From positions 28,348 to 92,347 of IMG/VR virus record IMGVR_UViG_3300042010_000040: 64,000 nt of DNA. One strand, written 5' to 3'. The notes under the pieces were generated by a model. It was not told the origin of the DNA. It worked only from the letters and a program-made list of their open reading frames with translations, and did not search any database. Source of the DNA: a virus. Positions 1 to 64,000 of this stretch are shown piece after piece (the stretch's first letter is position 1; each line of letters begins with the position of its first letter). Made by a program: the position numbers and the translations under genes.

Positions 1-15
1 TGACATAAAATACCT

Positions 16-1524
16 TTAAATTAAATAAGAACCAGAGATGAGAATAGATCCCGAAGCGTCAACAGGAAGATAATTTCTTCCCGCACCAAACGGAGTATCC
101 GTCAGGGTTATTTTAGATGCCCCTGACTCAATAAACCCACCTACAACCCCTACCGATGTAATGCTACCAACATTTATGTTGACAATCGTATTGCCACCAG
201 AAGAGCAGGCATAGGGCAAGCCCCTAATTTCCATATTACCTGTTCCTGTGTGGCCGGACCATTGTATTTCAGCATCAAAGGTACATACACCGGAATCAAT
301 TTTGAAGTTTCCTCTTCGGATTTGGTATGTGCATCCACCAGTAGAAGAAGTACCTGCAATATAAGGCAAAAATGTAAATACCCTACCTTGCCACTGTACA
401 TTTCCGGAGTAACTTATTTCCCCGTCGAATACACAAGCCGTTTCATATAAGCTAATCTTACCAGACGTTCCTGTAGCAACGATGGCTTTATCATTGATAT
501 TGGTTTTTGTAGATGTACATCCATTTAAGGTAATACTTGCAGGCCGACCGTCCGAGGTTTTAATTGCTAGGAAAGACGCTGCCATCCCCGCATTTGCCAT
601 GCTGCCGTGAAGTGCGTGGCATCCGTTGAGCACTAGACCCTTAATATTCTGGTATTCGGTAGGTATGCCTGAAGTTGAGGCTGTTGACGTATGGGCAAAA
701 TAGCTGTCCAGCAATGACCCTTCTGCCCCACAACCATTCAATACCATACCATTAATATTACTAAAGACATAACCCCATTTGTTATTATCAGACCCTAGTG
801 CGTCAAAAGAGCTGTAAGTTAGTCCATTAAAAGACCAGCCTGCATCATTTGGATTATTGTATGCCCAACACCTTCTACCTGTGATCGATGTGTGGAACCC
901 ATTAAATACAAATCCGCCCCCCATATTGGTGGAAGACCAGACATTATCCAATGACACCATAAAAGAGTTCTGACTGAAGATGCCATGCCTACCACAGAGC
1001 TGCACCCTTACATTGTCAATATACCCCTGAGAAACGAAATCTGTACTTCCAAGTATACCACCGTTTATGGATATACCATCCCTGCCAGCACCAGTAATGG
1101 CAAGGTGTTCAATACCAAAGTGGACCCCCGGACCAAAGCTAATCCCATCTTCTAAGGGAGATAATCCAGAAAACTCAATAATTGTAGCAATTGGCCCTTG
1201 CCCCCGAATAATAATATTATGAACTTGTCCGGGGGCATACTGAGTGAAGTACAAGGGTTGTGTTATCTTAAACCTTCCTTTTGGAAGTTCAAAAATCCCC
1301 CCACGATACTCAGTATTTGTTTGAAGAAAATCTCTAAGTTCAATAAAGGCTTCAGTGTCATCAGCAACCCCATCACCCACAGCACTGAAATCCTTTATGT
1401 CATCAGATAATTTTTCTTGCAAATTCCTTGCAAACTCATTTGGGCCATAATAAAGAACATCAGTGCTATTCATATCAGGGAGTTCCTTCTGTGAATTCCC
1501 CGTCCAGATATACCCATCTTTCAT
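16..1524 (-). CDS. Tailspike with pectate-lyase-like beta-helix
   Basis: A 502-residue virion protein, probably a receptor-binding or polysaccharide-degrading tailspike at the baseplate. Around residues 45-60 it carries the 'GDGVADDTEAF' signature of the pectate-lyase-3/right-handed beta-helix family. This is followed by a long run of beta-helix-like rungs rich in N, G, S and T (for example 'LVLNGC' and 'ITLNGC'). The ATG start overlaps the 3' end of the preceding small gene by 50 bp, so translation is likely coupled. Enzymatic specificity cannot be read from sequence. It is the last gene of the minus-strand virion operon visible here. A second beta-helix tailspike is encoded at 27173-29869. 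Confidence 0.85.
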   Translation of the reverse strand: MKDGYIWTGNSQKELPDMNSTDVLYYGPNEFARNLQEKLSDDIKDFSAVGDGVADDTEAFIELRDFLQTNTEYRGGIFELPKGRFKITQPLYFTQYAPGQVHNIIIRGQGPIATIIEFSGLSPLEDGISFGPGVHFGIEHLAITGAGRDGISINGGILGSTDFVSQGYIDNVRVQLCGRHGIFSQNSFMVSLDNVWSSTNMGGGFVFNGFHTSITGRRCWAYNNPNDAGWSFNGLTYSSFDALGSDNNKWGYVFSNINGMVLNGCGAEGSLLDSYFAHTSTASTSGIPTEYQNIKGLVLNGCHALHGSMANAGMAASFLAIKTSDGRPASITLNGCTSTKTNINDKAIVATGTSGKISLYETACVFDGEISYSGNVQWQGRVFTFLPYIAGTSSTGGCTYQIRRGNFKIDSGVCTFDAEIQWSGHTGTGNMEIRGLPYACSSGGNTIVNINVGSITSVGVVGGFIESGASKITLTDTPFGAGRNYLPVDASGSILISGSYLI

Positions 1525-1678
1525 CGGGCATTGGTTGTTCGTTAGTTATATCAACCAAAGTGGCCACAAATTCCGGTATAAATCTAAGTTCAATAGGGAT
1601 ATCCGTACCATCATCATAAAGCAGTGGTTTGATAATCTCCTGCACTACGTTGTTCTCTAATCTTGCATATATCTTCAA
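1475..1678 (-). CDS. Small tail-fibre-associated protein
   Basis: A 67-residue protein between two fibre genes, overlapping both (4 bp with the upstream fibre, 50 bp with the downstream tailspike). It begins 'MKIYARLENNVV' and ends in an acidic, aromatic stretch ('WVYLDGEF'), a pattern common in short proteins encoded beside tail fibres. A role in fibre assembly or attachment is inferred from position only. Confidence 0.6.
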   Translation of the reverse strand: MKIYARLENNVVQEIIKPLLYDDGTDIPIELRFIPEFVATLVDITNEQPMPDERWVYLDGEFTEGTP

Positions 1679-2724
1679 AGAGAATACTCCTCTACAATTA
1701 TGATCCCTGCTGCACCAGCACCACCAGCATTGCCACCGGGGATGCTAGCGAGGGAGAGCCCACCGGCACCACCAGCACCAATTGTAGTAGAAGATGCCCC
1801 TGTCCCAGATGCCCCACCAGCAGGACCACCACCACCAAATACGGACGACCCACCACCACCTGAGAAGGTTACAGTGGCAGCAAGGCTAAATGCTACGCTG
1901 CCAGCCGTACCACGGCTGTTTAATATAGAGGCGTTAGACCCTAGGCCACCCGCGCCTGCTGAAGTGATCGCCGGGAATGCACCAATGCCAGATCCGGCTG
2001 GACCTCCACCCCCACCGGTTGCGGTTGCAACAGCGCCAAAACTAGAACTAGCGCCATTAGAACCAGCACTGAATCCAGCCGCACCACCAGCACCACCAGC
2101 ACCTACGGTAACAGCTATTGCCGAGAGTGCACCTGCAACAACACCATCACAATATCCACCTGCACCACCACCACCCCCTGCGGCTGATTGGCCAGCACCA
2201 GTGGCACCTGCCCCACCACCACCACCACCACCCGAGTGCAACTTATATCTAGTAAAAGCTGTCTTTGAGTGTGTAGTAAAAGTTGTTGCTCCTGTTGTCG
2301 TCGCTGCTGCATCATCTACAGAGATTCGCTGAACACCGCCCACATTGGTGTACACAGTTCTGCGTAACAACCTACCTTGAGTTGGAAACGCAACATCCCA
2401 GTAGGTGTGGGTTACATCTGTCACAGGGTTTTGGTTTAAGCTATCAGCTACAGCTACATAAATAGTACCGTCTGAACCTTGGACGTATGAACGCTCACCA
2501 CTTGTGGTGAAATAGTAGTTATCAGTGGCTGACCAAACACTAATACCCTTCTGGAATAAGTGCAGGATTGCATTATCCTGACGGTTCTGTGCAAAGTTCT
2601 CCCACTGAAAAGGTGGGACTTCAGCAGTCCAGCCAGTCTGAATCTTGACATCACTTGGGGCAACAATAGAACCACCAGAGGCCCATTGAAAACTAAAATC
2701 GGGTTTGTTTACTTCAGCAGCCAT
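1675..2724 (-). CDS. Tail fibre with glycine-rich adhesin domain
   Basis: A 349-residue fibre. The N-terminal ~120 residues ('DFSFQWASGG', 'FAQNRQDNAI') look like the baseplate-attachment domain found in many phage fibres. Residues ~165-345 are extremely Gly/Ala/Ser rich with repeated poly-Gly tracts. The protein ends 'IIIVEEYSL', typical of phage glycine-rich receptor-binding tips. Such domains fold as polyglycine sandwiches in the S16/T4-type gp38 adhesins (family knowledge). Loops between the Gly tracts are the likely receptor contacts. The ATG follows an intact gene, and the stop overlaps the next start by 4 bp. The proline-rich antisense frame across it is an artefact of GGN codons. Confidence 0.8.
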   Translation of the reverse strand: MAAEVNKPDFSFQWASGGSIVAPSDVKIQTGWTAEVPPFQWENFAQNRQDNAILHLFQKGISVWSATDNYYFTTSGERSYVQGSDGTIYVAVADSLNQNPVTDVTHTYWDVAFPTQGRLLRRTVYTNVGGVQRISVDDAAATTTGATTFTTHSKTAFTRYKLHSGGGGGGGAGATGAGQSAAGGGGGAGGYCDGVVAGALSAIAVTVGAGGAGGAAGFSAGSNGASSSFGAVATATGGGGGPAGSGIGAFPAITSAGAGGLGSNASILNSRGTAGSVAFSLAATVTFSGGGGSSVFGGGGPAGGASGTGASSTTIGAGGAGGLSLASIPGGNAGGAGAAGIIIVEEYSL

Positions 2725-2738
2725 TATTAAATCCTTTG

Positions 2739-3500
2739 TTAGATGAGCTGAGCATATAGCCCACCCAATGATAAATCACTCAAATCTCCGTAGCCTTTGG
2801 CATTCAGAGCACCTTGAAAACCAAAATAGTTTTCCGCAATAAACTCACCAAAATTGATTCTTACACCAATTGGCTTTGGAATAAATCTAGAAGGGTAACC
2901 GGAGGAATAGGATGTATAAGTAAGTAGTACTTTCTCAAAAGAAGATAACTCTCTCCCTAGCATTACAGTAACTTCAGCATTACCCTCTGCAACAACCAAG
3001 CTCATATCAATTCCAAATATGAATTGCATAAACTCTATGAATTGGTTTGGGGTTACATTTGTATTATTCTTTACAATCTTAGCTTTAATGAACAGTCGAT
3101 ATTGTTCATCTGTAAGGAGTGTGTTCCCAGCTAAGGGATTGTTGATATCGTAATACGGTCCACCAAGTGCTGGGTTATCCAAGTCACCGTAAGATTGAGC
3201 ATCTGGATAGCCAACAAAAGCGAAGAACGTTAATAATGCTGTATCAATAAGCTCTCTTGGTTGGCCTACGATATCGCCAATGATGTCTAATTGAGCACCA
3301 ACAGCAGTGTCAATAGAGCGCTCTTGCATCAATTGACGGAAGACTTCTTGAAGTTCAATCTTTCCGCCAAGGAGGAGTTGGAGGTACTTGTCGAACACAA
3401 TCGGCCCAGAGCCATCTGAATCTAGCATAAACTGCTGAGTCACACGAGAACGTGCTACAGAAAGGTAATCCTCAATATTGAACAAATTCAATTCTGACAT
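2739..3500 (-). CDS. Baseplate protein, DUF2612-like
   Basis: A 253-residue protein directly downstream of the baseplate J gene, the usual place of DUF2612/gpI-type baseplate proteins. The middle region ('AVGAQLDIIGDIVGQPR', then 'LTDEQYRLFIKAKI') matches the family pattern. The C-terminus repeats a short G-Y-G-D-L motif ('YGDLDNPALGG' and 'YGDLSDLSLGG'), which probably anchors the tail fibres. The start is ATG. Role inferred from family and order. Confidence 0.75.
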   Translation of the reverse strand: MSELNLFNIEDYLSVARSRVTQQFMLDSDGSGPIVFDKYLQLLLGGKIELQEVFRQLMQERSIDTAVGAQLDIIGDIVGQPRELIDTALLTFFAFVGYPDAQSYGDLDNPALGGPYYDINNPLAGNTLLTDEQYRLFIKAKIVKNNTNVTPNQFIEFMQFIFGIDMSLVVAEGNAEVTVMLGRELSSFEKVLLTYTSYSSGYPSRFIPKPIGVRINFGEFIAENYFGFQGALNAKGYGDLSDLSLGGLYAQLI

Positions 3501-3509
3501 GCTACCTCC

Positions 3510-4949
3510 TTATGTGATAACTATGTTGACACTGGACAGTGAGGCAATCTCATCGAAGGCTATAATTACGTTCGTAACTCCAACAGGTGCTGGCGAAGTA
3601 CCGATTGTAAGCGATACAACTTCATGTCCCGGAATACTATTGATGGGAGTGTACAGACGACTATAAATCACATCATCACCAGTACCAAAGTTAGCAGTGA
3701 AGTATTCAATTAATGCCGACTTGATAGCATCATTCCCGTTAGGTGGGAAGTTCACATCTGTTGTGATGTTCATGCTAATATAAATTACAACAGGATCTGG
3801 GCGAGAGAAACTAATGTCGTGAGGGAAACCCTGAACATCAGAAATGCTTACAGTGGTGTTGCCATAGCTTAAAATACCAATCGGCTTGTTATCCCAAATA
3901 GCATTAGCAATGTCTGTAGACAATCCCCCGGAAACAATGGGGAGAAAACTGTGTGCAGGAACGCCATTACCGTCTACAACACTTGTGTCATTCTCATAGA
4001 TGGTTACTTCGCTAACATTATCAAGATTGATAAGAGCAGAGTAGATAGCATCTAGCGTATTAGTTGCACGATCAAACTTACCATTGCGGAACCTAAGACG
4101 AAGCTCTTCATCTGTTTCACGATCTTCACCGGGAGTAGCTGCAACTGGGTTGTTTACACTATCCCAACCCAGCATTGGTGTGAGGATTGTGTCAATAGTG
4201 TTTGCAGGCTGTTCAATGATGCCAGATTCTACAGCAACAACTTCGCCAACAGTGCGTACTTTAGTAATACCAAGATTAACAGAAGTGGTAAAGTTTACAG
4301 TCTGGAAGATATCATTCCGATCAATTACAAGAGTCGTTCCAACAACAGAGGCTGTCAGCGTTGGATGAGCACCAGCAATAACACCTTGCAATCCTGCCAA
4401 GATTTCAGCAACAGTAGCACTCGCATCAGATGTAAACGTGATGGTGTTAGAGGTTGTTGTATTGGCATAAGTGATGGTGTAAGCTGTGCTATCTTGTAAG
4501 GTGACTACAGATACGGTAATCCCACTCGCCGTGCTCGGAGATAGAGAAATTGCACCAACTGTAGTGAATTGTTCGCCAGTTGTAGAGCTACTTACAGTTT
4601 GTCCAACAGGGATTAGTGTGTTAGTGTCACCAGCTACAAGAATAGAGGATGTGGTGAAGGTTTGTTCTTTGCGGGTAATGCCCGCATATGCTACAAGGTT
4701 ATCAAGAGCAATACCTGTTGCAGAGTTTGGGTCAAAGGCTGCGTATACTTCTTGGGCAGCTTCCCATAGATCAGCTTCACTTGGAGCAGCTATGGAGATG
4801 AGGCGACCTAGTGCTGAGCTATCTGAAGTGTCAACTTGGTCTCCGGGCTGAATAAGGTCTTGAAAGAGTTGTACTGCTAAAGCTCGGTCATCGGCTAGGA
4901 TGTCGGCCAACCTTTTTATTACGAATCCTTGGTCAGTTACCCCGGCCAT
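3510..4949 (-). CDS. Baseplate J-like protein
   Basis: A 479-residue baseplate wedge protein. The N-terminal part ('RLADILADDRALAV', 'GIALDNLVAYAGI') and the conserved 'ETDEELRLRFR' segment near residue 270 are hallmarks of the Baseplate_J family (P2 gpJ, Mu gp47, T4 gp6 relatives). A Thr/Ser/Val-rich insertion at ~100-230 looks like an extra beta domain. It lies between the gp25/W-like gene and the DUF2612-like gene, the canonical wedge order. ATG start. Confidence 0.9.
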   Translation of the reverse strand: MAGVTDQGFVIKRLADILADDRALAVQLFQDLIQPGDQVDTSDSSALGRLISIAAPSEADLWEAAQEVYAAFDPNSATGIALDNLVAYAGITRKEQTFTTSSILVAGDTNTLIPVGQTVSSSTTGEQFTTVGAISLSPSTASGITVSVVTLQDSTAYTITYANTTTSNTITFTSDASATVAEILAGLQGVIAGAHPTLTASVVGTTLVIDRNDIFQTVNFTTSVNLGITKVRTVGEVVAVESGIIEQPANTIDTILTPMLGWDSVNNPVAATPGEDRETDEELRLRFRNGKFDRATNTLDAIYSALINLDNVSEVTIYENDTSVVDGNGVPAHSFLPIVSGGLSTDIANAIWDNKPIGILSYGNTTVSISDVQGFPHDISFSRPDPVVIYISMNITTDVNFPPNGNDAIKSALIEYFTANFGTGDDVIYSRLYTPINSIPGHEVVSLTIGTSPAPVGVTNVIIAFDEIASLSSVNIVIT

Positions 4950-4963
4950 AAAAGTTCCTTAAA

Positions 4964-5338
4964 TTAATTGATTGGTTGCACAGATATGGGTGCTGTAACT
5001 TCACCAGTAACAACCTTAACTTGAAAGGTTAGGGAATACTGTCTGTTCTGGAAGGTAGATTTAAAAGAAACGATTTCTTTTACACCCTCTTCTTCTAGGA
5101 TTGCTGTTTGAAAAATCAAATCAACAGAGGACTTAGACGTTTGCTTAATCCCAAGAATACGAGAAAGGTAGGGGACACCATAGGTTGTATCGGCAAACCA
5201 CTCAGGTTCCATTGTTAACAGACGAATCTTCAAACGCTGAGCAACAGTTTGAGTAAATGGCTGTGTGGTGTATTCGCGTGTCAAAGGCCCATTGTTCCAA
5301 ACTATGTCATGAGTTTGGGTATCAAGTAGAAAATCAAT
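4964..5338 (-). CDS. Baseplate wedge protein, gp25/W/XkdS-like, probable AUU start
   Basis: About 124 residues. The C-terminal 106 residues ('AQRLKIRLLTMEPEWF', 'TYGVPYLSRILGI') match the small baseplate wedge proteins of the gp25/gpW/XkdS type. The first ATG, GTG or TTG in frame is TTG at 5284, which would remove the conserved N-terminal 'DFLLDTQTHDIVW' segment. A strong GGAGG lies at 5345-5349. The in-frame codons after it are TGT-ATT-ATT-GAT, so initiation at AUU (5338, or 5341) is the best reading. No stop lies between that site and the conserved part. The alternative is a mutated ATG with weak TTG initiation. Confidence 0.7.
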   Translation of the reverse strand: MDFLLDTQTHDIVWNNGPLTREYTTQPFTQTVAQRLKIRLLTMEPEWFADTTYGVPYLSRILGIKQTSKSSVDLIFQTAILEEEGVKEIVSFKSTFQNRQYSLTFQVKVVTGEVTAPISVQPIN

Positions 5339-5350
5339 AATACACCTCCA

Positions 5351-6112
5351 TTATGGGTTAGTTGGTGGAATAACAGCAGGTGCGTGTCTGTGGGTGTTGA
5401 AGATGACACCATTAAAGGTCGCTTGCCCACCGACAAGAGTATAATTTCCTGTCTGACTGTAATCGCCTTGGTGAATTATTGCTCCAATCCATGTTGTGGT
5501 TGGAATATCGACAGTCATCGTCTGTGCATTCAAATTAATTGCACCACTCGCGTTAACAGTGGCATCTGAGCAATTGATAACTACAGGTTGATTTGAAGTG
5601 TTAATTTCAATACTACCATCAGCTTTCAGTCGTACTTCACTCTCAACACCTCCAAGGTTCTGGAACAACACAGCATCACTTGGGTCATGCGTTAAAATGT
5701 GTTTTGCTGGGTTATTAACAGCGGAGCCCGGAGGTTGAATACCGGGGATAAACATTGCATCCCCTTTATCCATCTTTGCAAAGTTCATTGGTGAGGCAGG
5801 GCGACCATTACCAGCTTTCCAACCATCCATGTTACGCATAGAGAAGATGGCAATGCCTGTGCTACCAACTTTGATTGGAAAAGTAAAACCTGCCGTAGAG
5901 GATACTGGGAACGATACTGGGACACCCAACACTTGAGGACGTTCTTTAACAGTGCCATCTTTAAACTTTTGATTGATTGTGGGCTGTATATCTACCATTT
6001 GCCCATTTAAACCATCTCTTACAGCAATAACGATGCACGGTAGGCTAGTATACATATTGTTGATCTTGTTATCAAAACCAGCACCAAGAAGTTCTTGAAC
6101 GTCTGCACTCAT
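5351..6112 (-). CDS. Baseplate central spike protein (gpV/gp138-like)
   Basis: A 253-residue central spike. The N-terminal half is an OB-fold-like domain ('IVIAVRDGLNGQMVDIQP'). The C-terminal ~80 residues have short beta repeats ending in 'NTHRHAPAVIPPTNP'. The H-x-H at the tip resembles the iron-binding His pair of P2 gpV-type spikes (family knowledge), which pierces the outer membrane. ATG start; it overlaps the hub gene stop by 4 bp. Confidence 0.85.
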   Translation of the reverse strand: MSADVQELLGAGFDNKINNMYTSLPCIVIAVRDGLNGQMVDIQPTINQKFKDGTVKERPQVLGVPVSFPVSSTAGFTFPIKVGSTGIAIFSMRNMDGWKAGNGRPASPMNFAKMDKGDAMFIPGIQPPGSAVNNPAKHILTHDPSDAVLFQNLGGVESEVRLKADGSIEINTSNQPVVINCSDATVNASGAINLNAQTMTVDIPTTTWIGAIIHQGDYSQTGNYTLVGGQATFNGVIFNTHRHAPAVIPPTNP

Positions 6113-6999
6113 GATTTAAGAACCTTCTCTAATGAAATGCCTTTGCAATCCGTGTACCAGCTATTATCGCGAAACCCGCCATAGTGACGTAGAGTCTCAA
6201 TCTTGAAATAACCCTGAATCAAAGTATCTTCAAGCAAAACAATATCACCAGCTCTGATATCTGGGTTCAGTAACATTGTCCACTGCACACCGGGTTTCTT
6301 CGCCTTATTCTTTTTAGACTTACGAACTTGTGGATTCACACGGTAAGCAGAACCAATAAGACCTGTGTCTTCACTAATAACGTATGCTTGAGTGAAGTTC
6401 TCAGAGTTAGCCCTGTCGTTGTTATGCATGTACAAGGTGTCTTCTTCAATCTGCCAATCTACTTGATACTTCTCAGACAGCTCATCAAGCATCTCTTTTG
6501 GTGTACCTGATAACGGATAACCATAAATGATTTCATTATTCAGGTTTGTGCCGTTGTATATACCGCGAGATACACCGGGTATAGCTTGCCTGATAGCTTC
6601 AGCAACGTCTTTGACATTACGACCGGGAGCAACCAAAGAGTTCAACACCTCGTGGTTAATTTCTGTGTAAACAGCCCCCATCTGAAGCTGACTCACCAAA
6701 TCAGGACCACTCTTACGAGTTGCAACATTAGTAACACGACCAGAGAAAATACGTTGCAAACTGTTAGTATCTTCATAGCCGCAACTAAATACTGCTGCTG
6801 GGTAGTCTGTATCTAACAGTGCTAGGGTTTCTGGGTCAAGGTTGTACACTTCAATAGAAGCAGAGTTTGTACGGTCTTTGTTGTTCGTACTCTTACTGAT
6901 ATCAAAAGTAACTTGAAGGTTACTTTCTACAAGAACACCTTCAGAAGTATTATAATCCCCAACCGTTAGTTGGAATACCCTGTTCCTTTGATAAATCAT
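6109..6999 (-). CDS. Baseplate hub protein (gpD/gp27/XkdQ-like)
   Basis: A 296-residue hub. N-terminal 'FDISKSTNNKDRTNSASIEVYNL' (split here by wording) and the central 'RIFSGRVTNV' resemble gpD/gp27 hub proteins. 'GTPKEMLDELSEKYQVDWQI' is the LysM-like/pre-sheath segment typical of this class. It lies between the plug and spike genes with 4-bp overlaps, the usual hub-spike pairing. ATG start. Confidence 0.8.
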   Translation of the reverse strand: MIYQRNRVFQLTVGDYNTSEGVLVESNLQVTFDISKSTNNKDRTNSASIEVYNLDPETLALLDTDYPAAVFSCGYEDTNSLQRIFSGRVTNVATRKSGPDLVSQLQMGAVYTEINHEVLNSLVAPGRNVKDVAEAIRQAIPGVSRGIYNGTNLNNEIIYGYPLSGTPKEMLDELSEKYQVDWQIEEDTLYMHNNDRANSENFTQAYVISEDTGLIGSAYRVNPQVRKSKKNKAKKPGVQWTMLLNPDIRAGDIVLLEDTLIQGYFKIETLRHYGGFRDNSWYTDCKGISLEKVLKS

Positions 7000-7001
7000 A
7001 A

Positions 7002-7337
7002 CTACTCTCCGTCGTCATATACATACCACATCAAGTAATATTCGTTGATCTTGTCTGGGTAAACTTTATAAGGTTCTGAGATAATCTCAGCAATCTCTTC
7101 CATCCAGAACCAACCAGTTAGTGGGAAAAGAGCATAGTCTTTGAACATTGGATATCCGGGGACTAATCTTTCCCCCATAACAATTGGATTGTTGTCTTGG
7201 TCCAGTAGATCTAAGAAGTAAGCTTCAGATCTGTCACTGTAGGTGAACCTAAGAATAACTGACAGACCTTGAAAGGATGTGCTATATTCATAGTAAGCAT
7301 CACTAAAGAGTGGAAGAGATACGTATTGTAATGCCAT
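7002..7337 (-). CDS. Small baseplate plug-like protein
   Basis: A 111-residue protein rich in Y, F and L, between the Dit-like and hub genes. Its 'LDLLDQDNNPIVMGERLVPG' core resembles the short plug proteins of small myovirus baseplates encoded at this position (DUF6983-like; tentative). ATG start; the 5' end shares one base with the preceding stop. Confidence 0.6.
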   Translation of the reverse strand: MALQYVSLPLFSDAYYEYSTSFQGLSVILRFTYSDRSEAYFLDLLDQDNNPIVMGERLVPGYPMFKDYALFPLTGWFWMEEIAEIISEPYKVYPDKINEYYLMWYVYDDGE

Positions 7338-8125
7338 TATAACTCCTCCGCTACTTTAGTTTGTGGGTCTACGTCAGGACTTGCACCGTCCGTACCACTG
7401 ACAGGCTTGGGAGTTGGATCTTGCTTACCTTTTGAAGCTTTTGGTGCAGCCTTCTTCTTGAGAGAATTCACAACATCTTGTGGGAGTACAGTCTTCTTCA
7501 ATGTAGCAAAGGTAACTTGTTCAAAGGTTAAATCACAAAACAATCCTTCGCCACTATTGACATCTTCCCTAAAGACCATGCTTGTGATGACGAGATTATT
7601 AATAATCTTCTTAAGAAGTGTCCCGTCATATTCAAACAACCTTACCAACTGAATATTGGGAACAAACTTACCTTTCTTTTCGTTGAAGATAACACCAGCC
7701 ATCAAACCAACAATAGCGTCTTTAACTGTGTCAAGGGTTTGTAGTCTAGGACCGTCAACAATAATTTCGGGGGTACTACTTGAAAGAAATTGACCAATAC
7801 TGTCTGGGATGAATTGTTTTAAAACGCTATCATCTGTAGATGCGACAGAAACTGCTGTTGGTGCTTCGTTAACATTGTAGGGAGTATTACCAACCAAGTC
7901 CTGAATAAGATAACTATTCATGGAAATGTCATAGCCGGTGATAACTGTTGACATTGTGAAGATAGGGTTTTGGCGTATAAAGTGGTCCGATATGGATGCA
8001 CCACTCGCAATAGGGTGCTTTGTTACTTGACCAGAATAATTCTCTGTACTTACCGTAATGGCGTCAAAAAACACGAATCCGCCACCCTCTTCGTTGTCCT
8101 CCCCCCATCTCAAACCAAAGCTCAT
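7337..8125 (-). CDS. Dit-like baseplate/tail protein
   Basis: A 262-residue protein. The N-terminal 'YSGQVTKHPIASGASISDHF' is the Dit-type N-terminal signature (HP-x-x-x-G-x-x-I-x-D-H). The C-terminus is a Lys/Pro-rich linker. It follows the tape measure gene directly, as distal-tail or hub-adaptor genes do. Likely joins the tube to the baseplate hub. ATG start. Confidence 0.75.
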   Translation of the reverse strand: MSFGLRWGEDNEEGGGFVFFDAITVSTENYSGQVTKHPIASGASISDHFIRQNPIFTMSTVITGYDISMNSYLIQDLVGNTPYNVNEAPTAVSVASTDDSVLKQFIPDSIGQFLSSSTPEIIVDGPRLQTLDTVKDAIVGLMAGVIFNEKKGKFVPNIQLVRLFEYDGTLLKKIINNLVITSMVFREDVNSGEGLFCDLTFEQVTFATLKKTVLPQDVVNSLKKKAAPKASKGKQDPTPKPVSGTDGASPDVDPQTKVAEEL

Positions 8126-8128
8126 TCT

Positions 8129-10069
8129 TTATTCCTTCTCTGAATATTTATCTAAGGTTTGATGCACAATGTCAGCCAAACTACTTTCAAACTGTGTTTT
8201 AAAATCTTCTGGATTAGCCGCTGTGATCTTCACGTCCATTTTCAAAGTTACATCAGCTTTTGGTGCCAATGGAGATGGTGTGCTTGAAGATCCAGAATCA
8301 GGCATCCCAGCCTTTTCCATAGGGAAAATACCAAGAGTTCCGTTGAAGTTATCACGTCTACGATTGGCAAGAGCTTCATCTTGTCTAGCTCGTTGCTGTG
8401 TCTCATAGTTTGCAGGGTCAAAGTCAGGGCGAAGTTTCTGCATGGTACTGCTTGCTGGAAGACCAAAAGCATCTAAGGTTTTCTGAGCAGGAGTTGTGAT
8501 ATAGTTTAAATACCCAAACCCAGCAGCTTTTGCTGCCTCGCCAGCACCAGAGGTATCACCACCAGCGAGTTTATTGATCGTACCCACTGTGTTGCTTACA
8601 GTGTTGGCCCAATTCTTAAGATTGACAAAAGCATCAGAGTTAAAGAGTTTGAGTAGATCAGCCCAACCATTGTAGATGTTCTTACCTAGTTGTCCAATCT
8701 CAGACATCGCACCTTTATAGGCGTTCAAGAACTGGAGAACTTCGCCACGTTCTTCTGGTGTTGGGAAGAACTTATTACCCAAGAAACTATCACGACCGTC
8801 CAACATACGTTGAAAAGATTGAGCAGACAATAGGGCAAAAGACACGTATTTAGAGACGTTATCAAAACCCCGTGCCAAACCTTCAACCATCGGTGCAGAC
8901 TCTTTAAGACCATCATTTAATGCACGAAAGAGCCTTGCGAAACCAGACTCAATACCTGAGTCTGACGCTACAGTTGCAAGGTTGTTTACTGTATTCTGAT
9001 ACCGTGCTTGTTGAGCTTGAGATGCTGTTTTAGCAGCTTCAAGACCCGGAGCAGCCTGCTCAGACGCAAGTCTTCCCGCATAGGTAAGAATGTTCCCTTT
9101 AACAAGACCTTTCTTCATGGCTTTGTTAAGTTCATCAATGGCAGCTTGACCTGTCTTACCTCCACCCTTACCCTCAGAAGCAAGTTGTGCTTGATATGCA
9201 CGAGCAAACAAAGATACCGCGCCCGGTAAACTTTCTGCTAGCTGGCCAGTCAACTCTTCAGATTGAAGTTTGTTTTTACCAGCGATTTGAGACAGCGCCC
9301 GGTAAACACGGGACTGAGCGGTGCGGTCAAGTTTGTTAACACGACTCAACTCAGAGAATCCCTTGAATACACCCTGAGATTGTTGAATACTCATGCCTGC
9401 GCCTGTCAGGCCAGATGTGAGTTTATTGTAATCAGGCGCCGCGTCGAGGTAATTAAAACCAATGACATCCGCTTGTTTTTTCAGCCACTCAAAGGATTGC
9501 TTTCCTTCATACGGTGTAGCACCAGCCTGTTGAGCAACAGCAGAGGTTTGTAACTGCGCAGCAACCACTTGTTGATTTCGGTTATTTAGGGCACCAAGAC
9601 CATATCCACCTAAGCCTAATGCAAGGGCGGGACCGTATAGGCGAGAAAGTCCACCTGCGATACCTCCCGCAACGCCACCAGCGACAATGTGACGACCACT
9701 GCCGGGGATTCGTGCTGACCCCGCATTACCGGGTGCCACATTTGGACGAATGTTTACTTTGGCTGATTTAGATGCGGCGGCGAACGCATTACTGAGTGTA
9801 CGATTTAGATGAGCTTGGTCAACAACAAATCGAGATACTTGAAATGTAGTCTGTTTGCTTGCCAGATCTAGGGCACTACCCATTGCAAAATTAAGAGCTT
9901 TCTGGTTTACATTAAACTTAACCAGATTGATTGCCATGTTCTGAGAAGCAGTCTTACCAAAAGCTTTGAGCTTCTTCTCCATATTCTTCAGAGCAGAATC
10001 GACTTTCCTGATACTCTTGGCGTTGACCCCAAATCCTAATTCTGCGAAGTAGCTTGTGATTGCTGGCAT
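8129..10069 (-). CDS. Tape measure protein
   Basis: A 646-residue tail tape measure. It begins with the coiled-coil 'KSIRKVDSALKNMEKKLKAF'. A Gly/Ala hydrophobic membrane-like stretch lies at ~130-160. The conserved tape-measure core ('FSELSRVNKLDRTAQSRVYR', 'KLQSEELTGQLAESLPGAV') follows, with a charged C-terminus. It sits directly after the chaperone pair. For a tape of this size a tail on the order of 90-100 nm is expected at ~0.15 nm per residue (rule of thumb). ATG start. Confidence 0.9.
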   Translation of the reverse strand: MPAITSYFAELGFGVNAKSIRKVDSALKNMEKKLKAFGKTASQNMAINLVKFNVNQKALNFAMGSALDLASKQTTFQVSRFVVDQAHLNRTLSNAFAAASKSAKVNIRPNVAPGNAGSARIPGSGRHIVAGGVAGGIAGGLSRLYGPALALGLGGYGLGALNNRNQQVVAAQLQTSAVAQQAGATPYEGKQSFEWLKKQADVIGFNYLDAAPDYNKLTSGLTGAGMSIQQSQGVFKGFSELSRVNKLDRTAQSRVYRALSQIAGKNKLQSEELTGQLAESLPGAVSLFARAYQAQLASEGKGGGKTGQAAIDELNKAMKKGLVKGNILTYAGRLASEQAAPGLEAAKTASQAQQARYQNTVNNLATVASDSGIESGFARLFRALNDGLKESAPMVEGLARGFDNVSKYVSFALLSAQSFQRMLDGRDSFLGNKFFPTPEERGEVLQFLNAYKGAMSEIGQLGKNIYNGWADLLKLFNSDAFVNLKNWANTVSNTVGTINKLAGGDTSGAGEAAKAAGFGYLNYITTPAQKTLDAFGLPASSTMQKLRPDFDPANYETQQRARQDEALANRRRDNFNGTLGIFPMEKAGMPDSGSSSTPSPLAPKADVTLKMDVKITAANPEDFKTQFESSLADIVHQTLDKYSEKE

Positions 10070-10072
10070 AGC

Positions 10073-10369
10073 TTATCCTTTCTGATTTTGAATTCTTTTA
10101 GCTTCTGCCTTGTCATAAGCTATTTGTTGCCTAGCATCGTAAACTCTAATAACTTCTAACATCATGTAGGCTTGCTTGATGGAGTAGACATTCTCTAACT
10201 CCCATAAAGTGCAAGGCTTTGTTTCATGGGTTAGCAGTTCGTAAACAATCCAGCTTTGAGAGAACTCTTCTTCAACTTGTCTCTCATCTTTGTTACGAAC
10301 TGTTGGTGCAGAGGATTTTTTATTTAAGCCTCTGAACCGCTTTCCGTAAAAACATCTTGGAAGTTCCAC
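10073..10369 (-). CDS. Tail assembly chaperone, downstream frameshift ORF
   Basis: A 98-codon frame overlapping the 3' end of the preceding ORF by 46 bp in the -1 frame. The only in-frame start is a GTG at 10369 with no Shine-Dalgarno sequence. The coding text ('EEEFSQSWIVYELLTHETKP') runs up to the tape measure gene. Size, order and overlap fit the G/GT or E/E' arrangement, in which a fraction of ribosomes shift -1 to make a fused chaperone. The likely slip is at the T5 run before ACGG, giving ...D-V-F-Y-G-K-R. Confidence 0.75.
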   Translation of the reverse strand: MELPRCFYGKRFRGLNKKSSAPTVRNKDERQVEEEFSQSWIVYELLTHETKPCTLWELENVYSIKQAYMMLEVIRVYDARQQIAYDKAEAKRIQNQKG

Positions 10370-10650
10370 TGAATCAATGCATCAACTACGTTGTAGAGGT
10401 GGAGAGTACGGCGAGCAAAGTGATATTCAAACTCATCTTTGTCAATAGCCTTACCTTCAGATTCCATACGACTACCCACTACGATTTTACGTACTAGGTC
10501 AATGTCTGGGCGCCAGCCCGGAGTTTCACCATTCTCAATCAGAACATCTTGAATCATGATTGCAAGGGTGGTAGGAAGTGCGTTTGCTACATATTTAACT
10601 TCGTCAATCTCAAAAGATTCAGACGGAAGTTGGGAGAGAGTTTTTGCCAT
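10324..10650 (-). CDS. Tail assembly chaperone, upstream ORF
   Basis: A 108-residue protein between the tube-like genes and the tape measure. It ends 'FTESGSEA' shortly after the probable -1 slip. Homologues at this locus bind the tape measure and recruit tube subunits (family knowledge). ATG start. Confidence 0.75.
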   Translation of the reverse strand: MAKTLSQLPSESFEIDEVKYVANALPTTLAIMIQDVLIENGETPGWRPDIDLVRKIVVGSRMESEGKAIDKDEFEYHFARRTLHLYNVVDALIQWNFQDVFTESGSEA

Positions 10651-10665
10651 TATTTATCTCAGAAT

Positions 10666-11163
10666 TTAAAGTAAGTTATTTACGAAATCGGATACTTCAT
10701 TTAAAGCAGTGTCAAACAAACTTGTTGAAGGTCTAGTGTTGCCACCTACATTGTAAGACTCGGTGGTCTGTGCGAACAGTTCCCAAGACCGATCTTCAAT
10801 TTGTCCAGTAAACGATGCTGAAGGGTATCCAGTAATATATGCTTCGTTAGTAGAGAACACGCTACTCCCCGAAGCATCTTTAATTGTTAGTGCAATCCTT
10901 GCTGTACCAAGTTCCAAGTCTAAATCATGAATCTGTGAAAGTACATCATTGGTAGGTGAACTACCCATAAGAGTTAGAATAATCGTAGCAGATGTGTCTT
11001 TATTCTTAACTCTCGTGTTCTTACCACGAATCCCACGAATTACTGTAAAACCTTTTACATTTCGTGTAATGGTGATACTCTGCCAACCAGCTACTGGGTA
11101 GCCACCGATGTTAAGACTTACGTCGGAAGGATTATAGGTTGAGACTGTAAAACTATTAGACAT
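10666..11163 (-). CDS. Tail tube-like protein, paralogue 3
   Basis: A 165-residue protein of the KPP10-ORF10/DUF3277-like tube family. It has the alternating pattern 'TYNPSDVSLNIGG', a central 'ALTIKDASGSSVFS', and 'SWELFAQTTESYNVGGN' at the end. The same three landmarks occur in the two genes upstream (11163-11666 and 11711-12241), so this is a tandem triplication. ATG start; it overlaps the preceding stop by one base. Confidence 0.75.
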   Translation of the reverse strand: MSNSFTVSTYNPSDVSLNIGGYPVAGWQSITITRNVKGFTVIRGIRGKNTRVKNKDTSATIILTLMGSSPTNDVLSQIHDLDLELGTARIALTIKDASGSSVFSTNEAYITGYPSASFTGQIEDRSWELFAQTTESYNVGGNTRPSTSLFDTALNEVSDFVNNLL

Positions 11164-11666
11164 TACAGAATACCTTCCAAGATTGGTAGAGCAGAAGCGC
11201 CTATGTTGAACAAGTCTTCAAGCAACCCTGATTCCCCGTTGTTACTACCAATGTTAATAACAGCTTGAGATGATCTGAGAATCCACGTCCTAGGTTCAAA
11301 GTCGTTACTCTTAATTAGAGAAGGGATACCTTCAATCCAAGTATTGGTTGAAAAGAACAAGTCACTGCCTGAACCATCCTTCACCATCATTTGGAACTTG
11401 CCACGCTGGGTGATTTCATCAATCTGCCACAGCTTAGTAAGGAATGTGTTACTTGTACTACCACTTAAAACTGTAAGCTCAATCGTATAAGTTTGGTCAT
11501 TGTTATATACTCTACTGACCATACCAGATGTTGAACGCTGTGTTGAAAATGGAACCATATCCTTATTTATTGAGATAAATGTTCCATCAACAAAACCTTC
11601 CAAGGGAAAGAATCCACAAAGTAATACAGAGACTTCTTGAGGGATGTATGTCGCTAACTCAACCAT
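11163..11666 (-). CDS. Tail tube-like protein, paralogue 2
   Basis: A 167-residue paralogue with 'YIPQEVSVLLCGFFPLEGFV', 'MMVKDGSGSDLFFSTNTW' and 'RTWILRSSQAVINIGSN' at the shared landmark positions. It may be a tube initiator or terminator, or a structural tube variant. ATG start. Confidence 0.75.
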   Translation of the reverse strand: MVELATYIPQEVSVLLCGFFPLEGFVDGTFISINKDMVPFSTQRSTSGMVSRVYNNDQTYTIELTVLSGSTSNTFLTKLWQIDEITQRGKFQMMVKDGSGSDLFFSTNTWIEGIPSLIKSNDFEPRTWILRSSQAVINIGSNNGESGLLEDLFNIGASALPILEGIL

Positions 11667-11681
11667 TAGAATCTCCTAATG

Positions 11682-11699
11682 AGGGGCTTTACAGCCCCT
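11682..11699 (-). terminator. Stem-loop between tube genes
   Basis: A 7-bp perfect stem (AGGGGCT/AGCCCCT) with a 4-nt loop just after the first tube gene. No T-tract follows on the minus strand. It is therefore a weak terminator or an mRNA-stabilising hairpin, which could raise expression of the upstream tube gene. Confidence 0.5.
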
Positions 11700-11710
11700 A
11701 TTAATATTAC

Positions 11711-12241
11711 TTACAATTTCCAACGATCTTCAATCGAGCCACCAAGAGCCTCAACAACAGCAACTGCCGCTTGATCCATTTTGGTGTTACCACCAACCAG
11801 AGTTTGTAGGTTAACAGCGTGAATCATCCATTCACGGTTTTCACCAGTCTCAGCATCGGAATAAGAACTGTCTGCCTGAGTGCCAATGAATGCTTGTTGT
11901 GCAAAGTACAAACTCTGACCAGAGTTGTCCTTAATTGTGATTGAGAAAACGAAGGTATCGGTTGCGTCTTCTTCATCAGCAATTTGCATTTGTTGAAAAA
12001 CACGGTTACTGATAGAAGCTTGGTGTAAAGTTACCGAGATATCGGACGCTTTATTACGACGCTTTACACGGAATGCAGAAAGATCAGAACCAACTACCAG
12101 ACTAGAAGCTGGGGTTTGCCGGGTGATATTAATAAACGTACCCGGAGCAGTACCAGAAACAATATGTGTTTGACCTGCCACGTTAATCAAAATTGTTACT
12201 TCTTCGGGACTATAAGTGCCAAGGATAATATCTGAAGCCAT
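11711..12241 (-). CDS. Major tail tube protein (paralogue 1)
   Basis: A 176-residue protein directly after the sheath gene, the canonical major-tube position. It shares the 'TYSPEEVTILINVAG', 'SITIKDNSGQSLYFAQQ' and 'REWMIHAVNLQTLVGGN' landmarks with the two downstream paralogues. A stem-loop after its stop may give it higher mRNA levels. It is taken as the principal tube subunit on position. ATG start. Confidence 0.8.
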   Translation of the reverse strand: MASDIILGTYSPEEVTILINVAGQTHIVSGTAPGTFINITRQTPASSLVVGSDLSAFRVKRRNKASDISVTLHQASISNRVFQQMQIADEEDATDTFVFSITIKDNSGQSLYFAQQAFIGTQADSSYSDAETGENREWMIHAVNLQTLVGGNTKMDQAAVAVVEALGGSIEDRWKL

Positions 12242-12252
12242 TTAAACTCTCC

Positions 12253-13536
12253 TTATGCGGTTACAGTGCCAACGATAGTAACAACGCGAACGCTGCCCTG
12301 AAGTCGTGCAGTGAAGAGGAAGTCACCAGCAACACGCTGGATTCGTTGGTTAGCTGCGATGGTCAATGGATCAGGACTTGTGACGGTCCAGCCAGAGTCA
12401 TACAAGCCGTTAGCTTGACCTTGTGCAAGTACAGAGCGCATTTCACTTTCAATGATCAAGAAACCATTACGGGTATATGGAACTTTCAACAAGTTAACAA
12501 GGCGGCTGTAGATAGCCTCTTGCATGCGTGCATAAGTCCAATCGATGCCAATGATGATATCAATCGCGTCACTAACACCAGTAGACATGTTACCGTCTTG
12601 GAAGATGTTAACACCCGCCACAGTAGTGTACATATTAGCATTCTTGGAACGCAAGTTAGTACGCTGAGTATCAGTCAATACAGAAACTGTAACCAAAGTT
12701 GCGCGTTTAAAGTCCCAGTCATTACTGCCCGGAGTACGAGGAAGCTGACTACCAGCCCAAGCTGCTTCTGGATATTCAGTGTCTGCTGTTGGCAGATAGA
12801 TGATTGCAGTACGGCTATAACTACCAGCTTTCAACAAAGATGCTGGATCGGTTGTACCAGTTGTAATGGTAACTGGGTCAGCGGTGCTGGTCAGGTAAAT
12901 TTTATGACGTGGTTGGATAGAGGCAGCAAGAGCCATAATATCAGCAGAAACATGAGTCTCTGCAATCAAAGCATACCAAGCATTAGTCACATCAGTAGCA
13001 GCGTCTAGTGCTTCAACCCAAGTTTCAGTTGGTACAGCATTAACGCCCACCAAATTCGCAGAAGACACAACACTCCAAGCAGTCCCAGCAACAGTAGGTG
13101 CCAAAGTGAGGGTAGTGGTGCCTGTGACAGTGATACCGGTTGGAGTACCAATAGCAGCTTTCAGACCAGTTACAATAGTGGTTGCTGTAGCACCAACACC
13201 AGAAGTGAACGAGTAAAGAACGCCATTGAGAGTTACACTGTAAACAGTGCTATCTGCAACTGTTGGGGTGAAGGTTACACTGTCTACTTGACGGCGACCA
13301 ACGATAATCGAAGGAGGACGTACACCATCTTGACCAAACAGGCGCTGGGCAATCTTATAAACATTGTCTGTGCTGTTGAAGTCGTCAGCTACGGCATCAA
13401 AGTCAGTGTAGGTACGAACACGTTCAGAGAAATTAGTAAATGTTGCGAGCACCAGAGGGATTTGAAAGCTAGCAGTTGCTACTGCTGTGGTTTCTCGATT
13501 TATGGTGATAGAAATAATTGAATCAAGCTCTGCCAT
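12253..13536 (-). CDS. Tail sheath protein (DUF3383-like)
   Basis: A 427-residue contractile sheath subunit. The N-terminus ('ISITINRETTAVATASFQIP') and the C-terminal 'VVTIVGTVTA' are characteristic of DUF3383-type sheaths. A Ser/Thr/Val-rich domain at ~100-165 is the variable outer domain. This identifies a contractile tail. ATG start. A 220-codon antisense frame is a shadow. Confidence 0.85.
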   Translation of the reverse strand: MAELDSIISITINRETTAVATASFQIPLVLATFTNFSERVRTYTDFDAVADDFNSTDNVYKIAQRLFGQDGVRPPSIIVGRRQVDSVTFTPTVADSTVYSVTLNGVLYSFTSGVGATATTIVTGLKAAIGTPTGITVTGTTTLTLAPTVAGTAWSVVSSANLVGVNAVPTETWVEALDAATDVTNAWYALIAETHVSADIMALAASIQPRHKIYLTSTADPVTITTGTTDPASLLKAGSYSRTAIIYLPTADTEYPEAAWAGSQLPRTPGSNDWDFKRATLVTVSVLTDTQRTNLRSKNANMYTTVAGVNIFQDGNMSTGVSDAIDIIIGIDWTYARMQEAIYSRLVNLLKVPYTRNGFLIIESEMRSVLAQGQANGLYDSGWTVTSPDPLTIAANQRIQRVAGDFLFTARLQGSVRVVTIVGTVTA

Positions 13537-13542
13537 CGGATT

Positions 13543-14466
13543 TTATCCTTGTGTGGAGTAAATGTAGCCATATGTAGGAATCTTTTTGGAGATTCTGTTT
13601 TTAATAGTATTAAGTGGGATTCCCAGAGCTAGAGAAGCCTCCTCTAAACTTGAGAACTCCTTTCCTTCTGCCATGTAATTCCTACTTGGTTTTTCTTTCT
13701 TTATTTTATTGTTTTCTTCAAATACTCCACGAAGTATTTGTTGTCTAATACTTTCAGGTCTTTTATTGTAGACCTGCCCAGCTATAAACAAATCTGGAAA
13801 CCAAAACCCTTTGTAGTAGTTTGGAACCTTTAATGCTGTTGAATTTGACTTTCTTTGTGGAACTTTAATGTCCCCTAGATAACCTTCAACCCTGCGCTTT
13901 TCATAAACATTCTGAGAGATATCTAGAGCAGCCAAAGCGTATTTTTTACTAGGGAACCAAAAACCTAACGCATACACAAACTTTTGTGGGCCGGACTTCT
14001 TTTCTGGGATTTTAATTTCACCAAGGAGATTTCTTTTCTTCCTTGAATTAAATAAACCTTGCCCCCACTGAAGCTTACTAAGGGCCGTCCTCAGATTAGG
14101 GAACCACCATCCAGAAACATATATTTCTTTATCATCAGACCTAGATTTAACTGGGCCTCTGAGCCCACCTTTACCACCCATCCCACCAACGGAGAGATTG
14201 TATCCGTGACCAGTTACTAAAGAGTCATAGGAAGAAATGGCCTTTTGCTCAAGAGCATAGATATAATCTCTTGTGCCAATACACAAAACTTCAAAGGTAA
14301 AATTTTCTTTACCGTATTTCTTAACAGCTTTATTGACTGGGCGTCCCTTTTTCACTTTCGTAAAATGTTGAGCCTTTCTGTTGGTTGGATTAGTCGTAAC
14401 ACCAATATATAGCTTCCCATTTACAAGATTTGTTATTTTATATAAATAATGAACGTCGTCTTGCAA
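13543..14466 (-). CDS. GIY-YIG homing endonuclease
   Basis: A 307-residue mobile endonuclease inserted between the tail-terminator and sheath genes. The catalytic motif is clear: 'YLYKITNLVNGKLYIGVT' near residue 7. 'KKYGKENFTFEVLC' and an E in 'ALEQ' follow at the expected distances. The C-terminal ~200 residues contain degenerate repeats ('GWWFPNLRTALSKL', 'GFWFPSKKYALAAL', 'GFWFPDLFIAGQVY') and a NUMOD-like helix-turn-helix end, the likely DNA-binding part. The start is TTG, supported by AGGAGG six bases upstream. Confidence 0.9.
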   Translation of the reverse strand: MQDDVHYLYKITNLVNGKLYIGVTTNPTNRKAQHFTKVKKGRPVNKAVKKYGKENFTFEVLCIGTRDYIYALEQKAISSYDSLVTGHGYNLSVGGMGGKGGLRGPVKSRSDDKEIYVSGWWFPNLRTALSKLQWGQGLFNSRKKRNLLGEIKIPEKKSGPQKFVYALGFWFPSKKYALAALDISQNVYEKRRVEGYLGDIKVPQRKSNSTALKVPNYYKGFWFPDLFIAGQVYNKRPESIRQQILRGVFEENNKIKKEKPSRNYMAEGKEFSSLEEASLALGIPLNTIKNRISKKIPTYGYIYSTQG

Positions 14467-14476
14467 GATAAGCCTC

Positions 14477-15010
14477 CTAAGGGGTTATGATAAAATCTGG
14501 TGGGACTGTAAACACTTCGCCTGTTAATTCATCAACGATGATTACAGCCTCAACTACATCCACAATCTGCTGTGTATTAACAGCGTATGTAAATACGACA
14601 TCCATATTGTGATATTCAACCCACTTCGTATCTCGTTTCTGTGGTGCTCGACGGATGTTTGTTTTTGTTCTTAGATTAAGACTATTTCTTTGTAGCTCTT
14701 CACGCACAAGTACATTGTTCAATTGTTGTGTGAAGACTTGAGACATTTCCCCAGACTTACTCCCAACAAAACTAAACTGTGCGTAGATATTGTAATTAGC
14801 TTGGATGGTGAGTTCATCTAATTCATTAACTAAAGTAGATGTATATCCTTTACCAACCTGTTCAACTTGCAGAATATTAATTACAACATAACTCTCGGCA
14901 GGTTCTGCACCATTAGAGTGAGAGAAGATAACCTGAGGGTTTGTGAATTCTGATAAGGCTACTAAAGCCCCTTTACGGATACTTGTTCGAACGTCGGAAT
15001 AGACACTCAA
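14477..15010 (-). CDS. Tail terminator-like neck protein (LIC_12616-like)
   Basis: A 177-residue protein at the tail-terminator position between the neck completion and sheath genes. 'YVVINILQVEQVG' and 'LTIQANYNIYAQF' resemble LIC_12616-type neck/terminator proteins. The start is TTG with GAGGAG nine bases upstream. Function from position and pattern. Confidence 0.65.
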   Translation of the reverse strand: MSVYSDVRTSIRKGALVALSEFTNPQVIFSHSNGAEPAESYVVINILQVEQVGKGYTSTLVNELDELTIQANYNIYAQFSFVGSKSGEMSQVFTQQLNNVLVREELQRNSLNLRTKTNIRRAPQKRDTKWVEYHNMDVVFTYAVNTQQIVDVVEAVIIVDELTGEVFTVPPDFIITP

Positions 15011-15058
15011 TTTTTGCTACTCCTCAGCGTATTGTCTGCACGATATGAGGAAAGGCGA

Positions 15059-15532
15059 TTAAGCGCCCTTTTTAGCTACCTCAAAATCTGTGGTGTCATA
15101 CATTGTCCCACTATCAATCAGAGGATTATTAAAACCCTTGTCTGCAATTGTTTGGGGACTGTTTGGTGGAGTATCCCACTTAGCTATTACATCCTTCATC
15201 TCTTTGACAAAGGTGGGGCCAAGCTTTGTGTACTCTTGTTTAAATGAACTTTTACCTTCTGCAATCCTTTGCATACTTTCTTTGAACAAGCTGTCATAAA
15301 CACCTTTTTTAATTGGTGTCATGAAACCAACCCGTATGAAAGGACGTATTGGGTTGGTTGAGGTTCCTTCCTCGTTAAACTGTGCCACCTGAGCTACGGG
15401 CAGGTTGTCATTCTCGGGTCCATAATTAGAACCTTCAAACCAACCAATCCTAAGTTTATCTTGTGTGTTTTTGGAGATATCCTTCTTCATCTTCTCCCAA
15501 CCAGACTTATCAACCTTCAACTTAAAAGACAT
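15059..15532 (-). CDS. Head-tail completion protein (HK97 gp10-like)
   Basis: A 157-residue basic protein. 'VAQVAQFNEEGTST' followed by 'IRPFIRVGF' is the typical signature of tail-completion/virion-morphogenesis proteins of the gp10/gpS type. It lies in the neck cluster. ATG start. Confidence 0.75.
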   Translation of the reverse strand: MSFKLKVDKSGWEKMKKDISKNTQDKLRIGWFEGSNYGPENDNLPVAQVAQFNEEGTSTNPIRPFIRVGFMTPIKKGVYDSLFKESMQRIAEGKSSFKQEYTKLGPTFVKEMKDVIAKWDTPPNSPQTIADKGFNNPLIDSGTMYDTTDFEVAKKGA

Positions 15533-15545
15533 TTTGTTATCCTTT

Positions 15546-15920
15546 TTAGTTTGGGGTTAATTCAATTCTGGCTGCTTGAATTTTAACGTGCTCCAAAATG
15601 CCCATTCCGTTTGTCCAATCATCAACCTTCATAATCTTATAACGATCATTCTTCCAAATGAATTCATCAGCATCCCAGCCTGAAGTTCCCTCTTTAAGAG
15701 TACGGGCATAATCAGCGGAGTAAAATTTAACCCACACTCTTGTCCTGTCAGCTTCGGGAAGCATCATGATTTCATAAGGTTTCAGAGGCTGGATATTTAC
15801 TTGAAGAAGAACTTCAGTAACAGTGCCCTCAACCCAATCACCATCAACAAATGAACCAGCAGTCTGTCTATAGATTGTGAGGGGAATCTTATGCGTCAAA
15901 AGGAATTGTGGTCTTAGCAT
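15546..15920 (-). CDS. Head closure-like protein
   Basis: A 124-residue beta-rich protein between the connector and completion genes. 'DADEFIWKNDRYKIMKVDDW' is typical of head-closure/stopper proteins at this position (SPP1 gp16 class). ATG start. Confidence 0.65.
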   Translation of the reverse strand: MLRPQFLLTHKIPLTIYRQTAGSFVDGDWVEGTVTEVLLQVNIQPLKPYEIMMLPEADRTRVWVKFYSADYARTLKEGTSGWDADEFIWKNDRYKIMKVDDWTNGMGILEHVKIQAARIELTPN

Positions 15921-15928
15921 ATCAACTC

Positions 15929-16366
15929 CTAATAAACAAAAGTTTCACCACAAGAAGTGCAGCCGCACCCTGTGGTGCATCCTGTCTCACAACATTCCGC
16001 TTCTCTACAGATATCCCCATCACAAACTTCGATGTTCATGAGCTTGCTTGGACAACTGTTAGCAGACCAAGGCATCAATCCCATAGGGATGAGTACAGTA
16101 GGGTTGTTAATGAAGTTACCAAGAGCTGCTAGATAGTTCTTAGCGTAGTCGTTCCACACAAGAATATCGCCGGTTTGCTCTCTCGTGTTATATCCGGAGA
16201 TAGTGAACGAAGCACTAATAGCAGCCATCCTCGCCGCCTGATACACATTTTGATTATTTAAATCTAAGAATTGTTGTATCTCTTCCTCACTGAATATTGG
16301 GTAAAATGGATTACCCAAAGTATTACCAATCAGCAGGTTAACCTGCTCGACAGGAGTTAATGCCAT
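15929..16366 (-). CDS. Head-tail connector with Cys-rich tail
   Basis: A 145-residue protein. The helical N-terminal ~100 residues ('FSEE-EIQQFLDL', 'YQAARMAAISASF') resemble head-tail connector adaptors. The final ~45 residues hold nine cysteines (C, C, C, CC, C, C-G-C, C), which is unusual for a connector. They could bind metal or cross-link the neck. ATG start. Confidence 0.7.
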   Translation of the reverse strand: MALTPVEQVNLLIGNTLGNPFYPIFSEEEIQQFLDLNNQNVYQAARMAAISASFTISGYNTREQTGDILVWNDYAKNYLAALGNFINNPTVLIPMGLMPWSANSCPSKLMNIEVCDGDICREAECCETGCTTGCGCTSCGETFVY

Positions 16367-16368
16367 AA

Positions 16369-16842
16369 CTATTCCTTTATGTAACCATAGTATTGTAGTT
16401 CGGCTTCCTGTCTTACTTTGATTGCCTCTTCTAAAGAATCGTAACGACCAAGATTAATTCGTTTCTTTTCTTTAGAAATGTAAACTTCCCACTTACCTCT
16501 TTCTGAACACCAACTAACTCCAGTTTTACCTGATGTATTGTGTGCTTTAAGAGTTTGGTTAAAGTTTTGTTCAGAGTAAGTTGTCCACCTGCAATTTTCT
16601 AAGAAGTAGTCACCATTGACATCAATTCTGTCTAGTGTAGTACCTTCTGGACGCTCACCCATATCTTCAAAGAAGTTAAGAACCCCATTAGATGGGTCAA
16701 GCCATCGATCACAAATCTGGATACCTCTACCACCACTATGCTCAAAAGATTTATGATTTTCATCAGTAACCCTCTGAATCATTGCTCGATAGGAAGCATA
16801 TGTCTTTGTTTTATATTTTCCGTGTTTCACATTATGATGCAT
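16369..16842 (-). CDS. HNH endonuclease with AP2-like DNA-binding domain
   Basis: A 157-residue mobile endonuclease between the head-fibre-like and connector genes. Residues ~20-95 carry the HNH pattern ('YRAMIQRVTDENH', 'TLDRIDVNGDYFLENCRW'). Residues ~105-150 are an AP2-like domain ('GKTGVSWCSERGKWEVYI'). It has its own promoter (16875-16903). The ATG is preceded by AGGAGGT. Confidence 0.85.
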   Translation of the reverse strand: MHHNVKHGKYKTKTYASYRAMIQRVTDENHKSFEHSGGRGIQICDRWLDPSNGVLNFFEDMGERPEGTTLDRIDVNGDYFLENCRWTTYSEQNFNQTLKAHNTSGKTGVSWCSERGKWEVYISKEKKRINLGRYDSLEEAIKVRQEAELQYYGYIKE

Positions 16843-16874
16843 TTTAGACCTCCTTTAAACTAATTTGATCTAAA

Positions 16875-16903
16875 ATCTTATCACATAATTCTTGTAAATA
16901 CAA
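16875..16903 (-). promoter_or_regulatory. Sigma70-like promoter for the HNH gene
   Basis: On the minus strand TTGTAT (16898-16903), a 17-bp spacer and TAAGAT (16875-16880) lie just after the terminator of the upstream gene. This would give the mobile gene its own transcription. Confidence 0.55.
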
Positions 16904-16923
16904 GGGCAGAACTAACCGCCCTT
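16902..16923 (-). terminator. Rho-independent terminator-like hairpin
   Basis: AAGGGC/GCCCTT stem (6 bp) with a 10-nt loop, followed on the minus strand by GTATTT. It is just after the small structural gene at 16929. Confidence 0.6.
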
Positions 16924-16928
16924 TATAC

Positions 16929-17240
16929 TTACGCAGCAGGCATAATACCGGCAGCAATCAATTTAGTAAGCAATGCATTATAAGCTACAGTAACTGCTGC
17001 CAAGTCTGCAAAGTCTGGAGTTTGTTGGGCAGTGAAAGTAATTTGTTTTGCAATACCAGCTACAGCAGTTGTTGCAGCAGCAGTGCCGAGAGCAGTACGA
17101 GCAGCGGCAGCGGTTGCAGCAGTCAATACAGAGCGGCCTACAGCAGTAGAGTCAGTGATGTCAGTGGAGGCAATACCGCCCAAACCAGTATCCAATTCTT
17201 GTACTGCAAAGATCCAACCGTTTTTAGTTGTTACAGCCAT
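16929..17240 (-). CDS. Small Ala/Thr-rich structural protein, head-fibre-like
   Basis: A 103-residue protein just after the capsid gene. The motif 'AVGRSVLTAATAAAARTALG' is common in phage head-fibre and fibre-like proteins. It is bracketed by terminators on both sides. ATG start. A decoration role is inferred. Confidence 0.6.
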   Translation of the reverse strand: MAVTTKNGWIFAVQELDTGLGGIASTDITDSTAVGRSVLTAATAAAARTALGTAAATTAVAGIAKQITFTAQQTPDFADLAAVTVAYNALLTKLIAAGIMPAA

Positions 17241-17260
17241 ATTTAAATCTCCGTAAATAA

Positions 17261-17280
17261 GGGGCTATATTTCAAGCCCC
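17261..17280 (-). terminator. Terminator after the major capsid gene
   Basis: GGGGCT/AGCCCC stem (6 bp) with an 8-nt loop, followed on the minus strand by TTATTT. It probably attenuates transcription after the capsid gene, so capsid mRNA exceeds that of downstream genes. Confidence 0.7.
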
Positions 17281-17290
17281 ATTAGATCGT

Positions 17291-18355
17291 TTACAAGTAC
17301 AGACGAACAACAGCGGCAGGATTGAGCATGGCGTTCAAGAAGTTCTGCTCGGTCATGATTTCGATGATGTCATCTTTTTCATTCAGGTATTCGAACCAGT
17401 ACGAACCTTGGGCACGACGGTTGATCGAACCAAAACGGTTAGCCGGAGCGTAGTAGGTTTTGAACAGATCACGAACACCAACAGGCAGCAAGTAAGCATC
17501 ACCTTCTGGAATGAACGGTACGAAAGTACCAGCAGCATTCTCGTAACCACCGGCACCGGCATTGATGAATGTGATACCGAATACAGTCATCTGTTCGAAA
17601 CGTGCATCCAGACCAGCAACATCTGCACCACCTTTACCCAACAGAATGCTTGTACCTTGGCTTTGGTCAACATACTTGAATGCGTCAGTTACGAAAGCAT
17701 TCTGTTGCAGAGCCATATAGAAGCTGTCGGAGCACAGGCATACGAAGGCACGAACAGTACCGGCTTGACCATCACGCAGACCATTACGAACAGCTTTCTT
17801 AGCAGTGTTCAGAACAGCACGAGGATCAGCAGCACCTGCGAAGTCAACATCGATTTCTTCACGAGTAACATCAAACTCGGTGTAGTAGTTGGTTACTACA
17901 GTGCCACGAGGGGCGTAAGCAGTACCACTTACAATCAGTTGCATACGAGCAGCTTCAAGAGTGAGGGAATGCGCTTCACGCAGATCAATCATCTTGTCAG
18001 CACGAACCGAAGCTACAGTTTCCAGCTCAGCAAACTCAGCCAGACTACCACCTTGAACAATACCATCGATATCATTAGGGGTGATTGCGTCATCAGCAGG
18101 GAAGTGAGGGATCTTCAGCAACAGGGAATCTTGTTCACGACCAGCGATGGTCTGATTACGTTCGTCCCAGTTACGGTCTTCCAGAATGTGACTTTTCTTG
18201 GTGTTACGAACAATCTCGATGTTCTTCTGGCTGCGATAGTCAGGAGTAAACAAACCGAGAGCGTTAGTGATACCAACAGTATTAGGAACAATGATCAGGG
18301 ATTCGGTGCGGTCTACAACCTTACCCGGATTGTTGCGGTCAAGTACAATTGCCAT
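17291..18355 (-). CDS. Major capsid protein (GpE family)
   Basis: A 354-residue capsid subunit. It shows the GpE pattern: 'RDLN-like' entry through 'HFPADDAITPNDIDGI', 'LTLEAARMQLIVSGT' near the middle, and 'EYLNEKDDIIEIMTEQN' near the end. It is preceded by the decoration and protease/scaffold genes and followed by a terminator. ATG start. A 324-codon frame on the opposite strand is a shadow. Confidence 0.9.
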   Translation of the reverse strand: MAIVLDRNNPGKVVDRTESLIIVPNTVGITNALGLFTPDYRSQKNIEIVRNTKKSHILEDRNWDERNQTIAGREQDSLLLKIPHFPADDAITPNDIDGIVQGGSLAEFAELETVASVRADKMIDLREAHSLTLEAARMQLIVSGTAYAPRGTVVTNYYTEFDVTREEIDVDFAGAADPRAVLNTAKKAVRNGLRDGQAGTVRAFVCLCSDSFYMALQQNAFVTDAFKYVDQSQGTSILLGKGGADVAGLDARFEQMTVFGITFINAGAGGYENAAGTFVPFIPEGDAYLLPVGVRDLFKTYYAPANRFGSINRRAQGSYWFEYLNEKDDIIEIMTEQNFLNAMLNPAAVVRLYL

Positions 18356-18383
18356 AGTATTTATAATTCCTTAAGGTCGTAGA

Positions 18384-18848
18384 TTAAACAGTTTTGAGAA
18401 CTTGGATGCCTTGTTGCTCAAGCAGACCCTTCAGGGTTTCAACTTCAGCGTCAGACAGATCGGCACCACCATCAACAGCAGCCGACTTAGCTACTTGTTT
18501 GATGTAGTATTCTTTGAGTTGCAGAGCACCCGAAGTACCTACAAAACCAACAGCGTTATATTTACCAGAGGCAATTGCACGAGGAACAAACGAAGGGTTG
18601 AACGAGAAATGATCGCCATATACAACAGCGAATTCATTGGTCAGAACCAGTGGAGCTTCAGAAGCGAGTACGGTCCAAGCAGCAGTAAGATCGGCAGACT
18701 TGGCACGATAAACTACAGTACCCATACGGATAGCTGGAGTGATTGGAGTGATATTCAGATCACGGCGGCTGTAACCAACCGAGGGGTCCATCTCATGGAC
18801 AACCAGATCAGAGAAGCGTTGTACGAAAGTTTCAGCAACGAAAGGCAT
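18384..18848 (-). CDS. Head decoration protein D-like
   Basis: A 154-residue protein between protease/scaffold and capsid, the lambda gpD position. 'PAIRMGTVVYRAKSADLTAAW' resembles the beta-tulip decoration family. The extra C-terminal part ('LSDAEVETLKGLLEQQGI') is helical. ATG start. Confidence 0.7.
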   Translation of the reverse strand: MPFVAETFVQRFSDLVVHEMDPSVGYSRRDLNITPITPAIRMGTVVYRAKSADLTAAWTVLASEAPLVLTNEFAVVYGDHFSFNPSFVPRAIASGKYNAVGFVGTSGALQLKEYYIKQVAKSAAVDGGADLSDAEVETLKGLLEQQGIQVLKTV

Positions 18849-18872
18849 ATTTGTTTCCTTTAAATAATGTAA

Positions 18873-20216
18873 TTAGATCAAGCCAAGTTTTTGTTTGATA
18901 AGATCTTCGGTAGAAGTTTTAGCTTTCGAGGTAGTCTCTACAACGGCTTCAGTACCTTGGTCGCCAATCTCTGTAAACATATCAGATGCTTCAAGAGCTT
19001 GTTTCTGTGCAGCAAAACCACTCAGAACAGTTTCAAATGCCGAGTCGTCCAGAGAAGCCAAGGACGTGCTAACGGCCTCCACTTTGTCAGCGGACATAAC
19101 AGCGGCAAGTGCAGTCTTGCGACTGGTCATTTTTACGGCTACAGCAGCAGCTTCAGCAGAGGCTACTTGAGCAAGTGCTTCAGTCAGGGCTGCTTCTTTT
19201 TCTGCAAATGCAGATTGGAGAGTAGTCAGGGTTTCTTTGACAGAGGTAAGCTCTGCTACTTGGCCTTCGTACTGTGCAAGTTGTGCTTGCAATTCAGCGA
19301 GTTGCGACATATCCAGAGTTTCCTCATTGGTTTTCATATTAAATAGCTTATTCTTAAGCATACTGTTTCCTTCGGGTCTTTGAGCCGTATCGGCCAAATA
19401 GTTATAGAACTGATCCACAGTCATGGAACTATCAGCCAAACCAAGCTCAATTGCTTCTTTCGCAAGGAAAGTACGCGCTTGTGTCGATTTAACTGTCTCT
19501 ACAGTGAGGTTACGGTGTGTCGCAACAAACTCTGTAAATTCGGTGTACAAAGTGTCAACTTTGGATTGGATATCACTAATGAAGTCTGGGCGGAAAGAAC
19601 CATCATCTGCAAAAGGTGTTTTAGATTCACCAGCAAATACATAAGTGCGCTCGTAGCCTTCCATTTCAAGAGCTTTGCTATCGTTCATGAGTCTCACGAC
19701 TACCCCAATACTACCCAACTCACTTTGACTATTAGTAATAACTTCATCAGCAATTGCAGTCAGAGCGTAGCCAGCGCTTGCACTGAGCCCATCGACATAT
19801 GCAAGAATCCTTACACCGTTATCATCAGCAAGTTTACGCAAGTAGTTTGCTGTATCGAATACCGAGTAAGCTTCACCACCGGGGCTGTCCACAATGAAGG
19901 CGATGGTTTTAGCACCAGCATCCACCATAGCTGAGAAGTCTTCTTTCAAACCTTCGTATGAAGTACCACCGCAAAGGGCAGCAAACATTGTCGGCTTGTA
20001 GGTAAGAGGACCACTAATCTCAATAACACCAGTTTGAATATCAGCGTTATAAGTGAGTTGTTTTGGCTCACCATCAAAGAGAGCTTCAGGGGAAGTTTCA
20101 ACATCACCAGAGCAACGCTTGTTCACATAATCAACAATAGTCTCAAACGAGCTAGAATCAATCATGTGAGGAACGTTGACAATTTTACTTTTCAGACGTA
20201 ACAAGCTATGAGCCAT
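18873..20216 (-). CDS. S49 head maturation protease fused to scaffold
   Basis: A 447-residue protein. Residues ~55-270 form an SppA/S49-type peptidase: 'DSPGG' at 110-114, nucleophile Ser147 in 'GLSASAGYA', and a candidate general-base Lys199 in 'GESKTPF'. Residues ~290-447 are an Ala/Glu/Gln-rich coiled coil, as in lambda C-Nu3 type protease-scaffold fusions. An internal ATG at 19361 has AAGGA about seven bases upstream and would yield a separate ~162-residue scaffold (18873-19361). ATG start; overlaps the portal stop by one base. Confidence 0.9.
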   Translation of the reverse strand: MAHSLLRLKSKIVNVPHMIDSSSFETIVDYVNKRCSGDVETSPEALFDGEPKQLTYNADIQTGVIEISGPLTYKPTMFAALCGGTSYEGLKEDFSAMVDAGAKTIAFIVDSPGGEAYSVFDTANYLRKLADDNGVRILAYVDGLSASAGYALTAIADEVITNSQSELGSIGVVVRLMNDSKALEMEGYERTYVFAGESKTPFADDGSFRPDFISDIQSKVDTLYTEFTEFVATHRNLTVETVKSTQARTFLAKEAIELGLADSSMTVDQFYNYLADTAQRPEGNSMLKNKLFNMKTNEETLDMSQLAELQAQLAQYEGQVAELTSVKETLTTLQSAFAEKEAALTEALAQVASAEAAAVAVKMTSRKTALAAVMSADKVEAVSTSLASLDDSAFETVLSGFAAQKQALEASDMFTEIGDQGTEAVVETTSKAKTSTEDLIKQKLGLI

Positions 20217-21823
20217 TATTCATATCCTAGTTCTTGCCAATCTTCTAAGGAGTACGTAGTAACAACCCCAGCCATCTTGACTTTAATGTATTCGGAATCT
20301 CTTGAGATAACCTCGTAGACCGTTCTTTGTATATTTGCGTTAGCGTTGTTAGCTGTTGAGGCATCCCCAGAAGATCCATTAGAACCACCAGTGCCGTTAG
20401 ACATACCTTCTACCATCCCTGCACCACTGTTAGAAGTTTCTGGTGTAAGTTGTTTAGAAAGTTCTTCTACAGACAATTCTTCATCCACTTTGTAAGGGAT
20501 GTTAGCTTGATCCATAATCCAATTGACAACTTTTGGTGCTTTCGGAATTAGGCCAACTGCTGCTGTACGTTGAATAAACTTAGAGATTTCATCAAGACTA
20601 ACTTTACCAATCTCACCGTACGTCCACTCTGGCATAACTTCTGTTGACCAACCATTTAACTGGAACAGTTGTTTGGCAAGGTCAAAGTTAAGTTGAGTTT
20701 TAATCTCATCCAGTTTAGATTGAATAGCCATCTCTACTACGCTGATTTTAGATTCAGCAAGAGAGAAGCTACCGGAACCATTACTACCAAGAGTCAAGAA
20801 GTCTGCAAACAAAGCAGTAAGAATCTCTGCTGTGTAACGCTGAATAATAAGGTTTGTATCATAAGACTTTTGTCCAGTTACAGACATAATCTCAAACTCA
20901 AACATTTTCTTGCCATCTTGGTCAAGGATAAGGGGGAGAATCAAACCAGACTCTTTAGCCTGATGCATGTTCTTGATTACAGTTTTGTAATGTTCGAACA
21001 CCGCTTTATCTTCAACAGTTGCGGTTTCAGTCATATACTGAGGTGGCAAGTAAAGCACTTTAAACCCGTTCGAATCTTGAGCCACGGAGATAGCCTCCGA
21101 CTCTTGATAAGCTGTCTTGTACTTCCAAGCTGTCCAACAACCAACCAAAGGAGATTGGCCTTCGGGGCTATCTTTTATGGGATTTGAGCGGAACAACATG
21201 AACTTTTTACGCGGGATGAACTTAATGTTAGTATCGTTAAATTCGGCTACTTCTTGATAGGAATTTATAGCCCGATTACTTGGGATATTAACGCACTGAT
21301 TCAAACCAGCAAGGTCACGGCCTTTATTCTTGAATACCCAACTGTCAATTGAGTCTTGTGAACGCAAAGGAAGTTTACGAATACCAATTAGGCCATCATT
21401 ATACATCGAGCCTTTTTCTTTGTATCTTTGACGATAAACCTTCTCTACCGGTGCAAAACCATAACGGTTGAAGCTCACAGCTTGCTTAATAAAGGACTTA
21501 AAATCGTGTTCCATATCATTCATACATTGACGCATGAATATGGCTTTATCTTTCAACTCTTCTTCGTAGCCTTCTGGAATCTTTACTGTCCAGTCAACAC
21601 GAGAAATCATCATCTCAACATACGCAAGAGCTGGGGCAATGGCACCATCTTTTTCCATACGTTTAAAGGTCTTAATTGCTTGTGGCCAACGTAGTTCGCT
21701 AGCGCACTCCTCAAGAATTTCGCCACCTAAAACCCGAAGATTATTAAATCCAGTTTCACCAAGAGCAAGAGTTGGAATATCATTTTCCCCAGCCTCTAGG
21801 GAGATTTCTGCTTCGTCAGCCAT
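20216..21823 (-). CDS. Portal protein (DUF935/Mu gp29-like)
   Basis: A 535-residue portal. 'FKSFIKQAVSFNRYGFAPVEKVY' (quoted in part), 'KKFMLFRSNP' and 'QSKLDEIKTQLNFDLAKQLF' fit the DUF935-type portal core. Residues ~455-500 are a Gly/Ser/Asn-rich linker. A short C-terminal domain ('VKMAGVVTTYSLEDWQELGYE') follows. It is directly downstream of the large terminase with one intervening base pair. ATG start. Confidence 0.85.
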   Translation of the reverse strand: MADEAEISLEAGENDIPTLALGETGFNNLRVLGGEILEECASELRWPQAIKTFKRMEKDGAIAPALAYVEMMISRVDWTVKIPEGYEEELKDKAIFMRQCMNDMEHDFKSFIKQAVSFNRYGFAPVEKVYRQRYKEKGSMYNDGLIGIRKLPLRSQDSIDSWVFKNKGRDLAGLNQCVNIPSNRAINSYQEVAEFNDTNIKFIPRKKFMLFRSNPIKDSPEGQSPLVGCWTAWKYKTAYQESEAISVAQDSNGFKVLYLPPQYMTETATVEDKAVFEHYKTVIKNMHQAKESGLILPLILDQDGKKMFEFEIMSVTGQKSYDTNLIIQRYTAEILTALFADFLTLGSNGSGSFSLAESKISVVEMAIQSKLDEIKTQLNFDLAKQLFQLNGWSTEVMPEWTYGEIGKVSLDEISKFIQRTAAVGLIPKAPKVVNWIMDQANIPYKVDEELSVEELSKQLTPETSNSGAGMVEGMSNGTGGSNGSSGDASTANNANANIQRTVYEVISRDSEYIKVKMAGVVTTYSLEDWQELGYE

Positions 21824-23278
21824 TTAAGCTCCTGCATTAAGGAAGGGGTTAGATTGAGTTAAGTTTGCGGATAGTAAGCCGGAGGAGAAGTTTGGAATTT
21901 GTAACTTCTGGGCAAGGGTGATAAATGCATCACTTGTGGCGTCCACTTGGTCATCCTTGTTCTTACGGCTCCCATCGAAACTCTCCAACTCATCAAAATA
22001 AGTGTCTGTCCAAGGCGCTTCGATATAATCAACAAGTCCGGCTTCAGCAGCTGCTGCGAATGGTTGGAATCTGATAATCTTGCTCTTATTAGAAGGACGC
22101 ATTCTAGCGTAGAAACCTTCCGACAAAAGTTCTTTAATCATCATTTGTCCGGCAGCCTTCCCAGCTTGGCCCGGTTCTTGTGGGAGTATAATTTGAGTAC
22201 CATCAGGATCAGATCCAGCAGTCTCAATTATCTTTGCCATAACTTCGCCAAATCTTGCACGAAACCTAACAACATCAATTACAATATAACGACCTTGTTT
22301 TGTCTTACCAATAAGGACGCCAGCAGTCCAGTCCGGATTTGGTAGTGCCTCACTAGGGATCGAACCGGCTATATCCCACGCACGACAGTAAGATATAATC
22401 TCTTTATCAAACAGATTAACTTTACCACAGAATTCTTTTTTCATGAATCCCGCTGCACTTTCCCTTACGAACCAATTGCCTTCCAGCAATCTTTTTCGTT
22501 CGGTGCCGCGAAGACCTTTGAGCCAAGCTACATACTTAGGGTTAACCTCTTCTACAATTTTATTGTCATAAACGTTAGCACTAATGAAGGTAAAAGATAG
22601 AGCATCTTGCTCTCTTACACCATATTCAGCTAGAAGTTGCTCTTTAGTATCAGCCCAAACAAAGTCACCATCCATGAAAGAAAAGTATCTCAACATCCCA
22701 TCTTTTGAACGGTCAGGAGTACCATCTTCTTGCAGGTAAGGCTCTACCCACTTACGAAGTCCATGATCTGCATCAGGGTTACATGTGATTTTAAGGTGGG
22801 GTTTGATCGAAGGACAAGAGGGGTTCCGCATACGAGACATGATATATTGTATCATATACATCGTATATTGGGTTCCCTCGTCTATATAGAAAAGATTTGC
22901 CTCAGACCCTTGCCAGTTTACATCAGCTTGGTCGTTTTCAAAGTGCTTTAAATATATTTCAGCACCACTAGCATGGAACACGAACTTACCATCCTTCGCA
23001 CGCCATGTATATTCATCTGGTTTATATGCTTGACTAAAGACACGTTTACATTTAGTAAGTAGACCACCCGGACCATTAAGCTGTGGTGTTGTACGACGGG
23101 TCATCACACCAATAAAGTTAGGGATATCCGTGTACTTCAAGAAGTCAATAACGCCAATTTCACTTTTTCCGCTCGCGGCTGCGCCACCGAATAAGGTTAC
23201 GTCAGCCTCCGAGGCGATATACATACTTTGGCGTAATGAACACGGGCCGGGTAACTTTTTCTGAACAACTTCAGCCAC
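21824..23278 (-). CDS. terL: Terminase large subunit
   Basis: A 484-residue packaging motor. ATPase motifs are clear: Walker A 'GGAAASGKS' (31-39) and Walker B/coupling 'LFYIDEGTQ' (129-137). The nuclease domain begins with 'RAWDIAGS' (299-306) and includes 'DDQVDATSDAF' near the C-terminus. An upstream TTG (23293) in the same frame lies on the ribosome-binding site. The GTG at 23278, six bases after AGGAGG, is the likely start. The preceding endonuclease gene overlaps this start by 8 bp. Confidence 0.92.
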   Translation of the reverse strand: MAEVVQKKLPGPCSLRQSMYIASEADVTLFGGAAASGKSEIGVIDFLKYTDIPNFIGVMTRRTTPQLNGPGGLLTKCKRVFSQAYKPDEYTWRAKDGKFVFHASGAEIYLKHFENDQADVNWQGSEANLFYIDEGTQYTMYMIQYIMSRMRNPSCPSIKPHLKITCNPDADHGLRKWVEPYLQEDGTPDRSKDGMLRYFSFMDGDFVWADTKEQLLAEYGVREQDALSFTFISANVYDNKIVEEVNPKYVAWLKGLRGTERKRLLEGNWFVRESAAGFMKKEFCGKVNLFDKEIISYCRAWDIAGSIPSEALPNPDWTAGVLIGKTKQGRYIVIDVVRFRARFGEVMAKIIETAGSDPDGTQIILPQEPGQAGKAAGQMMIKELLSEGFYARMRPSNKSKIIRFQPFAAAAEAGLVDYIEAPWTDTYFDELESFDGSRKNKDDQVDATSDAFITLAQKLQIPNFSSGLLSANLTQSNPFLNAGA

Positions 23279-24434
23279 TTGTGGCCTCCTCAATGTATTT
23301 AATAATCAAGTCTTTAGCTTCATTACTAAAGCATTCAGTGTAACCTGTGAACTTCTTAGTTGGTTTATAGTAATAACCAAGAGATTTTAATTCCCGCATA
23401 ATCTTTCTTTCAAGATTTGCAGAGTCTATATTAATCATCTCTTTTTCATATACAAAGTTATAGTCATAAATATCTTTTTGGCGTTTATAAACCTTTTCCC
23501 GACCTTTCTTATTACAAGTAATACCGAGTTTCAGGAAAGATTCCTTGCCGTCTGACATTTCAACAATATAAATTGAGCCAACTCTTTGACCAAGCTCTGT
23601 ATCTTCAGTGTACCGGTCAACCATATTATAAGTTGTTTTGTCGTAAGTACATTGGGCACAACCTTTACCTTTTACATGGCAAAGTGGACGTTGTTCAAAA
23701 ATACCATGCACATCACAAACAATTTTAACTTTAGTTTCTGTATTTACATATTCTGCAAAATCATATGAATACTTATCTTTGTGAGTTTGTTTTGCTCTTT
23801 CGATAAAGTACTCAGTCGTGTATTCTGAATAGCGTTGAAGCAAACTTCTCTCGACACCACACTTAGGACAACCATTACCATACATATGGGGTCCGGCAGA
23901 TTGCGTGAACTCACCATGTTCTGGACAGCCAATTACAACTTTCTGAGTGAAACCTTTAGTTAAGATAACTTTAGAATAGTCATATTTATGTTCATGGAAT
24001 TCCGCACTCTTAACTAGAAAGTCTTCTTGAGATAATCTCTGCTTTTCTACACTGCACTCTGGACATCCACGGGATACCAAGTGGTGTGCTACCGTCTGAC
24101 TGAAAACACCATGCTCTTTACAAATGATATCAATTTTACTTGTAGTTTTGGTTGTTGTTACTAAAGAGTAGTCAAACTTGTTTTGGTGTATTGCGGAGGC
24201 TTCAACAACAAAGTCCTCAATAGAGCGCTTGAGTGGAATAGACTCATGAACACAATGGCGACAACCTGCACCTTTCAGGTGAGAGTCAGTTCGCTGAACA
24301 AATATACCATGATCTTTACATTCAATATCAATGTAATATCTTGGACCTCTTGCTTCCCAAGCAACATATTTATATTTGCTGTCGTGTATGTTGTTTGCTT
24401 TTTCTACAAACTTTTCAAAATTAAATTCTGGCAA
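23271..24434 (-). CDS. Zinc-finger-repeat mobile endonuclease with GIY-YIG/T5orf172-like C-terminus
   Basis: A 387-residue protein inserted between terL and a hypothetical gene. It contains at least four ~65-residue repeats of the type 'KYDYS...C..HG.F.Q...H...GCP.C' (e.g. 'CKDHGIFVQ' and 'CPEHGEFTQ'), the DUF723-like DNA-binding zinc ribbons. The C-terminal ~110 residues ('GSIYIVEMSD', 'LKLGIT', 'LERKIMRELK') look like a T5orf172/GIY-YIG nuclease. The start is TTG with AGAGG eight bases upstream. Its last 8 bp overlap the terL start, so it may couple to terL translation. Confidence 0.8.
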   Translation of the reverse strand: MPEFNFEKFVEKANNIHDSKYKYVAWEARGPRYYIDIECKDHGIFVQRTDSHLKGAGCRHCVHESIPLKRSIEDFVVEASAIHQNKFDYSLVTTTKTTSKIDIICKEHGVFSQTVAHHLVSRGCPECSVEKQRLSQEDFLVKSAEFHEHKYDYSKVILTKGFTQKVVIGCPEHGEFTQSAGPHMYGNGCPKCGVERSLLQRYSEYTTEYFIERAKQTHKDKYSYDFAEYVNTETKVKIVCDVHGIFEQRPLCHVKGKGCAQCTYDKTTYNMVDRYTEDTELGQRVGSIYIVEMSDGKESFLKLGITCNKKGREKVYKRQKDIYDYNFVYEKEMINIDSANLERKIMRELKSLGYYYKPTKKFTGYTECFSNEAKDLIIKYIEEATSG

Positions 24435-24466
24435 AACTTTAACCTCTGATTAGGTATTTAATAGGC

Positions 24467-24520
24467 GAGAGCTAGCTAACTGAATCAGCAGTTAGCGGGG
24501 ATGGCCATCCTTTCGCTCTC
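24467..24520 (-). other. Three-way-junction RNA/DNA structure upstream of the mobile endonuclease
   Basis: Closing stem GAGAGC (24467-24472)/GCTCTC (24515-24520). Hairpin GCTAACTG (24475-24482)/CAGTTAGC (24489-24496) has a 6-nt loop. Palindrome GGATGGCCATCC spans 24499-24510. All stems are perfect. It lies in the leader of the endonuclease mRNA. It might control that mRNA, as hairpins do for some T4 homing endonucleases, or mark the insertion boundary. Function unknown. Confidence 0.6.
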
Positions 24521-24531
24521 ATTGTATTTCT

Positions 24532-24894
24532 TTACTCAGCTTCTTCCGAAGCCTTTTCACCACCATCACATGTGGCAAGATATTGCTTGATCATTTTCGA
24601 TTTATCGCGACCTTTAATACCCCGACGGGCAAGGATTGGTCGGATTTCCTCGATAGGCATATCTTCAAGTTGTTCTTTCGTATAATTTTCTTGAATTACT
24701 TGATAACGAAAACCCGGACTATCTTCCAACATATCTTTGCTTTCAATGTACATCCAGCAACTATGCGGATAACTCAGTCGTGGTACTTTGTCTTCTTGGA
24801 GGATAGCGCCTTTATTAGAGGCTTCTACCACATTCTTCATGAAGTCGTAGCCGAGGCTATCATTGCCTGTGACGTACAGCATATATCGATTCAT
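24532..24894 (-). CDS. Hypothetical protein with SAP-like C-terminus
   Basis: A 120-residue acidic protein. The final third ('LEDMPIEEIRPILARRGIKG', then 'DKSKMIKQYL') has the two-helix pattern of SAP/LEM-like DNA-binding motifs. It is the first gene after the promoter at 24931-24960 and lies upstream of terL. A packaging-related role is possible but not shown. ATG start. Confidence 0.65.
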   Translation of the reverse strand: MNRYMLYVTGNDSLGYDFMKNVVEASNKGAILQEDKVPRLSYPHSCWMYIESKDMLEDSPGFRYQVIQENYTKEQLEDMPIEEIRPILARRGIKGRDKSKMIKQYLATCDGGEKASEEAE

Positions 24895-24930
24895 TTAAAT
24901 TCTCTCCGTTATGTTCAATTCATAAAAGAG

Positions 24931-24960
24931 ATATTACGCTACACAACAGTGGTTTGTCAA
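24931..24960 (-). promoter_or_regulatory. Sigma70-like promoter for the terminase operon
   Basis: TTGACA (24955-24960), 18-bp spacer and TAATAT (24931-24936) on the minus strand. It follows the terminator at 25005-25028 and reads towards 24532, the endonuclease and terL. Confidence 0.7.
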
Positions 24961-25004
24961 GCTTATTACAAATATATTTAAACTATTTCAAGCTGTCTTA
25001 ACAA

Positions 25005-25028
25005 ATAACTCTATATTCCAAGAGTTAT
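25005..25028 (-). terminator. Terminator after the virion gene at 25040
   Basis: ATAACTCT/AGAGTTAT stem (8 bp) with an 8-nt loop, followed on the minus strand by TTGTT. It separates the tailspike/TerS segment from the terminase operon. Confidence 0.7.
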
Positions 25029-25039
25029 CTATAAATCAG

Positions 25040-25324
25040 CTATGTAACTCTAATATTCACCCTACCATACCCACTCAGCCAACATCCTGATTGAGATGCA
25101 GCTACTTGCGCAGACTGCCCCACGGCTATCTTAATACCGTCACTAATTTCAACAGGAGGTTTTTCAGATTTAACAAATACATAGAGATAGTCTGTAGTTT
25201 TGTTTTGGATAGTGATCGCAGTTCCTGACGGAATAGCTGAAAGCTCATAGGCATTCTCCCACTCCAATCCGGAAAGAATTACGTCTTCTTTTGTATCCCC
25301 AGAAATTACTATTACATTTTCCAT
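25040..25324 (-). CDS. Small virion protein related to its upstream neighbour
   Basis: A 94-residue beta-rich protein. The layout 'GTAITIQNKTTDYLYVFV...GIKIAVGQSAQVAASQSGCWL' echoes the first ~90 residues of the upstream protein ('GTQVEVHNKSTSFCKI...LEIAPGEVGLWAY'). This suggests a duplicated domain. ATG at 25324 is preferred over GTG at 25330 because GAGG lies five bases upstream of it. Structural role inferred from position. Confidence 0.6.
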   Translation of the reverse strand: MENVIVISGDTKEDVILSGLEWENAYELSAIPSGTAITIQNKTTDYLYVFVKSEKPPVEISDGIKIAVGQSAQVAASQSGCWLSGYGRVNIRVT

Positions 25325-25331
25325 AGACACC

Positions 25332-26411
25332 TCAAACTAACGCTAATGTTGCAGCAGAGTACATCGTGCCAAGAAAGGCTGCCGTAACGCTGGTGTCGTT
25401 AGTTGATGCTGACAACACCCTAATAGCAAAATCTGTTTTCTCTGCTACGATAATTCCGGGGTCTCCCTCATGCCGGTAAGGTGTGACCTGACTGACAGCA
25501 ACTTCAAGGGGCATTCTATAGAAACCTAGTGGGGACTGGAAGACCGTAGCCATAGTAACAGTCCTATCTACGCCACCTGATCTTGTCTGGGCGAATAGTA
25601 TTGAGTGGACGCTTAGGGTGTGCCCTGCTGGGACTGTGTAGACAGCTTGTCTTGCTAATCCGAACCCTGCTGGGATCTGTCCTCTGATTGTACCCCCACC
25701 GGAATCGCGAACGTTGATATCGCCTACGTTAACCTTGGTAGTGCCAGCACTCATAATTAGTATCGAGTTAATCCTGAACAATTGAAGTGGAACTGCCACA
25801 GGCGTTGTACCATTCAGTGTAATAGTTTGGTTAACTTCGACATAGTTGATATCAAGACCAAAGATGGTGATTGTTCTAGCACCTACACCGGCAGCGGCGT
25901 CACTCGTACTAGTTGATACTACTTCAAGACTCGTAGCCGCTGTCATCCACGGGTAAAGCCCACCAACAGACCATACATCCTCTGGTAGCGAAGCTTGGTC
26001 AACATCGGGGTTGCTACCTAGACCAGTCACCCTGCGGACACCCGGTACAAGGCCAAGCCCAACAGCAGTGTAGAAATCCATGCCTTTAGGGTGAACGTTT
26101 GTAGTCCACAGAGAACCGTTGCTACTCTTTTCAAGGGCCTTTTCTTGCACTAAAAGAGTTGTAGCAGAGTTAGGAGAGTAAGCCCACAGACCAACCTCAC
26201 CGGGAGCAATCTCTAGTGGATCTGCCTCTGGAAATGCTGAGAGATGATAGCCGTCCACGGTTGTTGGGGCTGCTAACGATGTAGCAATTTTACAGAATGA
26301 AGTGCTCTTGTTATGCACTTCTACTTGTGTACCGACAGTGATGCCAGAAGCTGTGTAGAGGTTTGTCCAAACTCCTTTTGGTACTACAACATCTACTCTT
26401 GTTATCGCCAT
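25332..26411 (-). CDS. Virion structural protein
   Basis: A 359-residue beta-rich protein between the TerS candidate and a smaller relative. It has an N-terminal ~90-residue domain shared with the next gene. The motif 'GLGSNPDVDQASLPEDVWSV' and the repeat-like Thr/Val beta strands are found in uncharacterised virion proteins of other phages. The ATG is preceded by GGGAG. Exact place in the particle unknown. Confidence 0.65.
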   Translation of the reverse strand: MAITRVDVVVPKGVWTNLYTASGITVGTQVEVHNKSTSFCKIATSLAAPTTVDGYHLSAFPEADPLEIAPGEVGLWAYSPNSATTLLVQEKALEKSSNGSLWTTNVHPKGMDFYTAVGLGLVPGVRRVTGLGSNPDVDQASLPEDVWSVGGLYPWMTAATSLEVVSTSTSDAAAGVGARTITIFGLDINYVEVNQTITLNGTTPVAVPLQLFRINSILIMSAGTTKVNVGDINVRDSGGGTIRGQIPAGFGLARQAVYTVPAGHTLSVHSILFAQTRSGGVDRTVTMATVFQSPLGFYRMPLEVAVSQVTPYRHEGDPGIIVAEKTDFAIRVLSASTNDTSVTAAFLGTMYSAATLALV

Positions 26412-26755
26412 ATTGCTATCTCCCTTTAAGAGATGGTTCTTCTAAATTCGTTAGAACCTTATTGTTATTGTTACAAAAGGGAAATTGTATACGTGGTAGG
26501 TAATTCGTACCACTCAGCTCAATTATATTAATAAATATAATTGTGTATAAAATAAATGTATTAGCACCCACGCTACCATGGTCTAATAACTCTCTGAATG
26601 CAAAATCACTCAGCTTCTCCACTCGGTAGCTTACCTACCAGCATTTGTGTGGTTCGCCAGAACCACGGGCTTCCGAACTAGGCAGCTCAGAAATTCTTTT
26701 GAATAACATAAATCCCGAACGATATCACTACGACTGATTTCGTGCGAGTTTCTTG
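26412..26755 (-). other. Structured 344-bp leader region
   Basis: No convincing gene; a 68-codon GTG frame lacks a ribosome-binding site. The region holds a dense series of hairpins: GTGGTTC/GAACCAC (26649-26666, 4-nt loop), GGTAG/CTACC (26625-26639), CTGAATG/CACTCAG (26594-26613), CAATTATATT/AATATAATTG (26520-26543, 10 bp, 4-nt loop), GTGGTA/TACCAC (26493-26513) and GGTTCT/AGAACC (26435-26458). The stem at 26594 pairs fully only in minus-strand RNA, through a G-U wobble. It is a long structured 5' leader of the virion gene or a small RNA. Confidence 0.5.
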
Positions 26756-27160
26756 TTATTCATCTTCATCAGGTTCAACGAATACTAGTGACAGACGTGG
26801 TTTCATTTCGGCCTTGATCTGCTCAGGAGATTGCTCTTCCTCTTCAGTATCACGCTTACCTTCTGCACGAGCTTTGAAGTTTGTAATCTCATCGCTGCTA
26901 GCTGCTTTTTCAACGCTGACAATGGAATTGATAATCCACTTTGCGCTTGCGACAGACTCAGAGTTTACATTTTCATTCTTAAGACTCTTATCAATCAAAG
27001 CTAGAGCAATATCTTCGCGTTCACGAAGCTTGTCAGCCAGTTCACGCAGTTTACTCTTTTTGATTCGAACCTTACTGTTTCCCGAAGTGTTTCTGTTTGA
27101 ACGTGGCCCATCAAACCTAGTATCTGGGCTAGGATTCGGGTTTGTAATTTTCTTAGCCAT
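26756..27160 (-). CDS. Candidate terminase small subunit
   Basis: A 134-residue charged helical protein. The N-terminus is 'SNRNTSGNSKVRIKKSKL', followed by a helical core ('LREREDIALALIDKSLKN', 'ASAKWIINSIVSVEKAA') and an acidic C-terminus. Size, charge pattern and location on the terL side of the genome fit a small terminase. No diagnostic helix-turn-helix is certain. ATG start. Confidence 0.5.
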   Translation of the reverse strand: MAKKITNPNPSPDTRFDGPRSNRNTSGNSKVRIKKSKLRELADKLREREDIALALIDKSLKNENVNSESVASAKWIINSIVSVEKAASSDEITNFKARAEGKRDTEEEEQSPEQIKAEMKPRLSLVFVEPDEDE

Positions 27161-27172
27161 AAATGTTACCTA

Positions 27173-29869
27173 TTAAGATACAGAAGGCATAACGCGGAAG
27201 TTTGTACTCGTTCCGGCGACACCTTCCGCCACATTGACCCAGCCCATCGATCCACCTGCTGCAATTGTATTATTCCAAATCTTGTGACCTCTGGAATAAT
27301 AAAAACCATCGGTTGGAATTGCTGTTGCATAGTGTGGGGTGACAGAGACAAGCATCCACTCTGCTGTTGTACCTAGTTGTGGGATGATCCTTTCGAATAT
27401 CAAAGCACCACCGCTAGGGCAGGTGAGTTCAGGGACACCAGATGCACGTAGACTAATATTACCATTAGATCGTACAGTTACAGCACCGATTGCAAACAGT
27501 GTACGATGTTGTCCGGGGTTTGCCCAACCATGAAGATTTGAAATACGGATGGTCCTGTCAGCATTAGGGGACACATAGCAAGATGGATGGCCCTGCATAT
27601 CAACGTTACCAGAAGCATCAGTAACAACAATTTTGTGTTGTCTGTTGTTCTTAAACAGTGTCATTCCGGTAGTTTGCTTACTGTTCTGTCCCACGTATTC
27701 CCAAGACTGAACTTGGTCAAGGCCTACACTACTAGCGGCAACCATGTTGTCAACAGTACCGAGCATAAACCCACCGGGGCCAACCTGTGTGCGGCTGCTG
27801 ACACCTTCCCTGAAGATACCCCCATCACCAACACCACCTTGAATGAAAGTAGTTGCTACAGTTTGGGATGCGCTAACTTGGTAAGTGCCAGACTTTCCAG
27901 TTGAACCTGTCAACTGTTGGACTATGGTGGTTCCAGCAGTAACCCCAGTACCCGTTAATGACATACCCGCAGCGAACCTGCCAAGCATTGACACATCGTT
28001 CTCAATCGTAAGGGTAGTTCCTGCAATGGAGCCATTACCTCGACCCGCACCAACCGTACCATTGCCAGCATTAGCATGTCTGTTAGCTTGGAAGAATTGT
28101 TGGGCGCCAGTTTGAATGTCAAAACAGATACCTACAGATTCAAACCAAGTTTCCATTACGCTATTGTTACTGCAAGCACCAAGCTCCTTCCAACCCAATC
28201 GGGTTTTTTCACAAGCAAATTGCCCCATAGCCATTACACCAGTGGGGCAACGTGCAGCCTGACCAACACCGGCAATATCAGAAGTACTTTCACCATGACC
28301 ACTTGCATTGTCTGCAACTTCCGAGGGGGTTGGGTCAAATGTCAACAGTACACCGATATCTGATATATCATCTGGTGCTGTGCTCATACCGCCTGTGTAA
28401 CCGTTCTCAAGTTCAATTTGACCGTGTTGGCCAGTGAACATGTAGCCAATACTGCCAATAGCTCCACGGGCACCTACTTGACAATCCTGAAACTTAACAA
28501 ACTGGTTTGGGAGAAGTGAATGAGCATCGGTATATCCGGCTCTTGACCACACACATCTGTTGAAGTTAATGATTCTGACATTGAAGAATGTCGTGTGCCA
28601 CAACCCACCTTGAGTGTACCCAGCATCCCATTTTGCACGGGCATACAATCCCCACTGTGTTGGGTTGACAGGTGCCACGTTAAAGTCTGCTGTTGATGCT
28701 CCGCTTATAGTGAGGTTAGACCACCCGCATTCTGCAACAACGCCAGAGTCAATTTCCACCATCCCGTAAGTAAATCCGGGATCTGCTACAGGAAGAGCAA
28801 CAAACCCACCATTCCTCACGCCGGGGCCGTCAACTGGAACTCTGGAGCGGATGGTTAGCTTAGTTACGGGGGAGAAGCCAGACCCAAGTCTAACCTTACC
28901 CCCACCCTTACTGGACGCATATAGAGATGCTTTTTCACAAGCCAGAGTGTCATCTGTCACGCCGTCAGCCAGTCTACCAAACTCCTCCATCCAAATTTCA
29001 CCGGAAGTAATTCTTTGGAACCTGCCTGTTGGAACACCCACAACAGCGAAAGTATACCCACCATTATCCGGTTCTGTTGAAGCAGAGTCCCATATGAAAT
29101 CACCACCGCCGCGTGGGCCAAGATAAGGTACTCTTGTGGACCACCCAGCATGATAGGATGCGACTTTATAAGTAAGGCCAGTCTTTCTTGGTAGCGTCAA
29201 TAGGTCTGCAACAGAATCAACAGACACCACAGCACTGCCAACATTCAGTGCTGCACCATCGGCAGCAAGGTCTGCAATGCTTACTTTTGTACTTAGAAGA
29301 CCTTCTGTGTAAACAGCAGAAGCCTGTGCATCATTGGCGGAGTCTAAGGAGTCTTGAGCAGAAGCAGCGCTTTCAGCAGCTTTAGTAGTCGCTGTAACTG
29401 CACTTGATGCTGAAGACACAGCCGAAGTTTGACTTGCTGTGGCACTATTGGCAGAAGCTGTTGCAGAGTTAGCCGAATTCGTAGCACTTACCGCAGCTTG
29501 GCTTGCAGACGCAGCAGCAGCATTCTTACTAGCCAATGCACCAGCAGCATCAGCAGCCACTTGAGCTGCCAAGCCATCACTATGAGCTGTCTGATCAAGC
29601 ATCAACAATTCATTAATTGTTGTCTGCGTTGTATCATCTGTAATCTCAATATTACCAATGTTGGCATAAGATCTGTATTCTAAAGAAAATACACTAACAT
29701 GATACCAACCGTTTGGGACATCAATTTCATACTCACCATCTTCATCTGTCTTAAAGTCTTTTGTTACAAACATAAGAACTTGTTCAGAGGTGTTATTAGC
29801 TGTAATCCGAACAGAAGAGTTTTTGTATGGTTCGCCTGTAGGGGTGAGGAGGGTGCCTGAAAGAATCAT
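27173..29869 (-). CDS. Large tailspike with prophage-fibre N-terminal domain
   Basis: An 898-residue receptor-binding protein. Residues 1-~95 match the prophage tail-fibre N-terminal domain ('[20 protein letters not shown]', '[15 protein letters not shown]'). Residues ~100-190 are an Ala/Ser/Thr coiled-coil repeat. From ~290 '[17 protein letters not shown]' opens a pectate-lyase-like beta-helix, and a Gly/Ser/Thr-rich C-terminal region follows. It probably binds or cleaves a host surface glycan. It is the promoter-proximal gene of the virion block and lies directly downstream of the non-coding RNA at 29976-30573. ATG start. Confidence 0.85.
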
Positions 29870-29975
29870 ATTGTCCCTACTGAGGTGGAGAGCTTGTTTT
29901 GTTTTTATAGAAAGATTTTCTTAAAGCCTATCAACAGGACAACCTGCAATACATTTAGAAATGATAATAGGACTT

Positions 29976-30573
29976 AAGAAAATCAACTCTTTAGAGGAGA
30001 GGGCTAAAGAGTTGATGAAAGAATGTCTACAGGAGAGGATAGACTTCTTTAAGATGCTGACGCGAGAGGAAGAGGAGGAGAACGTCAGCTTTGAAGGCAC
30101 CATTAATAAAGAATTTATACTTGGATGGTGTCGGGTGAAACTAATTTGAGTGGTTGGTACTGAACTCCAACTTGCTGACGGCATATTCAGCAGCATACCC
30201 GCGTTGTGCTATTTCTAGTCTTACGCTGTGTATCAGTCTACACATTCACTCAAAACTGGAGCATACCTTGAAGGAATCTAACCTTCGACAACTTAAACGT
30301 ATTCTAGACTACAGAATAAGGAGCCAACATGAGGCAGCATAAAACTTTAGTTTGAATCTTTAAATTCATTACCCCGTATTAAAACCATTTGAGCATCAAT
30401 AAAGACACACATTGATAAGCTTGTTTAATTCCGAGGATTTCAGAACTCGTCAGTTCATTTCTTTAAGGGGCTCTAAGGCCTACGAAAAGACATTATTATG
30501 TCTCTCGGAATTGGAGTATAAATACTTCCTTTATTTTTCCCTAAAAATTTCCGCTGGTCTTCCTTGACCCAGT
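29976..30573 (-). ncRNA. Candidate ~600-nt structured non-coding RNA
   Basis: No protein gene fits here, but the segment is delimited by a strong minus-strand promoter (30580-30608) and a 13-bp rho-independent terminator (29982-30016). Within it are many stems: AATTCCGAG/CTCGGAATT (30427-30435 with 30504-30512, 9 bp) enclosing AGACAT/ATGTCT (30488-30503) and GAACT/AGTTC (30443-30456); TATTCT/AGAATA (30300-30318, 7-nt loop); GAAGG/CCTTC (30270-30286, 7-nt loop); TGTGTA/TACACA (30227-30244); TGCTGA/TCAGCA (30173-30192); GTTGG/CCAAC (30153-30171); and GCTGACG/CGTCAGC (30056-30089). Size and ornate branching recall the phage-borne ROOL and GOLLD RNAs. Membership cannot be tested here. Confidence 0.65.
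29982..30016 (-). terminator. Strong terminator of the candidate ncRNA
   Basis: Perfect 13-bp stem ATCAACTCTTTAG (29982-29994)/CTAAAGAGTTGAT (30004-30016) with a 9-nt loop, followed on the minus strand by TTTCTT. Confidence 0.8.
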
Positions 30574-30579
30574 AAAACA

Positions 30580-30608
30580 AGTATGAACTATAAAAGTTCT
30601 TTTGTCAA
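30580..30608 (-). promoter_or_regulatory. Strong sigma70-like promoter of the candidate ncRNA
   Basis: TTGACA (30603-30608), a 17-bp spacer and CATACT (30580-30585) on the minus strand. Predicted start is near 30573. It lies just after the small acidic gene at 30633 and has no open reading frame behind it for about 700 bp. Confidence 0.75.
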
Positions 30609-30632
30609 GTAATTGACTAATTTATTTGCAAT

Positions 30633-30779
30633 TTATTCAAAAATAGGCATCACTTTACGGAATTGTGTGTTTCCTTCGGTGATACTTTCGAATGCATACT
30701 CAAATTTAAAGTCTGGATTGTCTTCTTCCCACAAATCTTCTTCAAGTTCTTCGTCTTCAAGATAATCTTCAATTTTCAT
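30633..30779 (-). CDS. Small acidic protein, 48 aa
   Basis: ATG at 30779, overlapping the end of the HNH gene by 11 bp. It encodes 48 residues, very acidic at the N-terminus ('MKIEDYLEDEELEEDLWEED') and ending 'VMPIFE'. Coherent composition and translational coupling support a real gene. Function unknown; DNA mimicry is only a speculation from charge. Confidence 0.6.
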   Translation of the reverse strand: MKIEDYLEDEELEEDLWEEDNPDFKFEYAFESITEGNTQFRKVMPIFE

Positions 30780-31554
30780 TTTTAATCCTATTCTTTCTCT
30801 TTTTGATTGCTATCTTTTCCCAGTCATCTGGGTGTTTAGCGTTCTTTTCTAAATTACATGTTGGACACAGCAGTTGAATATTCTCAGGCCAATTACTCCC
30901 ACCTAATGCAAGCGGCATAATATGATCTGCGTGGTAACTTGTGAATATTAAGTTAGCAAGACATCCTGTACACAGGCCATTTTGTTTAACAAATAAGTTA
31001 TGTATATCGTCTGCTGTAAACTCGCCTTCAGCGTTCTTTATTCTTGCACGTCTTCGGTGTGAATTAGCTTTGAGTGTGGCTTTATTTTCTAAAGTGTAGT
31101 TCTTAGCTCTTTCTTTGTAGCATTCAACGCAACCACCAGAGTCAGCATATTTCTTACTAAAATGTCCTTTTAATTCACAAGCAACATTATCGTAGTAATA
31201 CTTTTCTTCTACATATATGGCTTGTGCTCTGGTTTTAGGTAAGAAAGATAATTCCATTTCAAGAAGTTTTGTTGATTCGGGGCTATCTGGATCAGCAACA
31301 GACTTTAGGAAGTCCATTGTGTCTTTAGCATATTGAATTGCTTCTTTTGCTGTTTGTTTGCGTTTGTATTTCTCTTCAGCCCTATCGGAACTCTGTTCTC
31401 TAAATAAATCGTTTTGTTCGTGAATGCATTCAACACATTTAGTGGATTCAACCATTCTGTCTGCTATATGTCCATTCTTACATTCTTCACCAATAAAGTA
31501 ATATACCTCACCAGCTTTTCTTGCGTCACTTCTACTTATAAATTCCACTACCAC
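30769..31554 (-). CDS. HNH endonuclease with zinc-finger N-terminus
   Basis: A 261-residue mobile endonuclease. Cys pairs at 'CKNGH...CVEC' and 'CELKGH...CVEC' form zinc-finger-like repeats in the N-terminal half. The C-terminal HNH nuclease is 'NGLCTGCLANL', 'YHADHIMPLALGGSNWPENI' and 'LLCPTCNLEKN', with all metal and catalytic residues visible. Starts with GTG at 31554 (a second GTG follows six bases later). It has its own promoter at 31581-31610. Confidence 0.85.
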   Translation of the reverse strand: MVVEFISRSDARKAGEVYYFIGEECKNGHIADRMVESTKCVECIHEQNDLFREQSSDRAEEKYKRKQTAKEAIQYAKDTMDFLKSVADPDSPESTKLLEMELSFLPKTRAQAIYVEEKYYYDNVACELKGHFSKKYADSGGCVECYKERAKNYTLENKATLKANSHRRRARIKNAEGEFTADDIHNLFVKQNGLCTGCLANLIFTSYHADHIMPLALGGSNWPENIQLLCPTCNLEKNAKHPDDWEKIAIKKRKNRIKNEN

Positions 31555-31580
31555 CGTACCTAATCAATGTCAATCTAATT

Positions 31581-31610
31581 AGTATACGGGGTAGATAGCT
31601 TATTAATCAA
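31581..31610 (-). promoter_or_regulatory. Sigma70-like promoter for the HNH gene
   Basis: TTGATT (31605-31610), an 18-bp spacer and TATACT (31581-31586) on the minus strand, between the polymerase-like and HNH genes. Confidence 0.6.
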
Positions 31611-31683
31611 GCTTTCACAATATTTATTTCTTATTTGAAACTGTATTATATTGAGTTTGTCAAGTTATATTTAAAATAATTGT

Positions 31684-32931
31684 TCAAACAGATAACTTCT
31701 CCTCAATAGCAACACCATCTTCTTTCCAATTCAGACTGATAGGCACTAAATAATCCACACCAAACCTTTTACGAAAGCAATCACCCATAGTTTTTGATAG
31801 TAAGTCAGCATTCTTAGTCTGCACCAAAAATGAGTCATGCACTGGCAAGCATGAGATATTCTTTTCAATCATCACCTCTAGAATATCATTAGCCAAATGA
31901 CTATCAGCATTTTGTAAGATACGCCCCATGCTATCTGGGCAACAGAAGAAATCACCAAACTGTGGGTATTTATCATAGATAAGCAACATCACAGCCTTTG
32001 CACCGCCAAGGGAATACTTCTTTTTGTCTTCATCCTTAAGCAGATTAATCTCTTTACGAATAGCACCCTCTGCATCGTCGTCGTTATAGCAGTTAAACAT
32101 GATGTTAACAGCGAGCTTCACGATACGACGATCTACTGTGTTTGTTTCATCTTCAAGAATACCTGAGTAAACGTCTAGTGGAAGGTACTCGACATCAATA
32201 TCCTTGAGAGCAGCAGCTACACGAAAATGTAGATTGCAGAAGTCAATCTCACAAACTTCCTGACCTTCAATCTTAATATCAAGTCGTGCATCCGTATCTC
32301 GATTCTTAATTGCCAGCACATCAGCTTTATAAAATCGACCACCGTAAGCAAACGACTCATTGAAGATACGACAGTAGAAGTTTGTGAGAGTCTTACCACT
32401 ACCATCTTCAATACGAAATGATTCATTCATATGGTTGAGCTTACGAACAACCTCTTCCATTTTCTTGATATCTTGTGTGTTACGATAAGGGATTGAATTC
32501 TTGTCTTCATCTCGCAATTCAATAACCTTCACGGTGTCTTCATATGCTTTCATAGTTTCCTCAATCAATTCTTCCATGTGCCAGACTTCAATGAACTTCT
32601 GGGTTGGAGTGATGTAGCTAACTTCCCTCTTCTCTTTAATCTTATGTGGCTTACCCTTAACATTAACCACATAACCTTCATGTACTAAGTATTCAATACA
32701 ACGAATAACCTTACGAGAGGTAATATCTTTCTTACTACTTGTCTTTGTTCCTCCTGTGTCTCTACTATACACAAGCTTACATTGTTTCTTAAGACAAGCA
32801 ATCAGATTAGTGACAACCACACCTAACGTAGTAATGTCCTTATATCCATACACCCTAATAGCATTACTTACCTCTCTACTAACTTTAATATCATAGGTTA
32901 GTAGCTTAGTATTCAAGATTACATCTCCCAT
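31684..32931 (-). CDS. Divergent palm-domain polymerase-like protein
   Basis: A 415-residue protein. Three spaced motifs resemble the palm of family A DNA polymerases and single-subunit RNA polymerases. Motif A-like: 'EIDFCNLHFRVAAAL' with Asp230. Motif B-like: 'RRIVKLAVNIMFN' (269-280). Motif C-like: 'LPVHDSFLV' with His365-Asp366. 'FYCRIFNESFAYGGRFY' (185-201) precedes motif A. The N-terminal ~110 residues look like a winged helix ('TSRKVIRCIEYLVHEGYVV'). No exonuclease domain is present. ATG start sits directly against AGGAGG, so a later start is possible. It could be a replication, priming or transcription enzyme; the assignment rests on motifs only. Confidence 0.6.
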   Translation of the reverse strand: MGDVILNTKLLTYDIKVSREVSNAIRVYGYKDITTLGVVVTNLIACLKKQCKLVYSRDTGGTKTSSKKDITSRKVIRCIEYLVHEGYVVNVKGKPHKIKEKREVSYITPTQKFIEVWHMEELIEETMKAYEDTVKVIELRDEDKNSIPYRNTQDIKKMEEVVRKLNHMNESFRIEDGSGKTLTNFYCRIFNESFAYGGRFYKADVLAIKNRDTDARLDIKIEGQEVCEIDFCNLHFRVAAALKDIDVEYLPLDVYSGILEDETNTVDRRIVKLAVNIMFNCYNDDDAEGAIRKEINLLKDEDKKKYSLGGAKAVMLLIYDKYPQFGDFFCCPDSMGRILQNADSHLANDILEVMIEKNISCLPVHDSFLVQTKNADLLSKTMGDCFRKRFGVDYLVPISLNWKEDGVAIEEKLSV

Positions 32932-32937
32932 CCTCCT

Positions 32938-33165
32938 CTATACCTCCCTACTATCATATAACGCAATTTTAGAGACAAAATGCTCTGTAGGCCACAGCCA
33001 CAAAGGCTTGTAGCAAAAATCCCATAAATAAGTTTGCCTAAATTCGTCTGTAGGCATCAAATCTGAACAACCATATTGGCACACACAGCAGCACCTTGTC
33101 AACTCTCCCACAACATTATTTTTATTCCAAACAAATCTATTCACCGCTTGCAATCCCTGAATCAT
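32938..33165 (-). CDS. Cys-rich small protein upstream of the polymerase-like gene
   Basis: Up to 75 residues with 'CCCVCQYGC' and further Cys and Trp residues ('WDFCYKPLWLWP'), suggesting a zinc-binding protein. It ends seven bases before the polymerase-like gene and is probably co-transcribed with it. The ATG at 33165 has no ribosome-binding site. A GTG at 33144 after AGGGA is an alternative start. Confidence 0.5.
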   Translation of the reverse strand: MIQGLQAVNRFVWNKNNVVGELTRCCCVCQYGCSDLMPTDEFRQTYLWDFCYKPLWLWPTEHFVSKIALYDSREV

Positions 33166-33176
33166 GCGTGTAATAT
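33148..33176 (+). promoter_or_regulatory. Promoter of the plus-strand early block
   Basis: TTGCAA (33148-33153), a 17-bp spacer and TAATAT (33171-33176). Predicted start is near 33183, 26 bases before the first plus-strand gene. It overlaps the 5' end of the divergent Cys-rich gene. Confidence 0.7.
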
Positions 33177-33208
33177 GACTTCATCAACTGAACGAAGGAG
33201 AGAAATAA

Positions 33209-33382
33209 ATGATTTTGAAAGACTTGATTGATGCTTTACAGAGAGCAGAGGAAGCTAATGACTTGTTGCTGAGGTTGTGGTTGCAGATTGACGTGTATTC
33301 CGGAGAGCTTCGAGAGGGTAAGCTTGATGTTCATACCCTCAATGAGTTGCTGCATTTCTTTAATTTCGATGATAGCGAATAG
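33209..33382 (+). CDS. Small helical protein, 57 aa
   Basis: First gene of the plus-strand block, with AAGGAG in the leader and an ATG at 33209. Leu/Glu-rich amphipathic helices ('LIDALQRAEEANDLLLRLWL'). Function unknown. Confidence 0.65.
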   Translation: MILKDLIDALQRAEEANDLLLRLWLQIDVYSGELREGKLDVHTLNELLHFFNFDDSE

Positions 33383-33392
33383 GAGAACCCAA

Positions 33393-33548
33393 ATGCCCAT
33401 CATCCACCTACACACCTACCGTCTCCTGAAACAAATCCTTGAACATGCAGATAAGGTTGTGATAGTGTCGGTAAACACAGATGATGGGAAGCAAATGGCA
33501 TATACTTATGTGAAACGTAAACAAACTGAGAAGGGAGAGAAGAAATAA
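33393..33548 (+). CDS. Small basic protein, 51 aa
   Basis: ATG at 33393 behind AGGAG. Starts 'MPIIHLHTYRLLKQIL' and ends in Lys/Glu-rich 'KRKQTEKGEKK'. Its stop overlaps the next ATG by one base. Function unknown. Confidence 0.65.
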   Translation: MPIIHLHTYRLLKQILEHADKVVIVSVNTDDGKQMAYTYVKRKQTEKGEKK

Positions 33549-33988
33549 TGGGAATGTACACAGAAATTCAAGGTACTATTGAGTTTACAACCGAAACACT
33601 GGCTGAATGTTTTGTAGGAAAGAATCAGTGGTCAATGATGGGTCACACATTGGATAAAGTAAAACCGTTCATCACATTCAGCCGAAGTCACTGGATACCA
33701 CATTCAGGTGATGGTGTAAAGTCAATTGAAGGTAATATTGTAAAGTTTCACAGTGAGCTTAAGAACTATGACCACACAATCGAAGAGTTCTTGAAGCTAC
33801 TTCCTTTTATGGCTAAGAAATGGTGCTTAGAAACTCGTTATGAAGAATGCAGTAACTGGACATTGCACAGGAATGATGAAGAAGATATCGACGTGAATGG
33901 TGATAACTACTTTGACAGAGAGCGGAGTAATGTTCCCGAGCAAATCTATCCAGATATTGATGTGTTTGATGAGAGTAACTTGAAATGA
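33548..33988 (+). CDS. Hypothetical protein, 146 aa
   Basis: Starts 'MGMYTEIQGTIEF' and ends in an acidic tail. The fold is not recognised. Overlaps neighbours on both sides (1 and 4 bp), so it belongs to the early operon. Confidence 0.65.
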   Translation: MGMYTEIQGTIEFTTETLAECFVGKNQWSMMGHTLDKVKPFITFSRSHWIPHSGDGVKSIEGNIVKFHSELKNYDHTIEEFLKLLPFMAKKWCLETRYEECSNWTLHRNDEEDIDVNGDNYFDRERSNVPEQIYPDIDVFDESNLK

Positions 33989-34164
33989 CCCACAATTTCC
34001 GAGACAAAGACATAGACGAAATCTTCGTCATCCATTCACCAAACAACACTCTCCTCCACGTAAGCTATCTTGGCCCAACAGAGGAGACATTTTACACGAG
34101 GGCTGATATAGTGGCGATGTTGGACATTATTGATGGGAAGGAAGAGGGAGCGCTACGTAAATGA
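33985..34164 (+). CDS. Hypothetical protein, 59 aa
   Basis: ATGA overlap with the previous gene, and again with the next gene. 'MTHNFRDKDIDEIFVIHSP' at the start and 'RADIVAMLDIIDGKEEG' near the end. Unknown function. Confidence 0.65.
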   Translation: MTHNFRDKDIDEIFVIHSPNNTLLHVSYLGPTEETFYTRADIVAMLDIIDGKEEGALRK

Positions 34165-34364
34165 AGATTAGTGAGTATCAGCAGGGTTTTGTTATTGGAT
34201 TGGTTCTAGGTGCAATAATGATTATAACGATGTGTAGTTATTTTATTATCCGTCCTATGCTAGCTTTGGAGAATACTAGAATGCAGCTCATTGAAGAATG
34301 TCAGAAAGTTTTACCAAGGAATCAAACCTGTGAACTGGTAGCTGTGCCTGAGGAAAAACCATGA
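34161..34364 (+). CDS. Small membrane protein, 67 aa
   Basis: One N-terminal transmembrane segment (about residues 9-30, 'GFVIGLVLGAIMIITMCSYF'). A periplasmic or cytoplasmic tail contains 'ECQKVLPRNQTCELVAVP'. This 'C..LPR...C' tail is a pattern I associate with short phage membrane proteins. A lysis-related (spanin-like) role is conceivable but unsupported. Confidence 0.65.
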   Translation: MKISEYQQGFVIGLVLGAIMIITMCSYFIIRPMLALENTRMQLIEECQKVLPRNQTCELVAVPEEKP

Positions 34365-34663
34365 CCTATATTCTCTTGTGGTTCCTTTGTGCTTACTGCG
34401 CATATAAGCTACTCAAAAACTACGTCTCAGCCAACCTGCGACTAGTAGGCATCCCTGACGCTAGCATCGCTCAAGCTATGAGAAATGCCGCTAAGAAAGA
34501 CGATTCGATTGAAGAAATCTACAATGCTACGGACAATACAATCAACGCAGCATTTTGGACAGTGGTTTTAGTGGTGCATCTAGCTATTTGGCCTATTTGT
34601 TTGGTACAGTTGGTGGTGTGGCAGACAATAGATAAACAAGACTTTTCGGATTTTAGGGGTTGA
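34361..34663 (+). CDS. Membrane protein, 100 aa
   Basis: Two hydrophobic segments (about residues 3-15 and 65-90) flank a soluble helical loop. ATGA overlap with the preceding membrane protein suggests they act together. Function unknown. Confidence 0.6.
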   Translation: MTYILLWFLCAYCAYKLLKNYVSANLRLVGIPDASIAQAMRNAAKKDDSIEEIYNATDNTINAAFWTVVLVVHLAIWPICLVQLVVWQTIDKQDFSDFRG

Positions 34664-34664
34664 T

Positions 34665-34856
34665 ATGCTTCAGATTAAAACAGATAATCATGGTACTTAC
34701 TGGATTGAACTAGATGGTGAGTGTATTCATGGGTGCCTTACAAAAGAATCCTCGTTGGTGTGGTTTAAGAGTTATCAAAAGGTATGGGATAGCGGCTATA
34801 AGTTTAAGACAGCCGAAGAAGAGGCTGAATTGGCTAGATCTTGGGAGGGCTTGTAA
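34665..34856 (+). CDS. Hypothetical protein, 63 aa
   Basis: ATG at 34665 after GGGG. Short aromatic/acidic protein ('GTYWIELDGECIHG', 'AEEEAELARSWEGL'). Unknown. Confidence 0.6.
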   Translation: MLQIKTDNHGTYWIELDGECIHGCLTKESSLVWFKSYQKVWDSGYKFKTAEEEAELARSWEGL

Positions 34857-35098
34857 TGATTACCCCAACATGGCATCTAGAGCAAGCTATTATGATGCTT
34901 GACAAGTGGTATAAATTTGCTGAAAATTCCTTAGCGCTGATTGACAAATACCCTGTAAAGTATAGGAAGCTTCAGCCACAACGACATAAACAGAATGCAG
35001 ACTGTAAGCGTAATGCTCTACACTGTAAAACGGCTGGACTTGTATGGCATGATCGATATAAGAGGCTATTAGACACACAAAGAGGTATGTTTAAGTGA
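34856..35098 (+). CDS. Hypothetical protein, 80 aa
   Basis: ATG at 34856 overlaps the previous TAA by one base and follows GGGAGGG, so it is preferred to the upstream in-frame start. Basic protein ('KLQPQRHKQNADCKRNALHC'). Unknown. Confidence 0.6.
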   Translation: MITPTWHLEQAIMMLDKWYKFAENSLALIDKYPVKYRKLQPQRHKQNADCKRNALHCKTAGLVWHDRYKRLLDTQRGMFK

Positions 35099-35298
35099 GT
35101 GACACAAGAGAGTGTGAATTCTGTAGAGATAGGCTAGAAGAGTTTGCAGAAGATGCTGTTGTCTGTGGAGCCTGTGACGGAACTAGATTATTGGGTGTTC
35201 GTGAATGCTTCTGTCACGCCTATGAACCTTCAGAATGTGGTTGTGAGGCTGATTGGTCAGATTATACAGAGATTGATTACTGTGAGGATGAAGAGTGA
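35095..35298 (+). CDS. Cys-rich zinc-ribbon-like protein, 67 aa
   Basis: GTG start overlapping the previous TGA. Ten cysteines in C-x-x-C and C-x-C pairs ('CEFC', 'CGAC', 'CFC', 'CGC'), with an acidic end. Probably binds zinc. Partner unknown. Confidence 0.65.
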   Translation: MSDTRECEFCRDRLEEFAEDAVVCGACDGTRLLGVRECFCHAYEPSECGCEADWSDYTEIDYCEDEE

Positions 35299-35807
35299 AA
35301 GTATGCTGTTCAAACGGTAAACCTTATGACTCTCTAACAGACTTCGAGCGACTGGGTGGGTGCTCAACCGATCAATGTGTAGGACCAATAGAGGTTGAAG
35401 ACTTTGATCTATTACTAACTGGTCTTGGAACATTCGATCCAAAAGACATACCGACAATTGAAGATCTTCTGGATTTCGATAGAGGTGTGCAGTCTGCTAT
35501 TGATGGACAAGATATACGAAAAGCCAAACTAGCACAATTTGGAAGTAGGCTTCAGAAAGAAATAGATCTATTAACAGTCTGTGGAACATTCAACACAGAC
35601 GAATGCATCAGTCACGAAGACTTTAGACATCTCTTCAACAAATCTGGTAGTTGGGAACAATGGATACTTTCACAAATTGAACAAGAGGGTGTTGAGAAAT
35701 ATAAAGCGTGGTATGCTAGGATGTCAGAAAGGTGTGATTTGCATAGTGATTTGATTGAAGCTCATAATAAATTATTTGGAGAGAAGGATGAAGCCACAGG
35801 AGATTGA
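35295..35807 (+). CDS. Hypothetical protein, 170 aa
   Basis: GTG start at 35295, overlapping the previous stop by 4 bp. Acidic, with several Cys near the N-terminus ('MKVCCSNGK', 'GGCSTDQC') and a helical C-terminal half. Unknown function. Confidence 0.6.
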   Translation: MKVCCSNGKPYDSLTDFERLGGCSTDQCVGPIEVEDFDLLLTGLGTFDPKDIPTIEDLLDFDRGVQSAIDGQDIRKAKLAQFGSRLQKEIDLLTVCGTFNTDECISHEDFRHLFNKSGSWEQWILSQIEQEGVEKYKAWYARMSERCDLHSDLIEAHNKLFGEKDEATGD

Positions 35808-36030
35808 GAAGATTAAGCAGTTGGATGTCAATGGGATAAACGGAACTATCCAACATCTGTTGATGAATCCTAACATTAATCAAATGCCGTATGCTGATGC
35901 TATCTATTATTTGCTACACAAAACACTTGACGAACGTGCATACTATGAGAAGATGTATCAGAAGTTCTTTAATGTGATTACATCGGCTGGACTTATGACT
36001 AATGAATTGCTTGAATTGGAGGAGAAATGA
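35788..36030 (+). CDS. Hypothetical protein, 80 aa
   Basis: ATG at 35788 behind AGAAGG; the in-frame ATG at 35755 has no such site. Helical ('PQEIEKIKQLDVNGINGTIQ'). Overlaps neighbours at both ends. Unknown. Confidence 0.6.
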   Translation: MKPQEIEKIKQLDVNGINGTIQHLLMNPNINQMPYADAIYYLLHKTLDERAYYEKMYQKFFNVITSAGLMTNELLELEEK

Positions 36031-36194
36031 TTACTTTATGGTTGATTGGTTGGGGATTTACAGTAAACTTCTGCACGCCAGAAGAAACCCTTAAGAACAA
36101 TACAATGTGGCAGAATGCTAAAAATGATTTGAGTTATATGTTTACTTGGCCATTACAACTAGGCACATTTTGCAGAAAAGTTTTTGTGAAATAA
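36027..36194 (+). CDS. Small hydrophobic protein, 55 aa
   Basis: ATGA overlap and GGAGAA before the ATG. Hydrophobic, Trp-rich N-terminus ('MITLWLIGWGFTVNF') that may enter the membrane, and a basic end ('CRKVFVK'). Unknown. Confidence 0.6.
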   Translation: MITLWLIGWGFTVNFCTPEETLKNNTMWQNAKNDLSYMFTWPLQLGTFCRKVFVK

Positions 36195-36286
36195 ACCTTG
36201 CATAATAGATTGAAGTGTGGGAAGCTAGAGATGTTGGGAAAGTAAAGGTGTGGAAATTTAATATCAATTGAAAGTGAGGTGGTACT

Positions 36287-37093
36287 TTGGGAGCAAAATT
36301 GCGCAACTTCGTAGTTAACGTCGATGGACAAGATGTTGAAGTCAATCGTAAATCCACTAGGAAGACTCGTAACGGAGGTTTGCCACAGGAACAGAAGGAG
36401 AAGTTTATAAGGGAAGCTGCTGCAAAGATTGAATACATTAAGAAGTTCGTACCAACACCGTCACAAGAGCAAGCAATTGAGATTGCACGCAATAACACAC
36501 TAAGTTGGATTGTTGGTGTGAGTGGTTCTGGTAAAAGTACCTGCATTCTTTGGGATTACTGCCAAGAATATCTTCGGGATAACACCAAAAAGATTTATGT
36601 AATCAAAGGTGCTACCGAAGTAAGTATGGATAAGATTGGATTCCTCCCTTTTGGTTTGGATGAAAAGATGTCTGCACATATGGTGGCTAATCGGAAGATT
36701 CTTGAAGATTTCCTTGGGGCTGAAAAGGTTGCAGCAGACTTGAACAAGCGAATCTTTCTTCTTCCGCCAAATTATCTGCTTGGACAGACGCTGGAAGGAC
36801 TCATTCTCATTGAGGAGGCTCAGCAATTACAGCCCAACGTTCTGAAGTTGATTCTTGAACGTACAGGTGCTCGGGGAAGTCGTGTTTGCGTGGTTGGTGA
36901 TGCTAGTCAACTCTACACAGATGCAAAAGAGGCTAAGTTGCGTAATGGTTTGACTGACGGACTCAAGCGATTCTTTAACGAAGACATGTCGCCTAAGTAT
37001 CCAGATGTTGGTCATTTTGAGTTTAATATTGAAGATGTACAGCGTTCAGAAATTGTGAAAACTATTCTGCGTGCGTATGCTGATTATCAGTAG
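36287..37093 (+). CDS. phoH: PhoH-like ATPase
   Basis: A 268-residue P-loop protein. Walker A 'GVSGSGKST' (77-85), Walker B 'GLILIEEAQQLQPN' (~168-181) and 'GDASQLYTD' (~200-208) define the PhoH/RNA-helicase-like family. Phage PhoH proteins are widespread. Roles in RNA handling or phosphate stress have been proposed, but the biochemical function is unsettled. The start is TTG at 36287 after GAGGTGG. It follows a ~90-bp gap. Confidence 0.88.
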   Translation: MGAKLRNFVVNVDGQDVEVNRKSTRKTRNGGLPQEQKEKFIREAAAKIEYIKKFVPTPSQEQAIEIARNNTLSWIVGVSGSGKSTCILWDYCQEYLRDNTKKIYVIKGATEVSMDKIGFLPFGLDEKMSAHMVANRKILEDFLGAEKVAADLNKRIFLLPPNYLLGQTLEGLILIEEAQQLQPNVLKLILERTGARGSRVCVVGDASQLYTDAKEAKLRNGLTDGLKRFFNEDMSPKYPDVGHFEFNIEDVQRSEIVKTILRAYADYQ

Positions 37094-37100
37094 GAGGTTT

Positions 37101-37868
37101 ATGAAGGAAATTAATGGGGTGAGAGTTGCATACAATGCCATAGATTGGACAGGTCATAAAGTTGGAAGACTTGTTGTAAAGAATATTGAAGGCAGGCATG
37201 CAACTCGGAGGACTTTAGTGTGGAATGCTGAATGTTCTTGTGGTAACACCACTAAAGTTACATCAGCCGAGTTGTCAGCTAATGACACTCAATCTTGTGG
37301 ATGTCTGCACTTAGAAGTAATCGCTGCTACGAATAAGGCGTTTGCAGAGAAGTATCAAACGCATGGAATGGCAGGAACTGTGGAACAGAAGGCTTGGAAA
37401 AGGATTAAACAGAGATGTCTTAATCCTAATTCATTAGAATATGAAGTTTACTCTAAGATTGGAATCTCTGATTCATTTGCTGAGAGTTTCATGAACTTCT
37501 ATAATGATATTGGACCAGTGCCGAGTGACCTTGTAGGGAGGGTTTCTGTAGATAGAAAAGAAAATTCACTAGGATATGTTGAAGGCAATGTCCGCTGGGC
37601 CAATGATGAAATGCAGTCAAGAAACAAGGGGATGTACACCAGTAACAAAAGTGGCGTTAATGGAGTAAGGTTGCATATTGGGGCTGATGGCAAAGAGTAT
37701 TGGTGTGCTAGTTGGTATCCGATATCAGGTAAACAAAAGAGTAAATATTTCTCTATACCTAAATATGGAGATGAATTAGCTTTCTTCGCGGCTTGTGAAT
37801 ATCGAAGTTTGATGATTGAACGTTTAAATTTGTTGGGTGCAGGTTATGCCCATGACCACGGTAAATGA
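37101..37868 (+). CDS. HNH/AP2 mobile endonuclease
   Basis: A 255-residue protein inserted after phoH. N-terminal 'CSCGNTTKVTSAEL...SCGCL' is a zinc-ribbon-like region. The centre ('WKRIKQRCLNPNSLEYEVY', 'VSVDRKENSLGYVEGNVRW') is a divergent HNH in which the usual D-R-I-D-N is D-R-K-E-N. The C-terminus ('SGVNGVRLH', 'WCASWYP') is AP2-like. ATG at 37101 follows AGGAGG. The altered HNH centre may mean reduced nuclease activity. Confidence 0.8.
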   Translation: MKEINGVRVAYNAIDWTGHKVGRLVVKNIEGRHATRRTLVWNAECSCGNTTKVTSAELSANDTQSCGCLHLEVIAATNKAFAEKYQTHGMAGTVEQKAWKRIKQRCLNPNSLEYEVYSKIGISDSFAESFMNFYNDIGPVPSDLVGRVSVDRKENSLGYVEGNVRWANDEMQSRNKGMYTSNKSGVNGVRLHIGADGKEYWCASWYPISGKQKSKYFSIPKYGDELAFFAACEYRSLMIERLNLLGAGYAHDHGK

Positions 37869-37879
37869 GGAGTAATAAT

Positions 37880-38641
37880 ATGAGCGAAGAAACTTTTATC
37901 CCGATGTTCCCACCAAAGAACATTTTCACAACTGAAGTACGCGGACAACAACATACATACTACCTCACTGGTCCTATTACAGAACCTGAAAATTATGTAG
38001 ACTTGTGCAATATCCTACGCTCTAGTGGGCCACAAGACGAAATTTTGATCAGAATAAATAGTTCAGGCGGGTCTGTAGCAACAGAGCGGATGATTTGTAA
38101 TGCAATCGAAGAGTCTGAAGCAAATGTTGTAGGTTTTATTGAATATGCCTGCATGTCAGCGGCTACGACTGTATTCTTGGCATGTAAACAGCATGGCTGG
38201 GGTCCACACATCCAGTTCATGATTCATTGCGCGTGGTGGAGCTCTTATGGAAAAACTCCCGATATTAAGAGCCATACAGAGTTTGCTCACAAACAGATGG
38301 AAGAGGAAATTATTGCTACGTACAGCGGCCTGTTGGATGAATCAGAGCTAAAAGCATGTAATGATGGGAAAGAGTTCTGGTTTGGTGCAAAAGAGCTTGA
38401 ACAGCGCATGAAAAACTTTTATGAGTACCGAGATTCTCAACCCTGTGGTTGTGGCTCGCCTGACTGTGAAATCAATGCACGGCTTGCCGAGGAAGACGAA
38501 GAAGAGCCTGAATTTTCTTTGGAAGATATCATCGAAAAAGCTGTGCAGGCTGGTGTAACCAAAGCTCTAGCTGCTCGTGATGCAAAAGAAAAGAAAGCAG
38601 CACGACCTAAGAAACCAGAAGGCGGAGCTGTTTTGAAATAA
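37880..38641 (+). CDS. ClpP-like serine protease
   Basis: A 253-residue protein. The ClpP/crotonase fold is marked by 'INSSGGSVATERMICNAI' (59-76), nucleophile Ser93 in 'ACMSAATTV' and His116 in 'FMIHCAWW'. The C-terminus has a Cys cluster ('CGCGSPDC') and a Lys-rich tail. It is separate from the S49 head protease at 18873-20216, so it probably acts in the infected cell, not in capsid maturation. ATG at 37880 has GAGGAG seven bases upstream; an earlier in-frame ATG at 37865 lacks a site. Confidence 0.8.
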   Translation: MSEETFIPMFPPKNIFTTEVRGQQHTYYLTGPITEPENYVDLCNILRSSGPQDEILIRINSSGGSVATERMICNAIEESEANVVGFIEYACMSAATTVFLACKQHGWGPHIQFMIHCAWWSSYGKTPDIKSHTEFAHKQMEEEIIATYSGLLDESELKACNDGKEFWFGAKELEQRMKNFYEYRDSQPCGCGSPDCEINARLAEEDEEEPEFSLEDIIEKAVQAGVTKALAARDAKEKKAARPKKPEGGAVLK

Positions 38642-38645
38642 CTTG

Positions 38646-38674
38646 TTGACAACGCATGTGGAGGGCTTTAAACT
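38646..38674 (+). promoter_or_regulatory. Sigma70-like promoter
   Basis: TTGACA (38646-38651), a 17-bp spacer and TAAACT (38669-38674) directly after the ClpP-like gene. It drives the series of tiny acidic genes that follows. Confidence 0.8.
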
Positions 38675-38710
38675 AGACTCCACTAACCCAAACACAAAGG
38701 AGATAATAAG

Positions 38711-38806
38711 ATGATCAGCACACAGGAAATCGAGGAACTCATCGCAGAACAACAAGCTGACCTTGCTGCACAGGAAAAGTCAGAGAATTCTGAGGAGGAA
38801 GAATGA
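38711..38806 (+). CDS. Acidic peptide, 31 aa
   Basis: ATG behind AAGGAG. Composition is Glu/Gln-rich ('EIEELIAEQQADLAAQEKS'). Ends 4 bp into the next gene. Unknown. Confidence 0.6.
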   Translation: MISTQEIEELIAEQQADLAAQEKSENSEEEE

Positions 38807-38925
38807 ACTACTTTGACCAATTACACGAAGTTCCAGACGAAGACGAACACCTAGAACCAGAATTCAATATTGACCCTTATTGGAATTTAGAATTTGATCT
38901 GCACTACGCACAAGGAGAAATGTAA
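38803..38925 (+). CDS. Acidic peptide, 40 aa
   Basis: ATGA overlap with the previous gene and GAGGAGG upstream. Acidic/aromatic ('VPDEDEHLEPEFNIDPYW'). Unknown. Confidence 0.6.
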   Translation: MNYFDQLHEVPDEDEHLEPEFNIDPYWNLEFDLHYAQGEM

Positions 38926-39209
38926 TGATAAACGATGTTTTTGAATGTGTTAATACTAAAGTGCGCAAAGAACTACAAGGTATCTATAAAGCGTACAATG
39001 TTGTACATGGAACAGTAACCGCAAAGGCAGAAAATAAAATGATCGTCTATAGCGTCGTTAAGTTGGACTTCGGCCACAAAACAAATGTTGGTGTATTTGA
39101 CACACAAGATAAAGCTAAGGCTTATCAGTCGAGTCTTGAGTTAGAGTTATTTGATAATAGCAATCTTTGTGGTATTAGTTTTGAGATTGAGGAGTGTGTA
39201 GTAGTATGA
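38925..39209 (+). CDS. Hypothetical protein, 94 aa
   Basis: ATG at 38925 overlapping the preceding TAA by one base, with AAGGAG upstream. Mixed alpha/beta sequence without recognised motif. Unknown. Confidence 0.6.
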   Translation: MINDVFECVNTKVRKELQGIYKAYNVVHGTVTAKAENKMIVYSVVKLDFGHKTNVGVFDTQDKAKAYQSSLELELFDNSNLCGISFEIEECVVV

Positions 39210-39343
39210 ATTACGAACATGATCAGGTAGAAGGCTTGGAGTCATCTTTGGAACATTGGATTTTGTCGGACGAACAAGATATGCGTGAAACATTTGGGGA
39301 TGATCTGGTGATTGCAGTCAAGGAGGCTTTAGTAGATGACTGA
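39206..39343 (+). CDS. Acidic protein, 45 aa
   Basis: Overlaps neighbours by 4 and 8 bp. 'LESSLEHWILSDEQDMRETF' is acidic and helical. Unknown. Confidence 0.55.
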   Translation: MNYEHDQVEGLESSLEHWILSDEQDMRETFGDDLVIAVKEALVDD

Positions 39344-39455
39344 TTATGATCGCTGGTTGGAAGAGGGTGATTATTACTTAGATGAACTCTACGAACCGAA
39401 AGATAAATATGACGATTATGAGCCAAATGATTACCCTGATGAGGATTGTGATTAA
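39336..39455 (+). CDS. Asp/Tyr-rich peptide, 39 aa
   Basis: Very acidic and Tyr-rich ('YDRWLEEGDYYLDELYEPKD'). AAGGAGG lies upstream inside the previous gene. It is one of several DNA-mimic-like acidic peptides in this operon (charge only). Confidence 0.55.
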   Translation: MTDYDRWLEEGDYYLDELYEPKDKYDDYEPNDYPDEDCD

Positions 39456-39664
39456 TGGAAGAACCCCTAGGTCCACTTTGTGGGAAAGTAATTAAAATCA
39501 TCCCTCACATACCCTACTACCTAGCTGACGGAAACGTTGTTCTAAAGAAGTGGAAGGAAGGTTTTGTAGACCGAATGGGGAATAAGGCAGAGCTTACGAA
39601 AGTGTTGTTTAGGACGAAGAAGAATAAAGAGAATGTTGTAGTTATTAGGGTTAGGTGGGAGTAG
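39455..39664 (+). CDS. Hypothetical protein, 69 aa
   Basis: Starts on the last base of the previous TAA. Basic C-terminal half ('LFRTKKNKENVVVIRVRWE'). Unknown. Confidence 0.6.
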   Translation: MEEPLGPLCGKVIKIIPHIPYYLADGNVVLKKWKEGFVDRMGNKAELTKVLFRTKKNKENVVVIRVRWE

Positions 39665-39669
39665 AGAAG

Positions 39670-39951
39670 ATGACTGAGAAGAAAGAGATTAAAGTTTCTA
39701 CAGTTACATACGAACAATATATTGACTATGAGTATGTCGATGTCGCTAATTATTTTATTGTCTCTGCACTTCAGGAGTACATTTATTTTCATACGAATGA
39801 TAGAATGCTAGCTCAGTCAAAATGTAATGAGATTTTTGGGGTTGGTAAGTACACAGTAAAATCCTCCAAAATTACTAAGAGTAAGTCTAGACTAGAATCA
39901 GGAAATTTATCAGCTACAGGAACTAGTACCAGACGGGGGCAGTCTAAATGA
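39670..39951 (+). CDS. Hypothetical protein, 93 aa
   Basis: ATG at 39670 rather than the upstream GTG at 39655. C-terminal 'FGVGKYTVKSSKI...GTSTRRGQSK' is a basic tail. Overlaps the deaminase start by 4 bp. Unknown function. Confidence 0.6.
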   Translation: MTEKKEIKVSTVTYEQYIDYEYVDVANYFIVSALQEYIYFHTNDRMLAQSKCNEIFGVGKYTVKSSKITKSKSRLESGNLSATGTSTRRGQSK

Positions 39952-40436
39952 AGTCCAAACACATCCAAATGTACATGAACATCGCACAAGTATTGGCAGA
40001 CACTTCAAGTGGTGTTAGACTCAAAGTAGGTGCGGTATTGGTAAGAGATAATAATATTCTTTCAACGGGATACAATGCTTTGCCCGCTGCTATTGATGGC
40101 CCACTAGAAGATAAAGTTTATAGTATGGGAGCAGGTGGTTGGATGGATGCGGACTCTTTTAAAGAAACCTATCCATATGAAGATGAGTTTGGCTATTATA
40201 AACTTGTTACCAAACCGGAGACACGTCATGCTGAACGCAGTGTGCTTATGAACCTGTGCAAAACTAATGAGTCTGCTGTAGGTGCGAGCCTCTTCGTCAC
40301 CGACGGATGTTGTAAATTCTGTGCAATTGATATTGTGGATGCTGGTATAACTGAGGTATACTACAAAAACGAATACAGGGACACGTCTGGAATAGAATAT
40401 CTAGAATCACAAGGTGTTAAAGTAATTAAAATTTAA
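39948..40436 (+). CDS. dCMP deaminase
   Basis: A 162-residue zinc deaminase converting dCMP to dUMP for thymidylate supply. Zinc/catalytic motifs 'TRHAERSVLM' (H-A-E) and 'CCKFCAIDIVDAGI' (C-x-x-C) are intact, and an N-terminal 'LKVGAVLV' strand is present. ATG start, ATGA overlap. Confidence 0.88.
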   Translation: MKSKHIQMYMNIAQVLADTSSGVRLKVGAVLVRDNNILSTGYNALPAAIDGPLEDKVYSMGAGGWMDADSFKETYPYEDEFGYYKLVTKPETRHAERSVLMNLCKTNESAVGASLFVTDGCCKFCAIDIVDAGITEVYYKNEYRDTSGIEYLESQGVKVIKI

Positions 40437-40447
40437 AGGAGAACAAA

Positions 40448-40873
40448 ATGCACACTAAATCTTCAAGTTGGCAAGACGATGAAATTATTGACACCAAGAA
40501 ACTCCAATTCTTTTCATTATGTCAAGTGATGAAGGCACTGGGTTATGAATACGTAGAATATTGCTCTTGTCCTTCTAGGTTTGAGAGCAAGCATTGGTCA
40601 AACAAAGGTCGTAAAGTGGTTAGCGTGTCCAACGCCATCCGCTTGCATAACGGTGATAATATCAAGTGTATTTTTGGTAGGCCACCAAGTAAATTGACTA
40701 TTCTCTCCTTCAATGACTATACGATTGCTAACGCAAAAGCTGCACGAGTGGTAAAGAAGGTCAAATTGCAATTCTGTCGACAGACAAACCAATTAATTTG
40801 TCAGGACCACCGTGTTCAGTTTGTATATGGAAGTTACTCTTATTTGTTTCTGAACAACAAGTACTCGGGGTGA
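40448..40873 (+). CDS. Hypothetical protein, 141 aa
   Basis: ATG behind AAAGGAG. Basic protein with seven Cys and no clear motif. Ends four bases before the next gene. Unknown. Confidence 0.6.
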   Translation: MHTKSSSWQDDEIIDTKKLQFFSLCQVMKALGYEYVEYCSCPSRFESKHWSNKGRKVVSVSNAIRLHNGDNIKCIFGRPPSKLTILSFNDYTIANAKAARVVKKVKLQFCRQTNQLICQDHRVQFVYGSYSYLFLNNKYSG

Positions 40874-40876
40874 TGT

Positions 40877-41068
40877 ATGAGCAACAGAACCATCGCGTTG
40901 CTTTTTAGTAACTCACATTGGATGTGGTCTGAAGATTATCATTTCGGTAATCACAAACACCTTGGAGAGTTCGTTGAAGTATATTTTGCTAAAGGCTTCT
41001 CTGATCGTGAGGTTGATGAAGTGATTCGGGACTATTACTCTGATAATATTGAACATCTTTTTGACTAA
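40877..41068 (+). CDS. Hypothetical protein, 63 aa
   Basis: ATG with upstream GGGG. 'EVYFAKGFSDREVDEVIRDY' is helical and acidic. Last gene before the terminator at 41075. Unknown. Confidence 0.6.
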   Translation: MSNRTIALLFSNSHWMWSEDYHFGNHKHLGEFVEVYFAKGFSDREVDEVIRDYYSDNIEHLFD

Positions 41069-41074
41069 TTCTAA

Positions 41075-41106
41075 AGCTCGGGACTTGACTGTCTCGGGCT
41101 TTTCTT
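41075..41106 (+). terminator. Rho-independent terminator
   Basis: AGCTCGGGAC/GTCTCGGGCT forms a 10-bp stem with two G-U pairs and a 6-nt loop, followed by TTTCTT. The downstream promoter's -35 hexamer is its loop. Confidence 0.8.
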
Positions 41107-41113
41107 ATAAACT
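41085..41113 (+). promoter_or_regulatory. Promoter embedded in the terminator
   Basis: TTGACT (41085-41090, the terminator loop), a 17-bp spacer made of the 3' stem and T-tract, and TAAACT (41108-41113). It drives the operon beginning at 41126. Confidence 0.7.
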
Positions 41114-41125
41114 TAGGAAATCAAA

Positions 41126-41317
41126 ATGAGAAAATTTGAAGGTTTATCTGATTTCTTTAGAAACGCAACAGATGAAGAGAAACAAGAAGTTTATTCAGAA
41201 GTTATTGAGAAAGCTAACCAAGAACAACTTAAAGTAATTGAAAAGGCAAAGGAGATTGAGCTTGACAAAGAAACAGCTACACCGACAATTGCAACTGCTC
41301 CACAAAGACCTGACTAA
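41126..41317 (+). CDS. Small helical protein, 63 aa
   Basis: ATG start shortly after the promoter. 'LSDFFRNATDEEKQEVYSEV' is a helical pattern I associate with small phage early proteins. The C-terminus is Pro/Thr-rich. Its 3' end overlaps a second frame starting at 41262. Confidence 0.65.
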   Translation: MRKFEGLSDFFRNATDEEKQEVYSEVIEKANQEQLKVIEKAKEIELDKETATPTIATAPQRPD

Positions 41318-41483
41318 AGTAGAACTTAGGATGGAAAAGATATCTGATAAATTAGGTATCGACAGAGGACATGAATGGGTTGAGAGAACTCTTTGAGAAG
41401 TAGAGGAGCTTATTAAGATGTTTGACTCATCTTGTCCTGATTGTGGCCTAACTGGTCAACATAAGATGTCGTGTGATACGTAA
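41262..41483 (+). pseudogene. Overlapping coiled-coil/zinc gene with an in-frame UGA
   Basis: TTG at 41262 lies seven bases after AAGGAG, inside the previous gene. It encodes 44 residues ('LTKKQLHRQLQLLHKDLTKV', then '...HEWVERTL') up to TGA at 41394. The same frame continues for 28 codons ('EVEELIKMFDSSCPDCGLTG', then 'QHKMSCDT') to TAA at 41481. Helix pattern and a C-x-x-C zinc motif run through the stop. This suggests either a recent nonsense change or UGA readthrough. An ATG at 41421 after GAGGAG could still express the last 21 residues. Confidence 0.55.
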
Positions 41484-41497
41484 TACGAGGATGAACA

Positions 41498-41692
41498 ATG
41501 AACTTAGTTAAACAAAGGATTAAATGGGAGTATGAATATGCTTTCGGTAAGCCTGTAGAATTCCAAGCATTCTTGGATTATAAGAAGTATAGACACACAG
41601 AAGACTTTAGACTTAATTCAGGGCTGGAAGAATATTTTGAATATGTTATATCACTTGAAAACAAAATAGCTGAGCTTACTAGCTCAAGGTAG
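41498..41692 (+). CDS. Hypothetical protein, 64 aa
   Basis: ATG behind CGAGGA. Charged, Tyr-rich helices ('QRIKWEYEYAFGKPVEFQAF'). Unknown. Confidence 0.6.
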   Translation: MNLVKQRIKWEYEYAFGKPVEFQAFLDYKKYRHTEDFRLNSGLEEYFEYVISLENKIAELTSSR

Positions 41693-41724
41693 CTCTATCG
41701 AGCCCTAAACATAGGTAGAAGGAA

Positions 41725-42009
41725 ATGAAAACTTCCGTAATTAGTATTCTTGTATTTACAACGCTTCTCACAGGCTGTACACTCACACCTGTAAAGCAGA
41801 CCAATAGTGTCATCGTAGGTCCCGGAACATTCTATGCTAAATGGCAGAAGCAAGTGTTGAATGCTTGTTCTGATAAAGCAGCAGAAGTTGTTCTAAAACT
41901 CACGGCTGATAAATACAGGGAAGGAATTCTATTAACGGAAGAGCAGATTGTTATGATTCATGGGATGTTGGTTAGGAAGTGTTCTATGAATAGTGGGTTG
42001 GTTATATAA
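41725..42009 (+). CDS. Small lipoprotein, 94 aa
   Basis: Signal peptide with lipobox 'LLTGC' (Cys18), so probably exported and lipid-anchored. The mature part has two Cys and a helical end. Candidate for envelope modification, superinfection exclusion or lysis; no family recognised. Confidence 0.65.
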   Translation: MKTSVISILVFTTLLTGCTLTPVKQTNSVIVGPGTFYAKWQKQVLNACSDKAAEVVLKLTADKYREGILLTEEQIVMIHGMLVRKCSMNSGLVI

Positions 42010-42021
42010 TTGGAGAGAAAT

Positions 42022-42162
42022 ATGAGTAAGAATGAAAGATGGTTCTTTGGGTTTGTTACCCTGTGGATTGTACTATGTGCAGGGAAGCCTGATTTGATCG
42101 ATGCACTCACTGTACGTGTTATGGGTGATCAAGCTGTTTACGAAAAAATGAAAGGAGAGTAG
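42022..42162 (+). CDS. Small protein with hydrophobic segment, 46 aa
   Basis: ATG behind GGAGAG. Hydrophobic stretch 'WFFGFVTLWIVLCAG' near the N-terminus, then a soluble tail. Probably membrane-associated. Unknown. Confidence 0.6.
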   Translation: MSKNERWFFGFVTLWIVLCAGKPDLIDALTVRVMGDQAVYEKMKGE

Positions 42163-42165
42163 CAG

Positions 42166-42513
42166 ATGATTAGTAATTTGACACCACTAACAGATGAACA
42201 GAAGCAATTGGCACAGGTAGCCCGTCGAGAGAAGATTCTTGATGGTGAATCCCTACGACACGGTTGGATGGACGGGCAACACTGGCGTGATTTGGCTAAA
42301 AAGATGAACACCCGCCTTCCACAATCCTATCAGCCAGCTACTCAGACCAAATACATTCGAAAAGTAGCAAAGAAAGTTGGTGTGGATATTAAAGAGTGGA
42401 TTGAGAGTACCGGATGTGCTAATCTTACTGAAATTAACAATTTAAACCCAAATATCCCAGCATATGCCATGACAGGTTGGATGTTGGAATGGATTGACGA
42501 GTTTAAGAGCTAA
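42166..42513 (+). CDS. Hypothetical protein, 115 aa
   Basis: ATG four bases after the previous stop, with AGGAGAG upstream. Basic, Trp-containing ('GWMDGQHWRDLAKKMNTRLP') with a helix-turn-helix-like centre. A DNA-binding role is possible but not demonstrated. Confidence 0.6.
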   Translation: MISNLTPLTDEQKQLAQVARREKILDGESLRHGWMDGQHWRDLAKKMNTRLPQSYQPATQTKYIRKVAKKVGVDIKEWIESTGCANLTEINNLNPNIPAYAMTGWMLEWIDEFKS

Positions 42514-42589
42514 TTTAGGTGCTTTTCCTGCATAAAATTTATAGAAAGTGCTTAAAACAGCCTATATTCAACACAGTGTGAGGATGGTC

Positions 42590-42618
42590 TTGACGTGTTG
42601 TAAAACACCGTATAAAAT
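42590..42618 (+). promoter_or_regulatory. Sigma70-like promoter
   Basis: TTGACG (42590-42595), a 17-bp spacer and TAAAAT (42613-42618), directly upstream of the metalloprotease gene. Confidence 0.75.
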
Positions 42619-42645
42619 ATGCAGGAAATCACTTTGGAGATTATC

Positions 42646-43107
42646 ATGATTAAAAGAATCTTAGCTCTCAGGTATGTATGCAAGAAATATGACTTAAAAT
42701 ACCACCTGAAATTCTTCGGCGACGAAGGGTGGCTTGCACCTGAAGAGAAGATTATCTGTGTCAGTTTGTTCCAAAAGCACTTCTATGAAACACTTTATCA
42801 TGAAATAGGGCACATGGTTGCAGAAAGGAGCCTAGGTTTTAAGCGGAAATATTTTAAAGCAAGGTGGTTTAGTCGTCTTCAGTTCGGTGACTATTATGAT
42901 GTGTTTGTAAGAATTGAGGAAGAAGCTAAAGCTAGTAAATTCGCTATGAGAGTGCTTAAGACTAAGGACAGGACTTATCTGAAGAACTCTTGGCATACAT
43001 ACACATCAACTGTTGCTCGGTTGATTCGTTCTGATGAGCTTGATGTTTATGTAAAAACAGTTGCAAAATATAGTGGATACTTTGAAAACAAATTGGAGAT
43101 TAAATAA
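42646..43107 (+). CDS. Zincin metalloprotease, M78/ImmA-IrrE-like
   Basis: A 153-residue protein with the zinc-protease motif 'YHEIGHMVAERS' (H-E-x-x-H) and a downstream Glu-rich helix ('RIEEEAKASKFAMRVL') that can supply the third ligand. ATG at 42646 follows GGAG. The upstream in-frame ATG at 42619 falls at the promoter and cannot be used by that transcript. M78 enzymes often cleave repressors (family knowledge). The substrate here is unknown. Confidence 0.7.
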   Translation: MIKRILALRYVCKKYDLKYHLKFFGDEGWLAPEEKIICVSLFQKHFYETLYHEIGHMVAERSLGFKRKYFKARWFSRLQFGDYYDVFVRIEEEAKASKFAMRVLKTKDRTYLKNSWHTYTSTVARLIRSDELDVYVKTVAKYSGYFENKLEIK

Positions 43108-43108
43108 A

Positions 43109-43363
43109 ATGTTAGTTCTTATATATCTTATCGTTTCACTTATATTCGTATACATCAATGCTACAGCCTGTTATATTAGAGGAATGAAATATCCTTGGAG
43201 ACAAGATATTCCTCTGTGTCTTATCTGGCCTGTGGTTGTTCCCGTATGGATTATAAATCTGATTAATTCAGATGATCCTGAATGCTCACAATGTCATAAC
43301 AAAGCTTCTATTGGGCATAAAATGTCTTGTGGAAAGCGTTATAATAGGAAGAATAAACAATGA
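43109..43363 (+). CDS. Membrane protein with zinc-knuckle tail, 84 aa
   Basis: Hydrophobic segments at about 2-22 and 38-56, then 'CSQCHNKASIGHKMSCG' with a basic end. The 'C-x-x-C...G-H-K-M-S-C' tail resembles that of the interrupted gene at 41262-41483. ATG at 43109. Confidence 0.65.
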   Translation: MLVLIYLIVSLIFVYINATACYIRGMKYPWRQDIPLCLIWPVVVPVWIINLINSDDPECSQCHNKASIGHKMSCGKRYNRKNKQ

Positions 43364-43551
43364 TCATGGAGCATTCCTATGACAGAGAAGTGATCAAAGA
43401 CTTCATCCGCTGGATTAGCGATACGCATAAGTGCGCTGTCGTGAGCTTTCCGAATGAATTTGCAGCTAATAGTTATGTCAACTATCGTTTTGTCAATGTT
43501 TCAGAACTAGTGGAAGAGTTTATTGAAGGTGAAAAGCATGCAAATAATTAG
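43360..43551 (+). CDS. Hypothetical protein, 63 aa
   Basis: ATGA overlap with the membrane gene. Begins 'MIMEHSYDREVIKDFIRW'. Unknown. Confidence 0.6.
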   Translation: MIMEHSYDREVIKDFIRWISDTHKCAVVSFPNEFAANSYVNYRFVNVSELVEEFIEGEKHANN

Positions 43552-43915
43552 ATTAGATGAAAAAGGTCAGCAGATTAAACCTTGGCTAGCTACAGAAAGT
43601 ATTGTAATAACCAAAAAAGAAACAAACGTGAAAGTAGTAGAACGAAATAAGACTGTCGGATTCTTTGAGCGACTTTTCTTGCGCAAACATTACTCTAAAA
43701 TTATCGACAGTTGGGTAGAATCTGACAAAGGAACTTATCGTATTGGTGTAACTGAAGAATACGACGGATTGTTCTCTGGAAAAGTTAGAAGGAATACCTA
43801 CCACATGTCTTGTTTTCCGGGTGGTGACGACTATGCTTGGTATACAAAAGATTTGAATGAAGCTAAAGACAAATGTATCGAAGTGTTATGGAGGGCAACA
43901 AATGAATTGGTTTAA
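43538..43915 (+). CDS. Hypothetical protein, 125 aa
   Basis: ATG at 43538 behind AAGGT, overlapping the previous gene. Beta-rich start ('IIRLDEKGQQIKPW') and 'YHMSCFPGGDDYAWY' near the end. Unknown. Confidence 0.6.
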   Translation: MQIIRLDEKGQQIKPWLATESIVITKKETNVKVVERNKTVGFFERLFLRKHYSKIIDSWVESDKGTYRIGVTEEYDGLFSGKVRRNTYHMSCFPGGDDYAWYTKDLNEAKDKCIEVLWRATNELV

Positions 43916-44423
43916 GCGTATTTTCTGTGGTCAGGAAGAGTTCGGTGGTTATGTGGATCAGTGGGGGCTGCCTTCCGTGAAGAATCTTGTGCCGATACCT
44001 AAAGTGAAACCACCGAAACCCGATAAGGATATCTCTGAGCCTGTATTGTCGTTTGTCAAATGTGTTCAGGAAAACCCTAAGAGGTTTAAAGTGACCTATG
44101 ATTTTGAGTATTATGGGTGTGAAGTTAATAATGGTGTTGTGGGGATAAGTAAGAAGCCAACCACCTATAATTACTCGTTGGTAGACGTAATGACAGGGGA
44201 GAGTTGGTCTTTAACAAAAGAGATGTTATTTACCAGTTGCCGACAGGAGCGAAAACACACTTATAATCCAGAATGGTTGACAGCAGACGAAACAGAATAT
44301 TTGATTGATTCTGTCAAGACAATCTTCCAGAGTCGTAAAGATCGTAAGGCTAAGCTTCAACAAATTCGTAAAGAACGTCGTATTCGTGATGAGCGCAACC
44401 GTTTGAAGGAGATTTATAAATGA
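43902..44423 (+). CDS. Hypothetical protein, 173 aa
   Basis: ATG at 43902 behind GGAGGG. Pro/Lys-rich segment at ~30-45 ('PIPKVKPPKPDKD') and a highly basic coiled C-terminus ('RKERRIRDERNRLKEIYK'). Possible nucleic-acid binding; unknown. Confidence 0.6.
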   Translation: MNWFKRIFCGQEEFGGYVDQWGLPSVKNLVPIPKVKPPKPDKDISEPVLSFVKCVQENPKRFKVTYDFEYYGCEVNNGVVGISKKPTTYNYSLVDVMTGESWSLTKEMLFTSCRQERKHTYNPEWLTADETEYLIDSVKTIFQSRKDRKAKLQQIRKERRIRDERNRLKEIYK

Positions 44424-44650
44424 ATAATGATTTAGAGCGTGCAGTTTATAATATACTATGGGTTTGGTATCAATATAATTATACACATAAGAGCACAGAA
44501 GACTACTTCAGTCATGCTTGTATGGGTGCTGGAGAAAATGCAGCATTGTTTCTTGAACGGTTGGGCTATGGGCACGATGATGGTTGGGGGTTTGTACCTA
44601 ATCAGAGAGCAAAAGACTTGATGGCTAATGAACTGGAGATGGAAGAATGA
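44420..44650 (+). CDS. Hypothetical protein, 76 aa
   Basis: ATGA overlaps on both sides, directly before the PhaZ-like gene. 'LERAVYNILWVWYQYNYTHK' at the start and an acidic end. Unknown. Confidence 0.6.
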   Translation: MNNDLERAVYNILWVWYQYNYTHKSTEDYFSHACMGAGENAALFLERLGYGHDDGWGFVPNQRAKDLMANELEMEE

Positions 44651-45483
44651 GCATTCAAATGCAAAACCAAACAATCATGTTGGGGAACCAATCCATATAC
44701 GTTTCGATTAAGCCGGGGAAGGGTGGTACTATTCCTCTGTTGATCATGAATGGCATTGGAGCGAATACAACTTTACTGACTCCTTTTGTCGAAGCTATGC
44801 ATGAAGCGAATCCTGATATCGAGATCATTACTTTCGATGTGCCCGGTTGTGGAGGTAGCTCTACTCCAAGTATACCGTACAGGTTTAGTGGTTTGGCTAG
44901 AACAGTAAGTCAGATGCTTGATTATCTTAACTATGCACAAGTTGATGTACTCGGTTTAAGTTGGGGTGGATTTTTGGCGTCCCAGTTTGCATATGACCAC
45001 CCTCAGCGCGGCAATAAACTAATTTTGTGTGCTACAGCAACAGGAGTTACATCCATCCCGCCAAGTTTGAAAGTACTTTCTCTGATGGCTTCTCCTAGAC
45101 GCTATACTGATTCGGCCTATATGATTGAAGTTGCACCTCTGATCTACGGTGGAAAATTCCAAACAGATCCTGAGCTAGCAATTAAGTATGCACAGAAGAT
45201 GGAAGCTAATAGGTCTGAAAATAAAGCTAACGCCACTGGATACAAGTTTCAACAGCTAGCAATTTGTTGGTGGAGCAGTTTGTGGATGCTTCCTTACATT
45301 AAACAGCCTACACTTTTGATTGGTGGTAGCGATGATCCAATCATTCCGTTGGTGAATATGAAGATTATGAAAGGGCTTATTCCTAATTCTAAACTTCATG
45401 TGGTGGATGATGGTCACCTTTTCCTTCTTTGTTCAACGGATGTTGTAACACCTATTATTAACGAGTTTTTGGAGAGTAAATAA
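44647..45483 (+). CDS. phaZ: PhaZ-like intracellular polyhydroxyalkanoate depolymerase
   Basis: A 278-residue alpha/beta hydrolase, the same length class as Pseudomonas PhaZ (about 280). Several PhaZ hallmarks are present: 'NGIGAN' oxyanion region (35-40), 'FDVPGCGGSSTP' (63-74), nucleophile Ser105 in 'GLSWGG', 'MASPRRY' (147-153), 'APLIYGG' (163-169), Asp229/230 in 'GGSDDPIIPLVNM', and catalytic His257 in 'DDGHLFL'. PhaZ hydrolyses stored medium-chain-length PHA to 3-hydroxy fatty acids in the cytoplasm. It lies in an early operon with ATGA overlaps. The likely benefit is release of host carbon and energy during infection (inference). A different esterase substrate cannot be excluded. Confidence 0.85.
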   Translation: MSIQMQNQTIMLGNQSIYVSIKPGKGGTIPLLIMNGIGANTTLLTPFVEAMHEANPDIEIITFDVPGCGGSSTPSIPYRFSGLARTVSQMLDYLNYAQVDVLGLSWGGFLASQFAYDHPQRGNKLILCATATGVTSIPPSLKVLSLMASPRRYTDSAYMIEVAPLIYGGKFQTDPELAIKYAQKMEANRSENKANATGYKFQQLAICWWSSLWMLPYIKQPTLLIGGSDDPIIPLVNMKIMKGLIPNSKLHVVDDGHLFLLCSTDVVTPIINEFLESK

Positions 45484-45716
45484 TGAAACTAGAGCCTCCT
45501 AAACCACCGCCAAGGCGTTGTATGCAAGGCTACACTTGGGTAAATGAGTGGGAACTTGTGGATTGGTACACTGATATGGGTAAGCTTTATGATAAGCGCA
45601 GTATCTATGAAGACCGCTGGGGTTGGTTCTTCAATCTGTTTAAGAGAGTCTATCAAATTAAGCTTGAAAAGAGTCTTATGAAGAATCGAATGGTGTGTAC
45701 GGAGTGGCCTAGATGA
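45483..45716 (+). CDS. Hypothetical protein, 77 aa
   Basis: ATG shares a base with the phaZ stop. Pro/Arg-rich start ('LEPPKPPPRRCMQGYTW') and Trp-rich middle. Probably co-translated with phaZ. Unknown. Confidence 0.6.
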   Translation: MKLEPPKPPPRRCMQGYTWVNEWELVDWYTDMGKLYDKRSIYEDRWGWFFNLFKRVYQIKLEKSLMKNRMVCTEWPR

Positions 45717-45925
45717 ATGATTTCAATAGTTGGGAAGAAGTAGCTGCATACCTACAAGCTAATCAATACAATGCAGTGGATGTTGGCGGTGTATTCTGGT
45801 ATTCAGAAACTCATAGTTGCTGTTATGATGATTGTCAGTGTGAGGAAGATTATAATTCTGTGGTAGAAACTTTAGCATCTATTCAATATATGTGTGATGG
45901 ACTGCATGAGGTATGGAAACGATGA
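45713..45925 (+). CDS. Hypothetical protein, 70 aa
   Basis: ATGA overlap. A Cys/Asp cluster 'SCCYDDCQCEEDY' could bind a metal. Unknown. Confidence 0.6.
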   Translation: MNDFNSWEEVAAYLQANQYNAVDVGGVFWYSETHSCCYDDCQCEEDYNSVVETLASIQYMCDGLHEVWKR

Positions 45926-46143
45926 GTTCTGAACGCTGCTCATGTGGAGCTAGGGAGAAGAATAAGTGTAACAAGGAGAGTGAACACAAGACAGGGAAGA
46001 TGTGTTTGAAACCTGAAGACACACTATTCATTAACTTTAGAGACACCTTAAGTGGTGGTTTCTGTGCTGACATAGATTATGAATCACAAGCTTGGCAGAA
46101 AGTGTTGAGTGATTGGGAAGGGTTTAAAATTGAGGAGAAGTAA
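45922..46143 (+). CDS. Hypothetical Cys-containing protein, 73 aa
   Basis: ATG at 45922 gives the standard ATGA overlap and a better-spaced GAGGT than the ATG at 45913. 'CSCGAREKNKCNKES' near the N-terminus. Unknown. Confidence 0.6.
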   Translation: MSSERCSCGAREKNKCNKESEHKTGKMCLKPEDTLFINFRDTLSGGFCADIDYESQAWQKVLSDWEGFKIEEK

Positions 46144-46626
46144 ATGTTAGTTGAAATGGACAAGGAGATGCTGTCTGCACTAATCAAGGGTTGTGATCCA
46201 GCCTATGAGATTATGGATCATCCGTTGATTAAGTCTAAAGGTTATTATTCAGGTGGGCACAGTGACAGATGGAACTGGAACCATTCTTTTGGAGATTGTA
46301 CAGAGGAACAGTTGTGGGAGACGTATCAACTTCTACAGAATCCTGCACCTTACAAAGATAAATCAAAAGTTTATGGTGGTCCTTGCTCCATTAATGATCT
46401 GTATGACAGGTTGTATGCACTTGAAGGGGTCACTTGGGTTTATATTGAAGACCACAACAACCTAGACGTTACAATCACAGTTGAGGGTGGGAGTGATGAA
46501 CAGATTGCTAATGTACTGTGTAACAGCTTACCTATGATGTGTAGGACTCTTGGTAATTACCAAGTCTCAACTATGTTGGTAGGGTATTTGATTACTTATC
46601 GTATTTACAGGAAGATGCAAGAATGA
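46144..46626 (+). CDS. Hypothetical protein, 160 aa
   Basis: ATG immediately after the previous stop, with GAGGAGAAG upstream. Starts 'MLVEMDKEMLSALIKGC'. Mixed alpha/beta; not recognised. Confidence 0.6.
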   Translation: MLVEMDKEMLSALIKGCDPAYEIMDHPLIKSKGYYSGGHSDRWNWNHSFGDCTEEQLWETYQLLQNPAPYKDKSKVYGGPCSINDLYDRLYALEGVTWVYIEDHNNLDVTITVEGGSDEQIANVLCNSLPMMCRTLGNYQVSTMLVGYLITYRIYRKMQE

Positions 46627-46868
46627 ATCAAACAATTGAAGAACGTATGTTGAATATAGAACAAGAGCTATCAGAGATTAGGAAGGAATTGGAGGAGAGT
46701 TTGGCGAGGTATAAGAACAAACATTATCCATTTAATGCTGACTTAGATCCTATGACTGCTACAGGATATGGTCTGAGATACCTTGCTCAAGAAGCTAGTA
46801 TAGACTTTGATGCACTGGATACTGATGAACAAGTGAGGAAGTCTTTAAATGAAACCACTAATCCTTAA
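46623..46868 (+). CDS. Coiled-coil protein, 81 aa
   Basis: ATGA overlap. N-terminal heptads ('IEERMLNIEQELSEIRKELE') predict a coiled coil. Unknown. Confidence 0.6.
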   Translation: MNQTIEERMLNIEQELSEIRKELEESLARYKNKHYPFNADLDPMTATGYGLRYLAQEASIDFDALDTDEQVRKSLNETTNP

Positions 46869-47028
46869 AACCCCAGAAGGGCTATATGTCTGTGAAATAC
46901 CAATTGAGAATGAACCAGAAGACGGGGCATCTGATAGAGAATGGTGGATATGGGCAGCTTGTGGTGTTGGTAGAACACCAACAGAGGCTTATGATAATTG
47001 GCTGAAGGATTGGGAGGAGGTGGTGTGA
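46849..47028 (+). CDS. Hypothetical protein, 59 aa
   Basis: ATG at 46849 within the previous gene. 'DREWWIWAACGVGRTPTEAY' is Trp-rich. Unknown. Confidence 0.55.
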   Translation: MKPLILKTPEGLYVCEIPIENEPEDGASDREWWIWAACGVGRTPTEAYDNWLKDWEEVV

Positions 47029-47201
47029 ATATTAAACAACAGCTATTTGAAGATTGGTACGTAACAAACAGGTCTGGTCCTGATATAGATGTTTATGACG
47101 ACCTTAAGCTTGGGGACGATGGTGAGTACTATTATCAAGAAACTTATTGGATGTATCGGGCGTTTAAAGCTGGGCAAGTGCTGAGAGTGTATGAAGAATG
47201 A
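47025..47201 (+). CDS. Hypothetical protein, 58 aa
   Basis: GTG at 47025 overlaps the previous TGA and follows GGAGGAGG. Acidic/Tyr-rich ('DLKLGDDGEYYYQETYW'). Unknown. Confidence 0.55.
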   Translation: MNIKQQLFEDWYVTNRSGPDIDVYDDLKLGDDGEYYYQETYWMYRAFKAGQVLRVYEE

Positions 47202-47353
47202 CACAAGAAGAAATTGATGAAGACGAAGATATGTATTATTGCTGGGAGGAACAGGTCTGGTTAGAGAATAGGTTGTTCTATGAATATGATTTAGAACATT
47301 TGGAAGAATTAAATAAGCGAGAGCGACACCCAACGAAGGAGAAACGTAGATGA
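47198..47353 (+). CDS. Acidic protein, 51 aa
   Basis: ATGA overlap. 'MTQEEIDEDEDMYYCWEEQ' acidic start and basic end ('KRERHPTKEKRR'). Unknown. Confidence 0.55.
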   Translation: MTQEEIDEDEDMYYCWEEQVWLENRLFYEYDLEHLEELNKRERHPTKEKRR

Positions 47354-47547
47354 GAATCTTAAGTAGCGAACATGCTGATGTTATTAGAAAACAGATTGTT
47401 GATGAACACCTAATGCCTACATACGAGAGGTTTGGAAGTGGTGTTTATGAAGCACACTTTGAAATTAATGGTATCAGGTATGATTTCACTAAATATGAAG
47501 GGTTGTCTTCGGTTTGTTATGTTGAAGTGATAGAGGAGGAAGTATGA
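47350..47547 (+). CDS. Hypothetical protein, 65 aa
   Basis: ATGA overlap, AAGGAG upstream. 'MPTYERFGSGVYEAHFEING' is beta-like. Unknown. Confidence 0.6.
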   Translation: MRILSSEHADVIRKQIVDEHLMPTYERFGSGVYEAHFEINGIRYDFTKYEGLSSVCYVEVIEEEV

Positions 47548-47750
47548 ATAACTGGAAACCAAGGGCACCACTAACACAAGAAGAAATAAACCAACTGCTG
47601 TCTTCTATCCAACTAAGGTCAACACCAGAAGACCCATGTGCTAAATATCCTGAGTTGTTGAAGATGAAAAGTAGGTATCGTGTTCAGTTTGGAGAGGGGC
47701 AACTGTACAAAGATTATAAACTTGCACAACAAAGGTTAGGGAAAGAATGA
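47544..47750 (+). CDS. Hypothetical protein, 68 aa
   Basis: ATGA overlaps on both sides, GAGGAGG upstream. 'APLTQEEINQLLSSIQLRST' helical start. Unknown. Confidence 0.6.
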   Translation: MNNWKPRAPLTQEEINQLLSSIQLRSTPEDPCAKYPELLKMKSRYRVQFGEGQLYKDYKLAQQRLGKE

Positions 47751-48298
47751 CAGTTAAAACAATTGAATCTAGACACGAAGGTCTTACGGTCTTCGATGTT
47801 GAGACAGGAGAACTCCTTTACTATAAGAAGCCTAAAGCTGTAAAGGTGACAAGCTTTGACAAGTATGTTGGGATTGATACCAAATATCCCTACGAGTGTG
47901 TAACCAAGGACAGTCTGATTGAGTGCTTGTCTATAATGGATGGGTACATCAAGGATGAACCTTACCTTACTTCTCACAACCTTGTAGATGCACTGAACCA
48001 AAGTCTTATGACTCCTTTGGAGATGAGGTTAATCACTCATGTGGTTATGAACCTTGCAGGCTGGAATATCTATATCGGCACAGTCAAGGATTTATGCTCT
48101 TGTGGTATTACAGAGGCAAACATATCTAGATTGATTAAGGGACTAGAGCCTAATGGGGTTAGAGTAAAGAGCAGGAACAAACCTTACAGGGGAGATATAG
48201 TATTAGAAGTAAGCCCACACTATGGCTGGAAAGGAGATATTAGGTATCGAGAAATGAGGATGAATAGTTGGTATGGTGGTGAAATGTCATTGGACTAG
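47747..48298 (+). CDS. Winged-helix DNA-binding protein
   Basis: A 183-residue protein. Residues ~95-155 ('EMRLITHVVMNLAGWN', 'GITEANISRLIKGLEPNGVR', 'GDIVLEVSP') have the pattern of a winged helix as in plasmid/phage replication or transcription regulators. Last gene before a hairpin at 48338. A replication-initiator or transcription role is possible. ATGA overlap start. Confidence 0.55.
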   Translation: MTVKTIESRHEGLTVFDVETGELLYYKKPKAVKVTSFDKYVGIDTKYPYECVTKDSLIECLSIMDGYIKDEPYLTSHNLVDALNQSLMTPLEMRLITHVVMNLAGWNIYIGTVKDLCSCGITEANISRLIKGLEPNGVRVKSRNKPYRGDIVLEVSPHYGWKGDIRYREMRMNSWYGGEMSLD

Positions 48299-48337
48299 AA
48301 ACGAACTCATCATTGGTGATGAATTGATACACCTACA

Positions 48338-48356
48338 AGCCCCTATTTCTGGGGCT
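48338..48356 (+). terminator. Hairpin after the winged-helix gene
   Basis: AGCCCC/GGGGCT stem (6 bp), 7-nt loop, then GTTTG. A weak terminator separating the operon from the mobile endonuclease. Confidence 0.55.
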
Positions 48357-48412
48357 GTTTGCATCTACTATACTTATTATACTTTAAGTAAGAGAAATAT
48401 TAATGGGGTTAT

Positions 48413-49405
48413 ATGGCTGATTTGAAAGACTTAATTGAAGATGGGGTGATGAAATATGATGGGTATGAAGGAACAGTATTTGGAAATCTAACAGTTGTAG
48501 GTTGGAATGGTTTATTCCGAAACCCAAAGAAATATATTGTATCTTGCTCTGTATGTAAAGAAGATCCCGAACTTCATGGAGAAGGTTTGTTTGCTATGTC
48601 CAAAGGACATTTAGTAAGAGGTTGTATTCCGTGTGGTTGTACAGATAAATGTAACTGGACAGAGGACCAGTACAAAGTAAGGGTAAATAGAGCATGTATT
48701 GAAAGAGGCTTAGTCTTTAAGGGTTGGTCAGGAGAATTTATTAACGCAAATAAAACAAAAGTGTTAGTGGACTGTCCAGATCATGGCGAGTTTTGGACAA
48801 TGACTATAAGCTATTTACTCATAGAAGGTGGTTACAAAGGTTGTGCTGGATGCTTTGCTATTCGCATGGGAGACTATAAAAGAAAAGATGATCAAGTTAT
48901 GATTGATACGTTTATGGCTTCTGGTGGTTATTCAGAAGGCACTAAGTTTACAAGAAGTGAAAGATTAGATAAACACGGACACTTAAAGTATTGGCACATG
49001 GAATGTCCTGACTGTAATACTTCAGGTGAGGGACATATAGTGGGGCTGTATAAGGGTAGTAGGTCTTGTGCCTGTGCAAATAGTAGACCTCAAGAGACAT
49101 ACATTAATCTGATTAAGGACGGAGAGAACATCATTGCCATAAAGTTTGGTGTGGCTAATACCTCACTAGAAAGGATTAAAAGGCAAAATTATACTTCTAT
49201 GTACGAACTTACTAATTATGGTGTTTGGACGTATCCTACAGTTAGACAGTGCAGGGATGCTGAGATAACTTGCAAGCGCAACTTAGAAACTGGTGTTTTA
49301 AGTAAGTTAGAAATGCCCGATGGATATACTGAAACTACTTTCCCCTCAAATATTGATCGAGTTATCGATATCTTTGAAGAGAATGGTGGTGTGAGAAATA
49401 TCTAA
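48413..49405 (+). CDS. Zinc-finger mobile endonuclease-like protein
   Basis: A 330-residue protein with many C-x-x-C/H pairs ('CSVCKEDP', 'CPDHGEFWT', 'CAGC', 'CPDC'). A C-terminal segment ('ETYINLIKDGENIIAIKFG', 'DAEITCKRNLETG') resembles the T5orf172/GIY-YIG-like domain of the endonuclease at 23271. It is isolated between two terminators, as expected for an inserted mobile gene. ATG start. Confidence 0.65.
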   Translation: MADLKDLIEDGVMKYDGYEGTVFGNLTVVGWNGLFRNPKKYIVSCSVCKEDPELHGEGLFAMSKGHLVRGCIPCGCTDKCNWTEDQYKVRVNRACIERGLVFKGWSGEFINANKTKVLVDCPDHGEFWTMTISYLLIEGGYKGCAGCFAIRMGDYKRKDDQVMIDTFMASGGYSEGTKFTRSERLDKHGHLKYWHMECPDCNTSGEGHIVGLYKGSRSCACANSRPQETYINLIKDGENIIAIKFGVANTSLERIKRQNYTSMYELTNYGVWTYPTVRQCRDAEITCKRNLETGVLSKLEMPDGYTETTFPSNIDRVIDIFEENGGVRNI

Positions 49406-49425
49406 ACCCCTGTCAGAATTAGAAG

Positions 49426-49449
49426 CCCTCCTTGTGAGGGTTTTCTTTT
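49426..49449 (+). terminator. Rho-independent terminator ending the plus-strand block
   Basis: CCCTC/GAGGG stem with a 5-nt loop, followed by TTTTCTTTT. Confidence 0.8.
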
Positions 49450-49676
49450 GCGTATCTAGAAAATATGTCTGTAAGCCTTGAAAATACTGGATCTCTAGCT
49501 GAAGGTCTTAACACGCTCTGCCGTACCCCAGCAACTATCATGCCAAATCCAGAAATATTGACAAATTCTATTAGAGGTCCCTTCACAGTAGTCCAACCCT
49601 ATCACCTCAATGGAAGCAACTAGTGTGCCAAGCTAGGCTCATCGACAGGACCGCTCATCAGATACTAATAAACCAC

Positions 49677-49706
49677 TTGACAGACTGACTAGAACATGGA
49701 TAAACA
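49677..49706 (+). promoter_or_regulatory. Candidate promoter of the structured region
   Basis: TTGACA (49677-49682), an 18-bp spacer and TAAACA (49701-49706). The predicted start (~49713) coincides with the first hairpin. Confidence 0.45.
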
Positions 49707-49712
49707 CCTTTA

Positions 49713-50128
49713 GAGCAAATGCTCTTCAGGTATGGCCGCTTATGTTAAACTCGAGAGCCAGAGTTTAGACATCCTGTCAAGACATTTATTTCACCTATTA
49801 GCTACCCTGTATCCCTACCACACTTTACAAGGATACGTCAAGGGATTGTGTAGGTCAAGAGCATAGGGCAGCCTTACTGGTTAGTTATACAGCACTGTAC
49901 GTCAGTACAGGTGCATAATCTGCGCTCGGGAGAGCGCTATGCTTAACCAGTAAGGAAGTGTTGAGACACTAAAAGGAGTTGAATTACTATACTAATGGGT
50001 ACACTAATGTAGTCATAAAGACTAGGAGGAATGAAGCTTTGGGGGTATTTTGTAGTATCAACAGAAAGGATACTTAGGGGGCTTGTATTAATCTTGTTAA
50101 TAGGCTAAGCCCTCCATTGGAGGGCTAT
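49713..50128 (+). ncRNA. Candidate ~415-nt structured RNA
   Basis: Begins at the candidate promoter and ends at the 8-bp hairpin at 50108-50126. The core is a 12-bp perfect stem CCTTACTGGTTA (49872-49883)/TAACCAGTAAGG (49944-49955). It encloses CTGTAC-GTCA-GTACAG (49895-49910) and GCGCTC-GGGA-GAGCGC (49922-49937). The GGGA loop is a GNRA tetraloop only when read on the plus strand. Alternative pairing GCATA (49913-49917)/TATGC (49938-49942) extends the second arm. Strand, ends and function are uncertain. Confidence 0.45.
50031..50108 (+). CDS. Possible 25-aa hydrophobic peptide
   Basis: ATG at 50031 directly after AGGAGGA. Encodes 'MKLWGYFVVSTERILRGLVL' plus five hydrophobic residues, ending at the hairpin at 50108. 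It has a good ribosome-binding site and a membrane-like composition, but overlaps RNA hairpins. It may be a regulatory or toxic peptide, or chance. Confidence 0.35.
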   Translation: MKLWGYFVVSTERILRGLVLILLIG

Positions 50129-50157
50129 ATAATAAACCTGCTAGAAGAGTTGTGACA

Positions 50158-50382
50158 TTATTTATCAAATGCCTCACTAGCCACTTTCTCAGCCAGTGTA
50201 ACAGCCTCGATGTAATCCATACCCGTTGCTCTCAAGGCATCATATGTAAGAGCCTTTAGCTTAGCGAACTTAGTGGCTTCTTCGATTGTATCAAAGCGTG
50301 CTTTGTCTCCGGGTTTAGCGAAGTGTGATGAGAATTCTTTGTCTGTAAGACCTGTCTTTGAGTTACGTTTTGAAGTGATCAT
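50158..50382 (-). CDS. Small early protein, 74 aa
   Basis: ATG at 50382 after AAGGAG. Lys/Ala-rich helices ('FDTIEEATKFAKLKALTYDA'). Driven by the promoter at 50431. Unknown. Confidence 0.6.
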   Translation of the reverse strand: MITSKRNSKTGLTDKEFSSHFAKPGDKARFDTIEEATKFAKLKALTYDALRATGMDYIEAVTLAEKVASEAFDK

Positions 50383-50430
50383 GAAGAATCTCCTTGAAGG
50401 CTTGGAAGATTTTCTCTTCCTGTACGACAA

Positions 50431-50458
50431 AGAATAGCACAACCCTACCAGTGTGCAA
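50431..50458 (-). promoter_or_regulatory. Early promoter, TTGCAC-16-TATTCT
   Basis: -35 at 50453-50458 and -10 at 50431-50436 on the minus strand. The sequence upstream of the -35 (GAAATTCC) matches that of the promoter at 51170-51198. Confidence 0.65.
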
Positions 50459-50492
50459 GGGGAATTTCTTCGATTATAGGAGATAATTTCTT

Positions 50493-50636
50493 TTAGACTA
50501 TTTCAAACGTAACAGGACTATACCACCCATGATCGCCAAGCATATGGAACACTTCATAATCATAAGCTCTGAATGAATAGGACCATAGAATCAAGCCGTT
50601 GATGTTCATTGGTACAGATACATTAAGCTTTTTCAT
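50493..50636 (-). CDS. Small protein, 47 aa
   Basis: ATG at 50636 after AGGAGC. 'INGLILWSYSFRAYDYEVF' then 'GDHGWYSPVTFEIV'. Coherent coding; unknown function. Confidence 0.6.
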   Translation of the reverse strand: MKKLNVSVPMNINGLILWSYSFRAYDYEVFHMLGDHGWYSPVTFEIV

Positions 50637-50672
50637 TAGATTAGCTCCTGTATGAAAAGTTATTGATCCAAT

Positions 50673-50921
50673 CTATTGATTGATCCGCAGAGACCACTTT
50701 GAAGCATCAGGCCACAAGTACACAATAATGTCTTTATTCTCTTCTAACATCTCATTCTTCAAAGCTATTGCTTTCTCTTTCAATTCAGCATAAGAATAGG
50801 CATAAAGCTGTTTACTGCTAGCCTTCTTATCACCGTACCAAAGGTAGCCAGTGACCATGATTGAGCCAACGATCACACCACTTTCATCATCGTCTTTGAA
50901 CACATCATGAATGTTTGCCAT
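50673..50921 (-). CDS. Hypothetical protein, 82 aa
   Basis: 'GSIMVTGYLWYGDKKASSKQ' and a helical end. ATG start two bases after the preceding stop. Unknown. Confidence 0.6.
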   Translation of the reverse strand: MANIHDVFKDDDESGVIVGSIMVTGYLWYGDKKASSKQLYAYSYAELKEKAIALKNEMLEENKDIIVYLWPDASKWSLRINQ

Positions 50922-50923
50922 GA

Positions 50924-51130
50924 TTAAGCCACCTTCAGTTCATATTGACCGATGATGAAAGTGTTGTTGTAAGACAGGGCCACTTCAGCAGCGTAGATGT
51001 GATGACCTTCCAGAATGCCTTTAGCAATCAAAGACACAATGGTTTCTGTAGTGGTGAGGTGGTAGCCTTGAACACCGTTAAAAGCTTTGTTGGTCATTTT
51101 GATTTCTTGGTTGGCGAGGAAGGTTTTCAT
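50924..51130 (-). CDS. Small early protein, 68 aa
   Basis: ATG at 51130 after GGAG; the GTG or other starts upstream fall at the promoter. Begins 'MKTFLANQEIKMTNKAF'. Unknown. Confidence 0.6.
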   Translation of the reverse strand: MKTFLANQEIKMTNKAFNGVQGYHLTTTETIVSLIAKGILEGHHIYAAEVALSYNNTFIIGQYELKVA

Positions 51131-51169
51131 GTCTGCTGCTCCGTTGTGTGTTTCGTTCTCTGTATTAAG

Positions 51170-51198
51170 AGAATAGACCACTATCAGACATTGTGCAA
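51170..51198 (-). promoter_or_regulatory. Early promoter, TTGCAC-17-TATTCT
   Basis: -35 at 51193-51198 and -10 at 51170-51175, minus strand. Near-identical hexamers to those at 50431-50458. Confidence 0.7.
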
Positions 51199-51263
51199 GG
51201 AATTTCTGAAGAAAATCTAAAGAAATTTATCATTTATTTTCAATGAACCACTTTAGTGCCACT

Positions 51264-51419
51264 TTAGTGGACAACCATCTGCAAGCTCTTAGCATAGCTA
51301 GAGGCTGGATAGCCTTCCACTTCGTCTTTCCATGTTCTATGGTAGACAGGCTGAGGTTTATTGGAGGCTACATCTTCTTGAATAAAGATTTTGTAGAAGA
51401 CTATTAAAGAGATGATCAT
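51264..51419 (-). CDS. Small membrane-anchored protein, 51 aa
   Basis: ATG at 51419 after AAGGA. Hydrophobic N-terminus ('MIISLIVFYKIFI'), then a soluble tail. Unknown. Confidence 0.6.
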   Translation of the reverse strand: MIISLIVFYKIFIQEDVASNKPQPVYHRTWKDEVEGYPASSYAKSLQMVVH

Positions 51420-51457
51420 GATAGCTTCCTTATATTGTAATTCATTAACGAATCTAT

Positions 51458-51646
51458 TTATTCCACGTAATAACAATCAGACTCTTTATAGCCCTTCTTA
51501 CTCATATACTCACGTTCAAGCTTAGCACATTGCTCAAAGGCTTCGTTCTCTTCCTGTTGTGTGCTAACAGACCAAGAGGTTGGTTCGTAAGCATCACATT
51601 GGTTAGGAGATGAACACAAAGCGACATACAAGAGAATAGTGTACAT
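51458..51646 (-). CDS. Small exported Cys protein, DUF1482-like
   Basis: 62 residues with a short hydrophobic N-terminus ('MYTILLYVALCS') and two Cys pairs, ending 'GYKESDCYYVE'. Resembles DUF1482-type phage proteins. Unknown role. Confidence 0.6.
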   Translation of the reverse strand: MYTILLYVALCSSPNQCDAYEPTSWSVSTQQEENEAFEQCAKLEREYMSKKGYKESDCYYVE

Positions 51647-51688
51647 GAGAATCTTCCTTATTTGAGAGGGATTAATCTTGGTTGAGTC

Positions 51689-51835
51689 TTACACTAACAC
51701 AAAACCATAAAAGCTATGCTCCAACCTCATCCCGTGAATCTTTGCCACTTGTTTGTAGAACATCATAGCATCATTACTACGGATTGCAACAGGGATTTTA
51801 TGAGACATTGCAAACAGCTTGATGATGGTTTTCAT
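51689..51835 (-). CDS. Small protein, 48 aa
   Basis: ATG at 51835 after AAGGA. An earlier in-frame ATG (51871) overlaps the -10 box of the promoter at 51870-51898, so it would not be in the mRNA. Starts 'MKTIIKLFAMSHKIPVAI'. Unknown. Confidence 0.6.
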   Translation of the reverse strand: MKTIIKLFAMSHKIPVAIRSNDAMMFYKQVAKIHGMRLEHSFYGFVLV

Positions 51836-51869
51836 GTCTACGTTCCTTGTGTTTTGTTTGGTATGGCTC

Positions 51870-51898
51870 ATTATGTTCCTATTCACCACACCAGTCAA
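51870..51898 (-). promoter_or_regulatory. Early promoter, TTGACT-17-CATAAT
   Basis: -35 at 51893-51898 and -10 at 51870-51875, minus strand. It decides the start of the gene at 51689-51835. Confidence 0.7.
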
Positions 51899-51934
51899 CA
51901 ATTATTTTAGGCATTTCGCAGTCTATTTAGACAT

Positions 51935-52761
51935 TCAACCCTCTTGATAAAATTTAGTTGTGACTCTTCCAAACATTAGGTCTGATTCTATCTCATTTAC
52001 CAACTTAAGTAGAGCATCTTCAACCTCACATCTATAAAACACCTCTTTTCTGTATCTATCCAATACTTCTAACAACCTATTAATTTTAGCTTTTTGCCAA
52101 GCCTTGTGGGCTTCTGTTTCACTAGTAAATGACCCAAGCCCCGTATAACCCTTATCTGATTTTATTGATGCTTGAAACTTGCTAGCTTTGCTGGATTTAG
52201 ACACACCCATGAGCATGTCAGACTTTGGGTGCTTCCTAACGAGATTGTTTATATAAGATGATACAGCAACACATGTTTCTGGTGAATAGGTGTTGCTATC
52301 TGGAAACAGTATATCTTTATCAATTTGCAGTGATATATTTGTGTCATATACAGCATGATTTTGATACCACTCAGCAAAGTTTTGAAAGTTGTGCCAATAC
52401 TCGCACACTTCTACACCTTTAGCTCCATATGTATAATAAGAAGGGTTCGTTTCACTGTAGCACCTTTCTATAATGCCTTTCCATATCTGGTGCACTGGGT
52501 TTTCGGACCTCTTCCTACCTCCGAGGTTTTAAATCTAGATGTATGTTCACCTACACCCATAAAACCCACACCCGCAATTAAGCGGGCAAAAGGGTCAGCA
52601 ACCAAACCACTGTTGATATTCTGGGCGCTGGTCACACGCTCGTAGCCAGTGTTCAAGAACCTAACATAGACTTCAGGACCACTTACTATTTTTGTTATGA
52701 CTAGCTCACCACACCGTTTGGTCTGGAAAATGTCCCCTTCTTTGTACGAACCTCTTTTCAT
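51935..52761 (-). pseudogene. Frameshifted HNH/AP2 mobile endonuclease
   Basis: Two overlapping frames make one endonuclease. 52468-52761 (ATG after GAGG) encodes the N-terminal domain ('GDIFQTKRCGELVITKI'). It then runs out of frame. 51935-52495 continues with 'IWKGIIERCYSETNPSYY', 'VSKSSKASKFQASI' and an AP2-like end. Reading one extra A in the A4 run at 52500-52503 joins them as '...GPKNPVHQIWKG'. So a one-base deletion, or a sequencing error, splits the gene. It is related to the intact gene at 56886-57530. Confidence 0.7.
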
Positions 52762-52781
52762 TTCATCCTCATCATATTAGT

Positions 52782-53072
52782 TTATTGATTAGTACCACTA
52801 TAATAACCATCCCCACCACTATTCCCTGTCCGTTTGCTCCAAAGATCATCAGCACCGTATTCTTCCAATGTATTCTCCACTCTATCCCAGCTCTGAAACT
52901 TACTCGTCCACTGATACAGCTTCTTAGTCTTACGATCAAGTCTGTAGAGGTCTGGAACCTCGTTGAAGTTAACAAACCAGATTGTGTTATCCTCTACATA
53001 TGAGCACTCAAGCTTTATATCGTTGTAGTAGTCGTGAGATATCTTGTATAGATTGCCTTCTTTAAAGTTCAT
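52782..53072 (-). CDS. Hypothetical protein, 96 aa
   Basis: Starts 'MNFKEGNLYKISHDYY', aromatic beta-rich middle, Gly/Ser-rich end. Unknown. Confidence 0.6.
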   Translation of the reverse strand: MNFKEGNLYKISHDYYNDIKLECSYVEDNTIWFVNFNEVPDLYRLDRKTKKLYQWTSKFQSWDRVENTLEEYGADDLWSKRTGNSGGDGYYSGTNQ

Positions 53073-53093
53073 AAGGATACCACCATGATTATT

Positions 53094-53324
53094 TTACCTC
53101 TTTTCATAAAACTTCTTGACTGTAACGTTAGTGTAGTCTTCAAGTTTGTAGTACTTGAGGATGCCTGAATGAGGTTTCAGCATTCCTAGTACTGGGTGAT
53201 GATTGTATTCGATTGTGTAGGTTTTAGACACAGGATCAGTGCTAACACTGTAGTCATTAATCCCATCATCTGAATAGAGATAGTGGATTCTATCTCTATG
53301 TTCAAGAACAGTAACATTCTTCAT
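53094..53324 (-). CDS. Hypothetical protein, 76 aa
   Basis: 'VTVLEHRDRIHYLYSDDG' start and basic end. Coupled by ATGA overlap to the next upstream gene. Unknown. Confidence 0.6.
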   Translation of the reverse strand: MKNVTVLEHRDRIHYLYSDDGINDYSVSTDPVSKTYTIEYNHHPVLGMLKPHSGILKYYKLEDYTNVTVKKFYEKR

Positions 53325-53443
53325 TCTGGGAGATACTTGCCGAAGGTGCAGAAGTAGGTCCAGTTGATGCTGTTAGCTTTCTTGATATCACCAGCTTCAC
53401 GGGCTTTGTTGAAGGAGGTTTCGAGGTTGGCTTGAATGTTCAT
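53321..53443 (-). CDS. Small protein, 40 aa
   Basis: ATG at 53443 with AAGC/AGGAA-like site. 'MNIQANLETSFNKAREAGDI' helical. First gene after the promoter at 53484. Unknown. Confidence 0.6.
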   Translation of the reverse strand: MNIQANLETSFNKAREAGDIKKANSINWTYFCTFGKYLPE

Positions 53444-53483
53444 TTTCTGGCTTCCTGAGTGGTTTGCTGTCTTGATAGGTTAG

Positions 53484-53512
53484 ATTCTACACACCCACTG
53501 AAGACGTGTCAA
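53484..53512 (-). promoter_or_regulatory. Early promoter, TTGACA-17-TAGAAT
   Basis: -35 at 53507-53512 and -10 at 53484-53489, minus strand. Confidence 0.75.
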
Positions 53513-53516
53513 CAAA

Positions 53517-53657
53517 TTAAATCAAATTCTTTTCGAGATAAATGAGAGCCTCTTGATGGGTATTAAACCACTCAAGACCAGCATACAGCCAGCCTGAAGG
53601 TGTCATACTCCAACCTAAGACAATCCACTGATCGTTGTCCTCTACAATTTCCATCAT
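53517..53657 (-). CDS. Small protein, 46 aa
   Basis: ATG-ATG start at 53657 after GGGAGAAAG, overlapping the previous stop. 'DNDQWIVLGWSMTPSGWLY' is Trp-rich. Unknown. Confidence 0.6.
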   Translation of the reverse strand: MMEIVEDNDQWIVLGWSMTPSGWLYAGLEWFNTHQEALIYLEKNLI

Positions 53658-53809
53658 TCTTTCTCCCAATTCCTTTTAAGACTTCTCTCAGTGCTATAGC
53701 CTCGCTTCTTGTTTTTACCGCCTGTGTCATAGTGGTCTGCACACTTTTGCTTAGCTGAAGAACGCTTGCGTTCATATTTCTGGAATGATTCTTGTGTGTA
53801 GGTGCTCAT
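53654..53809 (-). CDS. Basic protein, 51 aa
   Basis: Very basic ('YERKRSSAKQKCADHYDTGG', 'NKKRGYSTERSLKRNWEKE'), so possibly nucleic-acid binding. ATGA overlaps both sides. Confidence 0.6.
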   Translation of the reverse strand: MSTYTQESFQKYERKRSSAKQKCADHYDTGGKNKKRGYSTERSLKRNWEKE

Positions 53810-53997
53810 TTGATATTGTCCAGTTTAATTGCTTTAGCTACCACTTTCATACGTTCCATACAATAGTCCAGAGTTGCTGCTACAAGCAGACTACCATCAG
53901 GTTCACGAATCTCAGCATAGATGCTGTTTTGATGGTCACGTTTACCATATCGGATGTTTGTAATTACAGCATCATGGTACTTATCTGTCCAGTTCAT
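53806..53997 (-). CDS. Hypothetical protein, 63 aa
   Basis: Starts 'MNWTDKYHDAVITNIRYG'. ATGA overlaps. Unknown. Confidence 0.6.
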   Translation of the reverse strand: MNWTDKYHDAVITNIRYGKRDHQNSIYAEIREPDGSLLVAATLDYCMERMKVVAKAIKLDNIK

Positions 53998-54110
53998 TTC
54001 GTTTCTACCTTATTACGATATACCAGAATAAATCCAAACAGCTTGTAGTCTTCCATGGTCCAAGTCTTACCATACCGCTCATATTTCATGTAAACTTTAC
54101 GAGTAATCAT
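53994..54110 (-). CDS. Small basic protein, 38 aa
   Basis: 'MITRKVYMKYERYGKTWTME' then 'FGFILVYRNKVETK'. GGAG upstream of the ATG. Unknown. Confidence 0.55.
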   Translation of the reverse strand: MITRKVYMKYERYGKTWTMEDYKLFGFILVYRNKVETK

Positions 54111-54250
54111 TTCAACATCTCCAATTCAATCGTCTGTTTTGTGTTATACATCGGAACACATGTCCAATGCCCATTGTCACGGAATAATTTAGCAGCTATG
54201 CCTTGGGAAAGGAATGTGTAGGCTTGTTGAAAAGATTGGTGAGTGTTCAT
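54107..54250 (-). CDS. Small protein, 47 aa
   Basis: Starts 'MNTHQSFQQAYTFLSQGIAA'. ATG after GAGAG. Unknown. Confidence 0.55.
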   Translation of the reverse strand: MNTHQSFQQAYTFLSQGIAAKLFRDNGHWTCVPMYNTKQTIELEMLK

Positions 54251-54253
54251 CTC

Positions 54254-54457
54254 TCAGTCCTCATAATCTGCTTGACAATGCATAAAGGATTCATGTTGGC
54301 AGGTGTCACACGCAGAGCCTTGACCACGGTTAATCATCACCATTGCGTGACAAGACGAGCATACAGGAAACTCTCCTTGTTCATCTACTTGGTAGGTTTG
54401 ATAGTGACCAAATCCGTTATCTTGAACATCATAAAAGAAACCTTCAAAGTTATCCAT
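54254..54457 (-). CDS. Zinc-ribbon protein, 67 aa
   Basis: C-x-x-C pairs 'CSSCHAM' and 'CDTCQHESFMHC'. ATG at 54457 has GAGGT five bases upstream, so the GTG at 54469 is rejected. Probable zinc binding. Internal promoter at 54506-54534 precedes it. Confidence 0.65.
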   Translation of the reverse strand: MDNFEGFFYDVQDNGFGHYQTYQVDEQGEFPVCSSCHAMVMINRGQGSACDTCQHESFMHCQADYED

Positions 54458-54458
54458 G

Positions 54459-55100
54459 TCACACCTCACTCAAAGTTTTAATGTATTGTTTGGTTGCTTG
54501 TGTGTATCTTATCAAAGCTTTAGTGGTCTTGCAAGCAATCTGTAAAATCTTTTTAAAACTATTTGTGCGTGGTAATTCGTCGATAAAATCGGACATCCAG
54601 CTCACTCCACATGGTGTGGCTACCTCTGTGTGGCTGTAGTCTACATCACAGCTTGAGTAGGCAGTTTCTGCCTCAACTTGTTGAGTATCTTCCTCATATT
54701 CTTCCTCTGTTTTGATAGGCTTTGCAGCTATTGCTTTCTTGTACAAGAATTCTGCACGTTGAAGCTTAGCGAAAGCTACATCTCTATAGACGCTGTACTC
54801 TTCCAAGCTGAATTCACCAGCACGATAGGCTGTCTCAAGCTCAAGGATTTCTGAGCGGAGTTTTTCTACTCTAGACAATTGTGGGAGAATTCGTGATTTC
54901 AAAGGAACAGAAGTTTTACGTTTCTCTTTACGAGCTTCGATAGCCTCATCAGAAAATGCCTTGACATTTGGTTTACCATTGATGTAGGTAGGCACAGCCT
55001 CAATAGATTTGTCACCACGATACTGGTCATTGCCACCTGACCACTCACCATGGTCTGAGCAGCTATCAATCCACGAAGGTTGTATGTAAAGTCTTGTCAT
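54459..55100 (-). CDS. Coiled-coil early protein, 213 aa
   Basis: Basic N-terminal half ('EARKEKRKTSVPLKSRILPQ'), then coiled coil ('LRSEILELETAYRAGEFSLE'), acidic segment and basic end. One of the largest early genes here. Function unknown. Confidence 0.65.
   Translation of the reverse strand: MTRLYIQPSWIDSCSDHGEWSGGNDQYRGDKSIEAVPTYINGKPNVKAFSDEAIEARKEKRKTSVPLKSRILPQLSRVEKLRSEILELETAYRAGEFSLEEYSVYRDVAFAKLQRAEFLYKKAIAAKPIKTEEEYEEDTQQVEAETAYSSCDVDYSHTEVATPCGVSWMSDFIDELPRTNSFKKILQIACKTTKALIRYTQATKQYIKTLSEV
54506..54534 (-). promoter_or_regulatory. Internal early promoter, TTGCAA-17-TAAGAT
   Basis: -35 at 54529-54534 and -10 at 54506-54511, inside the 3' end of the 213-aa gene. Confidence 0.6.
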
Positions 55101-55141
55101 GATAAAAGCCCCTAACCTGAAACACCTTGTTGATGTCTAAG

Positions 55142-55170
55142 ATTATGGGGCTTTGGGATATAGCTGTCAA
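55142..55170 (-). promoter_or_regulatory. Early promoter, TTGACA-17-CATAAT
   Basis: -35 at 55165-55170 and -10 at 55142-55147, minus strand. Confidence 0.75.
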
Positions 55171-55173
55171 CAA

Positions 55174-55461
55174 CTATTTGTAAACTTTCTCGTCTACGTA
55201 CTTTGAGAAGCGAATCATTGTCTTGATAGAAGGCCGGGCTCTAGGAAACTCCTTACCATATGCATGAGCGTAGCTGTACCAACGATTTGATGTCCAGATT
55301 TCAATTCCACCTAGGATGACCGTATGATAGGACATATCCACTTCAACGCCAGCATCCATCAATTCATTTAGCTTTTTATCCCAACCCGCTGAATAGCTCT
55401 CTTGAAACAAGATGCCTCCTAGGACAGATAGCCACACTTTAAACATTTCAAAGTAAATCAT
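55174..55461 (-). CDS. Hypothetical protein, 95 aa
   Basis: 'MIYFEMFKVWLSVLGGILFQ' hydrophobic start and basic end. The stop abuts the next promoter. Unknown. Confidence 0.6.
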   Translation of the reverse strand: MIYFEMFKVWLSVLGGILFQESYSAGWDKKLNELMDAGVEVDMSYHTVILGGIEIWTSNRWYSYAHAYGKEFPRARPSIKTMIRFSKYVDEKVYK

Positions 55462-55865
55462 TATTTTGTTTCCTTTTTAGGTTCATCATCTTTCAGCTCA
55501 CGCTTAGCCCTTGCCAGCAATTCATACAGAACGTCTATAGCATCATTCCCAATCTGCTGTGCTTGTGGTGTCTGTGCAATAGCTTGTCCAGCATATGCAA
55601 CCACCATCGTATACATAGTCTTCTCGCTTGGGATAGTTTTTGCAAACAGAATCAACAGCAAAGGTAGCCAAACCCAACGTAAGGCTTTACGTCGTCCAGC
55701 TTTCTTATATTCAACAGTCTCTTTACTGTCCCAAGAGTTGATATCTACAGTGAAATAAAACGCTGCACCTAGAAGTAACAGCAGGGTAACACCGCCTGTC
55801 ACACCGAAGAATGCTGCAACGCCGGGAAGGATGCCAATGCAGTATACGATAAAAGCCAATTCCAT
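55461..55865 (-). CDS. Membrane protein, 134 aa
   Basis: Hydrophobic segments at about 3-20, 22-40 and 65-80, then a charged C-terminus ('REL KDDEPKKETK' region). Inner-membrane early protein, unknown role. Confidence 0.6.
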   Translation of the reverse strand: MELAFIVYCIGILPGVAAFFGVTGGVTLLLLLGAAFYFTVDINSWDSKETVEYKKAGRRKALRWVWLPLLLILFAKTIPSEKTMYTMVVAYAGQAIAQTPQAQQIGNDAIDVLYELLARAKRELKDDEPKKETK

Positions 55866-56038
55866 TATTTCTTCTCCTTAACAAGTTGACGTAAAAGTTC
55901 CAGTTGTTCTTTCTTCATAGCAGCCTCTTCACGACGACGTTTGTTTCCAACACTGACAAGACAGCACAAGTATACTAAGCCCCAAGGAAAGAACAAGATT
56001 GTCAGTAGGATGTGTATGACGTGGGCAAAGGGGTTCAT
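55865..56038 (-). CDS. Small single-pass membrane protein, 57 aa
   Basis: 'HILLTILFFPWGLVYLCCLV' transmembrane segment followed by basic helix ('NKRRREEAAMKKEQLELLRQ'). Adjacent to another membrane gene. Unknown. Confidence 0.6.
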   Translation of the reverse strand: MNPFAHVIHILLTILFFPWGLVYLCCLVSVGNKRRREEAAMKKEQLELLRQLVKEKK

Positions 56039-56238
56039 GATTTATCCTCCAAAGCATATTCGAAATAATTAGTCCAAGCCTGTTCTCCAACACTATAGAA
56101 GATATGCACAGTGTTATTCTTGAACTGCTGAATGTCACCATTAGATTTCATGTGAAAGGAGTATTCCCCTCCAGCTTTGAAGGCTACTTCACCTGTTGGG
56201 ATCATGACAACGTCCTTGACACATAAGAGCTTGATCAT
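56035..56238 (-). CDS. Hypothetical protein, 67 aa
   Basis: ATG at 56238 after GAGGTGG. 'GEVAFKAGGEYSFHMKSNGD' beta-like. Unknown. Confidence 0.6.
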   Translation of the reverse strand: MIKLLCVKDVVMIPTGEVAFKAGGEYSFHMKSNGDIQQFKNNTVHIFYSVGEQAWTNYFEYALEDKS

Positions 56239-56239
56239 G

Positions 56240-56398
56240 TCACACCACCTCAACTGGGTAATGAGCTTTGACCACGTACCTTACAGCACCGTATTTCATG
56301 TCAAGACGATCAGCTTGTTTAAGAGCCCGGTTCCGGTCGTTGTAGACTTTACCAACTTGAGTTTTGGTCTGTACGTCGATGATGGTGTAAGTGGTCAT
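56240..56398 (-). CDS. Small basic protein, 52 aa
   Basis: ATG at 56398 after AAAGGAG. 'NDRNRALKQADRLDMKYGAV' helical. First gene after the promoter at 56440. Confidence 0.6.
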   Translation of the reverse strand: MTTYTIIDVQTKTQVGKVYNDRNRALKQADRLDMKYGAVRYVVKAHYPVEVV

Positions 56399-56439
56399 TT
56401 CATTCTCCTTTGGAAGCCCTTTGCTTCCTTCATGTGTTC

Positions 56440-56468
56440 AGTATAGGTGGGTAACAGCTGCCTGTCAA
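56440..56468 (-). promoter_or_regulatory. Early promoter, TTGACA-17-TATACT
   Basis: -35 at 56463-56468 and -10 at 56440-56445. The best match to consensus in the region. Confidence 0.8.
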
Positions 56469-56471
56469 GGT

Positions 56472-56765
56472 TTATTTTGACTCTATCCACTTTTGAATAT
56501 GCTCTTGTACCCGTTCGTCATCGCCAGAGTAGAACACATACCCACCCATAACACTGCGATATTCTTGATCAACGTATTCAAAACCACCGTAGTATTGAAG
56601 GTTCTTGTCAGCACTCATACTGCAAGCAATCACATCCTCGGTGATGAACAGCTTATAGCCTGCACGATTGTCTAAACCACATACTTCAGGTTTGACCTCC
56701 TCGGCACAAGCAATGAATTGTGCAACAGAGTCGTCTACAATGCTGGTCATTTCGTAAAAGTCCAT
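56472..56765 (-). CDS. Hypothetical protein, 97 aa
   Basis: ATG at 56765 after AGGA. An ATG at 56819 lies upstream of the predicted transcription start and is rejected. Begins 'MDFYEMTSIVDDSVAQF'. Unknown. Confidence 0.6.
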   Translation of the reverse strand: MDFYEMTSIVDDSVAQFIACAEEVKPEVCGLDNRAGYKLFITEDVIACSMSADKNLQYYGGFEYVDQEYRSVMGGYVFYSGDDERVQEHIQKWIESK

Positions 56766-56807
56766 GAGGGTGATTCCTGTGTGGGTTGTTTTGTCTCTGT
56801 GATTAAG

Positions 56808-56836
56808 ATGGTAGATCACTCTGAGGAAGGAGTCAA
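56808..56836 (-). promoter_or_regulatory. Early promoter, TTGACT-17-TACCAT
   Basis: -35 at 56831-56836 and -10 at 56808-56813, minus strand. Confidence 0.6.
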
Positions 56837-56862
56837 GGGTTTATTTTCAGACAGACAAAAGA

Positions 56863-56882
56863 AAACCCTCGAAAGAGGGTTT
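56863..56882 (-). terminator. Rho-independent terminator after the HNH gene
   Basis: AAACCCTC/GAGGGTTT stem (8 bp), 4-nt loop, followed on the minus strand by TTCTTTTGT. Confidence 0.8.
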
Positions 56883-56885
56883 GGG

Positions 56886-57530
56886 TTAAAGTGAGAATGT
56901 TTCTCGATGGTTCGCATGATCATCTCTTAACATCTCTGCACGTAAGTAGATTGCATTGGCTACGTCTTGTCTATAGCAAGGTTCGAGCATGTAGCGGAGT
57001 ATGGCAGCTTCAATAACATCTGCTTTAGCTAATTGCCATGCCCGGTGTGCATCTAAGGCCGTTGGAAATCTGCCTAAGTGCCTGCTTTTATCAACTGCCC
57101 AAAAATCCCTGCACTGTGCAACGTAGGGGTTGACACCTCTACCAGAACAATCTTTCACAGAAACACCAATCGGGTATGAACTGTTTTGTTGGCTGACATT
57201 TAAGAGTTTATTGATATGCTGTGGTACAAACACACAAGTGGTAGGGCCATATTCTTTGTTCCCCTTAACTAGTATGTCTTTATCTAGGTCACAACCTTCC
57301 CAGTATTGTTTTTCCATCCAAGTCTTGAAGGTGCTTAGGTATTTCCAAGCTAGGTTAACGCTGACTTCTTGATATGTTGGATGCTTCTCTTTACATTTCT
57401 CAGAATGACCACGCTCTATCAAACTTCTCCACTTCAAGTAGTAAGGACAGTAAGCACCATTCGTATAGGTAACGTAATCAACATCTTTAATGCCCCAACC
57501 ATATATGGTTGGCTTCAAAGTTTCTTCCAT
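56886..57530 (-). CDS. HNH/AP2 mobile endonuclease
   Basis: 214 residues. 'YLKWRSLIERGHSEKC...HPTYQEVSVNLAWKYLSTFKTW' is the degenerate HNH-family N-terminal half. 'YPIGVSVKDCSGRGVNPYVA' with 'DAHRAWQLAKADV' is an AP2-like DNA-binding end. It is bounded by hairpins at 56863 and 57551. ATG after GGAG. The classic H-N-H residues are not all obvious. Confidence 0.75.
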   Translation of the reverse strand: MEETLKPTIYGWGIKDVDYVTYTNGAYCPYYLKWRSLIERGHSEKCKEKHPTYQEVSVNLAWKYLSTFKTWMEKQYWEGCDLDKDILVKGNKEYGPTTCVFVPQHINKLLNVSQQNSSYPIGVSVKDCSGRGVNPYVAQCRDFWAVDKSRHLGRFPTALDAHRAWQLAKADVIEAAILRYMLEPCYRQDVANAIYLRAEMLRDDHANHRETFSL

Positions 57531-57550
57531 TTATTTCTCCACGCACTATA

Positions 57551-57570
57551 AGCCCCTCAAATGAGGGGCT
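57551..57570. terminator. Hairpin between early gene and HNH gene
   Basis: AGCCCCTC/GAGGGGCT stem (8 bp) with an AAAT loop. A-rich and T-rich flanks make it a possible bidirectional terminator. Confidence 0.6.
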
Positions 57571-57590
57571 ATTTTATTGTGACTGTTTTA

Positions 57591-57851
57591 TCAGTCGTTA
57601 GGTTTACGTTCCAACTCTTTTATCTTAGCTTTCAATTCCCTATTCTCCTCATCTAACATCTCGCAGATTTGGGCATACAGATTTCTATCGTCTTGCACTT
57701 CCCTCAGTAATACTTCAAGGGAATCATCGTAAGCTACTAGTCGCGTCACCTTGTACTCTGGATCCTCAACAGCCCACAGAACTTCGGTCAAGTCTCTGAT
57801 GAACAGATGCCGTCCTTCACGATACACTAAATAGCCGAGTGTGGTAGTCAT
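57591..57851 (-). CDS. Coiled-coil protein, 86 aa
   Basis: ATG at 57851 has AGGAG seven bases upstream. C-terminal heptads ('ICEMLDEENRELKAKIKELE'). Unknown. Confidence 0.6.
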   Translation of the reverse strand: MTTTLGYLVYREGRHLFIRDLTEVLWAVEDPEYKVTRLVAYDDSLEVLLREVQDDRNLYAQICEMLDEENRELKAKIKELERKPND

Positions 57852-57861
57852 GGTCATTCTC

Positions 57862-58062
57862 CTAGTTTGCACGCTTAATGCTAGCGAACGCATCAGCGAG
57901 ACTAGTTTTCAGACGACTTTTTCCATCAACTCTAGTCACGCGGTAGCCACCCTTCGTCTTCACAATTACCCCAAGGAAATTGTTGGAAGCATCGTAGCAC
58001 CTACGAACGGTGTTCCCAGCTACTGGAGAGAACTGCCCGGTTACTGCTTTAACATTCGCCAT
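57862..58062 (-). CDS. Basic protein, 66 aa
   Basis: ATG at 58062 after AAAGGT. 'MANVKAVTGQFSPVAGNTVR' and Lys/Arg-rich end. Preceded by a structured leader (58072-58190). Unknown. Confidence 0.6.
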   Translation of the reverse strand: MANVKAVTGQFSPVAGNTVRRCYDASNNFLGVIVKTKGGYRVTRVDGKSRLKTSLADAFASIKRAN

Positions 58063-58071
58063 GATATTCAC

Positions 58072-58190
58072 CTTTAAGGATGTGGAACTCGCCGTTCCAA
58101 GTAACGAATAGAGCCATTTCTATTCGCTTACCTCCGTGGGCGATGACCTACTACCCGTCATCTATTCAGTGCTCCCTTACTCATGACTAT
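58072..58190 (-). promoter_or_regulatory. Structured 5' leader with mini-ORFs
   Basis: Between the promoter at 58191 and the gene at 58062. Hairpins GAATAGA/TCTATTC (58106-58125) and GGAAC/GTTCC (58084-58098). Several tiny frames of 8-22 codons are present, one after GGAGGT. May regulate the downstream gene. Confidence 0.4.
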
Positions 58191-58219
58191 AGAGTAGGAT
58201 ATCTCTTACACACCGTCAA
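58191..58219 (-). promoter_or_regulatory. Early promoter, TTGACG-17-TACTCT
   Basis: -35 at 58214-58219 and -10 at 58191-58196, minus strand. Confidence 0.6.
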
Positions 58220-58248
58220 GCAAAAAGTGAAATTATTTTCAGATTATT

Positions 58249-58512
58249 TTAGCTATTGTAAATTAACCCTTTCAAAACAAGGGCTTCCTCGATTCTCCCC
58301 AGTGTGATAGCGTAAGCTTTATCCTCTTCTGTCTTGTAATCTTCACCCTCAGCCAGCCACAACCATTTGGAAAAATGCTCTTCCAAGGCTGTTTGTGAAA
58401 GATTTATTGCATTGATGCAGTCTAGAAGGGCTTCCGAGTACGAATAGCCATCTTGCATTTGTTCGAAAGCAGCCTTGATATCAGAAACTTTGTTTTCTTC
58501 TTGAGTGTTCAT
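58249..58512 (-). CDS. Hypothetical protein, 87 aa (paralogue of 59373)
   Basis: Shares 'YSEALLDCINAINL' and the following '...KWLWLA...YKTEED' with 'YVEALRDAINACNL' and '...SWVTP...YKSGD' of the gene at 59373-59624. Helical. ATG start. Unknown. Confidence 0.6.
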   Translation of the reverse strand: MNTQEENKVSDIKAAFEQMQDGYSYSEALLDCINAINLSQTALEEHFSKWLWLAEGEDYKTEEDKAYAITLGRIEEALVLKGLIYNS

Positions 58513-58627
58513 TAAAAGCTCCTACGTTTGTGTTGGGTGTGTAAAGCTGGTGACTCATTCTTGTAAGGCTAATGTGACATGTGATCCAATGTGAAAGCAA
58601 TAGCCTTATGAAAATAAATTCTTTACC

Positions 58628-58876
58628 TTACCTGCCAAGAAACGAATGCTCCTTCCATTGAACATATCTATTGATTCCCTTATACAGATAGCTTTTCTCT
58701 TTGTATAATTTAATAGCTTTCGGAATCAATACACGTTGTGTAAAGCTTTGCCCAGAAGCAATTTCATAAACACTTCCAGCTGTATGTAAGAGAGCGAGTT
58801 GTACGCTGTTCATTTTGTCACCTCCGAGGATGTTGACTAAAAATTGTTCTAAGTGGTGCTCAAATTGTTTGTTCAT
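58628..58876 (-). CDS. Hypothetical protein, 82 aa
   Basis: Starts 'MNKQFEHHLEQFLVNILG', basic end. ATGA overlap with the upstream gene. Unknown. Confidence 0.6.
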   Translation of the reverse strand: MNKQFEHHLEQFLVNILGGDKMNSVQLALLHTAGSVYEIASGQSFTQRVLIPKAIKLYKEKSYLYKGINRYVQWKEHSFLGR

Positions 58877-59340
58877 TTGTTTAGTTCTTTGGAATTGTTG
58901 AGGGTTGTTTCAATTCGAGTAAGAAGATCGGTCCCGAAATAGTTAGCTGCATCACCATCTTCTATTGCCAACGTAAGCAGCCCAACTAACTCCGCATTCC
59001 GCTGCTCGGTAGTTGTCAGTCGATCGATCAGTGCATCTTCTCGGCTTATAGATAGTTCCAAACATGCCTGAGCGGCATCGCGCTCTTCTAACAAAATCAG
59101 ACCACCGTCAATACCTTCAACGATCTGCTCAAGATCTACGATGTAACTCTGGATCGCACCTACTGGCGAAGTACAGTTTTTATGCTTTTCAGGGACGGAT
59201 GCCCTCAGCACTCGGTCTTGATTCACCAGCTCTTCCCGCAGCACTGCCAGTTCGGATTGTACTTTATCGTAGTCTGCTTTAGTGACCACATGTATATCTT
59301 CTTTCAAATTACATGCCAAATAAACGTTTGCATCACTCAT
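58873..59340 (-). CDS. Coiled-coil protein, 155 aa
   Basis: Long heptad region ('YDKVQSELAVLREELVNQDR', later 'TTEQRNAELVGLLTLAIEDG'). Resembles coiled-coil accessory proteins common in phage early regions. Higher GC than its neighbours, which may mean separate acquisition. Unknown. Confidence 0.6.
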   Translation of the reverse strand: MSDANVYLACNLKEDIHVVTKADYDKVQSELAVLREELVNQDRVLRASVPEKHKNCTSPVGAIQSYIVDLEQIVEGIDGGLILLEERDAAQACLELSISREDALIDRLTTTEQRNAELVGLLTLAIEDGDAANYFGTDLLTRIETTLNNSKELNK

Positions 59341-59372
59341 CTCAAATCTCCAATAATTTAGTTTAAAATTCT

Positions 59373-59624
59373 CTAAAACATTCCAACTATCTTATACCAC
59401 TCTTGTTTTACAAATTCTACACCTTTTACATAGGGATCACCAGATTTATATTCTAAATACTTAGGTGTAACCCAAGACTGCATCCACTGCTCAAGAGCTG
59501 CAACACTGCCTAAATTGCATGCATTAATAGCATCACGCAAGGCTTCAACATAGTCTTCAGAGGTATGTGTTCGGCTTAGGGTGTACTCTAATTGTTTCTT
59601 TAGAAGTTCAAGAGGATTTGTCAT
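59373..59624 (-). CDS. Hypothetical protein, 83 aa (paralogue of 58249)
   Basis: See 58249-58512 for the shared motif. ATG after GGAG-like sequence. Unknown. Confidence 0.6.
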   Translation of the reverse strand: MTNPLELLKKQLEYTLSRTHTSEDYVEALRDAINACNLGSVAALEQWMQSWVTPKYLEYKSGDPYVKGVEFVKQEWYKIVGMF

Positions 59625-59633
59625 ACATTTCTC

Positions 59634-59914
59634 CTAGCAATTCTCTTGCTGTTTATTTTTCAAATCACTCATAAGCTCTATGAAACTAAAATCACTTCCC
59701 TTATGAACCTTCCTGAGTGCCGACTCTAGCCAATACTCAGCCGTCCCTTGAGCACCATCAAGCTTGTAAATGTAGACATCTTTTAGCAGCTCTTTACTAG
59801 TTTCACAGATACATAGTGGTGAATGCTTGACATCAATTACAACATACTCTCCATTGCATTCTGGTTGTCCTTTGGATTGGAGGAGGATAAGTTCGTTTAG
59901 TGGAATTTATTCAC
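59634..59914 (-). pseudogene. Frameshifted early gene, ~93 aa
   Basis: GTG at 59914 overlaps the previous TGA and lies eight bases after GAGGAG, but its frame stops after five codons. One base out of phase, an open 90-codon frame with no ATG, GTG or TTG near its start encodes 'PLNELILLQSKGQPECNGEY' and more, to TAG at 59634. Reading one extra base at the TTCC at ~59903 restores 'MNKFPLNELILL'. A single-base deletion or sequence error is likely. Confidence 0.55.
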
Positions 59915-60120
59915 TGTAGACGCTCCTCTCTAAGATTGTACCAAACAGCCTCTGAACCCCGGCGACCACCGCCCTTCAATATGTGCTCTTGGTCGGCTTC
60001 ACTTGTGATTCCGTTTCTGCACAAATCATTACCTGTAGGCTTATCTTGGAATATAGCTTCAAAGTATTCTCCTAGCTGATCATAAGCATTATATTCAGAT
60101 GTCAATAACCAAACGTTCAT
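59911..60120 (-). CDS. Hypothetical protein, 69 aa
   Basis: 'MNVWLLTSEYNAYDQLGEYF' and 'LKGGGRRGSEAVWYNLREER', a combination I associate with small phage proteins. ATGA overlap. Unknown. Confidence 0.65.
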   Translation of the reverse strand: MNVWLLTSEYNAYDQLGEYFEAIFQDKPTGNDLCRNGITSEADQEHILKGGGRRGSEAVWYNLREERLQ

Positions 60121-60335
60121 ACTTCAATCTCCTCTTCAATATCATACCCAAATACATTAGCCAAAACATACTCACGACATGCCTTATCAAACCTAAAACG
60201 ACACTGCTTAAGTTCTTCACGGCACAGTATGTACTCAAGGCTATTATCTAGCGAACTTTTCGACGTTATATAGGCACTTTCTGCATGCCGCAGACGTTCT
60301 AGCAGTGATGTAAGGTGATTCATAGGGGTCGTCAT
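60117..60335 (-). CDS. Hypothetical protein, 72 aa
   Basis: Helical, Arg/Glu-rich ('LLERLRHAESAYITSKSSLD'). ATGA overlaps. Unknown. Confidence 0.6.
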   Translation of the reverse strand: MTTPMNHLTSLLERLRHAESAYITSKSSLDNSLEYILCREELKQCRFRFDKACREYVLANVFGYDIEEEIEV

Positions 60336-60511
60336 TCTGACGCTCCTTGTTGCTCTTTATACACCAGATATTTAAGGTATTGAGCAACATCAAATAGCTG
60401 CTCATCGTCTTCTAAATCCATATCAGGGATACAAATGTTCGCTGTTCCAACAGAAGCTGTCATCTCAAAGGCAAGCTTGAGAAGGGCTACTTGCATCTCT
60501 TGTTCGTTCAT
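60332..60511 (-). CDS. Small acidic protein, 59 aa
   Basis: 'MNEQEMQVALLKLAFEMTAS' then 'DMDLEDDEQLFDVAQYLKYL'. ATGA overlaps both sides. Confidence 0.6.
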   Translation of the reverse strand: MNEQEMQVALLKLAFEMTASVGTANICIPDMDLEDDEQLFDVAQYLKYLVYKEQQGASE

Positions 60512-60660
60512 TTCTGAACCCCAATAATCCTAGTCATACGAGCTACACATTCCCACTCATCAAAATCTAGGAAATGATACCCTGAAACTTTACTCCACAC
60601 AAGCAGAGTTTTATCTTTGATAGATTGATTTGTGTATTCTTCAAAGTCTTTGATGTTCAT
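60508..60660 (-). CDS. Small protein, 50 aa
   Basis: Starts 'MNIKDFEEYTNQSIKDKTLL'. ATGA overlaps both sides. Unknown. Confidence 0.6.
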   Translation of the reverse strand: MNIKDFEEYTNQSIKDKTLLVWSKVSGYHFLDFDEWECVARMTRIIGVQK

Positions 60661-60809
60661 TTCACCAACTCCTTCGCATAAAACATCGCATCACTCACAT
60701 TTCCAAATGTCTTAGTAATGTTGTTAAAGATTACTGTCCAAGTGCCGTTGTGTTTGAATGGGAGAATTCCCAATCCGTTCATGGTCATTAGTTCGGTTGA
60801 GGTGCTCAT
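60657..60809 (-). CDS. Small protein, 50 aa
   Basis: 'MSTSTELMTMNGLGILPFKH' then 'VSDAMFYAKELVK'. ATGA overlaps. Unknown. Confidence 0.6.
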   Translation of the reverse strand: MSTSTELMTMNGLGILPFKHNGTWTVIFNNITKTFGNVSDAMFYAKELVK

Positions 60810-61027
60810 TTAGGTTCATCCTTTAAGATTGCAATATCAATAAGACGAACAAGTTCTGTGCTGGCTGTCTTTGGTTCGGCCTGTGCGTCAAAGAATTCCA
60901 TCCACTCATCTGTAAGCTTGTCAAATGAATATCCAGAAGCTTTAATGAAGGCTTCCCAACGCTCACTGTTCTTAATCTGTTCAGCAGATGGACGCTTCGC
61001 TACTGAGACTCGCTTAGGAGTTTTCAT
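60806..61027 (-). CDS. Hypothetical protein, 73 aa
   Basis: 'MKTPKRVSVAKRPSAEQIKN' basic start, acidic helical middle. ATGA overlaps. Unknown. Confidence 0.6.
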   Translation of the reverse strand: MKTPKRVSVAKRPSAEQIKNSERWEAFIKASGYSFDKLTDEWMEFFDAQAEPKTASTELVRLIDIAILKDEPK

Positions 61028-61218
61028 ACACTCACCTTATTAATTTCCACCAAGATAACTTCAAAGTCTTCATCCATGAACCAATCTTCACCGTAAGCCT
61101 CATCAAGCAACTTACAGCAATCCAAACGATTCTTACTGGCGCTGAAAAGCATCACGCCATCAGTTTGCTTGTGATGGCCCATCCAATACTTAGGTGACAG
61201 CCCTTGACCTTCTTTCAT
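61024..61218 (-). CDS. Hypothetical protein, 64 aa
   Basis: First gene after the promoter at 61299. 'MKEGQGLSPKYWMGHHKQTD'. Unknown. Confidence 0.6.
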   Translation of the reverse strand: MKEGQGLSPKYWMGHHKQTDGVMLFSASKNRLDCCKLLDEAYGEDWFMDEDFEVILVEINKVSV

Positions 61219-61298
61219 ACCATTCTCTCCTATAATATCCTACATACCATATCTATTTCATTCATTTCAGCGCTTTTAACGCCATGTCTTGTGTGTTG

Positions 61299-61327
61299 AT
61301 TATGATGGGTTGAAGGTAAGCTGTCAA
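61299..61327 (-). promoter_or_regulatory. Early promoter, TTGACA-17-CATAAT
   Basis: -35 at 61322-61327 (overlapping the stop of the upstream gene) and -10 at 61299-61304. Confidence 0.75.
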
Positions 61328-61560
61328 GAATTACTTTCTTGGATTTTCAAAAGAAATTTACCAGATTCAAATAGTTTCTCAAACATATCCTTTGGAATTG
61401 CACTGATAACACTGACCTCATTCCACTCCTTGGTTTCAGAATCATATTCTTGATAAACAATATCAACATGACCCTCAATCTCATCCCACAAGCGAACGCC
61501 TGTACGGTAGAAGTCGAAGTCTTCACAGAACCAAATAACACCATTCTCAACTTTAGACAT
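61324..61560 (-). CDS. Hypothetical protein, 78 aa
   Basis: 'VENGVIWFCEDFDFYRTGVR' aromatic start. Its stop lies on the next promoter. Unknown. Confidence 0.6.
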   Translation of the reverse strand: MSKVENGVIWFCEDFDFYRTGVRLWDEIEGHVDIVYQEYDSETKEWNEVSVISAIPKDMFEKLFESGKFLLKIQESNS

Positions 61561-61732
61561 TCACTTTCTCCTCGTTACTTATAAAGAATTTACATTCCTT
61601 TACAGGGTCTTTGACACTCACTTCCATGCAAATCCACGGCTGATGTCTAGGAGCTGCCTCTACCAAATACCTATAGCAAAGCTCCTTTCGTGGGCAGTTT
61701 GTGCCAACACACTTACTGAAGACTGACATCAT
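61553..61732 (-). CDS. Cys-rich zinc-binding-like protein, 59 aa
   Basis: ATG-ATG at 61732. 'CVGTNCPRKELCYRYLVEAA' and two further Cys form a four-Cys motif I associate with small phage proteins. Overlaps neighbours. Confidence 0.65.
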   Translation of the reverse strand: MMSVFSKCVGTNCPRKELCYRYLVEAAPRHQPWICMEVSVKDPVKECKFFISNEEKVNV

Positions 61733-61980
61733 ACTCTAACCTCTTCAGGAATTTCACTAAGATACTGTGGATATCCTCCGTGATACTCAACTACATTCTC
61801 TGTATAGTCTTCATTTACTTCAAAAGATTTAGCCTCTTGGATATGGTGATTGTTAATCAAGCCAAAGATATCATGTGTAGAAATGCTGTGAGCTTCACAA
61901 TACAAATCGTTGTCAAGATACAAACCTTCCCAATCGCCAGAGCTGCACCTAACAAGTGTGATATTTTTATATGTGACCAT
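61729..61980 (-). CDS. Hypothetical protein, 83 aa
   Basis: Starts 'MVTYKNITLVRCSSGDWEGL', acidic end. Directly abuts the next upstream gene. Unknown. Confidence 0.6.
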   Translation of the reverse strand: MVTYKNITLVRCSSGDWEGLYLDNDLYCEAHSISTHDIFGLINNHHIQEAKSFEVNEDYTENVVEYHGGYPQYLSEIPEEVRV

Positions 61981-62202
61981 TTAATAACCCTCATCTTCAG
62001 ATTCATAACGATGTTTATCGTAGTCAGCTTGTATAATTCTAACACAACGACTATCACCACATGTTGCACAAGAAGTATTACCAAACCATGTTGTAGCTTC
62101 TTTCCCACAACCTGCATCACATTTGTTAGTGACTGGAATTGAGTGGAATGCTTTATACCACTCTTTGTTTTCTCGCAAGGATTCGTCTAGGGTTGTCATC
62201 AC
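61981..62202 (-). CDS. Zinc-ribbon-like protein, 73 aa
   Basis: C-x-x-x-C-G and 'CATCGDSRC' suggest a zinc site ('CDAGCGKE'). ATGA overlap. Unknown role. Confidence 0.6.
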   Translation of the reverse strand: MMTTLDESLRENKEWYKAFHSIPVTNKCDAGCGKEATTWFGNTSCATCGDSRCVRIIQADYDKHRYESEDEGY

Positions 62203-62468
62203 ACATACTCCACTTTTTCTGTCATCACTTGAGTGACTTTACGTGTCAAATCAGTTTCACCAACATCCACATTTGACCAACCCCAATCATAGCTTGCTGT
62301 AAAGCTTACGTCACGATAGATGTCCATCTCTTTATGTTTCATATAAAAGCAAACAAGAGTGTCGCGTTTGTGTGATTCTTCAGTGCGATCAATCTGATTA
62401 TCTGCATGAAAGTTATTCTCAATGCACCAATCTTCAAACTCACTGTATGTTTCAAAGTAAATGCTCAT
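62199..62468 (-). CDS. Hypothetical protein, 89 aa
   Basis: 'MSIYFETYSEFEDWCIENNF', then beta-like 'SFTASYDWGWSNVDVGE'. Unknown. Confidence 0.6.
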   Translation of the reverse strand: MSIYFETYSEFEDWCIENNFHADNQIDRTEESHKRDTLVCFYMKHKEMDIYRDVSFTASYDWGWSNVDVGETDLTRKVTQVMTEKVEYV

Positions 62469-62469
62469 T

Positions 62470-62904
62470 TCATTGCCCCCAAATAATCAAAGGTTTGATA
62501 ATAAACTCTTCTTGCTCATTAAACTTTTTACCAACAAGATGTTTAAGTTTACTTGGTGGGTAGCCTGAACGACGGCAGAATGTTCCGTACCAACTTGTTT
62601 TAGCTCCTGTCTGAGAATCAAAGCAACTACCCCAACGCTCGCCAGTTTCTTTATGTACGACCACATAACCGTGAATGTAAGGTTCTGGTTTATTCAGGCT
62701 ATGAATTTGCACGTAATCTTTCAGCATACCATCCAAACCTGCTGCGTAGTTCTCCTGTCCTTCGTCATCTATGAACAATGCGCTACCTGTCACACAAATA
62801 CGAGACACCTCGTAGACCTTACCAACAGTCACACCAGACAACTCTTCATTGTAAATACCAAGGTCTGGTTTCTCTGTAAAACTGAATGTTGTTCCGATGT
62901 TCAT
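62470..62904 (-). CDS. Hypothetical protein, 144 aa
   Basis: Contains an SH3-like beta segment ('VTVGKVYEVSRICVTGSALF', 'IDDEGQENY') and 'WYGTFCRRSGYPP'. ATG overlaps the previous stop by one base. Unknown. Confidence 0.6.
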   Translation of the reverse strand: MNIGTTFSFTEKPDLGIYNEELSGVTVGKVYEVSRICVTGSALFIDDEGQENYAAGLDGMLKDYVQIHSLNKPEPYIHGYVVVHKETGERWGSCFDSQTGAKTSWYGTFCRRSGYPPSKLKHLVGKKFNEQEEFIIKPLIIWGQ

Positions 62905-63059
62905 TATTCCTCTTCTCCCAAATCAAATTCAAGCGCTTCAATAATCTTCTCAATATCGTCTGTCACACTATAATCATAGTGTAGCTCTTTCTCCAACAAA
63001 TGTTTAGCATTTTGGAGGAGAGCGATTGTGTCAAGGATTGTTTGTTTACGTTGGGTCAT
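62904..63059 (-). CDS. Small helical protein, 51 aa
   Basis: ATG at 63059. 'ILDTIALLQNAKHLLEKELH' helix, acidic end. One-base overlaps with neighbours. Unknown. Confidence 0.6.
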   Translation of the reverse strand: MTQRKQTILDTIALLQNAKHLLEKELHYDYSVTDDIEKIIEALEFDLGEEE

Positions 63060-63271
63060 TATTCTTCTCCATCAAATTCACGATCAATAGCTTCATGTGG
63101 ACACTTCCCTTCGCAAGCTGCATTCAATCCAATTGAAACAATACTTGGAGGATAACCATCAAGCCCATAAAATTGTTCGATTGCATAGCACAGACCAGAT
63201 GCACCTGTAGACATATACAGATAATACTGATCACGGTGTTTGATTGCAACTTCTACATTAAACTCACTCAT
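63059..63271 (-). CDS. Hypothetical protein, 70 aa
   Basis: 'MSEFNVEVAIKHRDQYYLYM' then 'CEGKCPHEAIDREFDGEE' with a C-x-x-x-C-x-x-H motif. Unknown. Confidence 0.6.
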   Translation of the reverse strand: MSEFNVEVAIKHRDQYYLYMSTGASGLCYAIEQFYGLDGYPPSIVSIGLNAACEGKCPHEAIDREFDGEE

Positions 63272-63468
63272 TCTCCAAACCTCCGCAATTCATTAACCAA
63301 AACATAACATTTACCGGTAGTTTTGTCCATCCCAAGCACCGTTAGGTGCATCCCCTTACCTAGCTCATCAGGATACGTTCCGACACGAATCACTAGCTCT
63401 TTTCCCGCCAACTCTTCCCATTTGAAGATGGAGTTGGCTAGGGTTTCTTTGGTGAATACGGCTACCAT
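63268..63468 (-). CDS. Hypothetical protein, 66 aa
   Basis: 'KELVIRVGTYPDELGKGMHL' beta-rich. ATGA overlap. Unknown. Confidence 0.6.
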   Translation of the reverse strand: MVAVFTKETLANSIFKWEELAGKELVIRVGTYPDELGKGMHLTVLGMDKTTGKCYVLVNELRRFGE

Positions 63469-63650
63469 TAGTCATATCCCAAGAGAGTAGGTTTGTTTGG
63501 ATATCGGATATAGCCGTCCGTATGCAAGACTGCACCCTGTTCTTTACACTGCTTTAGAAGGTTGAGTCTGTAAATCAAATCCTTGTTAGAACTATTTTGT
63601 TGTAGGTCTGCTTCGGCTTGTTTAATAGCTTCGTCTAATAATGTATTCAT
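63468..63650 (-). CDS. Hypothetical protein, 60 aa
   Basis: ATG at 63650 after GGGTG. 'MNTLLDEAIKQAEADLQQNS' helical, then 'VLHTDGYIRYPNKPTLLGYD'. Unknown. Confidence 0.6.
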   Translation of the reverse strand: MNTLLDEAIKQAEADLQQNSSNKDLIYRLNLLKQCKEQGAVLHTDGYIRYPNKPTLLGYD

Positions 63651-63651
63651 A

Positions 63652-64000
63652 TTACACCCATGTTGGTTGATTACGATTCGTCCACTGTACCTTAATCGGT
63701 TTCTCTCTGCAAGCCCATTCTGTAAACTTGACACGCAAGTATTCTTGGTAAGCTTTGGTCTGATCAAACAAACCTACTCGCTGATACTCCTCATCCATAC
63801 ACATAGCAAACGGCTCAAGCTCAGCTTTCTTGATATTGCATGGAAGCTTATCTAGTACAGATAATAGCTCAGATGTCTTATGAATCTTTCCTGTGCGGAA
63901 GGTGTATTCTGAGCAAAGCGCTTTGAAGTGAGCATAGAGCCATTGGTAATTGGCTGAGGTTGAGCGACACCACTTGATAGAGGGGTGCCCAGAATGCGTG
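63652..64000 (-). CDS. Conserved phage protein, C-terminal part (cut by window edge)
   Basis: Open at its 5' end. The visible ~115 residues include 'IKWCRSTSANYQWLYAHFKA', 'FRTGKIHKTSELL', 'LEPFAMCMDEEY' and 'WTNRNQPTWV'. This order is that of a conserved, uncharacterised phage family sometimes annotated as a pyrimidine-dimer DNA glycosylase-like protein. Function not established. Ends with TAA two bases before the next ATG. Confidence 0.6.
   Translation of the reverse strand, partial: THSGHPSIKWCRSTSANYQWLYAHFKALCSEYTFRTGKIHKTSELLSVLDKLPCNIKKAELEPFAMCMDEEYQRVGLFDQTKAYQEYLRVKFTEWACREKPIKVQWTNRNQPTWV

Follow-up and report, generated by a model that had tools for sequence, protein, structure and literature searches.

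A phage-type homologue of the Pseudomonas PHA depolymerase PhaZ carried by unrelated phages

A contractile-tailed phage with a 92-kb genome carries phaZ, a gene whose product belongs to the PhaZ family of intracellular PHA depolymerases. The gene lies in the window analysed here, a stretch of 64,000 bases that corresponds to bases 28348-92347 of the 92,347-base IMG/VR virus record IMGVR_UViG_3300042010_000040. With a probability of roughly 70%, we take phaZ to be a phage gene for an intracellular PHA depolymerase like the mcl-PhaZ of Pseudomonas, serving as an accessory auxiliary metabolic gene (AMG) that mobilises host mcl-PHA in the course of infection. The locus comprises the following features:

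44647-45483, plus strand: phaZ, intracellular PHA depolymerase homologue of the phage type, 278 amino acids (TIGR02240 at 320 bits, catalytic triad, AlphaFold2 model)
44953-44973, plus strand: nucleophile elbow GLSWG (residues 103-107; Ser105 at 44959-44961) through to Phe109 (44971-44973), the phage-type SWGGF signature (residue count on the translation)
45208-45225, plus strand: six-residue insertion NRSENK (residues 188-193) at the lid hinge, adjoining the equivalent of P. putida Ser184 (pairwise mapping)
44420-44650, plus strand: small ORF with a 4-base ATGA overlap with the phaZ start, no Pfam matches (ORF list, Pfam)
45483-45716, plus strand: small ORF sharing one base with phaZ, as its ATG begins on the final base of the phaZ stop codon (TAATG), no Pfam matches (ORF list, Pfam)
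43497-46622, plus strand: accessory cassette of phaZ and small ORFs, missing in the close relative G030 (blastn and ORF synteny, G030:C1:51000-57500)

The phaZ ORF starts with ATG and runs through 278 codons without internal stops. Its ATGA overlap with the preceding small ORF points to an apparent translational coupling of the two. The gene belongs to a block of small, rightward-oriented phage genes (~34-49 kb) with positive GC skew, from which PhaZ would be expressed during infection. The sign of the skew flips at ~34 kb and ~50 kb in the window, and two leftward blocks flank the rightward one. Promoter and terminator scans returned matches at chance level.

Genes for the tail sheath, tape measure, major head protein, portal and terminase share the window with phaZ, as do genes for PhoH, a ClpP-like protease, a dCMP deaminase and HNH. 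The gene thus resides in a viral genome among phage genes, with a similar gene neighbourhood in related contigs, and is truly phage-borne. Three genes characterize the phage:

21824-23293, minus strand: terminase large subunit, phrog_979, the lineage marker, ~50% identity to Pseudomonas phages KPP10, Ep020 and 16Q
12253-13536, minus strand: tail sheath, phrog_205 (contractile-tailed phage)
17291-18355, minus strand: major head protein, phrog_29

Cultured phages with terminases related to that of the window infect Pseudomonas, and the carriers of phage-type PhaZ probably do the same. In megablast comparisons with cultured phages, the window and the PhaZ-bearing contigs L097, L101 and L113 had no match, and L100 had a single match of 101 bases.

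An earlier note on this DNA had claimed likeness to PhaZ along the whole protein, beyond the general hydrolase motifs, and this was borne out by NCBIfam. The window protein matched TIGR02240 (PHA_depoly_arom), the curated NCBI equivalog model for the PHA depolymerase PhaZ, with 320.2 bits (E=1e-95) against a curated cut-off of 250.6, which applies to the whole protein; the alignment extended end to end (protein residues 8-276 on profile positions 5-264 of 276). Eight further viral PhaZs, picked across phage kinds, also passed (8/8; 314-477 bits). The HMM search that had been proposed as a check on identity returned TIGR02240 as the best family and no other family near its cut-off, the runner-up models PcaD (89 bits) and HsaD (64 bits) lying far under their own. 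Pfam recognized only the alpha/beta hydrolase fold. A generic esterase, PcaD and a haloalkane dehalogenase were rejected as identities of the protein on model scores far under the cut-offs. The AlphaFold2 model was confident (pLDDT 92.5, pTM 0.91) and shows a lidded alpha/beta hydrolase, with the hinge of the lid as its region of lowest confidence. Among solved structures, alpha/beta esterases come closest in fold; a Bacillus PhaZ (8ynv/8ynw) also appears among the matches, but the fold alone does not discriminate. In a tree with bacterial PhaZ, the other check proposed, the viral proteins grouped with the Pseudomonas PhaZ branch. Taken together, the equivalog score, the triad and lid motifs, and the tree confirm that the window protein belongs to the PhaZ family.

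The triad published for P. putida KT2440 PhaZ, Ser102, Asp221 and His248 (PMC12504323), corresponds one to one to S105, D230 and H257 of the window protein and is invariant in 37 sequences. Ser105, in GLSWG, and His257 stand as first read from the sequence; 'Asp229/230' was narrowed to Asp230 and 229 was dropped, because Asp230 aligns with Asp221 of Pseudomonas PhaZ and is invariant in those sequences, whereas position 229 is Gln in L133.

The window protein shares with P. putida KT2440 PhaZ whole-length homology, the triad, the N35/GIG loop and a lid with the GY..Q hinge motif. In contrast to that enzyme, it is phage-borne with no phasin gene alongside, has F109 for Ala106, three additional residues after position 51 and six at the lid hinge, and lacks the C-terminal tail (~14-16 residues). 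At the lid connections, MNGIG, in which N35 is kept, replaces FNGIG (34-38), and YKFQQL replaces YYWQLF (190-195). Asn35 is reportedly essential in P. putida PhaZ (PMC12504323); Thr takes its place in three of the 11 proteins of the window's clade (L008, L095 and L131), which may be altered or inactive enzymes. Ser184 is a hinge residue of the PhaZKT lid, and the substitution S184F reduced depolymerase activity by a factor of 16 and increased esterase activity; published lid deletions in mcl-PHA depolymerases all abolished activity (PMC12504323). In the alignment, the window clade departs from PhaZKT exactly at the sites that tune the choice between polymer and small esters, and the hinge insertion, F109 and the absent C-terminal tail could alter specificity.

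These departures are what would be expected if the phage clade were PhaZ-derived esterases of shifted specificity, hydrolysing another ester (a small acyl ester, a membrane lipid or a signalling ester) instead of PHA. The clade-specific F109 stands beside the nucleophile elbow, the insertion falls at the S184 position, a single hinge change is enough to move PhaZKT from depolymerase towards esterase (PMC12504323), and both the T35 proteins and the low confidence of the modelled hinge would fit. However, all nine viral proteins tested passed TIGR02240, several with a margin of over 100 bits. For the window protein, other families came nowhere near their cut-offs; it retains the lid, and the probable hosts belong to Pseudomonas, a genus with mcl-PHA genes. 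We consider a change of substrate unlikely and favour a depolymerase.

A scan of viral contigs yielded eight relatives at 63-92% identity, and a profile search raised the number of other IMG/VR viral contigs with a PhaZ relative to 48, at 44-92%. By their hallmark genes, the PhaZ-bearing contigs represent at least seven phage kinds, including KPP10-like myoviruses, two jumbo phages, siphophages and a P1-like element. The window exemplifies the first kind, which is contractile-tailed with a KPP10-like myovirus terminase. L096 comes from a 283-kb Noxifer-like jumbo contig; when 20.8 kb of it were aligned with Noxifer, a phage of P. fluorescens SBW25, 64% matched at 77% nucleotide identity. Its phaZ is flanked by the DNA polymerase gene and by a gene at the position of the Noxifer NTP pyrophosphohydrolase; in Noxifer, two short hypothetical genes fill this interval (genes were matched by position and length). 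A second jumbo contig of 228 kb (L097) carries phaZ, and a GroEL-like chaperonin gene (L097:42-1163) lies near it. The siphophage type (L098-L128) has tape measure, portal and terminase genes, L113 has sheath and baseplate genes, and L125 has a phrog_38 terminase. The P1-like contig L121 (86 kb) encodes DarB/Hdf-like antirestriction genes and an integrase; there phaZ directly follows the gene of a 1342-aa DarB-like protein (L121:5819-10846). On a 116-kb phage contig, a nicotinamide phosphoribosyl transferase gene (L101:205-1953) is found ~8 kb from phaZ, and NAD supply and carbon-store mobilisation may be paired in this phage.

A tyrosine integrase was absent from 28 of the 29 PhaZ-bearing records tested, the exception being L121, and most carriers therefore look lytic. 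No phasin gene was found in PhaZ-bearing records by a search that in a control detected phasin in only two of 14 genomes. An acyl-CoA ligase gene was likewise not found in these records.

Going by the known biochemistry of PhaZ (PMC12504323; PMC4834554), the phage enzyme would attack mcl-PHA granules in the cytoplasm of the host, Ser105-Asp230-His257 performing catalysis behind the lid, and would hydrolyse the polymer to free 3-hydroxyalkanoic acids. The activity of PhaZKT is confined almost entirely to mcl-PHA (PMC12504323). Because the phage brings neither a phasin nor an acyl-CoA ligase, the later steps would be the host's: its acyl-CoA synthetase and beta-oxidation would convert the acids to acetyl-CoA, NADH and precursors from which virions are made. 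PHA monomers are known to enter beta-oxidation (PMC4834554), and the phage would probably benefit by feeding lipid or energy metabolism from host PHA. Besides the departures from PhaZKT, the T35 proteins and the reliance on host genes, further points count against this explanation. The hosts already own a PhaZ, and in Bdellovibrio, an analogous predator, the number of progeny was independent of prey mcl-PHA (PMC4834554).

The Bdellovibrio result would agree with a dissolution of granules for space or regulation, in which cell volume, phasins or the nucleoid are freed or the PHA cycle is broken, and replication and packaging proceed. The occurrence of phaZ in phages of very different genome size, jumbo phages included, and the lack of the downstream catabolic ligase gene are also in keeping with such a role. 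However, its first chemical step is the same as in the use of PHA as fuel, so sequence cannot separate the two, and we judge it quite improbable. The presence of a distinct phage version of PhaZ in many unrelated viruses suggests, short of proof, that viruses raid the carbon store of the host during infection.

Purifying selection acts on phaZ. Comparison of the window gene with near relatives gave dN/dS of 0.08-0.14 (about 0.09) at dS of 0.58-1.5, as for a homologue of a Pseudomonas chromosomal gene kept by selection. Its GC and GC3 track each phage and not the host (GC3 0.37 vs 0.84 in P. putida). Among 28 records fetched with the terminase, three carried phaZ and 25 did not; several are fragments, so absence is firm for the long records only. 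One record, G030, whose terminase is 99% identical to that of the window, retains the genes on both flanks, with ~300 bases replacing window positions 43497-46622 (3.1 kb), which indicates that phaZ travels in a cassette. In the same region of G030 (L179, G030:C1:51000-57500), at ~54.2-54.7 kb of the record, the window ORF 42619-43107 has a homologue that is broken up into two ORFs.

This accessory distribution, with absence even beside a 99% identical terminase, might also be expected of a neutral, hitch-hiking host gene caught by transduction or of host sequence mis-assembled into viral contigs, a reading to which we give practically no credence, since it is refuted in the main by dN/dS of ~0.09 over dS of 0.6-0.8, by a position among phage genes that is conserved in related contigs, by the phage GC, by the synteny of the phage genes around phaZ in the Noxifer-like jumbo contig and by a maximum identity to the window protein of 56% in 400 Pseudomonas genomes. 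Host contamination was ruled out on the same related-contig synteny, GC, Noxifer-like flanks and lack of a close host copy.

Chromosomal PhaZ of Pseudomonas is ~51-54% identical to the window protein over the whole length; bacterial homologues were found by profile search of genome contigs, the window protein alone as query giving no matches. A tree that included near outgroups placed 39 viral PhaZs in one clade (support 98/98) together with two atypical bacterial copies, and chromosomal Pseudomonas PhaZ was the sister of this clade (98/90; joint node 98/96). In an earlier tree with distant, long-branched outgroups, the chromosomal sequences had nested within the viral ones. A single origin is therefore likely but not proven, and depends on the second tree, for which nearer bacterial outgroups were added and long branches dropped. 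Residue 109 is Phe in 47 of 49 viral and Ala in 113 of 117 bacterial PhaZs. The bacterial proteins with Phe109 are a second copy in P. lini CC269 (L015/L218, contig C5), a copy in one other Pseudomonas genome (L192/L217) and one on a P. silesiensis megaplasmid. The first two are ~65-67% identical to the jumbo-phage protein, and their neighbours resemble no ORF of the viral loci, the context being seemingly chromosomal. Either the phage gene derives from such cellular copies, or the bacteria acquired these copies from phages. We see even odds that Pseudomonas phages share one horizontally traded PhaZ lineage of single origin, spread through unrelated groups (KPP10-like, Noxifer-like jumbo, siphophage and P1-like) to cash in the host's bioplastic, granule digestion being a general phage strategy in PHA-rich habitats.

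Phages of PHA-producing mixed cultures have been found to carry phaC (PHA synthase), phbB, fadD and other AMGs, which were transcribed there (PMC12013262). They too are phage-encoded enzymes of host PHA metabolism; however, they belong to the synthesis side and were assigned by annotation, and neither a depolymerase nor a phage-specific clade is mentioned in that study. PhaZBd of Bdellovibrio bacteriovorus (PMC4834554) offers the parallel of a Pseudomonas killer that digests prey mcl-PHA with a depolymerase of its own, but its owner is a predatory bacterium and not a virus, and the enzyme is extracellular-like. The sole PHROG matches of the window protein, phrog_789 and phrog_23613, are phage alpha/beta hydrolases labelled 'esterase/lipase' and are distant (98.5 and 20.8 bits). 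No close homologue was found among the cultured phages of INPHARED, where the best near-full-length matches had 22-28% identity, or in a library of predicted viral structures, and no earlier report of a phage PhaZ was found in the open literature (subscription papers and preprints were outside the scope). The enzyme family and the AMG concept are known; as far as could be checked, a phage-specific PhaZ lineage across unrelated phages is new.

Carbon storage polymers potentially make up a large share of a starving Pseudomonas cell. The infection of starved cells has long puzzled phage ecologists, and a depolymerase owned by the phage would link host PHA content to phage yield in a testable manner. 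The phage-type enzymes with their altered lid hinge also constitute a natural set of variants for mcl-PHA depolymerases.
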